Shown piece after piece: positions 1-41,005 of a stretch of 41,005 bases of DNA; within the stretch, counting starts at the first letter, position 1; every line of letters begins with the position of its first letter. The stretch comes from Clostridium sp. (GTDB taxonomy: Bacteria; Bacillota; Clostridia; Clostridiales; Clostridiaceae), in NCBI GenBank assembly GCA_031292145.1, contig JARLHR010000002.1:1-41005 (forward strand), read 5' to 3'. A program made the position numbers and the translations under genes. The notes beneath the pieces were generated by a model that saw nothing but the letters and a program-made list of their open reading frames with translations, was not told the origin of the DNA and did not search any database.

Positions 1-399
1 ACAATACGAAAACTTACTGTTTTTGATTTGCAGCAGGATTATATTGCTGTTATGGAAGCTAAAGATCATATTCACGAGCTTTATACGGAAGAATATACAA
101 ATGGATGGCCAGCTGATACCCTAACACTTGAGCAAGATGAGAATGATTTAAGGCGACATGAAAAAGAATTTAATGAAAGAATTGCATTTGCGTATACTGT
201 GTTTGATTCTGAAAACCAAAACTGTTTGGGCTGTCTTTATATTGATCAATCTAATCATTATGATGCTGAAATCACTATGTGGACAAGAAATGATGTGACA
301 GACATACTTCTTTATAGAACAGTTAAAAAGTGGATAGAAAGAAATTGGCCCTTCAAAAATACATATTATCCAGTTCTTGAAGGGTTATATGATAAATAG
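1..399 (+). CDS. GNAT-family N-acetyltransferase, 5'-truncated by window edge
   Basis: The reading frame is open from the first base, so the true start lies before the window and the visible 132 codons are the C-terminal part. The stretch with GCLYI, then AEITMWTRND, then a Trp-Pro-Phe near the end resembles the last strands of a GNAT acyltransferase subfamily that acetylates small molecules with acetyl-CoA. The acetyl-CoA-binding motif A is not clearly seen, so the substrate cannot be named. Downstream lies a decayed repeat and then a remnant of another GNAT gene. The TTG at 28 is in frame but has no ribosome binding site and is unlikely to be a start. Confidence 0.55.
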   Translation, partial: TIRKLTVFDLQQDYIAVMEAKDHIHELYTEEYTNGWPADTLTLEQDENDLRRHEKEFNERIAFAYTVFDSENQNCLGCLYIDQSNHYDAEITMWTRNDVTDILLYRTVKKWIERNWPFKNTYYPVLEGLYDK

Positions 400-454
400 T
401 ATTTCTTGCACTTTTAAACTCATATTATAAGCAAATAACGAACTGAAGATAATT

Positions 455-575
455 AATATTTTGTGCAAGACAAGGAAACAATTGATGCTCATAGTGGACC
501 TATTAGCTTAAATTGCTGATGCAGTATGGTGCAAAATAGACAAGCATACTGATCTATTATTTTTTTGATTGTGCC
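455..575 (-). repeat. Truncated copy A of the ~200-bp palindromic repeat family
   Basis: Read on the minus strand, this begins GGCACAATCAAAAAAATAAT and follows the start of the full copies at 26858 and 35723. It includes the conserved internal TAATAGGYCCRCTATGAG block (here with T for C) and the AAGGAAG stretch. The far end is missing. A TTA follows position 575, matching the TTA/TAA flanks of the complete copies. The stem next to the conserved block is still paired (CAATT with AATTG) although its sequence differs from the other copies. Confidence 0.75.
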
Positions 576-583
576 TTAATTAT

Positions 584-690
584 CGAAAAAAAGGATATGC
601 TACAAAGGCTTTAAATATGGCGGTTGATATAGAGCGGAAGATAATCATTGCTATAAAGTAATGCTAAATTATTATTGGATATTGCAGATG
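584..690 (+). pseudogene. GNAT acetyltransferase remnant
   Basis: The frame from 584 reads RKKGYATKALNMAVDI, a recognisable GNAT acetyl-CoA-binding motif (R/Q-x-x-G-x-A). It stops at 659-661. A shift of frame gives NHCYKVML, which matches the next conserved strand of the same fold. There is no N-terminal part: the repeat at 455-575 lies directly upstream and may have replaced it. A further open stretch to about 789 (AINNHESVYDYLNRLP) was not recognised. I consider this non-functional. Confidence 0.55.
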
Positions 691-849
691 CTAAAGCAAC
701 TGCAATAAACAATCATGAAAGTGTTTATGATTATTTAAACCGATTACCATTAAAAAAGAAAGGGTTAATCAATATCAAGTTTGATTAATAAGAGATTGTT
801 TTAGTTTGACATAAATGTGAATATAATCTATAATTTAACCAAAATAATA

Positions 850-931
850 ATATAATCATGCAACTGGCGGAAATGGAGTTTACCATGGGGAGCATGATTT
901 AAGAAGAATATCGACCGCCTGGGTAAATATA
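850..931 (+). promoter_or_regulatory. ZTP (pfl motif) riboswitch
   Basis: The sequence has the hallmarks of the pfl/ZTP aptamer in order: a P1 stem (AATCATG with CATGATT), CTGGCGG, a TTTACCATGGGGAGC segment, and after a linker CCGCCTGGGTA, whose CCGCC pairs back to GGCGG as the pseudoknot. This class senses ZMP/ZTP, which build up when 10-formyl-tetrahydrofolate is short, and turns on purine and one-carbon genes. Here it precedes an AICAR transformylase start at 981, the expected target, which an IS element now interrupts. Confidence 0.92.
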
Positions 932-952
932 ATTTTATCCAGGTGGTTTTTT
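915..952 (+). terminator. Riboswitch expression-platform terminator
   Basis: CCGCCTGGGTAAA pairs with TTTATCCAGGTGG and is followed by TTTTTT, giving a typical intrinsic terminator. Its 5' arm includes the CCGCC that forms the aptamer pseudoknot, so aptamer folding and terminator folding exclude each other. This predicts an ON switch: ligand binding prevents termination. Confidence 0.88.
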
Positions 953-980
953 ATATTAAATTATTTTGGAGGTTAGGTTT

Positions 981-1008
981 ATGAGAAAATTGAATATTTC
1001 ACTAAATT
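981..1008 (+). pseudogene. 5' stub of AICAR transformylase gene
   Basis: An ATG at 981 follows a good ribosome binding site (GGAGG at 967-971) just below the riboswitch terminator. It encodes MRKLNISLN, then runs into the left end of the IS21-family element and stops a few codons inside it. The missing remainder continues at 3522. Joining 1007 directly to 3522 keeps the frame, so this is the original start of the gene now cut in two. Confidence 0.8.
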
Positions 1009-1105
1009 TGAGCCATCGTTCCGATGGAAGTGAGCCACTATGGCATTTTATTTGAGCCACACTGTTAATGGGTGAGCCAGTAGCAGTGTAGCCCTAGTTA
1101 TTTAA

Positions 1106-1849
1106 TTATTTTTGAATTCCTTTCCTTTTCCTCATTGAATCTTCACCATCAATAAAAATTGTATAAGAATCATGAACAATTCTATCTAGAATAGCATCCG
1201 CTAACGTACTTTCTCCAATTTTGCTGTGCCAACCACCAGGAGCAAACTGTGAACAGAATATTGTTGATGATTTCTTATGCCTAGCTTCAATTATTTCTAG
1301 TAAGTCACGCGATTCAGTATTTGTTAATGGCACTAGTAACCATTCATCTAGAATTAAAAGAGAAATACGTTTATATTGTTTCATAACTTTTTGATATATA
1401 CCTTCGCCCCTTGCAACTGCAAGTTCGTTTAATAAATCTGGTAGTCTAATATATTTTACTGTATAGAAATTGCGACATGCTGCTATTCCCAAAGCAGAGC
1501 TTATATATGTCTTCCCTGAGCCAGTTGCTCCTAAAATTATAACATTATGCTTTTCTTCTATATAAGTACAAGCAGCGAGTCGTATTATTAAAGCTTTATC
1601 TAATTTTCTATCAGAGTGATATTCTATATTTTCTATGCAAGCATCTGGTGAGTAAATATCAGATTTCCTTATCAACCTATCCAGTTTATTATTTTTTCTT
1701 TTAGCCCATTCCATATCAATTAATAATCCAAAACGTTCTTCAAATGTTAAATCGTTCAAAGATGGATCTTTTAGTTGATTATCATATATTTCAGCCATTG
1801 AGTTTAATTTCATTTCAATCATTTTTGTTATTGTACTTTGACTAATCAT
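1106..1849 (-). CDS. istB: IS21-family transposition helper ATPase IstB
   Basis: This 247-aa protein is the AAA+ regulator that loads onto target DNA and activates the IstA transposase. A Walker A motif, GATGSGKTY, lies near residue 107, and a Walker B-like LLILDEW near 166. The length is normal for IstB (about 250 aa) and the C terminus looks complete. Its ATG overlaps the istA stop by one base (TAATG), the usual translational coupling in this family. Nothing in the gene itself suggests it is broken. Confidence 0.95.
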   Translation of the reverse strand: MISQSTITKMIEMKLNSMAEIYDNQLKDPSLNDLTFEERFGLLIDMEWAKRKNNKLDRLIRKSDIYSPDACIENIEYHSDRKLDKALIIRLAACTYIEEKHNVIILGATGSGKTYISSALGIAACRNFYTVKYIRLPDLLNELAVARGEGIYQKVMKQYKRISLLILDEWLLVPLTNTESRDLLEIIEARHKKSSTIFCSQFAPGGWHSKIGESTLADAILDRIVHDSYTIFIDGEDSMRKRKGIQK

Positions 1850-3376
1850 TATTTGTTCCTCCCATAATAATCTGCACCTCTAGTAAATCCAAAGTTTTCA
1901 CTGTCGGAAATTTCTTTTAAAGGTTGATTAATATTTTTATCTTGACCATTCTTTATTATTGTTTGAACACTTTTATAACTAGGAGTTACAGAATAAGAAA
2001 GGGCCTTCTTACATGCACATTCTACCCTTTGAATAGAATATTTATCCGCAAGCTTTAAAAGCGCCATACAAGATTTATAAGCTTGCTGCTCAACTTTATG
2101 AATAGAAAGAATACTTTTAACAACAGCTAAAGTATTTGGTCCAATTTTAGTTGCCCATGAGATAAATCTTTCGGAATTCCAAGTAAGATATTGTTGATGA
2201 TTTATAGGCATATGATCTGTTACAGTGCTATATTGACCTTCTCGACCATATAACCGAGGGTGAGAGCAAATTCTATGATTATTAAAAAATACTTCAACAA
2301 CATTTCTAGTGATACGTACATCCACTTTATGTTTTATATATTCATAAGGAACACTGTAGTGCATTTTTTCAATAGCTATGTGATAATTGAATTGTACTGT
2401 AGCTATTTTCCAGGTAGCTAGTTCATATGGTGTAACAGGTAGTGGCAATAGTGTACATTTTTCTTCTTCAATAAATGTACTATATCTACTACCTGGCTTT
2501 TTTTGAAATGGTTTATTATTGAATTCAGTTAATTTTATTTTTATTGCATTATTTAATTCTCTAACTGAAAAGAATTGTTGTCTACGAAGCGAAGCCAGAA
2601 TCCATGTAGAGATTATACCAACAGTACCTTCTACTGTTGCCTTATCCTTAGGTTTTCTAACCCTTGCAGGAATTACAGCCGTATCATAGTGTTCTGCCAT
2701 TTCATGATAAGTTTTGTTTATTACGGGTGTGTACCAGGAAGTCTTATCAACTCCAGTCTTAAGGTTATCAGGAATTAGAATTCTAGTTGATCCACCAAAG
2801 AAATTGTACGCATTGACATGGGCGGAAATCCAGTTTTCTTGATTTTGAGAAAGAAATGCTTCAACATAAGCGTATTGACTACAGGATAATACTGCAACAA
2901 ATATATAGGCTTTAATTTCTCCTCCAGTATCTGTATCAATTATTGTAGCCGTCTGACCAGCCCAGTCAACTTCAAGTTGTTCACCTGGTTTATGCTTAAT
3001 ATACATTGTAGCTTTATTTATATTGGCATATCTTCTGTAATAGTTACAAAATTGAGAATACATAAAAGGAATTTCATTACTAGATTTACATAATTCACAA
3101 TACTCAGTCCATAGAAGGCTTAATGTAACTCCACTTTTAGCCATCTCCTTATGAATATATTCACAATCCGGTAACCTTCTAGAAGAAGGTTCAACTCTTT
3201 CTGGAAATAACCTCGATATTATTTCATCATTAGATAGGTCTTTTAGCTCATTCCATCCAATATCGCAAGCGTATGGTATTAGATACTGTATTTCTTGAGC
3301 ATTCGCAGCTTTTTGCAATACCCCTTTGACTAATGCCCTGGTTATGCAACCTAAGGATTTCTTTATAATTGGTCAT
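1849..3376 (-). pseudogene. istA: IS21-family transposase IstA with apparent N-terminal frameshift
   Basis: The large frame (3318 down to 1849) holds the integrase core with its DDE residues in the contexts EVDWAGQT, IPDNLKTG and KATVEG. The expected N-terminal helix-turn-helix is in another frame: an ATG at 3374-3376 with a perfect AGGAGGT site (3384-3390) starts MTNYKEILRLHNQGISQ, continues to SRNTVSNTI, then stops at 3248-3250. A +1 shift near 3270-3285 would join it to CDIGWNELKD. The large frame alone would have to start at TTG 3318, inside the HTH region and without a ribosome binding site. So the gene is probably inactivated by an indel, or less likely is read by frameshifting. The 3' end is coupled to istB. 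Confidence 0.85.
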
Positions 3377-3521
3377 TTTAATGACCTCCTATTCATTTAT
3401 TTACACTTACTTTTAAGTGCATAATAAATTATTGCCTAAAAAAATAAAGTGGCTCACCCTTTACTAAGGCGGCTCACTTTCAATAGCAAGGTGGCTCAAT
3501 CAGAGCGGAACGAATGCTCAA

Positions 3522-4709
3522 TCTCAAAATATTATTCAAAAATCAGATATTATACTAAAATATGGATGCAATCCGCATCAAAACCCAGCAAGAATTTATG
3601 TAAAAGACAAGGCATTACCATTTGAAATTCTTAATGGTAATCCAGGTTATATTAATTTCATGGATGCTTTTAATTCATGGCAATTGGTTAAAGAATTAAA
3701 AGAAATAATAGGATTGCCTGCGGCAGCATCTTTTAAACATGTAAGTCCTGCTGGTGCTGCAATAGGGATTCCTTTAACGGATGCATTAAAGAAAGCATAT
3801 TTTGTAGAAGATATAGAATTATCTTCAGTTGCATCTGCTTATGCAAGAGCCAGAGGCGCAGATAGGATGTCATCCTTTGGTGATTGGGTGGCTATAAGTG
3901 ATGTTGTAGATTTACCCACAGCAATAATTTTAAGCAGATCTGTTTCAGATGGAATAATTGCTCCAGGATATACAGATGAAGCACTTGAACTTTTAATGAA
4001 TAAGAAAAAAGGAAGTTATTGCATTATTAAAATGGATTATAATTATGAGCCTGAGAATTTAGAAAAGAGAGACATATATGGCATAATATTTGAACAGAAG
4101 AGAAATAATATTCAATTAAGACATGATATGCTTAATAATATAGTAACTAATAATAAGAGTATCACAGATGAAGCAAAACGAGATTTGCTTATTTCAATGA
4201 TTACATTAAAATATACTCAGTCTAACTCTGTTTGTTTCGTTTTAGATGGTCAGGTAATTGGTGTTGGAGCAGGACAACAATCACGAATTCATTGCACAAG
4301 ATTGGCTGCTTCAAAAGCAGATATATGGTATTTGAGACAGCATCCTAATGTACTTAGTTTATCTTTTAAAGAAGGCATTTCAAGACCTAATAAGGATAAT
4401 CTTATAGATCAATATCTTAGGGATGACACTACTATTGAGGAAATGAAAGATTGGGGCAAAATGCTTAATGAGATACCTGATAGATTAACAAAGGAAGAAA
4501 AAGTTAAATGGTTATCTAATTTATCAGGAGTATCTTTAGGTTCAGATGCATTTTTTCCATTTAGAGATAATATAGATAGAGCTTATCAAAGTGGAGTAAA
4601 CTATATTGTTCAGCCTGGTGGATCAGTAAGAGATGCTGTAGTAATACAAGCATGTAATGAATATGATATAGCAATGGTTTTTTCAAATATAAGATTATTT
4701 CATCATTAA
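3522..4709 (+). pseudogene. Stand-alone AICAR transformylase (PurH transformylase-like), split by IS21 element
   Basis: AICAR transformylase transfers the formyl group from 10-formyl-tetrahydrofolate to AICAR in the penultimate step of purine synthesis. The frame after the IS end reads through KYGCNPHQNPARIY, then SFKHVSPAGAA with the family's Lys-His pair, then SVASAYARARGADR, and ends with SVRDAVVIQACNEY. This is the transformylase fold without the IMP cyclohydrolase domain, about 390-400 aa in the stand-alone clostridial form. The only in-frame ATG after the insertion is at 3660, which would drop the NPHQ segment and has no good ribosome binding site, so activity is doubtful. Its original start (981) lies below the ZTP riboswitch. 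The coding body is otherwise free of stops, suggesting a recent insertion. Confidence 0.88.
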
Positions 4710-5036
4710 GGCACATGAAAATAAATAGGTAATGGTTAGTAAAATGTAATAAAGCAGTTTTGGCAAGATGAATAGTGGGAGTAATTTATAGGAGTACCGA
4801 GATTAGGGATTACAAAACTACTATTATATAGATTTATTTTGATTAACAGATAATTTGTTAATCAGTAATAATTAAATTTACATCATGGGAAATGAAGAGA
4901 GATAAGGGATATTAAGTAACTATATTGTAAAAATTAATACATTTACTCATATTATATCCAATTTAGGTATATTGATGTATAATACAAATATGCTAATAAT
5001 TATGGTAAATATGTATTTGTGAGGAAGTAAACGCTT
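4710..5036. other. Intergenic region with a short inverted repeat
   Basis: No gene is seen. The transformylase stop codon is followed at once by GGCACATGAAAATAAATAG, which resembles one end of the ~200-bp palindromic repeat family, so a solo end may remain there. A small inverted repeat, TGATTAACA/TTGTTAATCA, lies at 4840-4864 without a following T-run. It could be an operator or weak hairpin. Confidence 0.4.
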
Positions 5037-5429
5037 ATGAGAGTTAAAAGACCTCTATTAGTAACATTCATTGGAGATTTGAATTTAATATCTATATTTT
5101 TTATAACGGCATCATTTTTTCCAACACCTCACTTTATTGAAAAATTTGGATTTTCGTTTATTCCAATATCTAATTTATTAGATGGAGCAATTAGAATATT
5201 AAGCGTTATAAGTCTAGTAGTGATATCTTATGGATTTTTTAAATTGAAGAAATATGGATATTACCTAATGATATATTACAATCTATTTTTCCTGGCACTA
5301 TATATGTATTGTATGGTGACTAATGATAAACAATTGAATTTAGGTTCGGAATTTATTCCATCACTAATAGCACTTATAATTACTTATCCATCTAAACGAT
5401 ATTTCATAAAAGAAGTTGAAACTTCTTAA
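5037..5429 (+). CDS. Hypothetical membrane protein, four predicted transmembrane segments
   Basis: This 130-aa protein is not recognised. It has hydrophobic stretches near residues 8-28, 50-68, 75-96 and 105-118 with short polar links and a basic C terminus, so it should sit in the cytoplasmic membrane. The ATG follows GAGG at 5021-5024. It opens the island of short cassettes. Its size and company recall small immunity-type membrane proteins, but no motif proves that. Confidence 0.6.
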   Translation: MRVKRPLLVTFIGDLNLISIFFITASFFPTPHFIEKFGFSFIPISNLLDGAIRILSVISLVVISYGFFKLKKYGYYLMIYYNLFFLALYMYCMVTNDKQLNLGSEFIPSLIALIITYPSKRYFIKEVETS

Positions 5430-5518
5430 TGATTCATAGATGTAGAGGAATATTAAACTAATGGGGATTTATCTTATGAAGCAAGTAGATATATCACTTA
5501 ATGTAATAATTTTATACT

Positions 5519-5580
5519 TTAGTAATACAATTAATTCAAGATAGGTGGGGTTATAATGATAATTATGTTTATAATTATTA
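5519..5580 (+). repeat. 60-bp duplicated gene start, copy 1
   Basis: The sequence from AGTAATACAATTAATTCAAG through the first codons of the 41-aa ORF at 5556 recurs at 11408-11467 with about three mismatches. The duplicated block covers the leader, the ribosome binding site GGTGGGG and the start MIIMFIII. The second copy is a truncated gene. Confidence 0.85.
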
Positions 5581-5681
5581 TATTGATTATTATTTTATTA
5601 TATCACTGGTTAGATACTTCGTTAAAAGAAATTAAAGAGCAATTAAATAAAATTGAAAAGAAGATTAAAGATACGGAGTAG
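5556..5681 (+). CDS. Small single-span membrane protein, 41 aa
   Basis: The ATG at 5556 follows GGTGGGG. The product has an almost pure Ile/Leu membrane segment (residues 2-16), then YHWLDTSLKEIKEQ and a charged, probably helical tail with Lys/Glu spacing like a short coiled coil. This looks like a real small protein with an N-out or N-in anchor and a cytoplasmic helix. A broken second copy of its start at 11443 shows that the gene belongs to a duplicating set. Function is unknown. Confidence 0.5.
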   Translation: MIIMFIIIILIIILLYHWLDTSLKEIKEQLNKIEKKIKDTE

Positions 5682-5754
5682 ATTTTAGTATCATTTATAA
5701 TTATTGCATTGTTGTAAATTATGATGAATTAATGTGATTAAGGAGAATTGTAGT

Positions 5755-6369
5755 ATGTATAAAGAAGGAATTGAATCTTGGAGAATAGTAGTATCTAGTG
5801 ATACATCATTAAATTTTGCTCTTTTTACTGGGTGCCTATATGGATTAATAGATGTTGATAATATAAAAGGTGAAAATAGACTATGGCCTTCAAAATATTT
5901 TAATAATGAGTTACTTAAAAAATTACCTTTATTAAAAGAACAATGGAATGAGTGGTTTAATAATATGGTTAAAGATAGAGGAGAAAAAGTTATATCAAGA
6001 CAAAGGTTTGACTATAAGTATAATATGTTTAATCCACCTAATTTCTCAGATTTACCATATTCTGAATTAAGAGGATGCTGTAAAAATGCATGGCAACCTT
6101 TTATAGAATGGTGGGAAATGATTGGAGGAGGAAAAAATGCTCTTTCATATTTTGAAGGAGTTGACAATGAAAAAATTTATCAATATATTAGTGAATTTGA
6201 AAATAAAGTTCAAAGGAAAGTAAAACCATTTAATTTATATATAGATTTAGTATATACGGGAATATCTGAAATTATAGAAGCGAACAGCGAATATATAGTT
6301 ATGATTCCAGTTAAACCTATATATTTTGATAAAGATTGGTGGATGAATAAGTTACAGCAGATAGGGTAA
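5755..6369 (+). CDS. Hypothetical cytoplasmic protein, 204 aa
   Basis: I chose the ATG at 5755 because AAGGAG lies just before it; the GTG at 5734 upstream has no such site. The product has no signal or membrane segment and is rich in aromatic residues (WNEWFNNM, WQPFIEWWEMIGGG, DKDWWMNKL). The SELRGCCKNAW motif near residue 105 may be a useful family tag. I do not recognise the family. Its place among small membrane and lipoprotein genes would fit an immunity-type cassette, which is inference only. Confidence 0.6.
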   Translation: MYKEGIESWRIVVSSDTSLNFALFTGCLYGLIDVDNIKGENRLWPSKYFNNELLKKLPLLKEQWNEWFNNMVKDRGEKVISRQRFDYKYNMFNPPNFSDLPYSELRGCCKNAWQPFIEWWEMIGGGKNALSYFEGVDNEKIYQYISEFENKVQRKVKPFNLYIDLVYTGISEIIEANSEYIVMIPVKPIYFDKDWWMNKLQQIG

Positions 6370-6464
6370 AAAGTAATAAATAAATTTAATACATAATGTT
6401 CTTAAATGATGAAAGTTAATTTGAAGTTTCTAAATGGCAGTAAAATAATATGCAGGAGAATTTT

Positions 6465-6959
6465 ATGAAAAAAATATTATCTTTATTAATCGGAATAATA
6501 TTTATAATATTTATTGGCTGTACGCCTAATATTACTGGTGATGAAAAGACAGCAGAGGATTTTGTTAAATCTCAAGGATATACTATCATTGCTCGAAAAG
6601 GTGAAATACAGAAATATACATTAGAAAGAAGCAAACTTTATGGAGGGATTAATACACTTGAATATCAACAAGCGTGGGCAGTGCAAACAGTAGAACCAGA
6701 TAAGTATTTTGGAAAGGAAATAGTTGTGTATGGTTATACAGTAAAAAATCACCCTATGCAAAAAGAAGATAAAAATGCTAAAGATGGTGTTAATGTATAT
6801 GTAATGCTGTCTGATGGCAATATCATTGGAGGATATTCATATCCTAATGCTGATGTTGTAGGAGCATTTAGTTCAATAGATGGTAAAACATTAGAAGAAG
6901 TAACGGGATTAAGTTATAAAGAGTGGCAAGATAACTGGAAAACTAAGTATGGCAATTAG
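6465..6959 (+). CDS. Predicted lipoprotein, 164 aa
   Basis: The ATG at 6465 is preceded by GCAGGAG and starts MKKILSLLIG with a lipobox ending FIGC, so it should be exported and lipid-anchored. An ATG at 6450 in frame overlaps the ribosome binding site and is unlikely. The mature part contains a possible OB-like strand region (YFGKEIVVYGYTVKNHP) and YVMLSDGNIIGGYSYP, followed by LEEVTGLSYKEWQDNW. The family is not named with confidence. It is one of several surface proteins in this island. Confidence 0.65.
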   Translation: MKKILSLLIGIIFIIFIGCTPNITGDEKTAEDFVKSQGYTIIARKGEIQKYTLERSKLYGGINTLEYQQAWAVQTVEPDKYFGKEIVVYGYTVKNHPMQKEDKNAKDGVNVYVMLSDGNIIGGYSYPNADVVGAFSSIDGKTLEEVTGLSYKEWQDNWKTKYGN

Positions 6960-7064
6960 ATAAATTTCAATGTATAGAAAATTAGATATCTAGCGACTTT
7001 CTTATAAAATATAACAGTAAATTATTATTATTCATTATATGATTTTAAATGGGGTGGAATTTAT

Positions 7065-7496
7065 ATGAGAAAAATAGTATTTTTTCTTTGTCTAATTTTA
7101 GTAGGAGTATCTTTTGTGGTTTATAAACAAGTTGGAAAAACTGATAATGTTGTAGTGAGTATTGGAGCAACTGATAAGTTCAGTAAGAATGAATTAAATG
7201 ATGCAGTGAATTGCGTAAAGAAAAGTTTTAAAAGTTATAAGGGATGTACTCTGACAAAATTATGGTATGATGAAAAAAAATCAAATCAATTTATTGAAGG
7301 TTATTTGAAAAATGGGAGAGGTTCAGTGAATGGTGTCAAACCTGAAAATGTAATTGTTTTGCTATCAAATTTTGATGTGGATTCTTCAGGTGGGAATGGG
7401 AGTTTAAATCCAAATTCAACTTATGATAATTATAATTGGATATTAATAAGGGACAGTAAAACGGATAATTGGAAAGTTGATGATAGCGGATATTAA
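7065..7496 (+). CDS. Secreted or membrane-anchored protein, DUF4829-like
   Basis: The protein has 143 aa with an N-terminal hydrophobic segment (residues 3-20) followed by an extracytoplasmic domain. The pattern FSKNELNDAVNCVKKSF, then CTLTKLWYDE, then the ending NWILIRDSKTDNWKVDD resembles the DUF4829 family of Firmicutes, which has no known activity. A GGGGTGG site precedes the ATG. It is 12 bases from the next start and probably shares a transcript with it. Confidence 0.6.
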   Translation: MRKIVFFLCLILVGVSFVVYKQVGKTDNVVVSIGATDKFSKNELNDAVNCVKKSFKSYKGCTLTKLWYDEKKSNQFIEGYLKNGRGSVNGVKPENVIVLLSNFDVDSSGGNGSLNPNSTYDNYNWILIRDSKTDNWKVDDSGY

Positions 7497-7508
7497 AAGG
7501 AGATTTAA

Positions 7509-8254
7509 ATGAATATAAGTAAAATATCGTATATTTTCAAAAAAGCACCGTTCCCAGCAATAATGACAATAATTTCTTTTGTGTTATTTGTAGGTGTATA
7601 TTGGTTAATGACTGCGACAGCAATTGATCCACATTATTTTAAAGGCTTGATATTTGCCATCCCATTTGTCTGCTTTGGAATAACCACATTTTCACTGTAG
7701 TAGGGAAATTAAAAATTGGTGCTTCAACTGTAATAACAGGTTGTTTAATTTTTGTTTTAGGTTTTGCAGCGTTTTTTACATTTATTTTTATTGCTATTCA
7801 AGAAGCAACAACTACAACTACGGATATAGGTAAATATGAAAGAGTTTTAAAACTGACTGGTTATCCGAATAATCAATTAATAAAATATTTCCCTGATAAA
7901 ATTCCTGGAAGTGCAAAAAATATTTCATTCAGTTATTGTCCTGCTTTTTTACAGGGCCGGGAAAATTTTGATTTAGAATTTGAAATGGATTTAGATTCTA
8001 TCAATAATTATAGTGATGAATTTTCAAAGGAAGCAAAATGGATAGGAAAATGGAGTAACAACAAAACTGAGAACACTGGAATAATGCAGGGTACATTTGG
8101 TATGATAGATTATGATATTCTGCCAGAAGATTTTACTATGTATTTGTTTGACAGCAAACCATATCGACCTAACGATTGGAACCATGGTTATTTAAGTGTT
8201 GTTGCTATTAGTAAGCAAAGAAATGTAATAATATTTCATTCAGAACGATGGTGA
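7509..8254 (+). pseudogene. Membrane protein gene broken by a frameshift
   Basis: The ATG at 7509 (after AAGGAG) encodes 63 residues with two hydrophobic segments, then stops at 7698-7700. In a second frame, without a start, translation continues seamlessly: VVGKLKIGASTVITG, another hydrophobic stretch (CLIFVLGFAAFFTFIFIAI), then an outer domain with YERVLKLTGYPNN and EAKWIGKW, ending at 8254. A single indel near 7680-7700 explains both parts, so the intact protein would be about 247 aa with three to four membrane spans. The domain is not recognised. It could be a decayed gene or a base-call error. Confidence 0.6.
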
Positions 8255-8432
8255 TTATTTGATGAAGCCTATAATGCAGAATTTTCATAATGGGTGTAAT
8301 AGTTGAAGTTTATAGGTATTGCACCAAGGTAAATTATTGCTTAGATCTGAATTTATGTAGTAGCACCAGTTGAAAGTGTTTGCAAAATTAATAAATGTGG
8401 AAAGATTAATAGATGGTCAAGAGGGTGAGAAT

Positions 8433-9140
8433 TTGGATAAGTTATCTAAAATGCAAAAAGGAATACTTTGTTGCTTGGGACTAACAATAACGTTTGTATT
8501 AATGGGGAATAGTAATAATGTGCCAGAAAATTTTGTTGAAAGAATATTTAAGCCTATCATATGTAGTAATGGCGGGAGATTTTACTATGCTGGATTAATA
8601 GTTATAGCAGGAATATATTCTTGCTTAAAGAAATTTAATGAAATAAGAGAAAACTTTCTAATTAACAGAGCCTTTAGAAGATTTATTGTAACAATAGTAT
8701 TAATGAATCTTTTCTCTGCAATGTGGGTTCATTGTATTCAACTTTATAAAGGATTTTCTAATGATTTAAATTCGATATATCTTGACAGAGAGAAAACTTC
8801 AGTGCAATTTCATGGAGATAAGGACAAACTTATTATAAATGGAACAATAGATATAAGAAATTGTAGCAATTATGCACAAAAGTTTCATATAAAAATTAAG
8901 GCACCATCTTTAGTAAAGGAAGATATAAAGGAAGAATATATTACTTTAGAAAATGAATTTGAAGCACATCAAAAAGAAGAAGAAACTTTACGCATAAATG
9001 AAGAACTAAAATTTGATGGGGAAATTCAATATTCAGGATATGGTTCAAAAGCCTTTGAATATATATTGTTTAATGATAAAGATGAAGTTGTTTTTAAAGG
9101 TACATTAGAAGAATATAAAACAAATGAGTTAGATTCATAG
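8433..9140 (+). CDS. Hypothetical membrane protein, three predicted transmembrane segments
   Basis: Hydrophobic segments lie near 8-27 (ILCCLGLTITFVLMG), 50-68 and 87-107 counted from the TTG at 8433. They are followed by a soluble domain of about 130 residues with beta-rich character (KLIINGTIDIRNCSNYAQ). TTG 8433 follows GAGGGTG with normal spacing. ATG 8451 and an upstream TTG at 8370 are other options, so the start is uncertain. The family is not recognised. No terminator is obvious before the next gene. Confidence 0.55.
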   Translation: MDKLSKMQKGILCCLGLTITFVLMGNSNNVPENFVERIFKPIICSNGGRFYYAGLIVIAGIYSCLKKFNEIRENFLINRAFRRFIVTIVLMNLFSAMWVHCIQLYKGFSNDLNSIYLDREKTSVQFHGDKDKLIINGTIDIRNCSNYAQKFHIKIKAPSLVKEDIKEEYITLENEFEAHQKEEETLRINEELKFDGEIQYSGYGSKAFEYILFNDKDEVVFKGTLEEYKTNELDS

Positions 9141-9211
9141 AATTAATATAGTTTATTCGTGATATTCTTAAAGCACGAATTTTTTAAAATTAATTTAAAG
9201 GGGAAAAAGTG

Positions 9212-9727
9212 ATGGATATTATTAAGGGACAGAAACAAGACATATCAGGTATTTTTGATATAATTTCTAACTGTATAAAATATATGGAGAGTCAAGGTAT
9301 ATATCAGTGGAATAAATTTTATCCAGATGCGGATATTATTGAAAATGATATTGATAGTGAGCAGTGTTACGTTTTAAAGGATAATGATAAATGCATAGCA
9401 TATGTTGCAATAACGGAAGAACAATCTCCAGAATACAGCCAAATAAAATGGATTTCTGATGGAAGAAAGGTATTAGTTATTCATAGATTGTCTGTTCATC
9501 CTGAATCTCAAGGAAAAGGTATTGCAAAAAAAATATTGAATTTTATTGAAGATGTAGCTACTAAAAATAACTATTCATGTATTAGATTAGACGCTTATAG
9601 TGGAAATGAAACAGCACTTAAACTATATGAGAATTTTGGTTATAAAAAAGCGGGACAGGTATATTTTCCGTGGAGAGATCTTCCTTTCTATTGTTATGAG
9701 AAAAATATTAATATTCAATATTCTTAG
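9212..9727 (+). CDS. GNAT-family N-acetyltransferase
   Basis: This 171-aa protein has the complete GNAT layout: the acetyl-CoA-binding motif A as VIHRLSVHPESQGKGIAKKI near residue 90 (Q-G-K-G-I-A), and the later ALKLYENFGYKKAG motif B near residue 130. It should acetylate a small amine or peptide N terminus in the cytoplasm; the substrate is unknown. GGGG precedes GTG-ATG; I chose the ATG. It is followed by two flavodoxin-fold genes in the same direction. Confidence 0.85.
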   Translation: MDIIKGQKQDISGIFDIISNCIKYMESQGIYQWNKFYPDADIIENDIDSEQCYVLKDNDKCIAYVAITEEQSPEYSQIKWISDGRKVLVIHRLSVHPESQGKGIAKKILNFIEDVATKNNYSCIRLDAYSGNETALKLYENFGYKKAGQVYFPWRDLPFYCYEKNINIQYS

Positions 9728-9776
9728 AAGAAAAGGTATGACGATTAAAAATTAATAATTTTAGTGAGGTAGAGAA

Positions 9777-10343
9777 ATGAAAGTCTTGGGAATTAATGGT
9801 AGTTCGAGAAAAGATGGAAATACTGCATTAATCATGAAGATTGTTTTTGAGGAATTAGAAAAGGAAGAGATTGAAACAGAAATAGTTCAATTCTCTGGAA
9901 ATATAATTGAACCATGTAAAGGATGCTTTGCATGTAAAGGAAAGAATAACTGTGTTTTTAAGAAAGGCATGTTTTATGAGTGCTTTGAAAAAATGAAATT
10001 GGCAGACGGCATTCTTTTGGGATCTCCAGTATATTCAGCAGATGTAACAGCAAATATGAAAGCCTTTTTAGAAAGAGCAGGAGTTGTTGTTGCAACAAAT
10101 CCAGGTTTACTTAAACATAAGGTTGGTGCGTCTATATCTGCTGTCCGTAGAGGTGGGGGGATGACAGCAGTGGATACAATGAATCATTTCTTATTGAACA
10201 AAGAAATTATTATATCTGGCTCTACATATTGGAACATGGTTTATGGAAAAGACATAGGAGATATATACAAAGATGAAGAAGGAATTAATAATATGCATAA
10301 CTTGGGACAAAACATGGCGTGGTTATTAAAGAGAATTAATTAA
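9777..10343 (+). CDS. Flavodoxin-family NAD(P)H-dependent oxidoreductase
   Basis: The start KVLGINGSSRKDGNT is the FMN phosphate-binding loop of the NADPH-dependent FMN reductase/iron-sulfur flavoprotein family. A cysteine set, PCKGCFACKGKNNC near residues 47-60, and LGSPVYSADVTANMKAFLERAG, which lines the flavin, are typical. At 188 aa it is full length. It probably reduces flavin, quinone or a small acceptor; the cysteines could be redox-active or bind metal. GAGGT precedes the ATG. Confidence 0.85.
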   Translation: MKVLGINGSSRKDGNTALIMKIVFEELEKEEIETEIVQFSGNIIEPCKGCFACKGKNNCVFKKGMFYECFEKMKLADGILLGSPVYSADVTANMKAFLERAGVVVATNPGLLKHKVGASISAVRRGGGMTAVDTMNHFLLNKEIIISGSTYWNMVYGKDIGDIYKDEEGINNMHNLGQNMAWLLKRIN

Positions 10344-10418
10344 TTATAAAGGAAGACAACAATTAAAATTTATAATTGCTACATTATTATAAATAATTAT
10401 GCAATGTGGGATGGAAGA

Positions 10419-10973
10419 ATGAAAACACTCATTTTTAGTGGTACACCTAGAAAAAATGGAGATACTATGGAATTAATAAATGAATTCATTAAGCACCTAG
10501 AGGGTGAATATAAAATTATAGATTCATATAATTGCAATATAAAACCTTGTGTTGATTGTAGATATTGTTGGAAGAATACAGGCTGCTGTATAAACGATGA
10601 AATGCAAGATGTTTATAACTATATTCAAGAATGCGATAACATATTAATTGCATCACCACTTTATTTTTCAGAATTAACAGGGCAGTTGTTGGCTATTACA
10701 AGTAGGTTGCAAACATATTTTTCAGCGAGATTTTTTAGAAAAGAAAAACCTATCGAGAAAGGAAAAAAAGGTGGAGTAATAATAGTTGGTGGCGGGGATG
10801 GAAATATTGATAATGCTTATAAAACAGCGTGTATTCTTTTGCATCACATGAACTCAAGAGATATTGCACCAGTTGTTTACAGTCATGACACAAATAATAT
10901 TTCATCTAAAGATGATATAGGAGCATTGGAAGGTTCAAAGAATTTAGCATTATTTTTTAATAATAAGACGTAG
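10419..10973 (+). CDS. Flavodoxin-family oxidoreductase, second copy type
   Basis: KTLIFSGTPRKNGDTMELI is the FMN loop. The cysteine cluster PCVDCRYCWKNTGCC near residue 44, and ASPLYFSELTGQLLAITSRLQ, match the same family as the preceding gene, with low identity to it. ATG 10419 is preferred over ATG 10404 because the latter has no site before it, whereas GGATGG lies between the two. At about 184 aa it is complete. The back-to-back pair suggests related redox roles rather than a recent duplication. Confidence 0.8.
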   Translation: MKTLIFSGTPRKNGDTMELINEFIKHLEGEYKIIDSYNCNIKPCVDCRYCWKNTGCCINDEMQDVYNYIQECDNILIASPLYFSELTGQLLAITSRLQTYFSARFFRKEKPIEKGKKGGVIIVGGGDGNIDNAYKTACILLHHMNSRDIAPVVYSHDTNNISSKDDIGALEGSKNLALFFNNKT

Positions 10974-11083
10974 AATTTCAATATAATATCTAGATTAAGT
11001 AGTACACGTTTTTTTATAAAACATAATAGTAAATTTTTACGTATTAAAAGTAATTTAAATATAATTAAAAGAAGGAGGCTATT

Positions 11084-11383
11084 ATGATAGAACCTGATAT
11101 AGAAGCAATAATTACTTGCAAAAGAAAAACTCCATTTTATAATGGATATAGACCTGGGCATTTGATTAAGGAAGATTATTTAACAACAGGAGTTCATCAA
11201 TATTATGGAGTAGAATGTATACCCTATGGTGAATCGGCGTTGGGTACAATAACATTTCTAACACCTGGAGTATATCCTCATTGCTTATGGGAAGGAAAAG
11301 CAATAAATATTCAAGAAGGAAGCAATGTTGTAGGACGTGCTGTTATTATTAGGATATTTAATAATTTATTAAAAAAAGAATAA
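11084..11383 (+). CDS. Stand-alone EF-Tu domain III-like protein, 99 aa
   Basis: The sequence follows the C-terminal beta-barrel of elongation factor Tu. RKTPFYNGYRPGHLI corresponds to EF-Tu's TPFFNGYRPQF, GTITFLTPGVYPHCLW to the strand before the last turn, and NIQEGSNVVGRAVIIRI to REGGRTVGAGVV. The GTPase and second domains are absent and the ATG has a strong AAGGAGG site, so this is a free-standing domain and not a fragment. Its role is unknown. Domain III of EF-Tu binds tRNA and EF-Ts, so binding to RNA or the translation machinery is possible. Confidence 0.7.
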   Translation: MIEPDIEAIITCKRKTPFYNGYRPGHLIKEDYLTTGVHQYYGVECIPYGESALGTITFLTPGVYPHCLWEGKAINIQEGSNVVGRAVIIRIFNNLLKKE

Positions 11384-11407
11384 TGTAATAATTACAATTT
11401 ATGCTAT

Positions 11408-11467
11408 AGTAATACAATTAATTCAAGGTAGGTGGGATTATAATGATAATTATGTTTATAATTATTT
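11408..11467 (+). repeat. 60-bp duplicated gene start, copy 2 (truncated gene)
   Basis: This copy of the block at 5521-5580 includes the leader, GGTGGG and MIIMFIII, but the frame stops after nine codons. It is the remnant of a second copy of the 41-aa membrane protein gene. Confidence 0.85.
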
Positions 11468-11490
11468 TATAAGCTTGCACAAGATATATT

Positions 11491-11997
11491 TTAATTTTTA
11501 ATACCATTCATATTATGACTTATTTGATTATAGTCATCTATAGTTTTTGCTGGAGCAGCAATATGATATTTCTCGGTATCTTGAGATAGATATATTGTGC
11601 TTAAATCACTAGTAATATATGCGATATATGATGGTTTACTTTTTGGACTAGATCCTATTTCTGTAAGTGCACCCCAAAATAAATTATCAGTGGCTGAACC
11701 AAAATTAACTAAATTTAATGAGTACTGTTTGTCATTTATGGTTATAGTTCCTGTTAAATCTTTGCAAATGGCAAGCTTACTGAGTTTGAAATCTGTATTT
11801 TTAATATATCCATTTAGATCTATATTAATATTGTCATCCGTTATATTATTATCTTTCACGCTTATTCCAGATTGAAACACATGTTGTACTTGAACAGGCC
11901 TTGTAAAGAAATACGAGAAAATAAAATTTGCCACAATTAAAATAACTATAGATAAAAAAATATATATTCTTATTCGTTTGTATTTCATTTTCATCAT
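11491..11997 (-). CDS. Membrane-anchored hypothetical protein, 168 aa
   Basis: The protein has a short basic N terminus, one membrane segment (about residues 11-31) and an extracytoplasmic domain. That domain has a repeat-like beta pattern (GYIKNTDFKLSKLAICKDL, then GTITINDKQYSLNLVNFG) and ends with a helix. AAAGGTGGT precedes the ATG. It faces opposite to its neighbours, so it is transcribed alone. I do not recognise the family. Confidence 0.6.
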   Translation of the reverse strand: MMKMKYKRIRIYIFLSIVILIVANFIFSYFFTRPVQVQHVFQSGISVKDNNITDDNINIDLNGYIKNTDFKLSKLAICKDLTGTITINDKQYSLNLVNFGSATDNLFWGALTEIGSSPKSKPSYIAYITSDLSTIYLSQDTEKYHIAAPAKTIDDYNQISHNMNGIKN

Positions 11998-12108
11998 TTG
12001 ACCACCTTTATAACAACTCTTTACAAATATTAATTAGATTACATAATAATACATAAATGTATTTATGTCAATTTGCTTTAAAAAAATGTATAATATATTG
12101 GAATTAAC

Positions 12109-12279
12109 TTACATTGGGCAACGTATCATTGTTGGAGTGATATAAAATTGAAAATGAAACATTACTTGTAATCAATATATTAAGTAAATCGTTGGGATTT
12201 AAATACAATAATGAAATTAAATTCGATTTTAATAGAGAGTTTAAGGATGATATAGAAAGTTTTTTAGCAGAGAGATTAT
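12109..12279 (+). pseudogene. Duplicated 3' end of the gene at 12944
   Basis: From TTACATTGGG to AGATTAT this matches 13370-13551 at high identity, except for a 10-bp deletion after GATATAAAA and a few substitutions. It lacks a 5' end and its frame is shifted by the deletion. It is the tail of a former second copy of the membrane protein gene. Confidence 0.85.
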
Positions 12280-12391
12280 CGGCAATAATAGTTTGTATAG
12301 TTGTGATTAATTTATTCTAATAGTAAAGCTTATAGCTAATGTATGTATTCAAATTAGGGTTAGATATAATGTTGGAGAAGAGGTATTTAAA

Positions 12392-12520
12392 ATGGAGATA
12401 GTTATAGGTGTAGTTTGGGTATTAATAATGATAATAATTGGGATGATTTTTGGAAGGTCAGCACAATTTATAGGCATAATTGTTAATGGAGTTGTTAAGT
12501 TTTTTAAAAAACTATTTTAA
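12392..12520 (+). CDS. Possible small membrane protein, 42 aa
   Basis: An ATG after GAAGAGG encodes a mostly hydrophobic peptide (VVWVLIMIIIGMIFG, then IGIIVNGVV) ending in KFFKKLF. One or two membrane spans with a basic tail fit a small membrane protein. There is no homology call and length alone cannot prove it. Confidence 0.4.
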   Translation: MEIVIGVVWVLIMIIIGMIFGRSAQFIGIIVNGVVKFFKKLF

Positions 12521-12641
12521 AAGCAGGAAGTGTTATTAATATATATTATACAGTAGTTAGTAATACCATCCGTAAGCAGGGAATAGGTACAAGAGAAATG
12601 GTTTATTAAGAACAATTGTAATTAACTATGAAGTAGTAGAC

Positions 12642-12704
12642 AAATGTACATAATATCGGCTCAATTAATGCAAATCTTTCTTATAAATCGCAAATGTAAA
12701 TTAT
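12642..12704 (+). repeat. 63-bp direct repeat, copy 1
   Basis: The sequence AAATGTACATAATATCGGCT through GTAAATTAT is identical to 17554-17616. The 25 bases just before it (ATTAACTATGAAGTAGTAGACAAAT) also recur separately at 17127-17151. It is non-coding. Confidence 0.9.
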
Positions 12705-12943
12705 GATGAATTAAAACTAATATGTAGAGGAATGAATATCATGAAGATTTTAATTGCACCTATTCCATCGCCAATTGGAATGCCTATGTTTGTTGGAAAA
12801 ACAATGCTTAAAATAGTACAGTTATAAGAAGAAAAACTATTAAGGAACAGAATGAAAATTAGGTTATGCTTTTTATAGAATAATACTCAATTTTCATAAG
12901 TTACATACTAAGTGATTGAATATAGTTTAAGGGGGAGAAATTG

Positions 12944-13552
12944 ATGCAAAAATGGAGAAAGATTGTACTTATATTTGCTTTAATTATGGCAATAATAGGC
13001 GGAATTATAGGATTTGCTATGGAAAAATCAGGCATGGGAAAAGTGAAGGCATTAGGAAATTTAGATGTTTTCAGTATATTTATGTTCAGTTTATTAGTAT
13101 TTATGGTTGTTTGTGTAACTTTTGATATATATAGAATAAATAAAGGTAAAAAGCAGTTTGGTAATATAAAATTTGAAGTGACGTTAAAGACAAGAAAAAG
13201 ATTAAGAAATGTATTAATATTTTTTATAGTAGATACAATTTTTGAATTCATTCTATTTGTTACGTCAATTGATATGCACATACTTCCTGCATGTTTTATG
13301 ATACTATTATTAACATTAATGTGGGGAATGCATTATATAATCGGTGATGGTATTAGTGAAAATGGCATATTACATTGGGGAACTTATCATAGTTGGAGTG
13401 ATATAAAATCCTATAAAATTGAAAATGAAACATTACTTGTAATGAACATATTAAGTAAATCGTTGGGATTTAAATACAATAATGAAATTAAATTCGATTT
13501 TAATAGAGAATTTAAGGATGATATAGAAAGTTTTTTAGCAGAGAAATTATAA
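12944..13552 (+). CDS. Membrane protein with C-terminal soluble domain, 202 aa
   Basis: GGGGGAG precedes TTG-ATG; I chose the ATG. Four hydrophobic segments are visible near residues 6-28, 43-63, 90-108 and 113-132. A soluble tail of about 70 residues (SENGILHWGTYHSWSDIKSY to DDIESFLAEKL) follows. This tail resembles the bPH-like or DUF5673-type cytoplasmic ends found on small Firmicute membrane proteins; the assignment is tentative. A near-identical copy of the tail's DNA lies 1.2 kb upstream at 12109, so the gene was once duplicated here. Confidence 0.6.
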   Translation: MQKWRKIVLIFALIMAIIGGIIGFAMEKSGMGKVKALGNLDVFSIFMFSLLVFMVVCVTFDIYRINKGKKQFGNIKFEVTLKTRKRLRNVLIFFIVDTIFEFILFVTSIDMHILPACFMILLLTLMWGMHYIIGDGISENGILHWGTYHSWSDIKSYKIENETLLVMNILSKSLGFKYNNEIKFDFNREFKDDIESFLAEKL

Positions 13553-13636
13553 GGCGTACTAGTTGTATCACAAATGACTTGTACAATATTGATTTCCAAT
13601 AATATTAGACTAATTAGCGTTATCATTATGACAGAA

Positions 13637-13670
13637 AACCCGCAGGTAAATTAATAGTTACTTGTGGGTT
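13637..13670. terminator. Hairpin at the end of the 13651 gene, probably a terminator
   Basis: AACCCGCAGGTAA pairs with TTACTTGTGGGTT (two G-U pairs). It overlaps the stop of the minus-strand gene and lies downstream of the plus-strand gene, so it may serve both. The T-run after it is weak. Confidence 0.5.
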
Positions 13671-13857
13671 GTTGCTTATATTTTTTACTACTGAGTAAAT
13701 CTGAATTAACTACTGTTGTGGATTGATAAAAACATACATAGTCCTTGGTTTGATTAAATACTTTATATCCAGCACTTTTTAATACTTCAATTTCTTTTTT
13801 AAAATCCTTAATTGAAGTATCTTCTCGATATATTTCGATTGATTCCCTAAGTACCAT
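13651..13857 (-). CDS. Small hypothetical protein, 68 aa, behind the Spo0E-like gene
   Basis: The ATG at 13857 follows GGTGGGG. The sequence is soluble and helical in its first half (DTSIKDFKKEIEVLKSAGY), then YVCFYQSTTVV. It starts 26 bases after the stop of the Spo0E-like gene, so the two form a small operon. I do not recognise the family. Small proteins of this kind are common beside Spo0E-like genes and in mobile regions of clostridia, so co-function is a reasonable guess. Confidence 0.55.
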   Translation of the reverse strand: MVLRESIEIYREDTSIKDFKKEIEVLKSAGYKVFNQTKDYVCFYQSTTVVNSDLLSSKKYKQQPTSNY

Positions 13858-13883
13858 CCAAGCCCCACCTTTTATATAAAATA

Positions 13884-14051
13884 TTATTCATTATTTGTAT
13901 TGAGTTGCTCTTTGCATGCAGCAACGATTACTTTATCTAATTTTTGACTTAATTCCAAAACATAACCGCTACTTAATTCTTTATTGTTTGTTATTGCCAT
14001 ATGCAACATATCTCTCCACATATCTATATTATACGGTATCATATCATCCAT
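13884..14051 (-). CDS. Spo0E-like aspartyl-phosphate phosphatase, 55 aa
   Basis: The ATG at 14051 encodes a two-helix protein. The second helix carries the family signature LELSQKLDKVIVAACKEQL (S-Q-x-L-D), and the first helix MWRDMLHMAITNNKELSSG matches the preceding arm. Spo0E-like proteins dephosphorylate Spo0A~P or related response regulators and hold back sporulation. Length is typical. An AGGAGG lies 13 bases before the ATG, a longer gap than usual, with no better in-frame start. It is the first gene of a two-gene unit with the 68-aa ORF. Confidence 0.75.
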   Translation of the reverse strand: MDDMIPYNIDMWRDMLHMAITNNKELSSGYVLELSQKLDKVIVAACKEQLNTNNE

Positions 14052-14487
14052 TATTCTTACTAAACCTCCTGCCTGTACATATATTAAATAATATTGTTAG
14101 TTATAGATATTATTAGAGAAACGAAAAAATTGTAATATGCATATTTGTTAATCATTTAAAAAGTTAAGAAAGCATCTCATGCTATCTCAAAAAACTTTTA
14201 AGATATAAATTTAGAATATTTTATATGAACTGATGTTTGCGTAAAGACAAGAACAAATCCCAATTTTCCCTCTTAATACTACCTGTTTATTTACTTTAAA
14301 TGTTTACCATGAAATCAATTATATAGTCATTTTTCTCGATTTACAAATTTAAAAAGCGTAAATGAGTTCCTTCGAATTCACTTACGCTTTGCCTTGTTTT
14401 TTGTAATATGTTTATTTCTTTTTATTGTTAAGGCATTAGGTTAATATGTGTATAAATAAATGATATTGCTTTCATATTAATTAGATA
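14052..14487. other. Non-coding stretch with a terminator-like hairpin
   Basis: No gene is seen. AAGCGTAAATGAGTTC and GAATTCACTTACGCTT (about 14354-14392) form a strong hairpin. Read on the minus strand it is followed by TTTTT, so it would end leftward transcripts from the decayed peptide gene at 14488-14592. Confidence 0.55.
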
Positions 14488-14592
14488 TTATGTGATTTTA
14501 CTAGTATTGCTATTTGTGACTTTTATTGAAGTAAACGCAACATTTATTAACAATATTGATGTTGTCAATACTGTTAATATTATTTTTTTATG
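14488..14592 (-). pseudogene. Decayed second signal-peptide precursor
   Basis: The frame reads HKKIILTVLTTSILLINVAF then TSIKVTNSNTSKIT and stop. This parallels the intact precursor at 14793-14954 (MKKIILSAVAITMLLSNVAF then ASTRTSNANSAKIK). The start codon has become CAT, the AGGAGG is gone, and a stop cuts off the part that would hold the mature peptide. The upstream box (14660-14680) is still recognisable 68 bases before the former start. It is a duplicate that has lost coding function. Confidence 0.75.
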
Positions 14593-14659
14593 AAAATCAA
14601 GTTACTTAAAAAGTAAAGCGAATCGACATTATTTTGCTTACCATTGTAATTTAATGATT

Positions 14660-14680
14660 GAATTTGCGGTGAAAAAAGTA
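14660..14680 (-). promoter_or_regulatory. Upstream box of the decayed precursor
   Basis: On the minus strand, TACTTTTTTCACCGCAAATTC matches the intact precursor's box at 19 of 21 positions. It lies the same distance from a -10-like TACAAT. The conservation suggests a regulator binding site covering the -35 position. Confidence 0.55.
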
Positions 14681-14729
14681 TTTTCTAATTTTTTTTGAGT
14701 TTGATTAAAACCATCTAACTTTTACCTAT

Positions 14730-14782
14730 AAAAAATGGATTTTGCAATAGTCATCCTTAATTTAGTATTGCAAAATCCGTTT
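14730..14782 (-). terminator. Terminator of the signal-peptide precursor gene
   Basis: On the minus strand, ACGGATTTTGCAATA and TATTGCAAAATCCAT form a long stem, followed by TTTTTTATAGG. It lies just after the precursor stop and should end its transcript. Confidence 0.88.
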
Positions 14783-14792
14783 GTTATTGTTA

Positions 14793-14954
14793 TTAATGTG
14801 GATCGTATGTATCTAAATGAATCACATTACTTTGTTCTACAGTAGATACTGCCTTGATTTTAGCACTATTGGCATTTGATGTTCTTGTTGAAGCAAATGC
14901 CACATTTGATAGTAGCATTGTTATTGCTACTGCTGATAATATAATTTTTTTCAT
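14793..14954 (-). CDS. Secreted signalling-peptide precursor of an RRNPP-type system, 53 aa
   Basis: The ATG at 14954 follows GAGGAGGATGATTGT. A longer reading from an upstream start would overlap the regulator and has no site. The N terminus is a classical secretion signal (KK, then a hydrophobic core, cleavage likely after VAFA near residue 21). It is followed by a Ser/Asn/Lys-rich stretch and the C-terminal SNVIHLDTYDPH. Short exported precursors directly behind a TPR regulator are typical of RRNPP quorum sensing: the tail is trimmed outside, re-imported and bound by the regulator. The mature peptide is probably within the last 8-10 residues, which is inference. It has its own promoter-like region and terminator. 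Confidence 0.8.
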   Translation of the reverse strand: MKKIILSAVAITMLLSNVAFASTRTSNANSAKIKAVSTVEQSNVIHLDTYDPH

Positions 14955-15020
14955 ACAATCATCCTCCTCAAAATCGTAGATAGTCAACATTCTTTCATTT
15001 ACTATTATAACATAATAATG

Positions 15021-15041
15021 GAATTTGCGATAAAAAAAGTA
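15021..15041 (-). promoter_or_regulatory. Putative regulator box upstream of the peptide precursor
   Basis: On the minus strand, TACTTTTTTTATCGCAAATTC lies 67 bases before the precursor start and ends 11 bases before TATAAT. It therefore covers the -35 position, where no good TTGACA is seen. That arrangement is typical of an activator-dependent promoter. The same box at the same spacing precedes the decayed copy. The regulator at 15046-16347 is the obvious candidate to bind it. Confidence 0.55.
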
Positions 15042-15045
15042 ATTT

Positions 15046-16347
15046 TTAAATTTTTTTAATTGTTTTAATTTTATCAATTGATTTTCTACTATAATATTTA
15101 CTTTTTTCTTCATTAGTCACTCTATAATACTCTCCAACTTCTGCATAAATTAAAGAATAATCTGTATTTAACTCTTTTGCTTTTTCAACCATCATTATTA
15201 AATTTTTTTCATCATCCTTGTTTATATAAATCAAAACTAACTCATAGAGTATTTTCAAAATCAAATTTAAATTCTCTTTATCTTTTTTTTCACATATATC
15301 TAATGCTTGTAAAAGATAATGTTCGATATCTTCATTTAAATTTTGAAATATTTTTGCTGCAAAATATAGATACTCTCCAATATCCTCATTATTTGGATTA
15401 TATAACAAAGATTCTTTAATATACTTTGCAGCAGACTTGTAATTTTTTTTATTAACGTATAATTCAGATAAATTTCTGTAGGTCATGGTTATGAAGTCTT
15501 TATCATCATATTTCATAGCCATATTTAATGTTTCTTTATATTCCTTTTCTGATTCATCAAATTTATTTTGATCATTTAAACAATTTGCATACACCATTTT
15601 TATTTTTAGTAACATCCTTTTATCCTTTATTTGAAATTGCTCTTTTAGTATCTTAAAGTATTTTAAAGCAGAATCATATTGACCTAACTTTTTATATGCC
15701 AATGCCTTGTAATAAAAGATCATTTCGTAAAGTTCATTATTGCCTATATCATTATTTAATTTCTCTGCGTAGTCTAATTGTTGTAATGCGTTAATGTACT
15801 TATCGCTAAATATGTTATTTCTGGATTTGTATATATAGAAAATTACCTCCCCAACTTTATATTGAGAATCAATACTTATCTTTAATCCCATATCGCACAT
15901 ATAATCACTTTTGGTATGAATATATTTATAGTAATAAAAATCAGCAGTTAATTTATAGAACTCTATTTTTTTATTATCTGCAATGCTGTACTTCTTAATT
16001 AATTCTTCTGACTCAGAAATTTTTTTTTCAAGCAAATTAATTTCTAGCGAACCAATTTCTATTTTTTGTAACTCATTTAAAATATTATTTTGGAAAACAT
16101 AATTTGCTTGTTCATCTTCATCTATCATTAATTCCTTTGGTGTAATTAGAAATATATCCATTCCTTTCTTTTTAGCAATTTTATTTAAATTTTCAGCAAT
16201 TCTATATGCTAAATTATAACTTAACTTTTGTTTGTTGTTTTCGATTAGACTTATCATATTTCTTGAACATATACCTACTGAAATTTCCTCTTGAGTTGCT
16301 CCAAGCATATTTATTCTGTATTTCTTTAATCGTTCTCCTTGCATCAT
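15046..16347 (-). CDS. RRNPP-type quorum-sensing regulator: HTH plus TPR repeats
   Basis: This 433-aa cytoplasmic protein has an N-terminal Xre-type helix-turn-helix (GERLKKYRINMLGATQEEIS through SRNMISLIENNKQ, about residues 4-45). About 350 residues of TPR helices follow, with units such as FYYKALAYKKLGQYDSALKY and YRNLSELYVNKKNYKSAAKY. This layout and length fit the PlcR/NprR/Rgg-like family, whose TPR domain binds a re-imported peptide. The peptide precursor lies 91 bases downstream on the same strand. ATG 16347 fits the HTH but has no close ribosome binding site: GGGGGG lies about 24 bases up, followed by a tiny ORF (ATG AAA TCA TGA) that overlaps the start. Translation may therefore be coupled, or may begin at a non-standard ATA. 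Confidence 0.85.
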   Translation of the reverse strand: MMQGERLKKYRINMLGATQEEISVGICSRNMISLIENNKQKLSYNLAYRIAENLNKIAKKKGMDIFLITPKELMIDEDEQANYVFQNNILNELQKIEIGSLEINLLEKKISESEELIKKYSIADNKKIEFYKLTADFYYYKYIHTKSDYMCDMGLKISIDSQYKVGEVIFYIYKSRNNIFSDKYINALQQLDYAEKLNNDIGNNELYEMIFYYKALAYKKLGQYDSALKYFKILKEQFQIKDKRMLLKIKMVYANCLNDQNKFDESEKEYKETLNMAMKYDDKDFITMTYRNLSELYVNKKNYKSAAKYIKESLLYNPNNEDIGEYLYFAAKIFQNLNEDIEHYLLQALDICEKKDKENLNLILKILYELVLIYINKDDEKNLIMMVEKAKELNTDYSLIYAEVGEYYRVTNEEKSKYYSRKSIDKIKTIKKI

Positions 16348-16706
16348 GATTTCATTATCAAATATGGTTATCCCCCCTTTTTCTGCTATTTTATCATTTG
16401 AAAATAAATATTCTAACTCTATATTACTAAAAATGGATTAAAAATAAAATGCCTTTTTATGCTATTTTTTGGATGTTTTATCCTGTTATTTGTATATAAC
16501 ATAGAATTTAGAGTATATTTCTATATATCGACATATTATACTAACTTGATTTAATATTTAACTTTCCTATACCAAATTTAATAAAAAAAGGTATAATTAG
16601 TATTGATATGTGGACTTATTTCAAGTTATTCATTATCAAACCGTAAAAAATGTTTATGTAGATGAACTAAATAAGAATTAAGTTAATTAATATGAAGGAG
16701 AAGAAA
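16348..16706. other. Divergent intergenic region upstream of the RRNPP regulator
   Basis: This is AT-rich DNA with no gene. It must hold the leftward promoter of the regulator; GGGGGG at about 16373 (minus strand) is the only ribosome binding site. No inverted repeat or box like that at 15021 was found here. Confidence 0.4.
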
Positions 16707-16781
16707 ATGGATATTAATGAATATCAAAAGTTAGCAATGACAACTTTAAATCGTGAATTAAGTTCAATTAATCTGATTTAA
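16707..16781 (+). pseudogene. N-terminal fragment of a MazG-like pyrophosphohydrolase gene
   Basis: After GAAGGAGAAGAAA an ATG encodes MDINEYQKLAMTTLNRELSS, the typical first helix of MazG-like nucleotide pyrophosphohydrolases (about 100-110 aa when whole). It then changes to INLI and stops at residue 24. The catalytic EExxE region is absent, so only the 5' end remains. Confidence 0.55.
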
Positions 16782-16815
16782 ATAAAATTGTTTAATAAAA
16801 GGAGCAGTTTAGTAA

Positions 16816-17078
16816 ATGAGAAATATTAGTAAAATAACTGTAACTTCAATGTTATCATCATTGATAGTGGTTATTGGAGCAGTTGCTCATACAACATCTA
16901 ATAAATACATTAGGATTCTTATTCCTATTTTAGTAATCATATGATTATGTTTACTTTCAAAGAAATTATTTTAACTACTGCAGTTTAGGGGATAGTGGGT
17001 ATTGGTATTAGCACACATTCATGGAAAAGTAATGAAAGGGCATATGATAATTATGTGAAACAACATAATAAAATTTAA
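16816..17078 (+). pseudogene. Disrupted small membrane protein gene
   Basis: An ATG after AAAAGGAGC encodes 42 residues with two hydrophobic stretches (MLSSLIVVIGAVAH and RILIPILVII) and stops at 16942-16944. Other frames continue with coding-like sequence ending THSWKSNERAYDNYVKQHNKI at about 17078. This suggests a longer former protein of about 80-90 aa broken by a stop and a frameshift. The first 42 codons alone could still be made. Confidence 0.4.
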
Positions 17079-17126
17079 TCTTTAGAATTGTCTAAATTAC
17101 TAAAATCAAGACTAATATACATTGGT

Positions 17127-17151
17127 AATTAACTATGAAGTAGTAGACAAA
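17127..17151 (+). repeat. 25-bp repeat shared with 12620-12645
   Basis: ATTAACTATGAAGTAGTAGACAAAT occurs here and directly before the 63-bp repeat at 12642. In this region the two parts are about 400 bp apart with a gene (17247) between them. Confidence 0.8.
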
Positions 17152-17246
17152 TAGTAATTTGTGGAGTAATAAATAATTTAGAATGAAGAACGAACTGTTG
17201 CCTAATTATTTTAGCCATTGAAAAAATACAAGGTGGGTGTATAAAA

Positions 17247-17489
17247 ATGAAAGAAAAGTTTAGTAGTATCTATCCGATAGTTAATTCTATACTTCTAATA
17301 AGTACATTAATATTTAAAAGTATTGATTATATACTTTGGATTCTAATATTAGTACTGAATATTATTTCATTAAGCATATCATTAAAGGAGGATACGAAAG
17401 CAAAAGTCGGTATAAAGATATTTGGAGGAATAACTCTTGTTTTATCAACATGTTGTGTGCTTTATAAACTTTATGAAATTATTCTATAA
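17247..17489 (+). CDS. Small membrane protein, 80 aa
   Basis: AAGGTGGGTG precedes the ATG. Three hydrophobic segments (about residues 8-25, 27-46 and 57-78) span nearly the whole protein, with one charged link (KEDTKAKVG). The family is not recognised. It lies between the two separated halves of the repeat found intact at 12620-12704, as if it had been inserted or exchanged there as a cassette. Confidence 0.5.
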   Translation: MKEKFSSIYPIVNSILLISTLIFKSIDYILWILILVLNIISLSISLKEDTKAKVGIKIFGGITLVLSTCCVLYKLYEIIL

Positions 17490-17553
17490 ATGACTGTGAA
17501 TAAATAATATTATAAAAGAATATTAAAACAAATTCCAATCTATCTGATTAGAT

Positions 17554-17616
17554 AAATGTACATAATATCGGCTCAATTAATGCAAATCTTTCTTATAAAT
17601 CGCAAATGTAAATTAT
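17554..17616 (+). repeat. 63-bp direct repeat, copy 2
   Basis: Identical to 12642-12704 over 63 bases. It lies upstream of a broken gene start at 17646. Confidence 0.9.
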
Positions 17617-17645
17617 AACGTATTTAAGTGGAGGAAGTGTATATT

Positions 17646-18022
17646 ATGCCTAAAATAATAATTTCAAGAACCTCTCAAAGAATTAATTGCATGAGAGCGT
17701 ATGATATATTTTCTTTCCTTCCAAATGGGTATATTTAGATTATTTATCAGATGGGGAAGTGATTTTTAATAATAAAAACATTAAAAATTGGAATGAAGTT
17801 AAAAGTATGGGAATGAAAAGCTTCATCTTAAAATATGGAATTATGAGATGGGGAATTCCTACTGGTATTTCATATTCTGTATTAATGCTCTTGTTTAATT
17901 CTAATATTCACTCCATAAGAAGCTTTATAATTTATGTTGTAATTAATTTGTTGATATTTTCCTTGTTAGGAGGGTCACTATTTGGATTTGTGATGTGGAA
18001 ATTATCAGAAAAGAAATTATAA
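17646..18022 (+). pseudogene. Fused remnants ending in a small membrane protein
   Basis: ATG 17646 has a good GGAGGAAG site and begins MPKIIISRTSQRIN, but stops at residue 31. A second frame, open from about 17705, reads DYLSDGEVIFNNKNIKNW and continues into a membrane region with two segments, ending KLSEKKL at 18022. The only possible start there is GTG 17759, with a poor site. I read this as the 5' end of one gene joined to most of another, or one gene with a frameshift. The C-terminal part might still be expressed. Confidence 0.45.
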
Positions 18023-18114
18023 ATTGTTTTTTGAAGTTGCAACAATTAAGATTTTGTAGTTAAGATAAACTTGAAAATAATTGTGAAACTGTAAAATTCT
18101 AAGGGGGGGTAATT

Positions 18115-18435
18115 TTGAAGTCAAAAACAAGGAAACTATGGTTGTTAGCAGGTGTTTGTTTTTTATTTTCAGGTATAATGAACTTAATTAGTGAAAAATA
18201 TTTTTTTGGAATAACTAATATATTTTTAGGTGGATTATATCTTGTCTTAAGCATAATTAAAGGAAATAAAAAAACTATTAAAATCGAAGTATCCGATACA
18301 GTTTTAGATAATATAAATGTTGATTTAAGAAACTTAATTGAAGAAGGTAAAAAAATTGAAGCAATTAAAAAATATAGAATGGTTACTGGAAGTGGATTAA
18401 AAGAAGCCAAGGAATATATTGATAATTTGAAATAG
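18115..18435 (+). CDS. Membrane protein with L7/L12 C-terminal-like domain, 106 aa
   Basis: A TTG start at 18115 follows AAGGGGGGG with ideal spacing. Residues 8-24 and 30-48 are membrane segments. After a basic link the last 45 residues carry IEEGKKIEAIKKYRMVTGSG then LKEAKEYIDNL, the pattern of the ribosomal protein bL12 C-terminal domain (K-I-x-A-I-K…T-G-x-G-L-K-E-A-K). In bL12 this domain recruits translation GTPases. In small membrane proteins of Firmicutes its role is unknown. It ends the accessory island. Confidence 0.65.
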   Translation: MKSKTRKLWLLAGVCFLFSGIMNLISEKYFFGITNIFLGGLYLVLSIIKGNKKTIKIEVSDTVLDNINVDLRNLIEEGKKIEAIKKYRMVTGSGLKEAKEYIDNLK

Positions 18436-18473
18436 GTAAAGTTAATTGGATAAGATACACAATGTTCTGATAT

Positions 18474-18527
18474 GCTCCATTTAGAGTAGACAGTTGAAAT
18501 AATAAAACTGTCTACTCTAAATGGAGC
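18474..18527. terminator. Near-perfect 22-bp inverted repeat between convergent genes
   Basis: GCTCCATTTAGAGTAGACAG and its complement, separated by a short AT loop, lie between the stops of the plus-strand gene at 18115 and the minus-strand sigma gene. The position suggests a bidirectional terminator, but neither side has a T-run, so another role (Rho-independent stop without U tract, or mRNA end protection) is possible. Confidence 0.55.
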
Positions 18528-18534
18528 AGTTCAA

Positions 18535-19137
18535 TCAGCCTTGGATTTTTTTTGTGGTCGTATTTGAATAATAAAGAGAAATATTATTAAACATTTTCTT
18601 CAGAATATTTTTCTTTTTTACAATAGCAGTAGAGTAACACATGTTTTTTTGATAAGCATAATCCTGAACAGTATTATTTTTAAAGAATACAAGGTCTATA
18701 AGTTCCGTTTCTTCTTCATTTAAATTTTTAAGAGCCAGCCTTAAATCTTCATAGTCACACATTTCACATAATGAAATTTCAGGAGGGATTTCTTGAGAAA
18801 GCAGGTTCTTTTCCACATCGTCATGCAGACTTAAAGCATCAATGCCTTCAGTAGAGCTTCTAGTTTTAATTTTTTTTATAAGATCATTCATATTATTTTT
18901 AATAGCATTAGTAGCATAAGCAACAAATCTATGTTTTTCTAAATTGTACATGGAAACACATTTAAAAAGTGATTTGTAGCATTCATTCTGTATATCGTAG
19001 ATGTCATAGCCATGGATAAAGGTCCTTTTAGAAATATTATAAATTAAAGGTCTGAATTCCTCAGCTAATTTTTCTTTTGATAATTCATCATTATTTTTGC
19101 ATTTGGCAACTAAAGCTTCAATATAATTAAAATCCAT
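18535..19137 (-). CDS. Sigma-70-family RNA polymerase sigma factor, 200 aa
   Basis: Region 2 is seen as LAEEFRPLIYNISKRTFIHG then DIYDIQNECYKSLFKC and RFVAYATNAIKNNMNDLIKK (core binding and -10 recognition). Region 4 is ALKNLNEEETELIDLVFF then a helix-turn-helix (TVQDYAYQKNMCYSTAIVKK). Regions 1 and 3 are missing, as in alternative sigma factors of about 200 aa such as the ECF and toxin/bacteriocin-type clostridial sigmas. GAGGG precedes the ATG. No anti-sigma factor lies next to it, and its targets are unknown. Confidence 0.8.
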   Translation of the reverse strand: MDFNYIEALVAKCKNNDELSKEKLAEEFRPLIYNISKRTFIHGYDIYDIQNECYKSLFKCVSMYNLEKHRFVAYATNAIKNNMNDLIKKIKTRSSTEGIDALSLHDDVEKNLLSQEIPPEISLCEMCDYEDLRLALKNLNEEETELIDLVFFKNNTVQDYAYQKNMCYSTAIVKKKNILKKMFNNISLYYSNTTTKKIQG

Positions 19138-19529
19138 AAAAACAACCCTCTTTCAATTCTTAGGAGATTTTTTAAAAAGATATTTTGAAGAGGTTTTGAC
19201 TTTGGTGGTATTAAAAAGTTTTTGTACATATATTGTGCTTGCTTTTTTTATTTGCCTCTACATATAGTATATATGGTCAAAAAGTATAAATCGTATATGG
19301 AAATGGAAAATTAATTAGAAGAAGAGTTTTGACAGAAAAACATAAATTACCCTATCTATTCATATCCAATAATCAAATGTGATCTTTAACATACTCATAA
19401 GGTATATAAAAGTAACGTTATCTCCCCATTCATAACCAAATGTTATTTTCTTTCATGTATCTCATAAAAAAATAAGGATCAAACTTAAACTTCCAGAAAC
19501 AGGAGTGTATAGCTATATGGACAATATAA

Positions 19530-19670
19530 TTAGATTCTGCGGCTGCTGAAATAGCATTTAATCTAATTAAGGATTTAAGCAAACAGTATGGAAAAACTGT
19601 AATGATGGTTACGCATAGTAAATATTTAGCAAATCAAGCTGATAGAATAATTAACATTTTGGAGTGTTAA
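19530..19670 (+). pseudogene. 3' end of an ABC-transporter ATPase gene
   Basis: The frame after a stop at 19527 reads LDSAAAEIAFNLIKDLSKQY then GKTVMMVTHSKYLANQADRI and ends at 19670. This is the D-loop, H-loop histidine and C terminus of a MacB/LolD-type ATPase. The Walker A and signature parts are absent. Only the last 46 codons remain, followed by an intact terminator. Confidence 0.75.
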
Positions 19671-19677
19671 TATGATA

Positions 19678-19726
19678 GTAAATAGAAAGACTAAGTATTT
19701 TACTTGGTCTTTCTATTTACTTTTGA
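19678..19726 (+). terminator. Terminator of the ABC-ATPase remnant
   Basis: GTAAATAGAAAGACTAAG pairs with CTTGGTCTTTCTATTTAC (one G-U) and is followed by TTTTG. It lies eight bases after the remnant's stop codon. Confidence 0.8.
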
Positions 19727-19732
19727 CCTTGA

Positions 19733-19785
19733 AATAATAGGTGAGTATGCTCATCTATTATTTTATTTCATATCCATAAAGGAAA
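19733..19785. repeat. Mini, internally deleted member of the palindromic repeat family
   Basis: AATAATAGGTGAGTATGCTC is followed directly by ATCTATTATTTTATTTCATA. The first part follows the start of the full repeat (AATAATAGACCAGTATGCTC), and the second follows its end (TCTATTATTTTCTTTCAT). It is a short hairpin left after loss of the interior. Confidence 0.5.
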
Positions 19786-19887
19786 TTCATACATAAATAT
19801 AGAAGATATAGTAAGTATATTATTAGTTGAAGGTGATTAACTTAGCTTATATTTAATCAGCATTAACCACATAATGGAGGAAAGGTT

Positions 19888-20466
19888 ATGAAGCAACATG
19901 CTAAAACTATAATAATTAATTCGTTTAAGGATTTATTAAATAAACAATCTATAGATAAAATTACAGTAAAAGAAATTTGTAAACAATGCGGTGTAAACAG
20001 GCAGACTTTTTATTATTACTTTACGGACATTATGGATATCTTTAAATTTATAGTATTTGATGAACTATCTTCAGAAATCGCACAAAACAGAACTTTTGAG
20101 ACTTGGGAAGGTGGATTTTTGGCTACACTGAATTATCTTAAGAAAAATTCAAGAATGATTTTACACGTATACCGATCTACTTATTGGTCTGAAGCAAATA
20201 TTTATTTTACAAATTTTTCGAATAAATTACTAGATGATGTGGTTACAGAATGTGTAAACAAAATGAAAGTAAAATTAGAGGGGGAAGATCAAATTTTCAT
20301 TGTTAATTTTTATAGACATGTATTTAATGGTCTTATTATAGATTGGGTGAGTGGGGGAATGGAAACGGAACCACAAGTTATACTAAAAAAACTTTTGGTA
20401 ATGATAACAGGAAGCATTCCACGATCGGTAGTTGCTTTTGAAAAGGCAACAATTCTGACACTTTAG
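19888..20466 (+). CDS. TetR/AcrR-family transcriptional regulator
   Basis: This 192-aa protein has the TetR helix-turn-helix near residues 22-48 (ITVKEICKQCGVNRQTFYYY). Its C-terminal half is of the type seen in DhaS-like activators or repressors. GGAGGAAAGG precedes the ATG. The next gene, a DUF5692 membrane protein, follows in the same direction within 90 bases and is the likely co-transcribed or regulated partner. The ligand is unknown. Confidence 0.88.
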   Translation: MKQHAKTIIINSFKDLLNKQSIDKITVKEICKQCGVNRQTFYYYFTDIMDIFKFIVFDELSSEIAQNRTFETWEGGFLATLNYLKKNSRMILHVYRSTYWSEANIYFTNFSNKLLDDVVTECVNKMKVKLEGEDQIFIVNFYRHVFNGLIIDWVSGGMETEPQVILKKLLVMITGSIPRSVVAFEKATILTL

Positions 20467-20553
20467 TTGATTTGTCTATTGAATGCCATCTTTCAAGAAA
20501 TATATAATAAGTATGATGAATGTTATAATTTTTATATTAAGGGGGATATTTCA

Positions 20554-21534
20554 ATGTTTACTTTCAACTATGCTCAGGGGGCATCAATATTAAGCGTATG
20601 GGGTGTCTGGATACTAGTTTTTGTAGCACTATTTGGCTTGAATGAAGTAGCACGCAGATGGAAATATGTTGGTTTTTTCTGCTTTATAGTTTTACCGATA
20701 GGACTTTCAATATTGTGGTTTACAGTATTAAAAGATACAACTTATACAGATTGGTTCCACCTTGCAAAAGTATATTCGTCTACAGCTGGATGTATTGGTT
20801 TTTGGTGCATCAGGCACGTTAAAGGAAAAAATAAGTTAACAGGTAAAGAATGGAGGTTAGCTGATATAAAATGGGCGTTATGCTTTCCGCCTCTAATTCT
20901 TGCTATTAATATATTAGAAGCAGTAAGTCGTGATTTTCAGGTTGGCATTCAATATCACGGTGGTGGAACCTTAGTCGATGAAGCTATGTATGTTGTCGGA
21001 GGTCCATGGAATTTCATGAATGGTATTGCTGGTATTTTAAATATTATAACTATCACCGGATGGTTTGGAATTTGTATAAGAAAGAAGACTGTTAAAGATG
21101 GCAGCATGGATATGTTGTGGCCTGATATGTTATGGTTTTGGATAATAGCTTATGATCTTTGGAATTTTGCTTATACTTATAATTGTTTACCAGGTCATGC
21201 ATGGTACTGTGGTTTTGCATTACTATTAGCTCCAACTCTTTGCGCATTTACTGTAGGAAAAGGCGCATGGTTGCAGCATCGTGCACAGACTCTAGCACTA
21301 TGGTGTATGTTTGCACAAACATTCCCAGCATTTATTGACAAGGGTACTTTCGCAGTTTCATCTACCTATAATACAGCTCCACTTTTTGCATTTAGTTTTG
21401 CAGCCTTTCTTAGCAATGTAGCAGTATTTGTTTATATGATTTGGAAGGTGGTTAAGACAAAGAGAAATCCTTATCTTGGTGAACTTTATACAGACTTAGG
21501 AAAATATCAGGAAGTTGAGACACTTGCCCAATAA
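20554..21534 (+). CDS. DUF5692-family multi-spanning membrane protein
   Basis: I chose ATG 20554 because GGGGGATATTTCA precedes it; the longer reading from 20467 has no site and adds a non-conserved tail. The 326-aa product has about nine hydrophobic segments rich in Trp and conserved patterns such as VVGGPWNFMNGIAG and AYDLWNFAYTYNCLPGHAWY. These fit DUF5692, an uncharacterised family often found beside TetR-type regulators. It may transport or modify a small molecule in the membrane; that is not shown by the sequence. Confidence 0.75.
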   Translation: MFTFNYAQGASILSVWGVWILVFVALFGLNEVARRWKYVGFFCFIVLPIGLSILWFTVLKDTTYTDWFHLAKVYSSTAGCIGFWCIRHVKGKNKLTGKEWRLADIKWALCFPPLILAINILEAVSRDFQVGIQYHGGGTLVDEAMYVVGGPWNFMNGIAGILNIITITGWFGICIRKKTVKDGSMDMLWPDMLWFWIIAYDLWNFAYTYNCLPGHAWYCGFALLLAPTLCAFTVGKGAWLQHRAQTLALWCMFAQTFPAFIDKGTFAVSSTYNTAPLFAFSFAAFLSNVAVFVYMIWKVVKTKRNPYLGELYTDLGKYQEVETLAQ

Positions 21535-21555
21535 GGCAAATTAAAAAAAGAAACC

Positions 21556-21596
21556 GTGAAAAAATGATTACTCATTTTTTCACAGCCCCTTTTATT
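21556..21596 (+). terminator. Terminator after the DUF5692 gene
   Basis: GTGAAAAAATGA pairs with TCATTTTTTCAC around a four-base loop, followed by AGCCCCTTTTATT. It ends the TetR-DUF5692 unit. Confidence 0.75.
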
Positions 21597-21671
21597 ACTT
21601 TTAGATAAAAAAGCAAGTTTACATATTCTCACTTATTGACTAATCCACTTCTCCCGTATGCAATACGTTTG

Positions 21672-21815
21672 AGGACTTTGAAGACAGCTCGTAGAGCAGA
21701 TCGCATTCTATATCCGAAAGATGGCGTGATTGTTGATAAATTGCACTTTGGTAAATATGTTAAGGGTTAACGATATACAGCATTACGAGAATTTTTAGAG
21801 AAGATGGGTTGTTAG
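21672..21815 (+). pseudogene. C-terminal remnant of an unrecognised gene
   Basis: The frame reads RTLKTARRADRILYPKDGVI then VDKLHFGKYVKG, an in-frame TAA, then RYTALREFLEKMGC and stop. Removing the one stop would give a continuous basic C terminus. There is no start or ribosome binding site. I do not recognise the protein. It lies just upstream of metF. Confidence 0.4.
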
Positions 21816-21876
21816 AAAAAACGCTAAGAGTATGCTATAATGGTTTCTAAGAATTTATAAGATTATGGAGGCTATT

Positions 21877-22737
21877 ATGAAGCTAAATGAACTTTTTCTT
21901 AAAGATCGCAGAGTATTTTCTTTTGAAATATATCCACCCAAAAGGGATGAAACTATGGAAGGCATCACTTCTGTATTAGGAGAATTAAGTGAGTTAACAC
22001 CAGATTTTATCTGTGTTGCTTATGGAGCAGGAGGTACTACAGCGGATGCTTCTACCTGTAAGGTTGCTTCTATGATCAAAAATCAATATCACATTGAATC
22101 TATGGCTCATGTGGCTTGTGTTAACTCTACAAAATCAGAAATTGATGTCATATTACAGCAGTTAAAAGATAATGAGATTGAAAATATTCTTGCCTTACGT
22201 GGAGATATCAATCCTAATCTGCCACGAAGAGATGACTTTCATTATGCATCGGATCTTGTCAGCTATATTAAGGAGCATGGTGACTTTTATCTGTCTGGAG
22301 CATGTTATCCAGAGGTTCATGTAGATGCAAAGGATATGCAAGAGGATATTGAGCATTTAAAGATCAAAGTAGAAGCTGGAGTTGATCATTTGATTTCACA
22401 GTTATTCTTCGATAATGATCTATTCTTAGCATTTAGGGAAAAGGTAAGAGATGCTAATATACATATTCCAATCGAAGCAGGTATCATGGCAGTTAGTAAT
22501 AAAAAGCAGTTTGAGTGTATGGTCAAAATGTGTGGGACAAGTATTCCACAAAAACTTGCAAAAGTATTACAACGTTATGAGTATGATGAAGATTCTCTTC
22601 GTGAGGCAGGGATTGAGTATGCAATTGACCAGATGGAGGGACTACTAGAACATGGAGTTGATGGCCTTCATCTCTTTACGATGAATAATACGTACATAGC
22701 AACACAGATAAGTAAAGAAGTAAAACGGTGGTTATAG
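21877..22737 (+). CDS. metF: Methylenetetrahydrofolate reductase MetF
   Basis: It reduces 5,10-methylene-tetrahydrofolate to 5-methyl-tetrahydrofolate with FAD, feeding methionine synthesis. The 286-aa TIM-barrel protein shows FSFEIYPPKRDE at the N terminus with the catalytic Glu, AYGAGGTTAD, the flavin-binding ILALRGDIN, LSGACYPEVH, and IPIEAGIMAV. I chose ATG 21877 because GGAGG precedes it; ATG 21865 overlaps that site. No methionine synthase gene lies in the window. It is a single-gene unit with a strong terminator. Confidence 0.95.
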   Translation: MKLNELFLKDRRVFSFEIYPPKRDETMEGITSVLGELSELTPDFICVAYGAGGTTADASTCKVASMIKNQYHIESMAHVACVNSTKSEIDVILQQLKDNEIENILALRGDINPNLPRRDDFHYASDLVSYIKEHGDFYLSGACYPEVHVDAKDMQEDIEHLKIKVEAGVDHLISQLFFDNDLFLAFREKVRDANIHIPIEAGIMAVSNKKQFECMVKMCGTSIPQKLAKVLQRYEYDEDSLREAGIEYAIDQMEGLLEHGVDGLHLFTMNNTYIATQISKEVKRWL

Positions 22738-22807
22738 AGTTAGAAAAAGACTTTCATAGTACATTATAATTGTCATTTCTGCTTTTGTTGTTCGCGAAAA
22801 TGAGTAG

Positions 22808-22855
22808 AAGGAGGTGTGAAAAATGATTTCTCATTTTTTCACACCTCCTTTTTTA
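22808..22855 (+). terminator. Strong terminator after metF
   Basis: AAGGAGGTGTGAAAAATGA and TCATTTTTTCACACCTCCTT form a stem of nearly 20 pairs with a four-base loop, followed by TTTTTT. The convergent GGDEF gene ends 30 bases further on. Confidence 0.92.
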
Positions 22856-22884
22856 TAAAATCTTTTTCTTTTAAAACATAATAA

Positions 22885-24249
22885 CTATTTTTTGGATAAC
22901 TTATTTTGATACATCTTTTCATCTGCTGCTTTAATTATATCATTAGCATTTAGTCTGCAATCTGCTGTTATTTCTACTATTCCATAACTAAAAGAGTACT
23001 TAAAGGGTTGTTCACCTATTCCATTATATCCCTCTAATTTATTGTATATCTGTTTAATAACTTTATTAGCATCAGATTCATGAAATTTAGGAAAAATTAT
23101 GAGAAATTCATCGCCACCAATGCGACTTACCGTATCTATTTCTCTTATTGATGCTTTAATAGTTGAAGCGATAGTTTTAATTAAGAGATCCCCGGATGCA
23201 TGACCATAAGTGTCATTTACAATTTTTAGACCATCAATATCTATAAAGCATATGGACAAATACATATCCATCCTGGATAGTGTAGGTAATTCTTTTTCTA
23301 ATATCATGAATCCAGTTCTACGATTTGAGACACCTGTCATTGGATCAGTAAATGCATAAAATTCCAATTTTTTATGTTGAATTTTTAATTCTCGTTCTAT
23401 CTTCGTTCTTTCAGTTATATCATAAAATATAATAACAGTCCCTCTATATTTTTCACTTATATCAAGCATTTTCTTGAATTTTATTAAAAATATTTTTTCA
23501 CCAGTTTTTGTTGATAGGGTTTCTTCCTGCAGTGTTTCATTTACATTTGAATTAACAAATTCAATAAGTTCTTCATTTAACCACTCAAATTCTTTGTCGA
23601 TATTAATTTTTCCGTAATATTTTATTCCTGAAATGGCTTGATTTAAAAAGACTTCTGCAGCTTTATAATTTATGTTTTCAATTTTATTATTTTTGTCAAT
23701 AAGTATAATAGGGTCATAAATACTTTCAAAAACAGTAAGGTATTTATTTTTTTCATTTGTCATGTTTCTGTTTGCTTTCTGAAGTTGCTTTAATTTTGAT
23801 TTTTCGGATAATTCTGACCACTTTGTAATAAAACCTAATTCTACATGATCAAAAAATCTTTTAATATATTGCAAGAAGTATTTTATTTCTTTTGGTAAAA
23901 AATTACTTTCAAGAATAAGGTCTTCATATGATTGATGGTAATATTTCATAAGCCCCAGGAACATACTTAAGGTAATACCTCTTGTACGATGTCTTTGTGC
24001 TTCAGTAATTCCGAATTCAGCAATTTCACTTTTAGTAAAATCATCATCTGGACCTAATTCAGGAATTGAATTACTTTTATTGATGGCTTTTACAAGGGAA
24101 TGTGAAAGTCCTTCTATAGACATTCGCCAAGCCTCTTTTAAAGTAGAAGTATATTTTGTATAATTTCTTTCTTTTGCATAATTCAAAATTTTATACATAA
24201 GGATTTCTTCGCTATCTAAAATAAGTTTTTTTAATTTTTCCATTTCCAA
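22885..24249 (-). CDS. PAS-GGDEF diguanylate cyclase with N-terminal helical sensor
   Basis: It makes cyclic di-GMP from two GTP. The C-terminal domain has an intact active site RIGGDEFLIIF near residue 382. The inhibitory I-site RxxD (REID) lies five residues before GGDEF, so product feedback is expected. A PAS domain lies at about 165-285, ending in the PAC-like GTVIIFYDITERTKIE. The first 150 residues (RTRGITLSMFLGLMKYYHQS) resemble the helical RsbRD-type sensor domain; that match is tentative. There are no membrane segments. The start is TTG 24249 or ATG 24243; GGGAG lies at a better distance from the TTG. Confidence 0.9.
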   Translation of the reverse strand: MEMEKLKKLILDSEEILMYKILNYAKERNYTKYTSTLKEAWRMSIEGLSHSLVKAINKSNSIPELGPDDDFTKSEIAEFGITEAQRHRTRGITLSMFLGLMKYYHQSYEDLILESNFLPKEIKYFLQYIKRFFDHVELGFITKWSELSEKSKLKQLQKANRNMTNEKNKYLTVFESIYDPIILIDKNNKIENINYKAAEVFLNQAISGIKYYGKINIDKEFEWLNEELIEFVNSNVNETLQEETLSTKTGEKIFLIKFKKMLDISEKYRGTVIIFYDITERTKIERELKIQHKKLEFYAFTDPMTGVSNRRTGFMILEKELPTLSRMDMYLSICFIDIDGLKIVNDTYGHASGDLLIKTIASTIKASIREIDTVSRIGGDEFLIIFPKFHESDANKVIKQIYNKLEGYNGIGEQPFKYSFSYGIVEITADCRLNANDIIKAADEKMYQNKLSKK

Positions 24250-24649
24250 TTAACTTCTCTCCCTTTTAAACTAAAACATTTTCCGGCTATGGGCATTTTC
24301 TACATAGTGGAAAGAAGTTTTTAATAGATTGAATATTGCCATAAATCTTATTAATACTATTAAAAAACGGTACATGAAGCAGTAAACTTTTTATAAATTA
24401 TTATGTTCCACTTATAGATTTTGAATATATCCTTAAATGTTAACTATACTGCTAGTAACATTTTTATGTTATTATACTATTTTTTTCATATGTTATCAAT
24501 ATTTAGTGAAATTTGTAATGCATGATCTATATGAATTGTTATTTTCTTTCAGGTCCCTAAGTAGAGCAAATGAATAAAAGTTAGAAAATAGTGAAATATT
24601 ATTGAAGAAAGTGAAGAAATAAATAATTTTATAGAATTGGGTGATGTAT
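24250..24649. other. Intergenic region with a solo repeat end
   Basis: No gene is seen. At 24534-24562 GAATTGTTATTTTCTTTCAG then GTCCCTAA matches one end of the palindromic repeat at 26858-27057. No partner end was found. Confidence 0.5.
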
Positions 24650-25288
24650 ATGAATACATATAAAATTAAAATAGAGCTTAAAGATAGCAATCCATTAGTA
24701 TGGAGGAGAGTAATAGTTCCGGCAGAAATTACATTTAACAGATTACATGATGCAATTCAATATTCAATGGGATGGCATAATTGTCATTTATATGATTTTA
24801 ATATTATTCAAGAAAAACTTAGAATTACTTGTGATGAAGACGCAATTAATGAATATGAGTTTTATTCTAAAAAGAAATTGAATAATAAAAATGATCCTCA
24901 TGGGTTTATTGCTAATATGCTTAAGATAAAACCGGAGCTTAGTAGTAAGGTGAAAATTGACGAGTATTTAACAAAGTGGAAAAATATAGAGTATGTATAT
25001 GATTTCGGAGATTATTGGAAACACAATGTGATTTTAGAGGAAGTAATTGATGATTATGAACACATGTATCCAGTGTGTATAGAAGGTGATGGAGCCTGCC
25101 CGCCAGAAGACGTCGGTGGAATACTTGGATATGAAGAGTTTTTAGAAATAATGAAAGATAAAAATCATGAAGAACATGAAACGTTAAAGGAATGGGCAAA
25201 TAATCAAAATTATAGGTATACCTTTGATATTGAAAATACAAATATACTTATGGCACATATGCTGAAGTTAGAGGAAGTTAACGAATAA
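24650..25288 (+). CDS. pRiA4b ORF-3-like protein
   Basis: The start YKIKIELKDSNPLVWRRVIV, then FNRLHDAIQYSMGWHNCHLY, then a Tyr-Asp-Phe-Gly-Asp-Tyr-Trp motif (YDFGDYWKHNV) and CIEGDGACPPEDVGG are the full signature of the pRiA4b ORF-3 family. This is a widespread small soluble fold of unknown activity. At 212 aa it is complete. GGGTGATGTAT precedes ATG 24650; ATG 24644 is an alternative. It is a single gene between intergenic repeats. Confidence 0.88.
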   Translation: MNTYKIKIELKDSNPLVWRRVIVPAEITFNRLHDAIQYSMGWHNCHLYDFNIIQEKLRITCDEDAINEYEFYSKKKLNNKNDPHGFIANMLKIKPELSSKVKIDEYLTKWKNIEYVYDFGDYWKHNVILEEVIDDYEHMYPVCIEGDGACPPEDVGGILGYEEFLEIMKDKNHEEHETLKEWANNQNYRYTFDIENTNILMAHMLKLEEVNE

Positions 25289-25338
25289 TAGGTAATGGAT
25301 TGAGTTTGTTTTTTTATATTATAGCGTTCCGCGTTCAG

Positions 25339-25604
25339 AATTATATTTATAACCTGTAATTTTTGTAATAATTGTATCTAAGAAAAAGCCTTTATACAGT
25401 TAAGAGATAAGAAGTAAGAGTTAAGAAGTAAGAGTTAAGGAAGAAAAGCCATAGGCTTTTCAATAAAATATTTTTTAGAAATCCCGTTCAGGGATTTCAT
25501 CATTAACTCTTAGTTCTTACCTCTTAACTAATTAAATACATTATTCTTGATCAAAAATCAAATAACATATAATAAATAACATTCTCAATACGTTTCCCTA
25601 TATA
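25339..25604. repeat. Structured ~260-bp repeat, left copy (inverted pair)
   Basis: This matches 33285-33542 in the opposite orientation over about 260 bases with few changes. It holds an outer stem (AGTTAAGAGATAAGAAGTAA with a distal CTTAGTTCTTACCTCTTAACT) and two inner hairpins (AGAAAAGCC/GGCTTTTC and GAAATCCC/GGGATTTC). A short tandem duplication (AAGTAAGAGTT) is present only in this copy. It has no coding potential. Confidence 0.9.
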
Positions 25605-25723
25605 TAATTGGAATAGGGATGACACAATACTGACGATAGTAATAAAATAATAATTAATATGGTATATTAGTTAATTAGATATGTTATACTTTAGGTAAAT
25701 TATACATAAAAGGTGGAACAAAT

Positions 25724-26401
25724 ATGAAAATAAAGAAACAGCTAGGTTTATTTTTTGTAACAATAATAGCAGGCATGTTATTACTGTCAGGTTGTGGTAA
25801 TGTTAGTAAAAGTGATAATAAAGAGGGAAGTAATACAGCATCTAATACAAGTGAAAGCAGTAAAGCAAATTCATCAGAAGACAAAAATTTACCTAAGGCT
25901 ACTATAACAGTTGATGGATATGGAGTTATTGAAGCTGAATTATATCCAGAGATTGCTCCAAATACTGTTGATAATTTTATATATTTAGCTAACAAGAATT
26001 TTTATAATAACCTAAAATTTCATAGAGTAATCAAGGGGTTTATGATTCAAGGCGGAGATCCTAAAGGCGATGGAACAGGCGGACCGGGATATTCTATTAA
26101 AGGTGAATTTACATCAAATGGTTTTGCAAATAGTTTAAAACATACAAAAGGTGTGCTTTCCATGGCAAGAACACAGGATCCGAATAGTGCAGGAAGTCAA
26201 TTTTTTATTATGACAGGAGATGCACCTAACCTTGATGGCGAGTATGCAGCTTTTGGAAAAGTAATTTCAGGATTGGACGTATTAGATAAGATACAAAATG
26301 TAGAAACAAATTCTGCTGACGCACCTAAAAAAGATGTGGTTATTACATCAATTACAGTTGATACAAAAGGAGTGCAGTATAAGGAACCTGAGAAAAATTA
26401 A
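25724..26401 (+). CDS. Cyclophilin-type peptidyl-prolyl cis-trans isomerase, lipoprotein
   Basis: This 225-aa protein has a signal peptide ending in the lipobox LLLSGC near residue 23, a Ser/Asn-rich linker (residues 25-55), then a complete cyclophilin domain. Active-site elements are FHRVIKGFMIQGGDPKGDG, SMARTQDPNSAGSQFFI and LDGEYAAFGKVISG. The Arg in FHRV and the Gln/Phe residues are present. It should be anchored outside the membrane and help fold exported proteins. AAAGGTGGAAC precedes the ATG. It lies inside the segment bounded by the inverted repeats. Confidence 0.93.
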   Translation: MKIKKQLGLFFVTIIAGMLLLSGCGNVSKSDNKEGSNTASNTSESSKANSSEDKNLPKATITVDGYGVIEAELYPEIAPNTVDNFIYLANKNFYNNLKFHRVIKGFMIQGGDPKGDGTGGPGYSIKGEFTSNGFANSLKHTKGVLSMARTQDPNSAGSQFFIMTGDAPNLDGEYAAFGKVISGLDVLDKIQNVETNSADAPKKDVVITSITVDTKGVQYKEPEKN

Positions 26402-26857
26402 ATAAAAGACTTAAGTTTATGGAAGAATATTTTAATAGGTTAAAATTAGAGATACAGGGCGTTGAGTAGAGGTGTGAACTTATTAAAGCAAAAATTAGAT
26501 ATACCTAATTAAACTTTTTTTAGTAAATCTTTTATTATAGATATCCAAATTCTATGTTTGACTTATTAGATAAGCATATTTACATATTTGCTAAATCTTG
26601 AGTGGATATCTTCACTAGAAATCAGAAATGTTTTTGTGCAGTAGGCATTTGAAAATGAGCTGTTAAAGGTTCTTAGTTGTAGGTTGTTCCACTTTAGCTT
26701 GTCACATTGAAAATGGGAGCATGCTAAAGTGGGCGCAACTTGCAACTTAGAACCTTCAGCGACATTTTCATAGTCCTACGAAATAAAAACATTTCTGATT
26801 TCGGTTAGCTACCACATAAGTATAGAATACACATTGTTTATCTATATTTGAGACTTA
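26402..26857. other. Intergenic region with a long imperfect hairpin
   Basis: No gene is seen. From about 26618 to 26806 successive stems face each other: AATCAGAAATGTTTTT with AAAACATTTCTGATT, GAAAATG with CATTTTC, AAGGTTCTTAGTTG with CAACTTAGAACCTT, and CCACTTTAGC with GCTAAAGTGG at the tip. It forms one rod of roughly 190 bases and could be a mobile palindromic repeat or a non-coding RNA. Confidence 0.65.
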
Positions 26858-27057
26858 GGGACATTCAAAAAAATAACAAGTCAATCTGCCAAGCCTATTT
26901 CCCATCATACTTCATCAGCAGATTGCCCTAATAGGCCCGCTATGAGACCAATCTGCTTCCTTGCCTGATGAAAAATAAACACCTTTAAAAAGAGCAGCTA
27001 TGCTGCATATAGGAACATTCCATGGCATTTTTGACTTGTTATTTTCTTTCATGTCCC
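26858..27057 (+). repeat. Complete copy B of the ~200-bp palindromic repeat family
   Basis: The ends are GGGACATTC and CATGTCCC, flanked by TTA on both sides (26855-26857 and 27058-27060), a 3-bp target duplication. The right-hand TTA is the stop codon of the adaptor gene on the minus strand. Compared with copy C, the terminal stem has changed in a compensated way (GGGACAT/ATGTCCC against GGCACAT/ATGTGCC), and so have the next 12 pairs. The internal AATAGGCCCGCTATGAG block and the AGCAGCTATGCTG hairpin are conserved. Confidence 0.88.
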
Positions 27058-28386
27058 TTAATTACTTTTAACAATATTCATTTTTCCATTATCTTTCATA
27101 TTAGCGCTGCCTTCAACTACCACTTGATCATCTATAGATACTCCATCTTTAATTTCAGTGTATTGATTTTGTTGTTGTCCAACAGTTACTGTGCGTTTAG
27201 ATAATTTATCTCCATTAACAACATAAACATATGAGTTGCCATCTTCATTAAGTACAGATACATTTGGAACTAATAAAGAATTATTTTCATTTGAATCGTT
27301 AAGTGTTATATTTGTTACCATTCCTACCTTTATCTTGTCATCTTGATTATTAATATTTATTTTAATATCAAACATTCCGGTTTTTTCATCTGCTGAAGGG
27401 GAAATTGTAGCAACAGTTCCATCGTATGATAAACCTGTTGATGGCACTAATATTTTAGCAGGCATTCCTACAGTTACAGCATTTATATTTGTTTCAGTAA
27501 CTTTAATAATAACATTAAGAGCAGTTTCGCTTTCAATAATAATTGAAGGTGTTTGAGTAGGCGCTAATTCACCAACTGATATATTTTTAACACTTATTTT
27601 TCCATCAATAGGTGTTGTTACTGTTGCATTTTCAAGTTGATTGGTAGCAATATTTAAAGCGGCCTTAGCACTATCCATTTGCGCTTTTGCAGAAGCTATA
27701 TTATCTGGATTTAAAATTGAATTTGTAATTGAAGAATTTTCACTTGCGGCGGCAAAGCTAACTTTTGCATTATTTAACCTAGTTTCAGCGTTTGCTTTTG
27801 CAATATCTAAAGCAGCTTTAGCTGCATCTAATTTACTCTTTGCATTATCTAAATCAACTTTTGTAGATGCATCCGATTGGTAAAGAGTATTTGTACGATC
27901 GTAATTTTCCTTTGCATCATTATAAGCAGTCTGGGCAGAAGCCATAGCTGTATTATTTTCATATTGATCTTGAGCATCGTTTAATTCGTTTTTTGCCTTT
28001 TCTAAAGTTGTAGCAGCATCACTTTGAGCTTGCTTAGCTGAACCACCAGCAGTTTTATCATATGTTATAGCCGCGGCATCATAATTTGCCTGAGCTTGAT
28101 TCAATTTATAAGTCAATTCTGTATTGTCTATGGTAAATAAAGTATCACCTTTTTTTACTGATTGCCCAACTTCTACATCTATAGTTTGAATTTTCCCAGA
28201 AGCACTTGGAATTATAGAAACTTTTTCTCCAGATTCAACATTTCCAGAATAAGTAGTATCACTTATTGAATTAGAAGTTTTTACTTTAGTAACTGTTACA
28301 TTTGCTATATCTGAATTTTTATTACAGCTTACTAAAGATGTACTTATACATACTAAACATAAAGCACTTAAAATTACCTTCTTCAT
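27058..28386 (-). CDS. MacA-type efflux adaptor lipoprotein
   Basis: This 442-aa protein has a lipobox signal (STSLVSC near residue 21). A biotinyl-lipoyl-like half (SGKIQTIDVEVGQSVKKGDT) follows, then a long Ala/Asn/Asp-rich coiled coil (about 95-250), the second lipoyl half (ATVTTPIDGKISVKNISVGE) and beta-barrel and membrane-proximal domains (VVVEGSANMKDNGK). This is the adaptor layout of MacA/HlyD proteins. It is the last gene of the export operon. In a Gram-positive it would form an extracytoplasmic extension of the ABC pump, perhaps handling a peptide or a lipophilic drug. A repeat element sits directly at its stop codon. Confidence 0.9.
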   Translation of the reverse strand: MKKVILSALCLVCISTSLVSCNKNSDIANVTVTKVKTSNSISDTTYSGNVESGEKVSIIPSASGKIQTIDVEVGQSVKKGDTLFTIDNTELTYKLNQAQANYDAAAITYDKTAGGSAKQAQSDAATTLEKAKNELNDAQDQYENNTAMASAQTAYNDAKENYDRTNTLYQSDASTKVDLDNAKSKLDAAKAALDIAKANAETRLNNAKVSFAAASENSSITNSILNPDNIASAKAQMDSAKAALNIATNQLENATVTTPIDGKISVKNISVGELAPTQTPSIIIESETALNVIIKVTETNINAVTVGMPAKILVPSTGLSYDGTVATISPSADEKTGMFDIKININNQDDKIKVGMVTNITLNDSNENNSLLVPNVSVLNEDGNSYVYVVNGDKLSKRTVTVGQQQNQYTEIKDGVSIDDQVVVEGSANMKDNGKMNIVKSN

Positions 28387-28416
28387 ATTATTCCAATCCT
28401 TTCATAATCAATTAAA

Positions 28417-29079
28417 TTACTTAATTTTTATTGTAACTACGGCATTCATTCCAAGTGTCATAGGAAGTTTTTCAGGATTTTCTATGGTTACTTTAATTGG
28501 TATAAGCTGCGTAACTTTAGTATAAGTCCCACTTGTTGTAAGGCTGGTAGCTGAAGTAGAAAAATAAGTTTGAGTAGTGTCATCTATATCAGTTACTTTG
28601 CCCTTGAAGGTTTTGCCAGGGTAGGCATCTATTTCAACATCAGTTTGTTGTCCAACTTTGATTTTCATTATATCAGTTTCTTCAACATTAACGCCTATAT
28701 ACATATTAGCTGTATCAGCTACAACAGCAAGCTCACTTGTTGCAGCTACATTTTGATTTTTGATAACATCACTTTTTACAACAGTACCATCTATAGGTGA
28801 AGTAATATAAGGCAATACTTCTTGCCTGCCTAGAACCTCATCTTTTTTTACTAAATCACCAGCACTAACATTCCATTCTAAAATTTTTCCGGAAGTTACT
28901 GGAGCGATTGGATACATCTTAGCTGTAACTTTTGCATTATCAGTGGTAAAGTAATTGATGCTCTTACTATAGAAATAGTATCCTATGGTGCAAGCAAGTA
29001 TTACAAATATAATAAGAATAGGATAAAGTGTCTTTTTAGAAAACACTTTTTTAAACTTTGCTTTTTTTGATTGTTCCAT
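28417..29079 (-). CDS. HlyD/EmrA-like membrane-fusion adaptor, 220 aa
   Basis: One membrane anchor lies at residues 18-36, followed by YFTTDNAKVTAKMYPIAPVT, SGKILEWNVSAGDLVKKDEV and SPIDGTVVKSDVIKNQNVAA. These are the two lipoyl halves, joined here with almost no coiled coil. A beta-barrel region ends the protein. It is short for HlyD proteins (usually 350-450 aa), so this is a compact adaptor. It lies 40 bases after the ABC gene and 30 before the MacA-like gene in one operon, giving two adaptors of different reach for one pump. Confidence 0.88.
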   Translation of the reverse strand: MEQSKKAKFKKVFSKKTLYPILIIFVILACTIGYYFYSKSINYFTTDNAKVTAKMYPIAPVTSGKILEWNVSAGDLVKKDEVLGRQEVLPYITSPIDGTVVKSDVIKNQNVAATSELAVVADTANMYIGVNVEETDIMKIKVGQQTDVEIDAYPGKTFKGKVTDIDDTTQTYFSTSATSLTTSGTYTKVTQLIPIKVTIENPEKLPMTLGMNAVVTIKIK

Positions 29080-29119
29080 AACTCACTTCTCCTTACACAA
29101 AAAATATCTTTTATTCCAT

Positions 29120-30970
29120 TTAGCTATTTTCAAATTGACTCTTATAAAGTCCAGAATAAAACCCATTAGCGTTAAGTAATGCTTCATGATTTCCTTGCTC
29201 AATGATATCTCCATCTTTCATGACTAGAATTAAATCGGCATTTTTTATAGTAGATAATCTATGGGCAATTACAAAGCTGGTTCTGTTTGACATAAGGTTG
29301 TCCATCGCTTTCTGAATAAGGACCTCTGTTCTTGTATCTACAGAACTTGTTGCCTCATCAAGAATAAGTATTTTAGGATCTGCCAAAATTGTACGTGCAA
29401 TAGTTAAAAGCTGCTTCTGCCCTTGAGATATATTACTTGCTTCTTCGTTTAGTATTAAATTATATCCAGCAGGAAGTGCTCGTATAAATTCATCGCAATG
29501 TGCGGCTTTTGAAGCCTTAATTATTTGCTCGTGACTAGCATCAAAATTTCCATATTTAATATTTTCTAAAATGCTTCCATTATATAGCCATGTATCTTGA
29601 AGTACCATTCCAAAAATGCTCCGCAGGTCATTTCTAGTAAAATCATTAATATCATGATTATCTATTAAAATTGTACCAGAATTAATATCATAAAAACGCA
29701 TTAAAAGTTTTATTATTGTGGACTTACCAGCTCCAGTAGGGCCAACTATGGCAACCTTTTGACCTGCTTTGATTTTTGAGGAGAAATTGTTAATAATAAT
29801 TTTATCTCCGTTATATCCGAATCTTACATTTTTAAATTCTACATTACCAGTTACCATATCTAATTTTATAGGATTTACAGGTTCAGGTGTCTGTTCTTCT
29901 TCATCTAAAAATTCAAATACACGTTCAGCAGCTGCTGCTGTTGATTGAAGGGTATTTGAAATATTAGCTAACTGAGCAATTGGTTGATTAAAAGAACGTA
30001 TATATTGTATAAATGCTTGCACATCACCAACATCTATGGTTTTCTTTGCAGCAAGATATCCACCAAGGATACAAACTAATACATAGCCAATATTACCTAC
30101 AAAGGTCATAATAGGCATCATCATTCCAGAGAGAAATTGAGATTTCCAAGCTGAATCATATACTTCCTCATTTAATTTTTTAAATTTATTAATAGCATCT
30201 TTTTCGCCGTTAAATACCTGAACAACATTATGGCCAGAATATATTTCTTCAATATGCCCATTCATATGTCCAATATATTCTTGCTGAGTTTTAAAATGCT
30301 TTTGCGATTTTTTAACAACAGTCATTATTAGTCCACCTGATAATGGAATTGTCATAAAAGCAACCAGTGTCAAAAGAGGACTTATACTAAGCATCATTAT
30401 TAATACACCAATAACTGTTGTTGCAGAGGTTATTAACTGCGTCAGACTTTGATTTAAAGTCTGACTTAAGGTATCAACATCATTAGTTATTCTAGATAAG
30501 ACTTCTCCGTGAGTTCTTGTATCAAAATATTTTAAAGGCAGCTTATTTATTTTTTCAGAAATATCTTTTCTAAATCTATATGTTATATTCATTGATACTC
30601 CGGACATTATATAGGCTTGTATATATGAAAAAGCTGCTGAAATAATGTATAAGACTACAAGTATTAAAATACAATTCCTTATATAATCAAAATCTGTCAA
30701 AAGATTTGATCCAATGCTCCATGCAATCAGCCCTTCAAAAAGCTTTGTAGTTGCTTTACCTAGTATTTTAGGGCCTACAATAGAAAAAATAGATGAAAAC
30801 ACAGCAAAAGTTATAACTAATATTAGTCTTGCTTTAAATTCAGACATATAGGAGAATAAGGTCAGCATTGTGGCTTTAAAGTTTTTAGCTTTCTCTCCAC
30901 TAGCAATTCCCGGACCCATTCCCATGCCCATAGGACCTCGCCTGCCGGAATTTGGTTTTCTTTCACTCAT
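29120..30970 (-). CDS. ABC exporter half-transporter with canonical Walker B
   Basis: This 616-aa protein has a Gly/Met/Arg-rich N-terminal tail (SGRRGPMGMGMGPG), six membrane segments to about residue 345, then the nucleotide-binding domain. That domain has Walker A GPTGAGKST, signature ISQGQKQLLTIART, Walker B ILILDEATSS with the catalytic Glu, and the H-loop IAHRLST. The signature is not the usual LSGGQ, as in heterodimeric exporters where this motif faces the degenerate site. Its start overlaps the stop of the gene above by four bases (ATGA). Together they form a heterodimer of the BmrCD/LmrCD type. Confidence 0.93.
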   Translation of the reverse strand: MSERKPNSGRRGPMGMGMGPGIASGEKAKNFKATMLTLFSYMSEFKARLILVITFAVFSSIFSIVGPKILGKATTKLFEGLIAWSIGSNLLTDFDYIRNCILILVVLYIISAAFSYIQAYIMSGVSMNITYRFRKDISEKINKLPLKYFDTRTHGEVLSRITNDVDTLSQTLNQSLTQLITSATTVIGVLIMMLSISPLLTLVAFMTIPLSGGLIMTVVKKSQKHFKTQQEYIGHMNGHIEEIYSGHNVVQVFNGEKDAINKFKKLNEEVYDSAWKSQFLSGMMMPIMTFVGNIGYVLVCILGGYLAAKKTIDVGDVQAFIQYIRSFNQPIAQLANISNTLQSTAAAAERVFEFLDEEEQTPEPVNPIKLDMVTGNVEFKNVRFGYNGDKIIINNFSSKIKAGQKVAIVGPTGAGKSTIIKLLMRFYDINSGTILIDNHDINDFTRNDLRSIFGMVLQDTWLYNGSILENIKYGNFDASHEQIIKASKAAHCDEFIRALPAGYNLILNEEASNISQGQKQLLTIARTILADPKILILDEATSSVDTRTEVLIQKAMDNLMSNRTSFVIAHRLSTIKNADLILVMKDGDIIEQGNHEALLNANGFYSGLYKSQFENS

Positions 30971-32697
30971 TCTAATTCCTCCTTGCTAAGCTGAGATAAA
31001 GCAATTTCTTGATAAACTTCACAGTTTTTCATAAGTTCTTGATGAGTACCACATCCAACAATATGACCTGTATCTAAAACTATAATTTGATCGGCGGTCA
31101 TGATAGTACTTATTCTCTGAGCTACTAGTAGAACTGTGCTAGAGCCAGTTTCTTCTTTTATTGCTTTTCTAAGAGCAGCATCAGTCTTAAAATCTAAGGC
31201 AGAAAAACTATCATCAAAAATACAAATTTGAGGTTTCTTTACTAATGCACGAGCAATTGATAAACGTTGTTTTTGCCCACCAGACACATTGCCACCGCCT
31301 TGAGCTATTGAAGTTTCAAATCTTTCAGATTTAGAATCTATAAATTCCATTGATTGTGATATTTGTGCTGCCTTTAGGAGATCATCTTCAGTTGAGTCTT
31401 TACCACCATAAGCAATGTTACTTTTAATTGTGCCAGAAAATAGAATTCCCTTTTGTGGCACATACCCAAGGTTATTCCTTAAATCATAAAGAGAAAAGTC
31501 TTTTACATTAATACCATCGATTAAAACTTCGCCTTTTGTTGTATCATAAAATCTTGGAATTAAATTAACTAAGGTTGACTTTCCACTTCCAGTAGAGCCT
31601 ATAAAGGCAGTAATTTGACCAGGTTTTGCGGAAAAGTTAATATCATGGAGAACATCTTCCTCTGCGCCAGGATATTTGAAACTAACATTTTTAAATTCTA
31701 TAAATCCAGTGAATTTGTTAAAGCTTCTATTTGAAGAAGCAGAATCCTTAATTGATGGCTCTGTTTCAAGTACATCTGCAATACGGTTAGCGGAAACAGA
31801 AGCTCTTGGAATCATAATAAACATCATTGCCATCATAAGGAAGGCAAAAATTATCTGAATAACATATTGCATATATGCCATCATTTCTCCAACATCCATT
31901 TTAAAGGCGGATACCTGTTTTGAACCAACCCATATAATTAAAACTGTAATTAAATTTAGTAAGAGCATCATAGAAGGCATCATTCCAGAAGTGACTCTAT
32001 TTATAAAAAGATTAGTATTTGTTAAATTCTTATTGGCTTTATCAAATCTATCTTCTTCAAATTTTTGAGTATTAAAAGCTCTAATAACAAGCATACCATC
32101 AAGATTTTCACGAACTACAAGGTTAAGCTTATCAATTAATCCCTGTACAATCTTAAATTTAGGCATTACTAAAATAAACATGGTTAAAATAATACATAAG
32201 AGCACTATTACTGAAAGAGCTACAATCCAAGACATAGATTTACTATTAGCTAATGCATGCACAAAACCACCAGCGCCCATAATAGGTGCATAAAATACAA
32301 TTCTTATAACCATAACAACAAGAGATTGAATTTGCGTAATATCGTTTGTGGTTCTTGTTATGAGAGAAGAAGTAGAAAATTTATCAAATTCAGCATTAGA
32401 AAAGCTTTCTACTTTTTCAAATAAATCTATTCTTAAAGATTGGCACATTCCAGCAGCAATTTTAGCTGCAATAAATCCAACTGCAATGCTAAATACAGCA
32501 CTAATAAGAGAAACGCCTAGCATCTTAAAGCCTATTTTTATTATATATAAGGAGTTTCCGGTAGCTATTCCTTTATTAACAATATCAGACATATAGTCTG
32601 GTAATGAAAGATCACAAATAGCTTGTCCGAATAATAATATAATTGAAGTTATTATAAATAAGATATAAGGTTCAAAGTATTTCATTAACCTAGCCAT
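30967..32697 (-). CDS. ABC exporter half-transporter with degenerate catalytic site
   Basis: This 576-aa protein has six membrane segments and a nucleotide-binding domain with Walker A GSTGSGKST and an intact signature NVSGGQKQRLSIARA. Walker B is ICIFDDSFSA: the catalytic Glu is Asp, and the H-loop position reads VAQRIST with Gln for His. Both changes are typical of the degenerate partner in heterodimeric multidrug exporters. One ATP site would thus be non-hydrolytic, formed with the partner's altered ISQGQ. It is the first gene of the operon. No regulator gene lies next to it on this strand. Confidence 0.93.
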   Translation of the reverse strand: MARLMKYFEPYILFIITSIILLFGQAICDLSLPDYMSDIVNKGIATGNSLYIIKIGFKMLGVSLISAVFSIAVGFIAAKIAAGMCQSLRIDLFEKVESFSNAEFDKFSTSSLITRTTNDITQIQSLVVMVIRIVFYAPIMGAGGFVHALANSKSMSWIVALSVIVLLCIILTMFILVMPKFKIVQGLIDKLNLVVRENLDGMLVIRAFNTQKFEEDRFDKANKNLTNTNLFINRVTSGMMPSMMLLLNLITVLIIWVGSKQVSAFKMDVGEMMAYMQYVIQIIFAFLMMAMMFIMIPRASVSANRIADVLETEPSIKDSASSNRSFNKFTGFIEFKNVSFKYPGAEEDVLHDINFSAKPGQITAFIGSTGSGKSTLVNLIPRFYDTTKGEVLIDGINVKDFSLYDLRNNLGYVPQKGILFSGTIKSNIAYGGKDSTEDDLLKAAQISQSMEFIDSKSERFETSIAQGGGNVSGGQKQRLSIARALVKKPQICIFDDSFSALDFKTDAALRKAIKEETGSSTVLLVAQRISTIMTADQIIVLDTGHIVGCGTHQELMKNCEVYQEIALSQLSKEELE

Positions 32698-32735
32698 ATA
32701 ACTAATTCACCTCTTTAAACTACTATATAAATTTT

Positions 32736-32951
32736 ATGATACCATGGAATGGAAAATTTTCAAATAAAACAAATCCAAAAGTGCTTGTAATACTTTTAAA
32801 ACAGATAACCCATTCTATGGATGTTTCATGGAGCCTCAAAAATGGAGAGTTTGATTTTAAAACAGCAACAAGATATATGTATGAGATGTTGTTAGATGTA
32901 GCACCAGAATATAGGCAAGTTAAAGAATTTGATGTTTTTGAAATTTTATAG
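32736..32951 (+). pseudogene. Unrecognised ORF or gene fragment
   Basis: A 71-codon frame with coding-like composition, ending MYEMLLDVAPEYRQVKEFDV then FEIL. There is no ribosome binding site before the ATG, and it starts 38 bases from the divergent ABC gene, within its promoter region. It looks like the tail of a former gene, but the family is not recognised. Chance ORF is also possible. Confidence 0.3.
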
Positions 32952-33039
32952 ATTATATTAAAAAATATTGTGTTGTCTCCAATATATAACAGTATAGAAT
33001 TATCCTAAATGTACATCATAATATAATGAGGTGATATAA

Positions 33040-33186
33040 ATGGATAATAATAAAAATAGGTTAAAAGACAGACCAAAATCTAATGCAGAGCGTAGAAAAA
33101 TTGATCCAAAAGGAAATGAAGATTTAGGAATTATTGACGGGAAAAAAATAGGAGCACCTCCACATAAGGAAAAGGATCATCTATAA
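33040..33186 (+). CDS. Small hydrophilic conserved-type protein, 48 aa
   Basis: GAGGTG precedes the ATG with good spacing. The product is charged and probably disordered (RLKDRPKSNAERRKIDPKGN, then GIIDGKKIGAPPHKEKDHL). The spaced pattern and clean ribosome binding site suggest a real small protein. Its function is unknown; it resembles short sporulation or spore-type peptides only in composition. Confidence 0.55.
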   Translation: MDNNKNRLKDRPKSNAERRKIDPKGNEDLGIIDGKKIGAPPHKEKDHL

Positions 33187-33284
33187 ACAATATAGGGAAT
33201 GTATTAAACCAAGAGAATTGCGTTTAATATATTCTCTTTTAAAAATTTGGAGTAAAATATATATGATAAAGAAGAAAATATTAG

Positions 33285-33542
33285 ATATAGGGAAACGTAT
33301 TGAGAATGTTATTTATTATATGTTATTTGATTTTTAATCAAGAATAATGTATTTAATTAGTTAAGAGGTAAGAACTAAGAGTTAATGATGAAATCCCTGA
33401 ACGGGATTTCTAAAAAATATTTTATTGAAAAGCCTGTGGCTTTTCTTCCTTAACTCTTATCTCTTACTTCTTATCTCTTAACTGTATAAAGGCTTTTTCT
33501 TAGATACAATTATTACAAAAATTACAGGTTATAAATATAATT
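33285..33542. repeat. Structured ~260-bp repeat, right copy (inverted pair)
   Basis: Inverted copy of 25339-25604. The inner hairpin reads GAAAAGCCTGTGGCTTTTC here and CCATAGG in the other copy, so the loop-closing bases differ while the stem stays. Recombination between the two copies would invert the ~7.7 kb between them. Confidence 0.9.
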
Positions 33543-33606
33543 TTAAATGTTGAACCCTATAGATATAAGTCACAATCAAAAAGTGAGATATGAGGAGAGC
33601 TAGAAA

Positions 33607-34038
33607 ATGGTATTAGAATTAACAGTATACGAATTAGGTGAAGCTTTAACGAAAATCGAAGAAAAATATAAATTAGATGTATTAGTTAAATTGAATTTAA
33701 GTGGTGGATGGATGACAATAAAAGGAGAAGCAATGATAGAAAAAACTCCAATTGTTTCAAAAACAAGCTGTAGTGGAAATGGGAATAATATTATAGATAT
33801 AAAAGTTAAAAATGAAAACAATGAAGAGGGAAGTATCATAAAAATAACAGGAGCTAAAAATAAAAAATTTAATGTAGATATATCAAGTACAAGATATAAA
33901 GAGATTAATCCTAATAATTTAACTATTAATCAAATAAAAGTCAATGAAAATGAAAGCAAATTAAGAATTGATGAGGATATAATCTTTACTATAAATGCAC
34001 CAGTTGATGAAGTAGCGAGCTTCGTAGAAAGCAAATAA
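33607..34038 (+). CDS. Hypothetical soluble protein, 143 aa
   Basis: GAGGAGAGC precedes the ATG. The first 35 residues are helical (LTVYELGEALTKIEEKYKLD) and the rest is beta-strand-rich with many Asn and Lys (NENNEEGSIIKITGAKNKKF). It ends with a helix, PVDEVASFVESK. No signal or membrane segment is seen. I do not recognise the family. Confidence 0.6.
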   Translation: MVLELTVYELGEALTKIEEKYKLDVLVKLNLSGGWMTIKGEAMIEKTPIVSKTSCSGNGNNIIDIKVKNENNEEGSIIKITGAKNKKFNVDISSTRYKEINPNNLTINQIKVNENESKLRIDEDIIFTINAPVDEVASFVESK

Positions 34039-34152
34039 GACATATAAAAGAAAATAGACTATTGTTTTTTTGAATATGCCTAACTAGTGTATAAAACTAT
34101 ATTAAATACACATACTACTATAGAAGGTTATAGGAATAGGAGTGTGATAAAA

Positions 34153-34290
34153 ATGGACAATAGTATGAAAAGAAAACATACAAATAAGCATAAGAGTTTA
34201 AATCATAATCCACAAGCAGAAAGTGCAAAAGCAGTTTTTGGTGAACCAAAAGCTAAAGACTCTGAATTTATTCCAAGAACTTTTGATTAA
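34153..34290 (+). CDS. Small basic protein, 45 aa
   Basis: TAGGAG lies ten bases before ATG 34153; a GTG at 34087 in frame has no site. The product begins with a Lys/His-rich stretch (MKRKHTNKHKSLNHNPQ) and then has ESAKAVFGEPKAKDSEF and PRT. The NPQAESAKAVFG pattern looks conserved and may belong to a small clostridial family (possibly CPC_1213-type), a tentative match. A terminator follows. Confidence 0.55.
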   Translation: MDNSMKRKHTNKHKSLNHNPQAESAKAVFGEPKAKDSEFIPRTFD

Positions 34291-34332
34291 AATTTAAAGA
34301 AATATAAAAAATAAATTAAGAAATAAGTGAGT

Positions 34333-34370
34333 AGGGTTAGAAGGAATTAAATCTTTCTAGCCTTATTTTT
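34333..34370 (+). terminator. Terminator after the 45-aa gene
   Basis: AGGGTTAGAAGGA pairs with TCTTTCTAGCCT with minor mismatches, followed by TATTTTTG. Confidence 0.65.
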
Positions 34371-34507
34371 GTTTATGAAGTTTAATGTAAGTTGATAATT
34401 TAATTTGGCAATATGTATATTAATATGTTTAATTTGGCAGTGTTCATGTATAATATTAATTATAGAATGTATTTTGCTAGATTATATATGAGAGGGATGG
34501 ATATACT

Positions 34508-35722
34508 ATGCATGTTTTTGTGGCGAGACAACCTATTTTTGATAGGAAAAATAATGTTGTTGCTTATGAGCTTTTATTTAGAAATGGATATGAAAATTCT
34601 TATAATAGTGTGGATGGAAATAAAGCAACATTATCAGTTATAGCAAATTCATTTTACGAATTTGATTTTAAAACTATTACAGATAATAAGAAGGTATTTA
34701 TAAATTTTACTGAAAAATTAATAAAGGATGAAATAGCTACAATACTTTCACCAGAATATGTAGTGATAGAGATTTTAGAGACAATAGAACCAACTGATGA
34801 AATTATAAATGAATGCAAAAAGTTAAAGGAAAAAGGATTCACATTGGCATTGGATGATTTTGTATTTCATGAAAAGTATAATAAATTAATAGAAATAATT
34901 GATATCATAAAAGTTGATTTCTTAATTACTAAAAATTTTGAACGGAAAAAAATATTAGATTTATTAAAAATAAATAACAAAATTAGATTCTTAGCTGAAA
35001 AAGTTGAAAGTATGGAGGAATATAATGAAGCAGTGAACCTTGGATATACATATTTTCAAGGATATTATTTTAGCAAGCCAGTAATATTAGAAACAGAATA
35101 TATTCCATCAAGTAGAAATACAGCATTGGAAATTTTAAAATTAGTGAATAATAAGGATTTTAGTTTTAATGATTTGGAAGCTTTGATATTAAAAGATGTA
35201 GGTTTATCATATAAACTAACTAAGTTAATTAAATCATCAACTTATTGTATAAAAAATAAAGATTATTCAATCAAAAATGCTATTATATTCCTTGGAGAAA
35301 AAGAAATTATTAAGTGGCTTTATGTAGTTTTATTAAATGATCTAAAAGGAGATAATCCAAATGAGTTGATAAAAGTCTCTTTACAAAGAGCAAAATTTTG
35401 TGAACTCATATGTAATATGAGTATTTATAAAGATAAGGCTTTGTTAGCGTATATGACGGGATTATTTTCAGTTATGGATGCAATATTAAATTGTTCTATG
35501 AAATCGATTATAAAGGAAATATATCTATATGATGAAATAAAAGATGCATTAATTGGTAAAGAAAATGAATTAAATAATATTTTAAAATTGGCAGTTAGCT
35601 TTGATATGGGGGGATGGAAGGATGCTGAAGTTTATGCTGATAAGATTAACATTGATATAAATAGAATTTCAGTGATATATTTAGATGCCTTAAAATGGGT
35701 AGATGATATACAACTGGATTAA
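34508..35722 (+). CDS. EAL-HDOD signalling protein with degenerate EAL domain
   Basis: The 404-aa protein has a YuxH-type layout: EAL domain at about 1-205 and HDOD domain at about 210-400. The start VARQPIFDRKNNVVAYELLF shows YELL where an active phosphodiesterase has EAL/EVL with its Glu in a different setting. Metal-ligand motifs are reduced (VVIEILETIEP, TLALDDFVF), so c-di-GMP hydrolysis is doubtful and binding or protein interaction is more likely. HDOD shows ALILKDVGLSYKLTKLIKSS. The start is preceded by GAGAGGG. A palindromic repeat starts directly at its TAA, and its probable terminator lies 230 bases further on. Confidence 0.88.
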   Translation: MHVFVARQPIFDRKNNVVAYELLFRNGYENSYNSVDGNKATLSVIANSFYEFDFKTITDNKKVFINFTEKLIKDEIATILSPEYVVIEILETIEPTDEIINECKKLKEKGFTLALDDFVFHEKYNKLIEIIDIIKVDFLITKNFERKKILDLLKINNKIRFLAEKVESMEEYNEAVNLGYTYFQGYYFSKPVILETEYIPSSRNTALEILKLVNNKDFSFNDLEALILKDVGLSYKLTKLIKSSTYCIKNKDYSIKNAIIFLGEKEIIKWLYVVLLNDLKGDNPNELIKVSLQRAKFCELICNMSIYKDKALLAYMTGLFSVMDAILNCSMKSIIKEIYLYDEIKDALIGKENELNNILKLAVSFDMGGWKDAEVYADKINIDINRISVIYLDALKWVDDIQLD

Positions 35723-35921
35723 GGCACATTCAAAAAAATAATAGACCAGTATGCTCGTCTATTTCGCGTCATACTGCGTCAGTAAATTCGGCTAATAGGC
35801 CCGCTATGAGCTGAATTTACTTCCTTGTCTGACACGAAATATACACATTAAGAAAGAGCAGCTATGCTGTATATAAGAACATCTCGTCGCATCTTTGGTC
35901 TATTATTTTCTTTCATGTGCC
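35723..35921 (+). repeat. Complete copy C of the ~200-bp palindromic repeat family
   Basis: The ends are GGCACATTC and CATGTGCC, flanked by TAA on both sides (35720-35722, 35922-35924). The left TAA is the stop codon of the EAL-HDOD gene. Inner stems GTAAATTC/GAATTTAC, GTCAG/CTGAC and AATAATAGACCA/TGGTCTATTATT all have differently sequenced but paired counterparts in copy B. A solo inverted end (TTTTTGAATGTGCC) follows at 35939-35952. Confidence 0.88.
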
Positions 35922-35953
35922 TAAAAATTATAATAAAATTTTTGAATGTGCCT

Positions 35954-35994
35954 AAGACTATAGGAAGAATAAACTTTCCTATAGTCTTTATTTC
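35954..35994 (+). terminator. Terminator, probably of the EAL-HDOD gene
   Basis: AAGACTATAGGAAG pairs with CTTTCCTATAGTCTT, followed by TATTT. The palindromic repeat lies between this terminator and the stop codon, so it would be transcribed into the 3' end of that mRNA. Confidence 0.7.
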
Positions 35995-35999
35995 TGTTC

Positions 36000-36103
36000 A
36001 AATAGATTAATGAGTGTCACTATGAGGCAAACATACTTATTCGTCTAAGGGAATATACATAGCATTATGGACTTATTATTTTATTTCATATGCTTAATAC
36101 CAT
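36000..36103 (+). repeat. Decayed member of the palindromic repeat family
   Basis: The stretch ends GGACTTATTATTTTATTTCAT then ATGCTTAA, which follows the family end (TGGTCTATTATTTTCTTTCATGTGCCTAA). CACTATGAGG near 36015 recalls the conserved internal block. The rest is too diverged to align by eye. Confidence 0.4.
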
Positions 36104-36132
36104 AAAAAAAGGAACTATTTATAAAAAGTAGT

Positions 36133-36160
36133 CATAATGTCTTTGCTAAACTGAATATAT
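36133..36160 (+). promoter_or_regulatory. Possible sporulation sigma-E-type promoter of prkA
   Basis: CATA at 36133-36136 and GAATATAT at 36153-36160, 16 bases apart, loosely fit the sigma-E pattern used for prkA in Bacillus. AGGGAGGAGG follows near 36171. This is a weak match and inference only. Confidence 0.3.
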
Positions 36161-36187
36161 TTTAGGTATAAGGGAGGAGGAGTGGTT

Positions 36188-38116
36188 ATGAGTATGAACT
36201 TTAAGGAATTTATAGAAACAGATAGAGACAAGTATAGCACCCAAAAATTTGAAGGAAGTTTTTTAGATTATTTAAATATCGTTAAGGAGAATCCAGAAGT
36301 AGTTAATCTAGCCCATAAAAGAATTTATGAAATGATAGTAAATAAAGGGGTAGAAGAATTAAAGGCTGAGGAAAATCCTAGAATACGAAAAATCTATGGA
36401 AATGATTTAATAAGAAAATATGGATTTTTCAAGGATGATTTTTTTGGGATTGATAAAGTTATTATGAAACTTGCTAGCTACTTTAAATCAGCAGCTATGA
36501 AGGGTGAAGAAGCTAGACAAGTTTTATATCTTGTTGGACCAGTTGGTGCAGGTAAATCTTCAATAGTTGAAAGTTTAAAATCTGCATTAGAAGATTGCGA
36601 GCCGGTGTATTCATTAAAAGGATGCCCAATGCATGAAGAACCTCTTCATTTGATTCCAAAGCATTTAAGACCTAAATTCCAAGAAATGCTTGGAGTCCAA
36701 ATTGAAGGTGACTTATGTCCGATATGTAAGTATAGGTTAACTCATGAGCTTAAAGGCATGTATGAAGATTTTCCAGTTGAAAGAACAGGATTTTCTATAA
36801 GATCAAGAAAAGGAGTAGGGGTAGTTCCACCAGTTGATCCTAATAATCAGGATACTTCTATATTGACTGGAGCAATTGATATTTCTAAGATGGACTTATA
36901 CTCTGAAGATGACCCGAGAATATTTTCTTTAAATGGAGCTTTTAATGTTGGAAATCGTGGACTTGTAGAATTTATTGAAGTATTTAAGAATGATGTTGAG
37001 TATCTTCATACAATAATTACTGCAACCCAAGAAAAATCTATACCATCGCCAGGAAAAGGTTCTATGATTTATTTTGATGGAGTTATAGTTGCACATTCAA
37101 ATGAAGCGGAATGGAATAAATTTAAATCAGATCATACTAATGAAGCTATATTAGATAGAATAGTTAAAGTTGAAGTGCCATACTGCTTGGAGCTAGATGA
37201 GGAAGTTAAAATATATGAAAAAATAATAAAGAAAAGTAATTTTAAAGCTCATATAGCACCGCATACTATTGAAATTGCAGCTATGTTTGGAGTACTTTCA
37301 CGGTTAACACCTTCAGCTAAAGTGGATGCTATGACAAAGCTTAAAATATATAATGGGGAAGAAATAGTTGAAAAAGGAACTACTAAGAAAATTGATGTTG
37401 GTGAGCTTAGAGAGGAAGCTGGGCAATATGAAGGAATGAAGGGAATAAGTACAAGATTTATTATAAAAGCTATAGATAATGCTCTTTCAGAATCAGGTTA
37501 TGATTGTATAAATCCGCTTAGTATAATGGAAAGCATAATAAAATCAGTAAAAGAACTTGATATAGCAGCAGATGATAAGAAGAAGTACTTGGGATTTATT
37601 CAAGATAATATTAGAAAGGAATATAACAAAATTCTTGAGAGAGAAATTACAAAGGCATTTATACATTCGTTTAGAGAACAAGCTGAAAGCTTATTTAATA
37701 ATTATATAGATAATGCAGAAGCCTATGTAAATAAGAGTAAGATAAAAGATGCTTCAACTGGAGAAGAACTTAATCCAGATGAAGAATTTATGAGAAGCAT
37801 AGAAGAACAAATTGGAGTATATGCAGCATCATCTAAAGGCTTTAGATCAGATGTAACATCATATATGTTTTATATAGTAAGAAAAGGTGGAAAATTAGAT
37901 TATACATCTTATGAACCTTTAAAAGAAGCAATAGAAAAGAAATTAACAGCTTCAGTTAAGGATTTATCTAGAATTATAACTAAGTCAAAGGTTAGAGATA
38001 AAGAACAAGCAGAAAAATATGATTCTATGGTTGAAGAAATGACAAGGAATGGATATTGTCTTCATTGTTGTGATGTGATTTTAAAATATGCTGCTAATAA
38101 TTTGTGGCGAGATTAA
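36188..38116 (+). CDS. prkA: PrkA serine protein kinase / AAA+ sporulation protein
   Basis: The 642-aa protein starts at ATG 36188 after GGGAGGAGG; the GTG at 36182 is closer to the site than usual. Walker A GPVGAGKSS lies near residue 117. A region with possible metal-binding Cys/His (KGCPMHEEP, then GDLCPICKYRL) follows, then Walker B-like and sensor motifs (RGLVEFIEVFK, IVAHSNEAEWNKF, EAILDRIVKVE). PrkA proteins are AAA+ ATPases with kinase or Lon-like protease activity, linked to sporulation and nutrient stress. It is the first gene of the prkA-yhbH-spoVR operon. Confidence 0.95.
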   Translation: MSMNFKEFIETDRDKYSTQKFEGSFLDYLNIVKENPEVVNLAHKRIYEMIVNKGVEELKAEENPRIRKIYGNDLIRKYGFFKDDFFGIDKVIMKLASYFKSAAMKGEEARQVLYLVGPVGAGKSSIVESLKSALEDCEPVYSLKGCPMHEEPLHLIPKHLRPKFQEMLGVQIEGDLCPICKYRLTHELKGMYEDFPVERTGFSIRSRKGVGVVPPVDPNNQDTSILTGAIDISKMDLYSEDDPRIFSLNGAFNVGNRGLVEFIEVFKNDVEYLHTIITATQEKSIPSPGKGSMIYFDGVIVAHSNEAEWNKFKSDHTNEAILDRIVKVEVPYCLELDEEVKIYEKIIKKSNFKAHIAPHTIEIAAMFGVLSRLTPSAKVDAMTKLKIYNGEEIVEKGTTKKIDVGELREEAGQYEGMKGISTRFIIKAIDNALSESGYDCINPLSIMESIIKSVKELDIAADDKKKYLGFIQDNIRKEYNKILEREITKAFIHSFREQAESLFNNYIDNAEAYVNKSKIKDASTGEELNPDEEFMRSIEEQIGVYAASSKGFRSDVTSYMFYIVRKGGKLDYTSYEPLKEAIEKKLTASVKDLSRIITKSKVRDKEQAEKYDSMVEEMTRNGYCLHCCDVILKYAANNLWRD

Positions 38117-38124
38117 AGTGAATT

Positions 38125-39297
38125 ATGGCAATATTTAGGGACTATACTAACAATCAAATTGATCACGACAGATCCATAGAAGATAGAAGAAGACACAGAC
38201 AGCTTGTGGAAAAATCTATAAAAGAAAATTTAGGAGATATATTATCAGAAGAAAGCATTGTTGGAGAGAGCAAAAATAAGAAGTTTAAAATACCTATTAA
38301 AGGAATTAAAGAATATCAATTTGTTTATGGGAAAAATTCTAAAGGTGTAGCAAGTGGTGTAGGAAATGAAAAAAGGGGAGAAAAGTTAGGTAATGGTAGT
38401 AAGAAATTAGCTAAAGGGAATCAAGGTGCAGGAAATGAAGAGGGTGATGATGTCTATGAAACAGAAATCACTCTCGAAGAGTTAATGGATTATATATCAG
38501 AGGATTTAAATCTACCTAATTTGGATCAAAAAAAATATTCTGAAATATTCACCGAAACAAGTGGTAAAAAAAGAGGATATCAAACTCATGGAATAAGACC
38601 TAGACTTGCTAAAAAGAAAACAGTTATGTCTAAAATAGCAAGAAAACAAGGAAAGAAGAGAGCTTTAAGGGAGCTCGAATGTGAAGATGAGCTAGATAGA
38701 TTCCCGTTTAGAGAAGAAGACTTAAGATATTATAGAGTTAAAATTAAACCTAAAAAAGATAGTAATGCAGTTATGTTATTTATTATGGACGCATCTGGAT
38801 CGATGGACATAACAAAAAAATATTTAGCTAGATCATATTTTTTTGTATTAGCAACATTTTTGAAGAGAAAGTATAACAATATAGCATTTGAGTTTATATA
38901 CCATACTACTGTTGCGAAAAGGGTAGATGAATATGAATTTTTTCATAAGTCAGAATCTGGAGGTACTTATATATCAAGCGGAATCAATGAAGCTTTAAAG
39001 GTAATTGAAGAAAAGTATCCACCAGCAGCATGGAATATATATAGTATATATGCAAGTGATGGAGATAATTGGTCAGAAGATAATGAAAGGGCAGTTATAG
39101 CAGTTAAAAATATATGTGAAATTAGCAATATGTTTGGTTATGCAGAACTTTTACCATCAACATATACAACAACAATGTATCATAAGTTTACAAAAGAAAT
39201 AACAAATGAGAATTTTGTTTCTGTAATTATAAAAGAAAAAAAGGATTTATGGGAAGCACTTAAGATTATGCTTAGGAAGGAGTTAAAGGAGGAGTAG
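38125..39297 (+). CDS. yhbH: YhbH/DUF444 sporulation protein
   Basis: The 390-aa protein begins [20 protein letters not shown], the DUF444 start. It has a Gly/Lys-rich low-complexity segment (about 95-120) and in its second half a von Willebrand A fold with the MIDAS motif [10 protein letters not shown]. Later [16 protein letters not shown] and [12 protein letters not shown] line the same metal site. It follows prkA by eight bases with only a weak ribosome binding site, suggesting coupled translation. In Bacillus it is a sporulation protein expressed in the mother cell. Confidence 0.95.
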
Positions 39298-39301
39298 GAA
39301 A

Positions 39302-40672
39302 GTGGAGTATAGTTTTAGAGATGTTGAAACTTGGAATGAGAAAATAGAGAAAAAAGTTAAGGAATACGGATTGGATTTTTATCCTCAGGAATTTGAAATG
39401 ATAAACTTCAATGAGATGATAGGATATGAAGCTTATGTTGGAATGCCTTCAAGATACCCTCATTGGAGTTTTGGAAAATCCTATGAAAAAAATAAAACTC
39501 TTTATTCTTTGAATCTTACTGGTCTTCCTTATGAAATGGTTATTAATTCAAATCCTTGCCTAGCATATTTGATGAAAGATAATACATTATTATTGCAAAT
39601 ACTAACGATGGCCCATGTATACGGTCATAATGATTTTTTCAAAAATAATAGATTATTCAAGCAAGGCACCAAGGCAAAATATACCTTAGAAATGTTTAAT
39701 TTAGATTCAAAGATAATAAGAGAATATATTGATGATCCAAGTATAGGATATTCTGAGGTAGAAAGAATATTAGATGCAGCCCATGCAATAAGATTTCAAT
39801 GTCAAAGAAATATTGGAATTAAGGAATTGACTAATGATGAAATTAAAGAAAATATTTTAAAAGAGTATGAAAATAAAAAGGAAAATCGAGGGATATTAGA
39901 TTTTAATAAAGAAATAAAATTACAAGATTTAGAGAAAATTCCCCTAGAACCTGTTGATGACCTCGCGGGATTTATAATAGAATATGGTCAATTAGAGGAA
40001 TGGGAGAAAACAATTCTAAGAATAGTTAAAAGAGAAACAGAGTATTTTATTCCGCAAATAGAAACTAAGATAATGAATGAAGGTTGGGCAAGCTATACGC
40101 ATTATAATATTTTAAAGCAGCTAGATTTGCCTCAAGAGTTGCACCTTGAGTTTTTAAAAAGACATAATGATGTAATAGCCCCTGCTATTGGTGGACTAAA
40201 TCCATATTATATTGGCTTTAAAATATTTGAGGATATTGAAAAGAAATATGGAAAAGAAAAGATATTCGAGGTTAGAGAAGTAGAAAGGGATTCTTCTTTC
40301 TTAAGGCGTTATCTAACAAAAGAATTGTGTGGAGAATTAAATTTATTCCAATATAACGAAAGGACATTTGATGTTATCATTGAAGAAATATCGGATGATA
40401 CTGGATGGAAAACCATAAGGGACACCCTTAGTTATACTGCAGGTATGGGAAACATACCATATATTAGAGTTGTAGATTTAAATAAGAAAAATAATACGCT
40501 AACATTAGAAAACGTCTTTGATGGCAGAGCATTAGAGCTTTCTTATGCAAAAGAAACATTAAAATATGTTCAAGAATTATGGGGGCATGATGTTAAATTA
40601 ATAACTAAATCAAGTGATAAGCAAGATGTTATTTTAACCTGTAATCAAGAAAAGAAAATAATCATATCCTAA
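39302..40672 (+). CDS. spoVR: SpoVR-family protein
   Basis: The 456-aa protein uses a GTG start at 39302 after AAAGGAGGAGTAGGAAA, four bases beyond the yhbH stop. Family motifs are GLDFYPQEFEMINFNEMIGY near residue 20, HVYGHNDFFKNN near residue 104, MNEGWASYTHYNIL near residue 261, and ELHLEFLKRHNDV. Conserved His and Glu in the HxxxH- and NEGWA-type motifs suggest metal binding. SpoVR is involved in spore cortex formation in Bacillus, and outside spores it works with PrkA and YhbH. Length is normal. Confidence 0.95.
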   Translation: MEYSFRDVETWNEKIEKKVKEYGLDFYPQEFEMINFNEMIGYEAYVGMPSRYPHWSFGKSYEKNKTLYSLNLTGLPYEMVINSNPCLAYLMKDNTLLLQILTMAHVYGHNDFFKNNRLFKQGTKAKYTLEMFNLDSKIIREYIDDPSIGYSEVERILDAAHAIRFQCQRNIGIKELTNDEIKENILKEYENKKENRGILDFNKEIKLQDLEKIPLEPVDDLAGFIIEYGQLEEWEKTILRIVKRETEYFIPQIETKIMNEGWASYTHYNILKQLDLPQELHLEFLKRHNDVIAPAIGGLNPYYIGFKIFEDIEKKYGKEKIFEVREVERDSSFLRRYLTKELCGELNLFQYNERTFDVIIEEISDDTGWKTIRDTLSYTAGMGNIPYIRVVDLNKKNNTLTLENVFDGRALELSYAKETLKYVQELWGHDVKLITKSSDKQDVILTCNQEKKIIIS

Positions 40673-40862
40673 AAGATGATGAATGATTAAGAGTGAATGA
40701 TGAATGATTAAGGAAGAAAGCTCCAAGGAGAAAGTCCGAGAACCCCAATTAAAAGGAAACACGACTCGTATGCACTCGCACTTTTCCGAAGGAATTTCTA
40801 TGAAATATTATAATATAAGAAATTACGTTGTAATTCCATCCTTCATCATTCACTATTCGTTA
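40673..40862. repeat. Structured repeat with a simple-sequence outer stem
   Basis: The left arm (GATGAATGATTAAGAGTGAA) faces a right arm CCTTCATCATTCACTATTCG, with AAGGAAGAAAGC and a hairpin GAAATTACGTTGTAATTCC between them. The layout matches the 25339/33285 pair (outer simple-sequence stem, AAGGAAGAAA, hairpin GAAATYNC-GTT-NRATTTC), but the sequence differs. It also has an extra middle segment with CTTTTCCGAAGGAA. The ORF across it has no ribosome binding site and is not a gene. Confidence 0.55.
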
Positions 40863-40865
40863 TTA

Positions 40866-41005
40866 GGCACAATCAAAAAAATAATAGACCAGTATGCTCG
40901 TCTATTTCGCGTCATACTGCGTTAGTAAATTCTACTAATAGGCCCACTATGAGCAGAATTTACTTCCTTGTCTGACACGAAATATACGTCGCATCTTTGG
41001 TCTAT
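40866..41005 (+). repeat. Copy D of the palindromic repeat family, cut by window end
   Basis: It starts GGCACAATCAAAAAAATAAT after TTA, and follows copy C closely to CTGACACGAAATATAC. It then jumps to GTCGCATCTTTGGTCTAT, lacking about 40 bases that hold the AGCAGCTATGCTG hairpin. The final bases lie beyond the window. GTAAATTCT/AGAATTTAC remain paired. Confidence 0.85.

Follow-up and report, generated by a model that had tools for sequence, protein, structure and literature searches.

The closest described relatives of the locus analyzed here are the Qsr and QssR regulators of clostridia, which are counted as members of the RRNPP family (Bernard 2023). In Clostridium acetobutylicum, QsrA-H/QspA-H likewise pair an HTH-TPR regulator with a short precursor encoded behind it, whose N terminus is signal-like, and overexpression of QsrB led to fewer solvents and spores, an effect relieved by a synthetic peptide (Kotte 2020). 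In Clostridium saccharoperbutylacetonicum N1-4, spo0E-like genes were reported downstream of QSS1, 2 and 5, and spo0E-like RNA was up in the strains complemented by plasmid-borne QssR1 or QssR2, as were qssP1 and qssP2 (Feng 2020). The placement of a Qss system next to spo0E is thus already published; as far as the accessible text of that report goes, its authors reached no firm conclusion on sporulation. In Paenibacillus, the promoter of an adjacent spo0E gene was activated by AloR and shut off by its peptide, and the AloR-AloP13 pair of Paenibacillus polymyxa sits directly 5' of a spo0E-like gene (Voichek 2020), which likens it to our locus by architecture.

We analyzed a stretch of 41,005 nt from Clostridium sp. 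(contig JARLHR010000002.1, positions 1 to 41,005), hereafter the window. A sequence-only reading had described an RRNPP-type quorum-sensing locus with a live and a dead peptide precursor, consisting of a 433-aa HTH-TPR regulator and a 53-aa precursor. Both genes were borne out by their open reading frames and by Pfam and profile searches, and the assignment to quorum sensing agrees with the presence of a precursor at all 15 regulator loci found in the genus. Elsewhere in the window, Pfam identified IS21-type IstB and transposase genes (1106-3318, minus strand), an adjoining AICARFT/IMPCHase protein that covers only profile positions 118-311 of 311 (3660-4709, plus strand), and consecutive PrkA, DUF444 and SpoVR genes (36182-40672, plus strand).

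The QssR-type regulator gene (15046..16347, minus strand) is a 433-aa open reading frame starting with ATG. Its protein matched HTH_3 with 23.1 bits, barely over the cut-off of 23, and TPR_12 with 41.9 bits (cut-off 30.1), while TPR_2 and TPR_1 also exceeded their Pfam cut-offs. In the ranges given by Bernard 2023, RRNPP receptors combine HTH and TPR in 250-500 aa, as this regulator does, and propeptides have 10-100 aa and lie within 400 bp; the live precursor begins 91 bp 3' of the regulator. An AlphaFold model built with 20 aligned sequences was all-helical, with a helical N-terminal domain and a TPR superhelix (mean pLDDT 92.3). Eukaryotic TPR proteins (LGN) were its top structure matches, with NprR and Rap scoring lower, so that RRNPP membership is not proven by the fold alone. 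One sequence search against the PDB returned three kinesin light chain matches; a second returned 113 matches, and the best 60 of these were mostly generic TPR/HTH proteins, with RapH at E 0.002. Compared with its closest relative, the regulator had a pN/pS of 0.30, and 0.30 to 0.40 compared with five relatives; from these ratios it looks to be under purifying selection.

The start codon conserved in the family falls at 16363-16365 (minus strand), six codons 5' of the annotated ATG. There the window reads ATA and L019 reads ATT; the other 13 regulators have ATG, GTG or TTG. The ATA codon is preceded by GGGGGG, and the conserved N terminus (M)FDNEI is still encoded. If the ATA is real, it may mean weak translation or initiation at the downstream ATG. 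By eye, an inverted repeat of the type CTCTGCAATG...CATTGCAGAG was seen at most 250 nt 5' of the regulator in L012, L013, L014, L015, L017 and L021; none of this type was visible 5' of the window regulator.

The live QssP-type precursor (14793..14954, minus strand) has 53 aa, an AGGAGG ahead of its start, an N terminus that is basic and hydrophobic by a hydropathy filter, and the C terminus SNVIHLDTYDPH. Its match to the PhrK family was far under threshold (17 bits, cut-off 35). A terminator-like hairpin with a T run behind it (14730..14795, minus strand; -15.3 kcal/mol, z -7.0) occupies the gap between the live precursor and the decayed copy described below; it is absent from the output of a consensus scan.

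The regulator was compared with 147 genomes, 11 of which gave a match at E 1e-8. In the genus set of 68 genomes, 15 regulators passed a threshold of E 1e-40, in 7 genomes; the 14 others are 45-73% identical to the window regulator, which is the only one in its own genome. A first scan of genome contigs with the regulator alone found no relatives, and none were found in viral contigs or in plasmids. At each of the 15 loci a precursor lies 60-112 nt 3' of the regulator in a 1:1 ratio, one of them starting with GTG. A profile of these precursors recovered the same 15, four decayed copies and, in genomes lacking a regulator of this kind, two weak matches (E 7e-4). By sequence, the window pair is a member of the described clostridial Qss (RRNPP) family.

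The closest regulator, with 73% identity, is encoded at 2393146-2394441 of genome G038 (locus L002). From positions and a gene order that fit QSS2 and the locus tags of Feng 2020, we take G038 to be C. saccharoperbutylacetonicum N1-4. Of the other genomes, G032 is Clostridium sp. C2-6-12, G055 C. cibarium and G050 C. puniceum DSM 2619. The nearest relative of the window pair is therefore probably QssR2/QssP2 (Cspa_c21720/c21710), judging by identity and position; the named relatives also include QssR1, R3 and R5 of the same strain (Feng 2020). Only four G038 regulators passed E 1e-40 and the fifth regulator of Feng 2020, QssR4, was not among the matches, so the Qss family is wider than the set counted here. 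The window and the QssR2/QssP2 locus share the order regulator, precursor, Spo0E-like gene, 68-aa gene, and both bear a decayed copy with a promoter-like box. They differ in that the live precursor has lost this box at that G038 locus and retained it in the window, and in the C terminus, NNVYHLNTLDPN in the QssP2-like precursor versus SNVIHLDTYDPH in ours.

Aligning regulator and precursor pairs from related clostridia, as the sequence-only reading had proposed, gave the 12-residue C-terminal consensus NNxYHLxTxDPx; the precursor was neither absent nor random at its C terminus. Over the last 13 positions of the 12 precursors without a terminal GW, the consensus was QNNVYHLxTxDPx, with an invariant D followed by P or A and a variable last residue. 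Mean column identity was 0.66 at the C-terminal positions, 0.64 in the spacer and 0.89 in the signal region. Judged from this alignment, the C terminus is variable yet recognisable and SNVIHLDTYDPH is one variant of it. The idea of an undescribed signalling specificity is weak on this showing, the peptide being one variant of a family already described (Kotte 2020, Feng 2020). Towards the C terminus, the C. acetobutylicum Qsp precursors and the window precursor both have Leu and Pro, whereas the Trp conserved in the former is absent from the window precursor and from 12 of the 15 aligned ones; the Leu, Pro and Trp reported in Kotte 2020 describe eight C. acetobutylicum precursors and do not define the subfamily. 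In the live precursor of L004 (Clostridium sp. C2-6-12), the C-terminal pheromone segment is tandemly repeated (NNVYHLNTQDPN SVYQLNTQDPN).

The second copy in the window is a decayed cassette tail (14447..14703, minus strand) comprising the last codons of a regulator, an intergenic promoter region and a decayed precursor. A DNA profile of the cassette, made from 14 relatives with the window excluded, was run on the window and on the reversed window. The live copy scored E 1.1e-58 (15105-14794), the dead copy E 6.7e-23 (14705-14494) and the next match E 0.25; a precursor-only profile gave 8.2e-33, 7.2e-13 and 0.2, respectively. The best E-values in the reversed window were 0.14 for the cassette profile and 8.4 for the precursor profile. 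Chance similarity was dropped as an explanation of the dead copy, since two places stood above noise and the reversed control gave nothing better than E 0.14. The dead precursor has lost its start codon and Shine-Dalgarno sequence, its frame is broken and it contains stops. The sequence-only reading was right about these losses, and wrong in taking the C terminus to be lost as well: it is out of frame and stopped, and a trace of it is still alignable to ~14447 once the window's live copy is part of the profile.

Five such tails were found in four genomes: in the window, in L002 and L013 (both G038), in L004 (G032), and near 2.898 Mb in G051; those of L002, L013 and L004 emerged from profiles to which the window's live copy had been added. 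In none of the five do the start codon, the ribosome site or the reading frame survive. In the window, homology begins ~20 nt 5' of a regulator stop codon. The L002 tail holds ~120-130 nt of the regulator 3' end (nhmmer E 3.4e-28 with a longer profile, 2.2e-12 with a shorter one; tblastn E 0.002 over 14 and 30 residues), which suggests that the lost unit was a whole cassette. This comparison makes the dead copy the probable 3' remnant of another regulator-precursor cassette. The earlier claim that the peptide gene had been duplicated thus stands as to the duplication and is probably too narrow as to its extent, since a regulator 3' end and a promoter also belong to the unit that decayed. Regulators at the tail-bearing loci differ at pS ~0.45. 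In G051, the tail, its box, a Spo0E-like gene and a homologue of the 68-aa gene remain, and the 9 kb covered there contain neither regulator nor live precursor. Trees of these short sequences were weakly supported and mutually conflicting, the live and dead copies of the window pairing weakly in one (support 0.67) and not in the next. In C. puniceum, two complete tandem cassettes ~3.3 kb apart, each followed by a Spo0E-like gene, were seen on contig C184:3523-8304 (L031). Signal genes duplicated within a locus, as in the window, are also described for Rap-Phr systems (Even-Tov 2016); there the second copy is a putative diverged signal, whereas here its coding sequence has decayed and its promoter box has been retained.

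This box is a putative promoter element of 28 bp, (T/C)CGCAAATT-N12-TACAA. Nine of the 15 live copies carry TCGCAANTT, 12 bases, and TACAA or a near match in the gap between regulator and precursor, most with a TGTCGA-like stretch downstream. In the window, the live precursor is preceded by a presumed promoter box (TCGCAAATT-N12-TATAA; 15003..15030, minus strand) with two mismatches to the family pattern; the box within the dead tail (14642..14669, minus strand) has one, at the first base. All five dead tails have the box, its spacing unchanged. With the columns on which eight or more of the nine live copies with a box agree as reference, the five tails kept 96/105 columns in the box, 317/445 in the coding region and 28/60 from the Shine-Dalgarno sequence to the start. 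For G/C columns the numbers were 20/20, 56/120 and 4/25. Columns that had ever changed numbered 0 of 4 in the box versus 23 of 24 in the coding region (p 2.4e-4), a statistic that comes from four G/C columns in copies sharing ancestry, which lowers the effective sample. A/T columns alone gave no clear separation (box 76/85 versus coding 261/325, p 0.056). In all 10 pairs of dead copies, identity was higher in the box than in the coding region, narrowly so in two.

The G/C recount was 20/20, 56/120 and 5/30 with the window removed from the reference set, and 16/16, 46/96 and 2/20 without the one copy found only by a profile containing the box. AT-rich drift as the source of the retention was dropped on the G/C-only count, and detection bias towards box-bearing copies was dropped because four of the five tails were found by precursor-only searches and the recount agrees. 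The live copies of L002, L003, L004 and L013 are without a box; this group was chosen for the missing box, and its 1/16 kept is a description and no test. In the window, the live copy has a box as well, so that any split of roles between the duplicates is incomplete there.

In the 68 genus genomes, the pattern with at most one mismatch occurred at 13 sites, 11 of them at qss loci, and the reversed pattern at 0. Six sites were perfect, three of these within dead copies. With three deviating positions, the box of the G051 tail falls outside these site lists. The genome of the window had two sites with at most two mismatches, both at the locus; the reversed control also gave two, so it is their location and not their count that is informative. 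A shorter pattern, used as a regulon finder, matched 41 sites across the genus and its reversed control 32; of the 41, 9 fall at qss loci.

Downstream of the dead tail are the genes for a 55-aa Spo0E-like phosphatase (13884..14051, minus strand; PF09388, E 1.2e-7, 32 bits, cut-off 23) and a 68-aa protein (13651..13857, minus strand), DUF2812-like at a score under the Pfam cut-off. A Spo0E-like gene was found 3' in 12 of the 15 loci by sequence similarity, the Pfam scan covering the window and L012, and a relative of the 68-aa protein lies 3' of the precursor in 10, the window included. All five dead tails are upstream of a Spo0E-like gene. The order is box, hairpin, spo0E: behind the tail is a terminator-like hairpin (14332..14400, minus strand; -20.8 kcal/mol, z -4.9), absent from the output of the consensus scan, and 5' of the spo0E-like gene is a sigma70-like site, TTGTAA-17-TATAAT (14318..14346, minus strand; 10/12), a weak site from a scan that gave 23 sites versus 28 in shuffles. 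With the hairpin and this weak site between the dead box and spo0E, any effect of the box on the gene may depend on read-through, on a second promoter or on action over a distance.

One CGCAANTT lies 396-669 nt 5' of the Spo0E-like gene in 11 of the 12 loci; the window has two, 617 nt (dead) and 978 nt (live) from the gene. The L003 pair of G051 has neither a box nor, in the fetched stretch, a Spo0E-like gene downstream. Overall, the box accompanied 13/13 units linked to spo0E versus 0/3 others (p 0.002), or 1/3 with a partial box counted (p 0.025), in a comparison that ignores shared ancestry. The partial box is at the precursor of L021, which has no spo0E; in this locus and in L015, also without spo0E, CGCAAATT lies 277 and 299 nt past the precursor start, respectively, ahead of small genes that look alike by eye. 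Four Spo0E-like genes of the same subtype away from qss loci (G050:C193, G060, G043 and G051:6260083) had no box within ~1.5 kb, nor did G050:C174, where only the 68-aa gene is present. A role as general promoter of this Spo0E/68-aa gene type was dropped on account of these five places.

The sequence-only reading had not noted that the dead copy retains a box, that this recurs at other loci and that a Spo0E-like gene lies downstream. Decayed precursors with a kept promoter did not appear in the titles and abstract beginnings of the literature searched. The reading that we favor, and that we hold about evenly balanced between right and wrong, is that the dead copy beside the Qss pair is retained as a control element for spo0E, with signal coding and promoter split between the duplicates. 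The precursor would be exported, its C terminus cleaved and the peptide re-imported to modulate the HTH-TPR regulator encoded next to it. Locally, that regulator probably acts on the spo0E-like gene further downstream; the encoded phosphatase would remove the phosphate from Spo0A~P and so restrain sporulation and solvent formation. In the second cassette the coding part would have decayed and the promoter/operator box, the putative site of QssR binding, would have been retained for its continued part in transcription towards spo0E, with regulator and signal supplied by the first cassette. The results of Feng 2020, Voichek 2020 and Kotte 2020 are consistent with an increase of Spo0E by the regulator that the peptide ends; on the precedent of AloR and QsrB, spo0E control at the window locus may run in the same direction. 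Counting against the favored reading are the few G/C columns behind the box statistic, the hairpin and weak site ahead of spo0E, the boxless Spo0E-like genes away from qss loci, the partial box of L021 and the CGCAAATT of L015 and L021 at loci that have no spo0E, the reversed-control yield of the shorter pattern, the box on the window's own live copy and the ATA at the conserved regulator start. In a more specific and more tentative version, somewhat short of an even chance, a tandem duplication was followed by a split in which one copy retained regulator and signal, its box lost in sister loci, and the other, stripped of both, retained the operator that links the regulator to the Spo0A-phosphatase gene; the G051 element, far from such regulators, would perhaps be worked in trans by a boxless paralogue.

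An ordinary Qss pair next to neutral debris would give a similar picture if the second cassette had died and its box persisted by chance or because the death was recent. Duplications of Rap-Phr loci are frequent (Even-Tov 2016) and decayed duplicates are thus expected; the box, moreover, has only those four G/C columns and no clear excess in its A/T columns. We nevertheless regard mere debris as rather unlikely, since less than half of the coding G/C positions survived in the very copies that kept every one in the box, the tails occur at loci whose regulators differ at pS ~0.45, and the G051 tail has outlasted both regulator and live precursor.

The duplication could also have involved the peptide gene alone, the copy gaining a new specificity before it died. 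The regulator part of the window's dead tail is so short that a small duplication would look alike, and the weak pairing of live and dead copies in one tree points the same way. The longer regulator remnant in the dead tail of the closest relative and the complete tandem cassettes of C. puniceum argue against this, and we consider it improbable. Most doubtful of all is that the box drives a short non-coding RNA from the dead tail, terminated at the hairpin and active in its own right: a retained promoter box with a hairpin behind it would suit such an RNA, but the transcribed part changes faster, and no Rfam family was found across 13000-17500 (one match, 21 bits, family cut-off 80).

The favored reading, a decayed cassette kept for its control of spo0E, bears on the route from Qss systems to Spo0A, which Kotte 2020 and Feng 2020, in their accessible text, left open; the rare 28-bp pattern is a concrete candidate sequence for regulator binding. 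The retained box also offers a reason why decayed signal genes persist, and cautions that a pheromone gene counted as "dead" may still work as regulatory DNA.
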